A stretch of 5,808 nucleotides of DNA. Origin: a candidate division KSB1 bacterium. Lineage in GTDB: Bacteria; Zhuqueibacterota; JdFR-76; DREG01. The stretch is from NCBI GenBank assembly GCA_022566355.1, contig JADFJB010000186.1:1-5808 (forward strand), in the 5' to 3' direction. How positions within the stretch are numbered: the first letter of the stretch is position 1; each line of letters starts with the position of its first letter. This document shows, in pieces, positions 1 to 5,808 of the stretch. The notes under the pieces were generated by a model that worked only from the letters and a program-made list of their open reading frames with translations, had not been told where the DNA came from and ran no database searches. Both the position numbers and the translations under genes were made by a program.

Positions 1-111
1 GAAAATGGCAGCGGGTTAACATCGGGTGTCTATTTTTACCGCATTTACGCAAAAACAGCAGATTCAGGAAAACTGAATTCTGAATCACGGAAGTTGATAT
101 TGATGCGTTGA
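1..111 (+). CDS. C-terminal end of a secreted protein with T9SS sorting tail (5' end outside window)
   Basis: The reading frame is open from base 1 and stops at TGA 109-111, giving 36 residues. They contain SGVYFYRI followed by a lysine/serine-rich stretch and end in KLILMR. This is the pattern of the type IX secretion type A sorting domain: a Gly-Val-Tyr-Phe-Tyr-Arg strand, then a last strand ending in a hydrophobic-basic tail. Such domains direct export across the outer membrane and are removed or anchored at the surface. What the protein does cannot be told because the functional part lies upstream. The segment between the two strands (AKTADSGKLNSES) is slightly longer than usual. The next gene starts 42 bases downstream on the same strand, so co-transcription is possible. 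Confidence 0.8.
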   Translation, partial: ENGSGLTSGVYFYRIYAKTADSGKLNSESRKLILMR

Positions 112-153
112 TTACTTGTTGATAGGAATTTATCTACTTTAAAGGAGGCCATT

Positions 154-678
154 ATGCCAACAAAAATAAAAAGACTATTTTTTATCGTACTCTTGTGCAG
201 TGTTCCATTTATCGCAAGATCGGAAATAATTATCATCGAAAATGTAAGTGTCGAAGTCCAGGATCTGAAAGGTGATTCGTACCGGCTTTTATTCAACTTT
301 GCACTGCCTGCCCTGCCGGATGGCATCAATATCGATCGTGCAGTCATTAGCTTTGGCGTGAACATAAGCGAGAATTCGGAAAATATAAACTTGTTTGAAA
401 TCTTGGCAGCAGACGCCAACGGCGAAATCGCCGCGACAAGTTATAACCAGAATCCTGTAACGGGAAGGATTGGCAAAGACAAGTTGGGTTTAACCCAAAT
501 TGACCTGGATATTACCCAGTTGGTAGATTCATGGGTAAATGGTACAGTAAAGAATGATGGTATTTTTGTAGTTTCGCACCGCCGAATTCCCGAAAAGATA
601 CTTCATAAAGATAAAATAAACCTGGCGCCTGAATTTAAGCAAGCAACGGTCAAGATATTTTATACGGCATTGCAATAG
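154..678 (+). CDS. Small secreted protein with DNRLRE-like (disaggregatase-related) domain
   Basis: 174 residues. The ATG at 154 follows a near-perfect Shine-Dalgarno site AAAGGAGG (141-148) with 5-base spacing, which fixes the start. The N-terminus is a Sec signal peptide: basic KIKR at 4-7, hydrophobic core 9-20, likely cleavage after ARS at 21-23. There is no proper lipobox before the Cys at 15, so it is probably not a lipoprotein. The mature part is predicted all-beta. Residues 118-139 (LDITQLVDSWVNG, then NDGIFVV) match the most conserved part of DNRLRE-type domains, where a strand, a 'V..W..G' helix and 'N.G' precede the last strands. These domains are carbohydrate-binding-like beta sandwiches on secreted proteins. 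The usual middle 'W.....TW' segment is not evident, so the match is partial. No catalytic residues are recognisable. It lies between the T9SS-tail gene and a strong terminator, so it is probably the last gene of its unit. It is likely periplasmic or extracellular; the substrate is unknown. Confidence 0.7.
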   Translation: MPTKIKRLFFIVLLCSVPFIARSEIIIIENVSVEVQDLKGDSYRLLFNFALPALPDGINIDRAVISFGVNISENSENINLFEILAADANGEIAATSYNQNPVTGRIGKDKLGLTQIDLDITQLVDSWVNGTVKNDGIFVVSHRRIPEKILHKDKINLAPEFKQATVKIFYTALQ

Positions 679-705
679 GAATAACCTTTCTGCATGTGAA
701 CTAAG

Positions 706-738
706 AAAAAAGGTCAGCAAATAAAGCTGGCCTTTTTT
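706..738 (+). terminator. Strong Rho-independent terminator after the DNRLRE-like gene
   Basis: GGTCAGC (712-718) pairs with GCTGGCC (726-732) around a 7-base A/T loop, with one T-G wobble. Six A before and six T after extend the stem and supply the U-tract at 733-738. It lies 28 bases past the stop at 678. The A-tract on the other side would also allow it to act on the minus strand. Confidence 0.88.
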
Positions 739-866
739 GGATATAAAAAACGCTACTTTCTCCTATATTAGCAATCTCTTCTTCAATCCTTCCAATTATT
801 CATCAAAACTCAGTTCCTTTCATTTCTATTTTGATATTCACCCAATCTACCTTAAATTTACAAACA

Positions 867-895
867 TCAACTTTTTTAAAACTCATCTGGTATAC
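867..895 (+). promoter_or_regulatory. Possible ECF-type promoter of the sigma factor gene
   Basis: TCAACTT (867-873) and GTATAC (890-895) are separated by 16 bases and lie 27-55 bases before the sigma factor start. ECF sigma factors often transcribe their own operon from promoters with an 'AAC' -35 element and a 16-17 base spacer, which is the only reason for this call. GGTATACC (889-896) is also a perfect 8-bp palindrome. The surrounding 740-900 is AT-rich and holds no gene. This is a weak match with no experimental or comparative support. Confidence 0.22.
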
Positions 896-921
896 CGTTA
901 AAAGGAAGAAATAGAGCCTGA

Positions 922-1488
922 ATGGAAAAAAGTACGGATGAAGAACTAATGAGTATGATTCTCAAAAAGAATACCAAAGCATTAAGGATTTTGTACAATC
1001 GATATGAGGTGAGTATCTTTAATTATATTTTAAAATATACCGGCAGCAGAGACATTGCCCAGGACTTATTGCAGGAGACCTTTACCAGGGTTTGGTATGC
1101 TGCGCATACATTCAGTCAGGAATCCGGAAAATTCAGGGGTTGGCTTTACACCATCGCACTGAATAATACCAGGAATGAGATGGTGAAAAAACGCTACGAT
1201 TTTCATTATGTGGATGTCACAGAGATAAAAGGAGAACAGGAACCAGCGCATCCGCAAGCGGAACAACCCGATGTGCAACTGGAACATTCCGATTTAAAGG
1301 ATACCATTGCAAAGGCGTTGGGGAAGTTAAAACCGCACCTTCGTGAAATCATCGTTTTAAAGCAATTTCAACAATTGAAGTTCAGGGAGATCGCCGAGAT
1401 TACCAAAGTTCCGGAAGGAACCTTAAAGGCCAGGTTTCACCGGGCCATTGCGAAATTAAAACCACTATTAGAAGCGGTGGAGTTTTAG
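922..1488 (+). CDS. ECF-family RNA polymerase sigma factor
   Basis: 188 residues, the usual length for extracytoplasmic-function sigma factors, with only regions 2 and 4. Region 2 spans about 23-91. It includes DIAQDLLQETFTRVW (44-58), the core-binding and -10 recognition helix, and GKFRGWLYTIALN (69-81). Region 4 spans about 127-181 and includes LREIIVLKQFQQLKFREIA (140-158) and the helix-turn-helix VPEGTLKARFHRAIAKLK (163-180), which contacts the -35 element. The linker (100-122) is acidic and proline-rich. The protein should direct RNA polymerase to a small regulon. An anti-sigma gene starts 2 bases after its stop, the standard arrangement for an ECF pair. The start codon is preceded by AAAGGAAG at 900-907, at a rather long 14-base spacing. 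The subgroup cannot be assigned by eye. Confidence 0.95.
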   Translation: MEKSTDEELMSMILKKNTKALRILYNRYEVSIFNYILKYTGSRDIAQDLLQETFTRVWYAAHTFSQESGKFRGWLYTIALNNTRNEMVKKRYDFHYVDVTEIKGEQEPAHPQAEQPDVQLEHSDLKDTIAKALGKLKPHLREIIVLKQFQQLKFREIAEITKVPEGTLKARFHRAIAKLKPLLEAVEF

Positions 1489-1490
1489 AT

Positions 1491-1982
1491 ATGAGCCATC
1501 AAAATAAAAATGCAATTCTAAGCTTGTTTTATCATGAATGTACTCAACAGGAAGAAAGCAAACTTCGTGATCATCTGACCGGCTGCGAAGATTGCCGGGA
1601 ATATTTAAATGAGCTAAATCTGATGGATGCCATTTTGAAGTACTCCCAGGACGAGCAACCGCTGCCGGGAACTATCGATAAAATATTGGCAAATATACCG
1701 GCAGAACGGCCAAGGGTAGCACCAGCCAGACCGGAAATGTCAGCGTTGCCATTCTTCCGTATTGGTTTTGTGATGATCTTTATCTTGTCTTTGATCTACT
1801 TCATTCAGGACAGGATCAGTATGCAGCCATTCTGGCAGTCTATGCAAGAGATCTGGGTCATTCAAACCGTCGGCAGTTTTGGATTTGTTGCTTTCTTATT
1901 TTTGTGCGCCGGCACATTTATAACCCTGGCCCTGGCTCCCATTTTGTATTTTGATGTAAACAAAAATGCGATTCGATTATGA
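1491..1982 (+). CDS. Zinc-binding (ZAS-type) membrane anti-sigma factor
   Basis: 163 residues. The ATG lies 2 bases after the sigma factor stop, with GTGGAG (1477-1482) as a ribosome site inside the upstream gene, so translation is probably coupled. The N-terminal domain carries the anti-sigma zinc signature H-x3-C-x2-C at His28, Cys32 and Cys35 (HLTGCEDC). A further ligand is probably His15 or Cys17 in FYHEC. This domain normally grips the sigma factor in the cytoplasm. A proline-rich linker (59-87) leads to two predicted membrane helices, about 88-105 and 128-154, so both ends should be cytoplasmic. Only about 22 residues (106-127) lie outside. It therefore lacks a periplasmic sensing domain and probably depends on a partner or on a redox or metal signal at the zinc site. 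The anti-sigma role is inferred from the signature and from its place beside the ECF gene. Confidence 0.85.
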   Translation: MSHQNKNAILSLFYHECTQQEESKLRDHLTGCEDCREYLNELNLMDAILKYSQDEQPLPGTIDKILANIPAERPRVAPARPEMSALPFFRIGFVMIFILSLIYFIQDRISMQPFWQSMQEIWVIQTVGSFGFVAFLFLCAGTFITLALAPILYFDVNKNAIRL

Positions 1983-1986
1983 TTGA

Positions 1987-2026
1987 AACAAAGGAACAAA
2001 GGCACAAAGTAACAAAGTAAGAAAGA
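1987..2026 (+). repeat. Five-unit 8-bp tandem repeat (AACAAAGG type)
   Basis: Consecutive 8-base units are AACAAAGG, AACAAAGG, CACAAAGT, AACAAAGT and AAGAAAGA, starting 5 bases after the anti-sigma stop. Only the first two are identical; the rest differ by one or two bases. A GCACAGAG follows at 2028-2035 and recurs at 3450-3457. From memory, runs of 'ACAAAGGCACAAAG' and 'GCACAGAG' are dispersed intergenic repeats in some environmental genomes. No function is evident. It lies in the 137-base gap before the zinc-ribbon membrane gene. Confidence 0.75.
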
Positions 2027-2119
2027 TGCACAGAGAGGTGAAAAATATTTGTAGTAAGAATTGGATAATCATTAAAAAGAAAGTTAAAGTAACATTTACT
2101 CAAAATAATTGGAGAAAAA

Positions 2120-3223
2120 ATGAACAGGAAAAAATTAATCAAAAAAATGGCGTTACCGGCGGCAATTGTTTTCATGGTTTCGCTTAGTGTGGCAATTATT
2201 CAAACCCCTTACTGGAATAATAAATATAAACAACACCAGCAGAGATTGAATGAACATATAACAACGGTCACCGATCAAAATACCCAATATTTGACAGCAA
2301 CAGCAGAAAAAATAGGAGTGATTTCCAGGACACCGGAAAACGTAGCCGATAACCGGCTGATCAAAGTTATCCAATCCGAACTATTACTCGAACATCAAAA
2401 AGTGGATCAGGCAAAACGTTATCTTTGGATGAGCGACAACCGGGGCGAATTTATTTTTGGAGCGCCTTCCTATGCCTTTGTCCAGGTTAATAATGCCTAT
2501 GATAAAAATGCGGAAACCATCATCAAAGAAGGACTCTATAGCGACCGCAATGACTTTCTCCTTGATGTAATCGATCAGCACAATCAAGTTGATTTTGCGA
2601 ATGTTGATATTGGTAAAATTAAACAATTACACCAGGATGGAAGGGAGAGCAGCTGGTATTATACGAGAGATCGTGGTCTGATCTTATCAGCGCCTGTGGC
2701 CAATGAAGACGGACAGGTACAGGGAACCTTGTTTATAAAGATCGATGATTCGGCTAATCATGAAATGTACTACAGTAACAATAGGGCCCGGGGTGAAGAC
2801 GCATTTCTTGATTACCAGCCATTATTTATATTTTTTACGGTTATTTCAGGGTTTTTTCTCTGGTTTCTCTTACCCACCTGGGTCTATATTGATGCCCAAC
2901 AACGTGATGTGAACAATCCCGGTCTTTGGGCATTTATCACGCTTATTTCGTTGATATTCGGTCTCGCCATCTACATGATCACCAGGCCATCGACCATGCG
3001 CTCTCACCAATGTCCCCAGTGTGAAAACGAATTAAATGGCACTGGCACTTTTTGTCCGCACTGCGGCTTCGATTTGTCCAACACATATTGCCCGCAATGC
3101 CAGTATCCCATTAAACCGGATTGGACCTTTTGTCCGAGTTGCCGGGCAGGATTGGAGGAAAAAGAAGAATTACAACCGGTTGTCGAACCTGAACCTTCAC
3201 CTGAACCGGCGAAAGAAAAATAG
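2120..3223 (+). CDS. Membrane protein with Cache-like sensor region and two C-terminal zinc ribbons
   Basis: 367 residues. GGAG at 2111-2114, five bases before the ATG, supports this start. A basic N-terminus (RKKLIKK) precedes a membrane helix at about 11-27. Residues 30-232 form a soluble region with PAS/Cache-like features: YLWMSDNRGEFIFG (101-114), GLYSDRNDFL (138-147), and a closing pair of strands, LILSAPVANEDGQVQG (187-202) then TLFIKIDD (203-210). Two more helices follow (about 234-257 and 269-288), joined by a short loop with the VYIDAQQR motif. That motif is common in membrane proteins carrying zinc ribbons. Two ribbons follow, each made of two CPxC knuckles: Cys298/301 with 312/315, and Cys324/327 with 338/341. 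The protein ends in a Pro/Glu-rich tail (345-367). No kinase, cyclase or methyl-accepting domain is present. It may sense an extracellular ligand and could relate to the adjacent sigma/anti-sigma pair, but it is separated by 137 bases and the link is inferred. The partner and signal are unknown. Confidence 0.8.
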   Translation: MNRKKLIKKMALPAAIVFMVSLSVAIIQTPYWNNKYKQHQQRLNEHITTVTDQNTQYLTATAEKIGVISRTPENVADNRLIKVIQSELLLEHQKVDQAKRYLWMSDNRGEFIFGAPSYAFVQVNNAYDKNAETIIKEGLYSDRNDFLLDVIDQHNQVDFANVDIGKIKQLHQDGRESSWYYTRDRGLILSAPVANEDGQVQGTLFIKIDDSANHEMYYSNNRARGEDAFLDYQPLFIFFTVISGFFLWFLLPTWVYIDAQQRDVNNPGLWAFITLISLIFGLAIYMITRPSTMRSHQCPQCENELNGTGTFCPHCGFDLSNTYCPQCQYPIKPDWTFCPSCRAGLEEKEELQPVVEPEPSPEPAKEK

Positions 3224-3240
3224 GTGAACAACAAGGTTTA

Positions 3241-3258
3241 ACCGCGGAGAACGCTGAG
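3241..3258 (+). repeat. Fragment resembling a dispersed 'CGCGGAGAACGC' intergenic repeat
   Basis: ACCGCGGAGAACGCTGAG starts 17 bases after the zinc-ribbon gene stop and runs directly into the barrel-gene remnant at 3259. Short strings of this type (GCGGAGA.CGC.GAG) are familiar as dispersed intergenic repeats in environmental bacteria. This is recalled, not searched. Only one unit is present, so it cannot be proven as a repeat from this window. Confidence 0.35.
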
Positions 3259-3447
3259 TTGGAAATGTTTTCCAATATAAAAACCCTCAACGAAATTGAT
3301 GTGAATTGGAACACATTGATCAGCGCCAAAATCACCAAGCTGATTGCCGTCAATTTTAATGTAAAATTAATTTACGATCGCGATGTATCTGTCAAAAGGC
3401 AATTGAAGCAGGCATTGACAGTGAGGTTGACTTATACATTATTGTAA
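3259..3447 (+). pseudogene. 3' remnant of an outer-membrane beta-barrel gene (DUF3078-like)
   Basis: The 62 codons end at TAA 3445-3447. They read LEMFSNIK, EIDVNWNTLI, KLIAVNFNVKLIYDRDV, then QLKQALTVRLTYTLL. This is the typical C-terminal part of DUF3078-type barrels: 'DVNWE', alternating strands with 'LIYDdDv', and 'qlKe.l.vgl.Y.f' ending in an aromatic or hydrophobic last strand. Such proteins are normally several hundred residues long, with a signal peptide and a full barrel. Here everything before the last few strands is missing. The frame has no ATG start near a ribosome site; it would have to start at TTG 3259. The recognisable part begins exactly where the repeat-like string at 3241-3258 ends, suggesting a recombination breakpoint there. 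DUF481-like barrels are an alternative source. It is probably not expressed. Confidence 0.65.
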
Positions 3448-3456
3448 AAGCACAGA

Positions 3457-3471
3457 GCGGCCTTGGGCCGC
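3457..3471. other. GC-rich perfect hairpin
   Basis: GCGGCC-TTG-GGCCGC forms a perfect 6-bp stem with a 3-base loop in otherwise AT-rich DNA, 9 bases after the barrel remnant stop. No T-run follows on either strand, so it is not a standard terminator. It may be a leftover terminator stem or part of a REP-like repeat; its role is unknown. Confidence 0.4.
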
Positions 3472-3483
3472 GACCAAAGAATT

Positions 3484-3711
3484 TAGCCACGGATTTTCAC
3501 TGATTGACACTGATAAAATCCGTTTAGAAAAAAAAATTAAAAACCATTACATTCAATTTGAATTTATAGAAATGTTTTATGTTGAAAAAGTGAAATTAAA
3601 AGCTCCATTTATTAAATCCGTGTTTTATCCGTGTTCACCCTGTTAGATACAATTCTTTAGTATTTTCTGGTAAACTTGATGCTTTTATCTAACGGGGTGA
3701 ATCCGTGGCTA
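3484..3711. repeat. Inverted-repeat intergenic element bounded by TAGCCACGGATT
   Basis: TAGCCACGGATT (3484-3495) is repeated exactly and inverted as AATCCGTGGCTA (3700-3711), 12 of 12 bases. The left end continues as three 10-bp units, CACGGATTTT, CACTGATTGA and CACTGATAAA (3488-3517). The right half holds matching units in inverted orientation: AAATCCGTG and TTTTATCCGTG (3614-3633). The 228 bases contain no open reading frame of note and no transposase, so a non-autonomous (MITE-like) element or a pair of dispersed repeats in opposite orientation are both possible. 'GCCACGGATT..CAC.GAT' strings are familiar as dispersed repeats in environmental genomes, from memory only. No clear target-site duplication was found. 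Confidence 0.6.
3634..3701. repeat. 15-bp inverted repeat with 38-base loop inside the CCACGGAT element
   Basis: TTCACCCTGTTAGAT (3634-3648) pairs with ATCTAACGGGGTGAA (3687-3701). All positions are complementary except one T opposite G, which still pairs in plus-strand RNA as a wobble. The loop is 3649-3686. The long perfect stem suggests either a folded transcript or the remains of two repeat copies in opposite orientation. No T-run follows, so it is not a terminator. Confidence 0.7.
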
Positions 3712-3831
3712 TATTATTGTTTTTATTTAAAAGCCGTGTTGTTTGTTGATCTGTGACCTTTCGTAATACTCTTTGTTTTTAGATTGGTCTGACGGATTAA
3801 CTTATAGCGAATAGATGTATATGAGGTTGCT

Positions 3832-3885
3832 ATGCAAACAAAATTAACGTTACGAATGGAAGATAAATTAATCATCTGCTTTTGA
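3832..3885 (+). pseudogene. 5' remnant of a DUF6364-type antitoxin gene
   Basis: The ATG at 3832, preceded by GAGG (3823-3826) at good spacing, encodes MQTKLTLRMEDKLI and then ICF and a stop. The first 14 residues closely match the start of DUF6364 antitoxins, ribbon-helix-helix-like partners of PIN-type toxins that typically begin 'MqTKLTLRlDdeLI'. A full member is about 70-80 residues. Here homology stops at about 3873, and neither the rest of the antitoxin nor any toxin follows. The sequence immediately after reads sensibly only on the other strand, as the start of another gene. The ribosome site is preserved, so the loss is probably recent. Only 14 residues support the family call. Confidence 0.55.
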
Positions 3886-3921
3886 TTTTGGGACGACACC
3901 GTGCCAGGTTCGGGCAATCAT
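3868..3921 (-). pseudogene. 5' remnant of an ABM-type (antibiotic biosynthesis monooxygenase-like) gene
   Basis: On the minus strand the ATG at 3921 follows GGAGG (3926-3930 on the plus strand, read in reverse) with a 4-base gap. It encodes MIARTWHGVVPKSKADD and then meets a stop at 3868-3870. 'MIARTWHG.VP..KADdY..yL' is the characteristic opening of small ABM-fold proteins of about 100 residues. The sequence should continue with Y and a helix but ends after the second Asp, at about 3871. That is exactly where the opposite-strand antitoxin remnant also ends. The gene therefore lost about 80% of its length from its 3' side. A possible promoter lies upstream at 3978-4007. It is unlikely to make a functional product. 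Confidence 0.6.
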
Positions 3922-3977
3922 GGTACCTCCAATTTATTATTTTCCTAATGATGAATTAATACTGTTGGTTGAAGTAT

Positions 3978-4007
3978 ATTATAAAATATATTCCTTGATA
4001 ATAACAA
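3978..4007 (-). promoter_or_regulatory. Possible sigma-70-like promoter for the minus-strand ABM remnant
   Basis: On the minus strand TTGTTA (4002-4007) and TATAAT (3978-3983) are separated by 18 bases. The -10 lies 57 bases before the ATG at 3921. The -10 is a perfect consensus match, but the DNA here is AT-rich (a near-palindromic TATATT/AAATATA stretch), so chance is a serious alternative. Confidence 0.3.
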
Positions 4008-4017
4008 ACAAAAGTTA

Positions 4018-4038
4018 AATCTTTTCGAAGAGAAGATT
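4018..4038 (+). other. 9-bp hairpin upstream of mmuM
   Basis: AATCTTTTC-GAA-GAGAAGATT forms a 9-bp stem with one T-G wobble and a 3-base loop, ending 105 bases before the mmuM start. It is not followed by a T-run on the plus strand. It could be a leader structure or an operator. The 222 bases between the ABM remnant and mmuM contain no other gene, and I do not recognise a SAM or other methionine riboswitch. Confidence 0.35.
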
Positions 4039-4131
4039 ACTTTAAAGCTTGGACTCATTGGATTTTATTGCTCGTAATTATTTACAGAAAATGCCAATTC
4101 CTTTAAATTGAAATTAAAAATGTTGCACTTT

Positions 4132-4137
4132 GAGAAG
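4132..4137 (+). promoter_or_regulatory. Ribosome binding site deciding the mmuM start
   Basis: GAGAAG lies 6 bases before ATG 4144. The other possible starts in frame, TTG 4108 and ATG 4120, have only A/T-rich DNA upstream with no ribosome site. Confidence 0.6.
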
Positions 4138-4143
4138 AATAAG

Positions 4144-5118
4144 ATGCCAAGTCAATCACCCATTAATCCATTTCTGCAGAAACAAGGATTTGTTCTGTTG
4201 GATGGCGGTCTGGCCACGGAATTGGAACGCCTGGGCCATAATCTAAATCATCGGTTGTGGTCTGCACGCTTGCTGATGAACAAGCCAGAAGAAATCCGCA
4301 AGGTTCATTTATCCTATCTAAAAGCAGGATCTGACTGCATTACTTCTGCCAGTTACCAGGCGAGTGTTCCCGGTTTTATATCAGAAGGGAAAACAGAGAA
4401 GGAGGCAAAATCTCTTTTAAAAAGCGCCGTAGAACTGGCTTGTGAAACCCGTGATGACTATTTTCAAAGTTCTAAGTTTCAACATAACTATCGAATTCGT
4501 CCTATTGTGGCAGCGAGTATCGGACCGTACGGAGCGTATTTAGCCGATGGCTCAGAATATACGGGAAATTATGGGATTTCAACTAGTAAGCTGCGTGCTT
4601 TTCATAACCCCCGTTGGGAAGTGCTCGCAGATTCTTCCGCAGATATATTTGCCTGCGAGACAATCCCTAGCCTCCAAGAAGCTGAAGTATTGCGGGAATT
4701 GCTATCTGAGACGCCAGACATTTATGCCTGGATCAGCTTTTCCTGTAAAGATGAAAAGGACATAAGTGATGGTACGACCCTGAAAGAGGCCGTCTCTCTA
4801 TTTGAAAATTGCCAACAAGTTGTAGCCGTCGGAATAAATTGTACGGCGCCGCGATATATTTCATCTTTGATTGAAGAGGCACAACGAGGAGCACCGACCA
4901 AATCAATCATTGTATACCCGAATTCAGGAGAGATTTACGATCCGATCCGAAAAATTTGGATCGGGACATCCGATCCCATGGATTTTAGTAAAGCAAGTCT
5001 GGATTGGTATGATCAGGGAGCGTCATTGATTGGTGGTTGTTGTCGAACAGGTCCTCATCATATTAAAGCGATGAGGGAAGCTTTATTGGAGACGAATTTG
5101 GGAAAATTACACAACTAA
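4144..5118 (+). CDS. mmuM: Homocysteine S-methyltransferase
   Basis: 324 residues. The enzyme transfers a methyl group from S-methylmethionine (or S-adenosylmethionine) to homocysteine, giving methionine; it is cytoplasmic and zinc-dependent. It matches the MmuM family over its full length as a TIM barrel. DGGLATELE at 20-28 is the opening strand, with DGG at the same residue numbers as DGA in the E. coli enzyme as I recall it. SYQAS is at 70-74 and GPYGAYLADGSEY at 127-139. The zinc ligands are Cys233 in GINC (230-233) and the Cys pair 299-300 in GGCCR. YPNSGE (258-263) is also conserved. All catalytic motifs are intact. The start at 4144 is chosen for its ribosome site and because it aligns the N-terminus with the family; the frame is open upstream to TTG 4108. 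No S-methylmethionine permease is nearby, so the gene is probably monocistronic, and regulation is not visible. Betaine-homocysteine methyltransferase is a more distant relative and less likely. Confidence 0.95.
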   Translation: MPSQSPINPFLQKQGFVLLDGGLATELERLGHNLNHRLWSARLLMNKPEEIRKVHLSYLKAGSDCITSASYQASVPGFISEGKTEKEAKSLLKSAVELACETRDDYFQSSKFQHNYRIRPIVAASIGPYGAYLADGSEYTGNYGISTSKLRAFHNPRWEVLADSSADIFACETIPSLQEAEVLRELLSETPDIYAWISFSCKDEKDISDGTTLKEAVSLFENCQQVVAVGINCTAPRYISSLIEEAQRGAPTKSIIVYPNSGEIYDPIRKIWIGTSDPMDFSKASLDWYDQGASLIGGCCRTGPHHIKAMREALLETNLGKLHN

Positions 5119-5122
5119 TCAA

Positions 5123-5147
5123 GAGGGTGGTTTTGTAAAACACTCCT
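5123..5147 (+). terminator. Weak candidate terminator after mmuM
   Basis: GGGTG(G)TT pairs with AACACTCC around a TTGTAA loop, with one bulged G and one G-T wobble. It starts 5 bases after the mmuM stop. The following TGTTATTTTAAT is only moderately T-rich. The structure is imperfect and the call is tentative. Confidence 0.3.
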
Positions 5148-5267
5148 GTTATTTTAATGAGAAGGACGTGAATAACAAGGTTCTGCTATATTGATTTGAG
5201 GATTGAATTGAATTTTTTTACTTAAACTAGGTAGACCTATTTGTAGTATAAAAAAAAGGAGAAAATC

Positions 5268-5447
5268 ATGATTGAAATAGAAGAAAAAACAGATAGTTCG
5301 CCTATGTGCCCTTTTTGCAAAGTTGAGGTAAAAAAAGTCTTCTACCAGAAAATGGCTGGTTTTTTTGGCAAACGATATATTTATTTTTGTGAGCATTGCA
5401 AATCGATTTTAGGCGTATCCCAGCGTAAAGGATTTTGGATGGGTTGA
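5268..5447 (+). CDS. Small zinc-ribbon protein (59 residues), function unknown
   Basis: The ATG at 5268 follows AGGAG (5257-5261) with 6-base spacing inside a run of A, an excellent ribosome site. The frame ends at TGA 5445. Two CxxC knuckles, Cys14/Cys17 (CPFC) and Cys41/Cys44 (CEHC), are separated by 23 residues holding KVFYQKM and FGKRYIYF, as expected for the strands of a zinc ribbon. The acidic N-terminus (EIEEKTD) is probably flexible. The C-terminus, ILGVSQRKGFWMG, looks conserved: I associate 'LGV..rKGFWMG' endings with small uncharacterised zinc-ribbon proteins, but I cannot name a family. It has no signal peptide or membrane helix and is presumably cytoplasmic. It lies 149 bases after mmuM with a weak hairpin between them, so it is probably transcribed separately. 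At this size it is easily missed by gene finders. Confidence 0.75.
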   Translation: MIEIEEKTDSSPMCPFCKVEVKKVFYQKMAGFFGKRYIYFCEHCKSILGVSQRKGFWMG

Positions 5448-5614
5448 TTGTGATGTAGCAAAGTAATTTTAATGATGAATAACATCAAAGAGGAATTTGT
5501 TAAATCAATAAAACATAGAGGATTTGGGTTTATCGCAAGTTGATTATCTCACAGGAACGATTATTCCAAATTAGATAATACCGCGTTCCGCGTATGTATG
5601 GGGAGATGGATTTT
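5448..5614. other. Intergenic stretch without a recognisable gene
   Basis: Nothing convincing is coded here on either strand. A 23-codon frame at 5472-5543 has no ribosome site and no recognised homology. ATAC(C)GCG and CGCGTAT (5578-5595) form a 7-bp stem with one bulge around TTC, the only GC-rich spot in the stretch. No terminator is visible after the zinc-ribbon gene. Confidence 0.5.
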
Positions 5615-5736
5615 AATTATCCGGAGTCATAAACTAAGAACTTAGCAAGAATCGGGTGGAGTGTTGTTTATAACCGGAGTAACTTAGTGGTCTGTTTCAT
5701 AAATTCGGTGACGTATTTTTAAACGGAGCTATAAGC
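5615..5736 (+). repeat. Degenerate CGGAG-type intergenic repeats
   Basis: Related strings recur: AATTATCCGGAGTCATAAACT (5615-5635), TTTATAACCGGAGTAACTTA (5667-5686) and TTTTTAAACGGAGCTATAAG (5716-5735). A weaker version with TTCGGTGACGTA lies at 5703-5714. The common core is an A/T run, then CGGAG, then T/A plus a TAA-rich tail. Spacing between cores is irregular (about 53 and 49 bases), so it is neither a clean tandem array nor a CRISPR. These look like worn copies of a dispersed repeat. Confidence 0.4.
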
Positions 5737-5760
5737 TGTAGTAATTTGTTTATCTCAATT

Positions 5761-5808
5761 ACCCCTCCTAACCTCCCCTTATCAAGGGGAGGAATTTCCC
5801 CTCCTTGT
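5761..5808. repeat. C-rich hairpin repeat element, cut by the window end
   Basis: ACCCCTCCTAACCTCCCC is followed by a perfect 9-bp stem, CCTCCCCTT-ATC-AAGGGGAGG (5772-5792), and a new CCCCTCCTTGT at 5798-5808 that begins the next unit. Strings of this kind ('CCCCTCCTAACCTCCCCTT..AAGGGGAGG') are, from memory, a common high-copy intergenic repeat in Bacteroidota/Chlorobi-like and cyanobacterial genomes. The composition differs sharply from the AT-rich DNA before it. The element continues beyond the window. Confidence 0.75.

Follow-up and report, generated by a model that had tools for sequence, protein, structure and literature searches.

The DNA analysed here (the window) is an entire contig, C186, 5808 bases long, of a 4.6 Mb draft genome that comprises 213 contigs, is 98.5% complete and is the sole member of its genus in the compared set. 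An intergenic stretch of about 0.9 kb, between a zinc-ribbon gene and a methyltransferase gene, holds the remnants of two gene starts that face each other. The features of the window are as follows:

154-678: protein without known family, 174 residues
922-1488: ECF-type sigma factor
1491-1982: membrane protein, from its position and sequence probably an anti-sigma factor
2120-3223: zinc-ribbon membrane protein
3259-3447, plus strand: 3′ remnant of a DUF3078 outer-membrane-type gene
3451-3756, plus strand: multi-copy dispersed repeat lacking its usual right end
3785-3831, plus strand: probable promoter/operator of the antitoxin remnant with its ribosome site, decayed
3832-3873, plus strand: 5′ remnant (14 codons) of a DUF6364 antitoxin gene
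3869-3876, no strand: putative junction, TAATCATC
3869-3921, minus strand: 5′ remnant of a MIARxWHG-type gene (ABM superfamily)
3922-4010, minus strand: region upstream of the ABM remnant
4153-5118: homocysteine S-methyltransferase
5268-5447: zinc-ribbon-like protein, 59 residues

Translation of the plus strand from 3832 gives MQTKLTLRMEDKLI-ICF*, preceded by a GAGG ribosome site. After the 14 antitoxin codons the frame crosses the junction for three more codons and ends at a TGA (3883-3885); at 17 codons in all, it encodes no full-length DUF6364 protein with a C-terminal part. The Pfam DUF6364 profile (PF19891) aligns with the peptide from profile position 1, over positions 1-15 of 70 (E 0.0039), and the score of 18.1 bits stays under the curated cut-off of 27.3 because the peptide is truncated. 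A profile built from relatives also matches over positions 1-15 (E 1.7e-4; conditional E 5.3e-7 per frame fragment), and this is its sole match in the six frames of the window. The protein match is mirrored in the DNA: 38 of the 45 bases at 3832-3876 (84%) are identical to the start of L027, the closest intact DUF6364 gene in the phylum, which begins MQNKLTLRMDEKLIFRAK. The DUF6364 gene L013, from the same family as the genome of the window, begins MQTKLTLRLDGDLINKAK. In the 44 bases before the antitoxin ATG, 27 are identical to L013, a level reached by none of 20,000 shuffles, so the promoter region of the antitoxin was probably retained too; relatives carry ACGT/TACGTA motifs in this upstream region. 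The remnant thus resembles DUF6364-PIN_3 systems (PF19891 and PF13470) in its start codon, in the N-terminal MxTKLTLRxDxxLI and in its DNA, but it keeps 14 codons only and is followed by no toxin gene: directly downstream there is no PIN gene, and contig C186 has no PIN_3 match anywhere. A match of 14 residues is the weaker of the two when taken alone, and the assignment leans on the protein match, the DNA match, the ribosome site and the upstream similarity together.

The minus strand, read from 3921, gives MIARTWHGVVPKSKADD*, with GGAGG just before the ATG. The stop comes after 17 codons; the remnant consists of these and two bases of the next codon, and reads TAA instead of TAY. An ABM profile built from relatives matches over positions 1-17 (E 1.3e-7), again as the sole match in the six frames, and 41 of 51 bases are identical to L073, an intact ABM gene of the same phylum. 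By tblastn the peptide aligns with plasmid genes over their first 16-17 residues. In each of the three plasmid records opened, the alignment sets in precisely at the annotated start codon; two of the three are annotated 'antibiotic biosynthesis monooxygenase', an annotation that some MIARxWHG-type proteins carry. Intact relatives are about 100 residues long, and two that were scanned scored 20.4 and 18.6 bits vs. a curated cut-off of 23.1 for Pfam ABM. Searches of Pfam, NCBIfam and PDB with the 17-residue peptide gave no match, as is expected at such a length. The ABM match by itself is convincing against chance. The likeness to MIARxWHG-type proteins covers the first 17 residues, the start site and the ribosome site, whereas the remnant keeps only 17 of about 100 codons; a complete protein is not encoded here and no further part of it was found in the genome. 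The sigma-70-like matches upstream, at 4007-3978 and 4001-3973 on the minus strand, are not above chance (three promoter-like sites found, 2.5 expected). The two starts, of 14 DUF6364-type and 17 ABM-type residues, are accordingly encoded as the preliminary description had them, each behind the ribosome site that it claimed.

Both homologies end within the same 8 bases. The antitoxin remnant is collinear with L027 as far as ...AAATTAATC (3873), and the ABM remnant with L073 to GATGATTA; read on the plus strand, this is TAATCATC (3869-3876). Given these limits, the two homologies overlap on TAATC (3869-3873), and at least these five bases fit both inferred parents. In a random junction of the window's base composition, a shared run of at least 5 bases has a probability of about 0.006, and one of at least 3 a probability of 0.06. 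The overlap is suggestive of a microhomology of about 5 bp at the junction, the parents being reconstructed from the alignments. The common end point had been noticed before and placed at 3871-3876, which is slightly too narrow, as the ambiguous junction extends over about 3869-3876; the shared sequence proposed there stands as well, only as TAATC rather than ATC.

The simplest reading of 3832-3921, and probably the right one, is that it is the scar of a single deletion between two convergent neighbouring genes. In the ancestor, the plus strand would have carried a DUF6364 antitoxin gene, presumably with a PIN_3 toxin gene behind it, and the minus strand a small gene of the ABM superfamily pointing towards the antitoxin gene. 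A single deletion that began in one of these coding regions and ended in the other would have cut the antitoxin gene after codon 14 and the ABM gene after codon 17, taking with it any toxin gene that lay between. The two 5′ ends would then have been joined at TAATC/TAATCATC, a short shared sequence in keeping with either end joining or replication slippage. The remains, two 17-codon open frames whose start sites are intact, are most likely non-functional. That both gene starts are present, that they share an end point and that the missing parts are not found in the assembly are observations; we infer that the genes were adjacent and convergent with the toxin between them, in which case one event would be enough. 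The reading draws on the similarity of the two remnants to intact genes of the phylum (80-84% in DNA) and on their stopping at the same point. Against it stand the lack of any genome found with the intact convergent arrangement, the shortness of the antitoxin match (14 residues) and the origin of the window as one 5.8 kb contig in a draft genome. The single deletion had been proposed at the outset, and its shared truncation point and the failure to find the 3′ parts elsewhere in the genome bear it out in part, but no relative with the two genes as convergent neighbours came to light.

The intact DUF6364 genes L013 and L027 are both directly followed by genes for PIN-domain-like proteins, the L027 pair scoring as DUF6364 and PIN_3. 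The single DUF6364 match in the window's own genome, on contig C105, is a distinct, intact paralogue with a PIN_3 gene of its own. As the PIN gene lies just 3′ of the antitoxin in all three, the lost segment is where a toxin gene would be expected. The toxin proposed there earlier is in keeping with these pairs, but the arrangement with convergent neighbours was found in no relative. It is reasonable that a viable deletion should need the joint loss of toxin and antitoxin. A stronger version holds that the deletion was selected for, or made possible, as a way to lose an addiction module cleanly in one step, and that antitoxin starts fused with an unrelated gene are traces of a recurrent exit route of toxin-antitoxin pairs; this is very improbable.

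Several other members of these families were seen along the way. The C105 pair (locus L097), which adjoins an apparent gamma-glutamyltransferase-type gene, lies between two direct copies of a 69-base repeat that are 93% identical (1154-1222 and 1965-2033), of the kind ...GTGAAAATTCGTGTACATTTGTGGC..., and may have arrived, or may exit, by recombination between the two copies. Comparison of L097 with itself also indicates a longer direct repeat, with 667-base copies at 98% identity (1-667 and 2676-3342). The genome has two partial PIN_3 genes, L102 (C47, about 1486-1672, in a reversed locus) and L101 (C188), one matching only the first 50 profile positions and the other only the last 68. Another decaying copy is L014 (G035:C33), a DUF6364 gene that is interrupted by an in-frame TAG stop and lacks an ATG where one is normally found.

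The surroundings of the two remnants are themselves made of truncated pieces: three or more truncated genes lie within about 0.9 kb (3223-4150), together with a shortened repeat. The DUF3078 remnant is 54-62% identical to the C-terminus of the proteins of the closest relatives. Most of the ten relatives searched have an intact DUF3078 protein of about 290-320 aa, and in the window's genome it occurs as C-terminal pieces only, in the window and on C20 (G000:C20:24408-24551), the two sharing no DNA match. The dispersed repeat is found at eight places counting the window, the seven others being on C1, C3, C12, C18, C25, C114 and C144. It has inner inverted ends (GCCACGGATTTTCACTGAT ... AATCCGTGGC) and variable inserts, and looks like a small non-autonomous element. 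Most other copies run on into a common segment of about 40-65 bases that the window copy lacks; an island inserted into the repeat was considered and rejected, as the missing right end does not recur further right in the window. Such a neighbourhood supports genome erosion, and the site is an ordinary scar of gene loss. With deletion scars and pseudogene remnants in eroding intergenic regions it shares the abrupt common end of homology, the short microhomology and the truncated genes nearby; it differs from them in that two 5′ ends face each other, and the junction is unusually easy to read.

The intact arrangement was sought in relatives. It was found neither in 82 genomes of the phylum, a set that holds no second genome of the window's genus, nor in five further ABM loci, nor by a DNA search of 39 related genomes. 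Among the 82 genomes the ABM start pattern occurs in the window alone; in the genome collection it was met at five loci, and the DNA fetched for these contains no DUF6364. No fetched locus besides the window has DUF6364 together with an ABM gene of this type. The zinc-ribbon gene is conserved in both same-family genomes (two genera, the only close relatives), and the DNA after it differs in each. On the right, the homocysteine S-methyltransferase has no ortholog in 12 relatives and no match in the genome collection, so the two halves of the locus may come from different places. A literature search gave no paper naming DUF6364 and nothing specific on such scars.

These results keep a second explanation in view beside the deletion. 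Illegitimate recombination, or insertion of foreign DNA, may have joined loci that never were neighbours, one break truncating the resident antitoxin gene and the incoming segment, itself broken inside an ABM gene, bringing the ABM start and perhaps the methyltransferase gene. If one side of the junction had once been distant, or had come in from elsewhere, the result could not be told from a deletion scar. The methyltransferase (4153-5118) without ortholog in the 12 relatives, the differing DNA downstream of the conserved zinc-ribbon gene and the adjoining truncated repeat are what this explanation would lead one to expect. Two breaks must then, however, have left the starts of two genes opposite one another and sharing about 5 bp, and a deletion needs fewer assumptions. 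We rate the recombination as unlikely, though, with flanks that differ, a neighbour without ortholog and no locus carrying both families, as a serious competitor, and hold to the deletion as the probable event.

The fate of the missing 3′ parts bears on a third explanation, an inversion between two co-directional genes. Its geometry alone would yield exactly such a start-to-start junction, since it sets the start of one gene against the reverse-complemented start of the other, but the 3′ parts of both should then be joined at the other end. The intact ABM protein L066, used as query against the window's own genome, gave no match at E 0.01, not even to its 3′ half; a two-domain ABM protein on C18 (identified with Pfam) is a distant paralogue. 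No headless DUF6364 was found before any PIN_3 gene in this 98.5%-complete genome; beside its other PIN_3-type genes, the antitoxins are of other kinds or none is recognisable. In the absence of another ABM part and of a headless DUF6364-PIN_3 pair, the sequence appears to have been lost, not inverted away. An inversion or a balanced exchange is therefore disfavoured; the inversion is improbable, and its other end would have to have been lost later or to lie in a gap.

An artificial join of two unrelated places in assembly is conceivable for a draft in 213 contigs in which the window is a whole 5.8 kb contig, but the 5-8 bases shared at the join are far under an assembler overlap and neither half is present elsewhere in the assembly, which makes it very unlikely. 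That one or both short frames resemble these families by chance, for which the shortness of the antitoxin peptide and its Pfam score under the cut-off might speak, is hardly credible, as the alignment with each family sets in precisely at the start codon, and ribosome sites, DNA identity and upstream similarity go with it.

In closing, the probable deletion by itself means little: it would add a further example to the scars that genome erosion leaves. A large collection of them would allow one to ask whether toxin-antitoxin pairs go in single steps that remove both members at once, as the need to avoid free toxin would lead one to expect.
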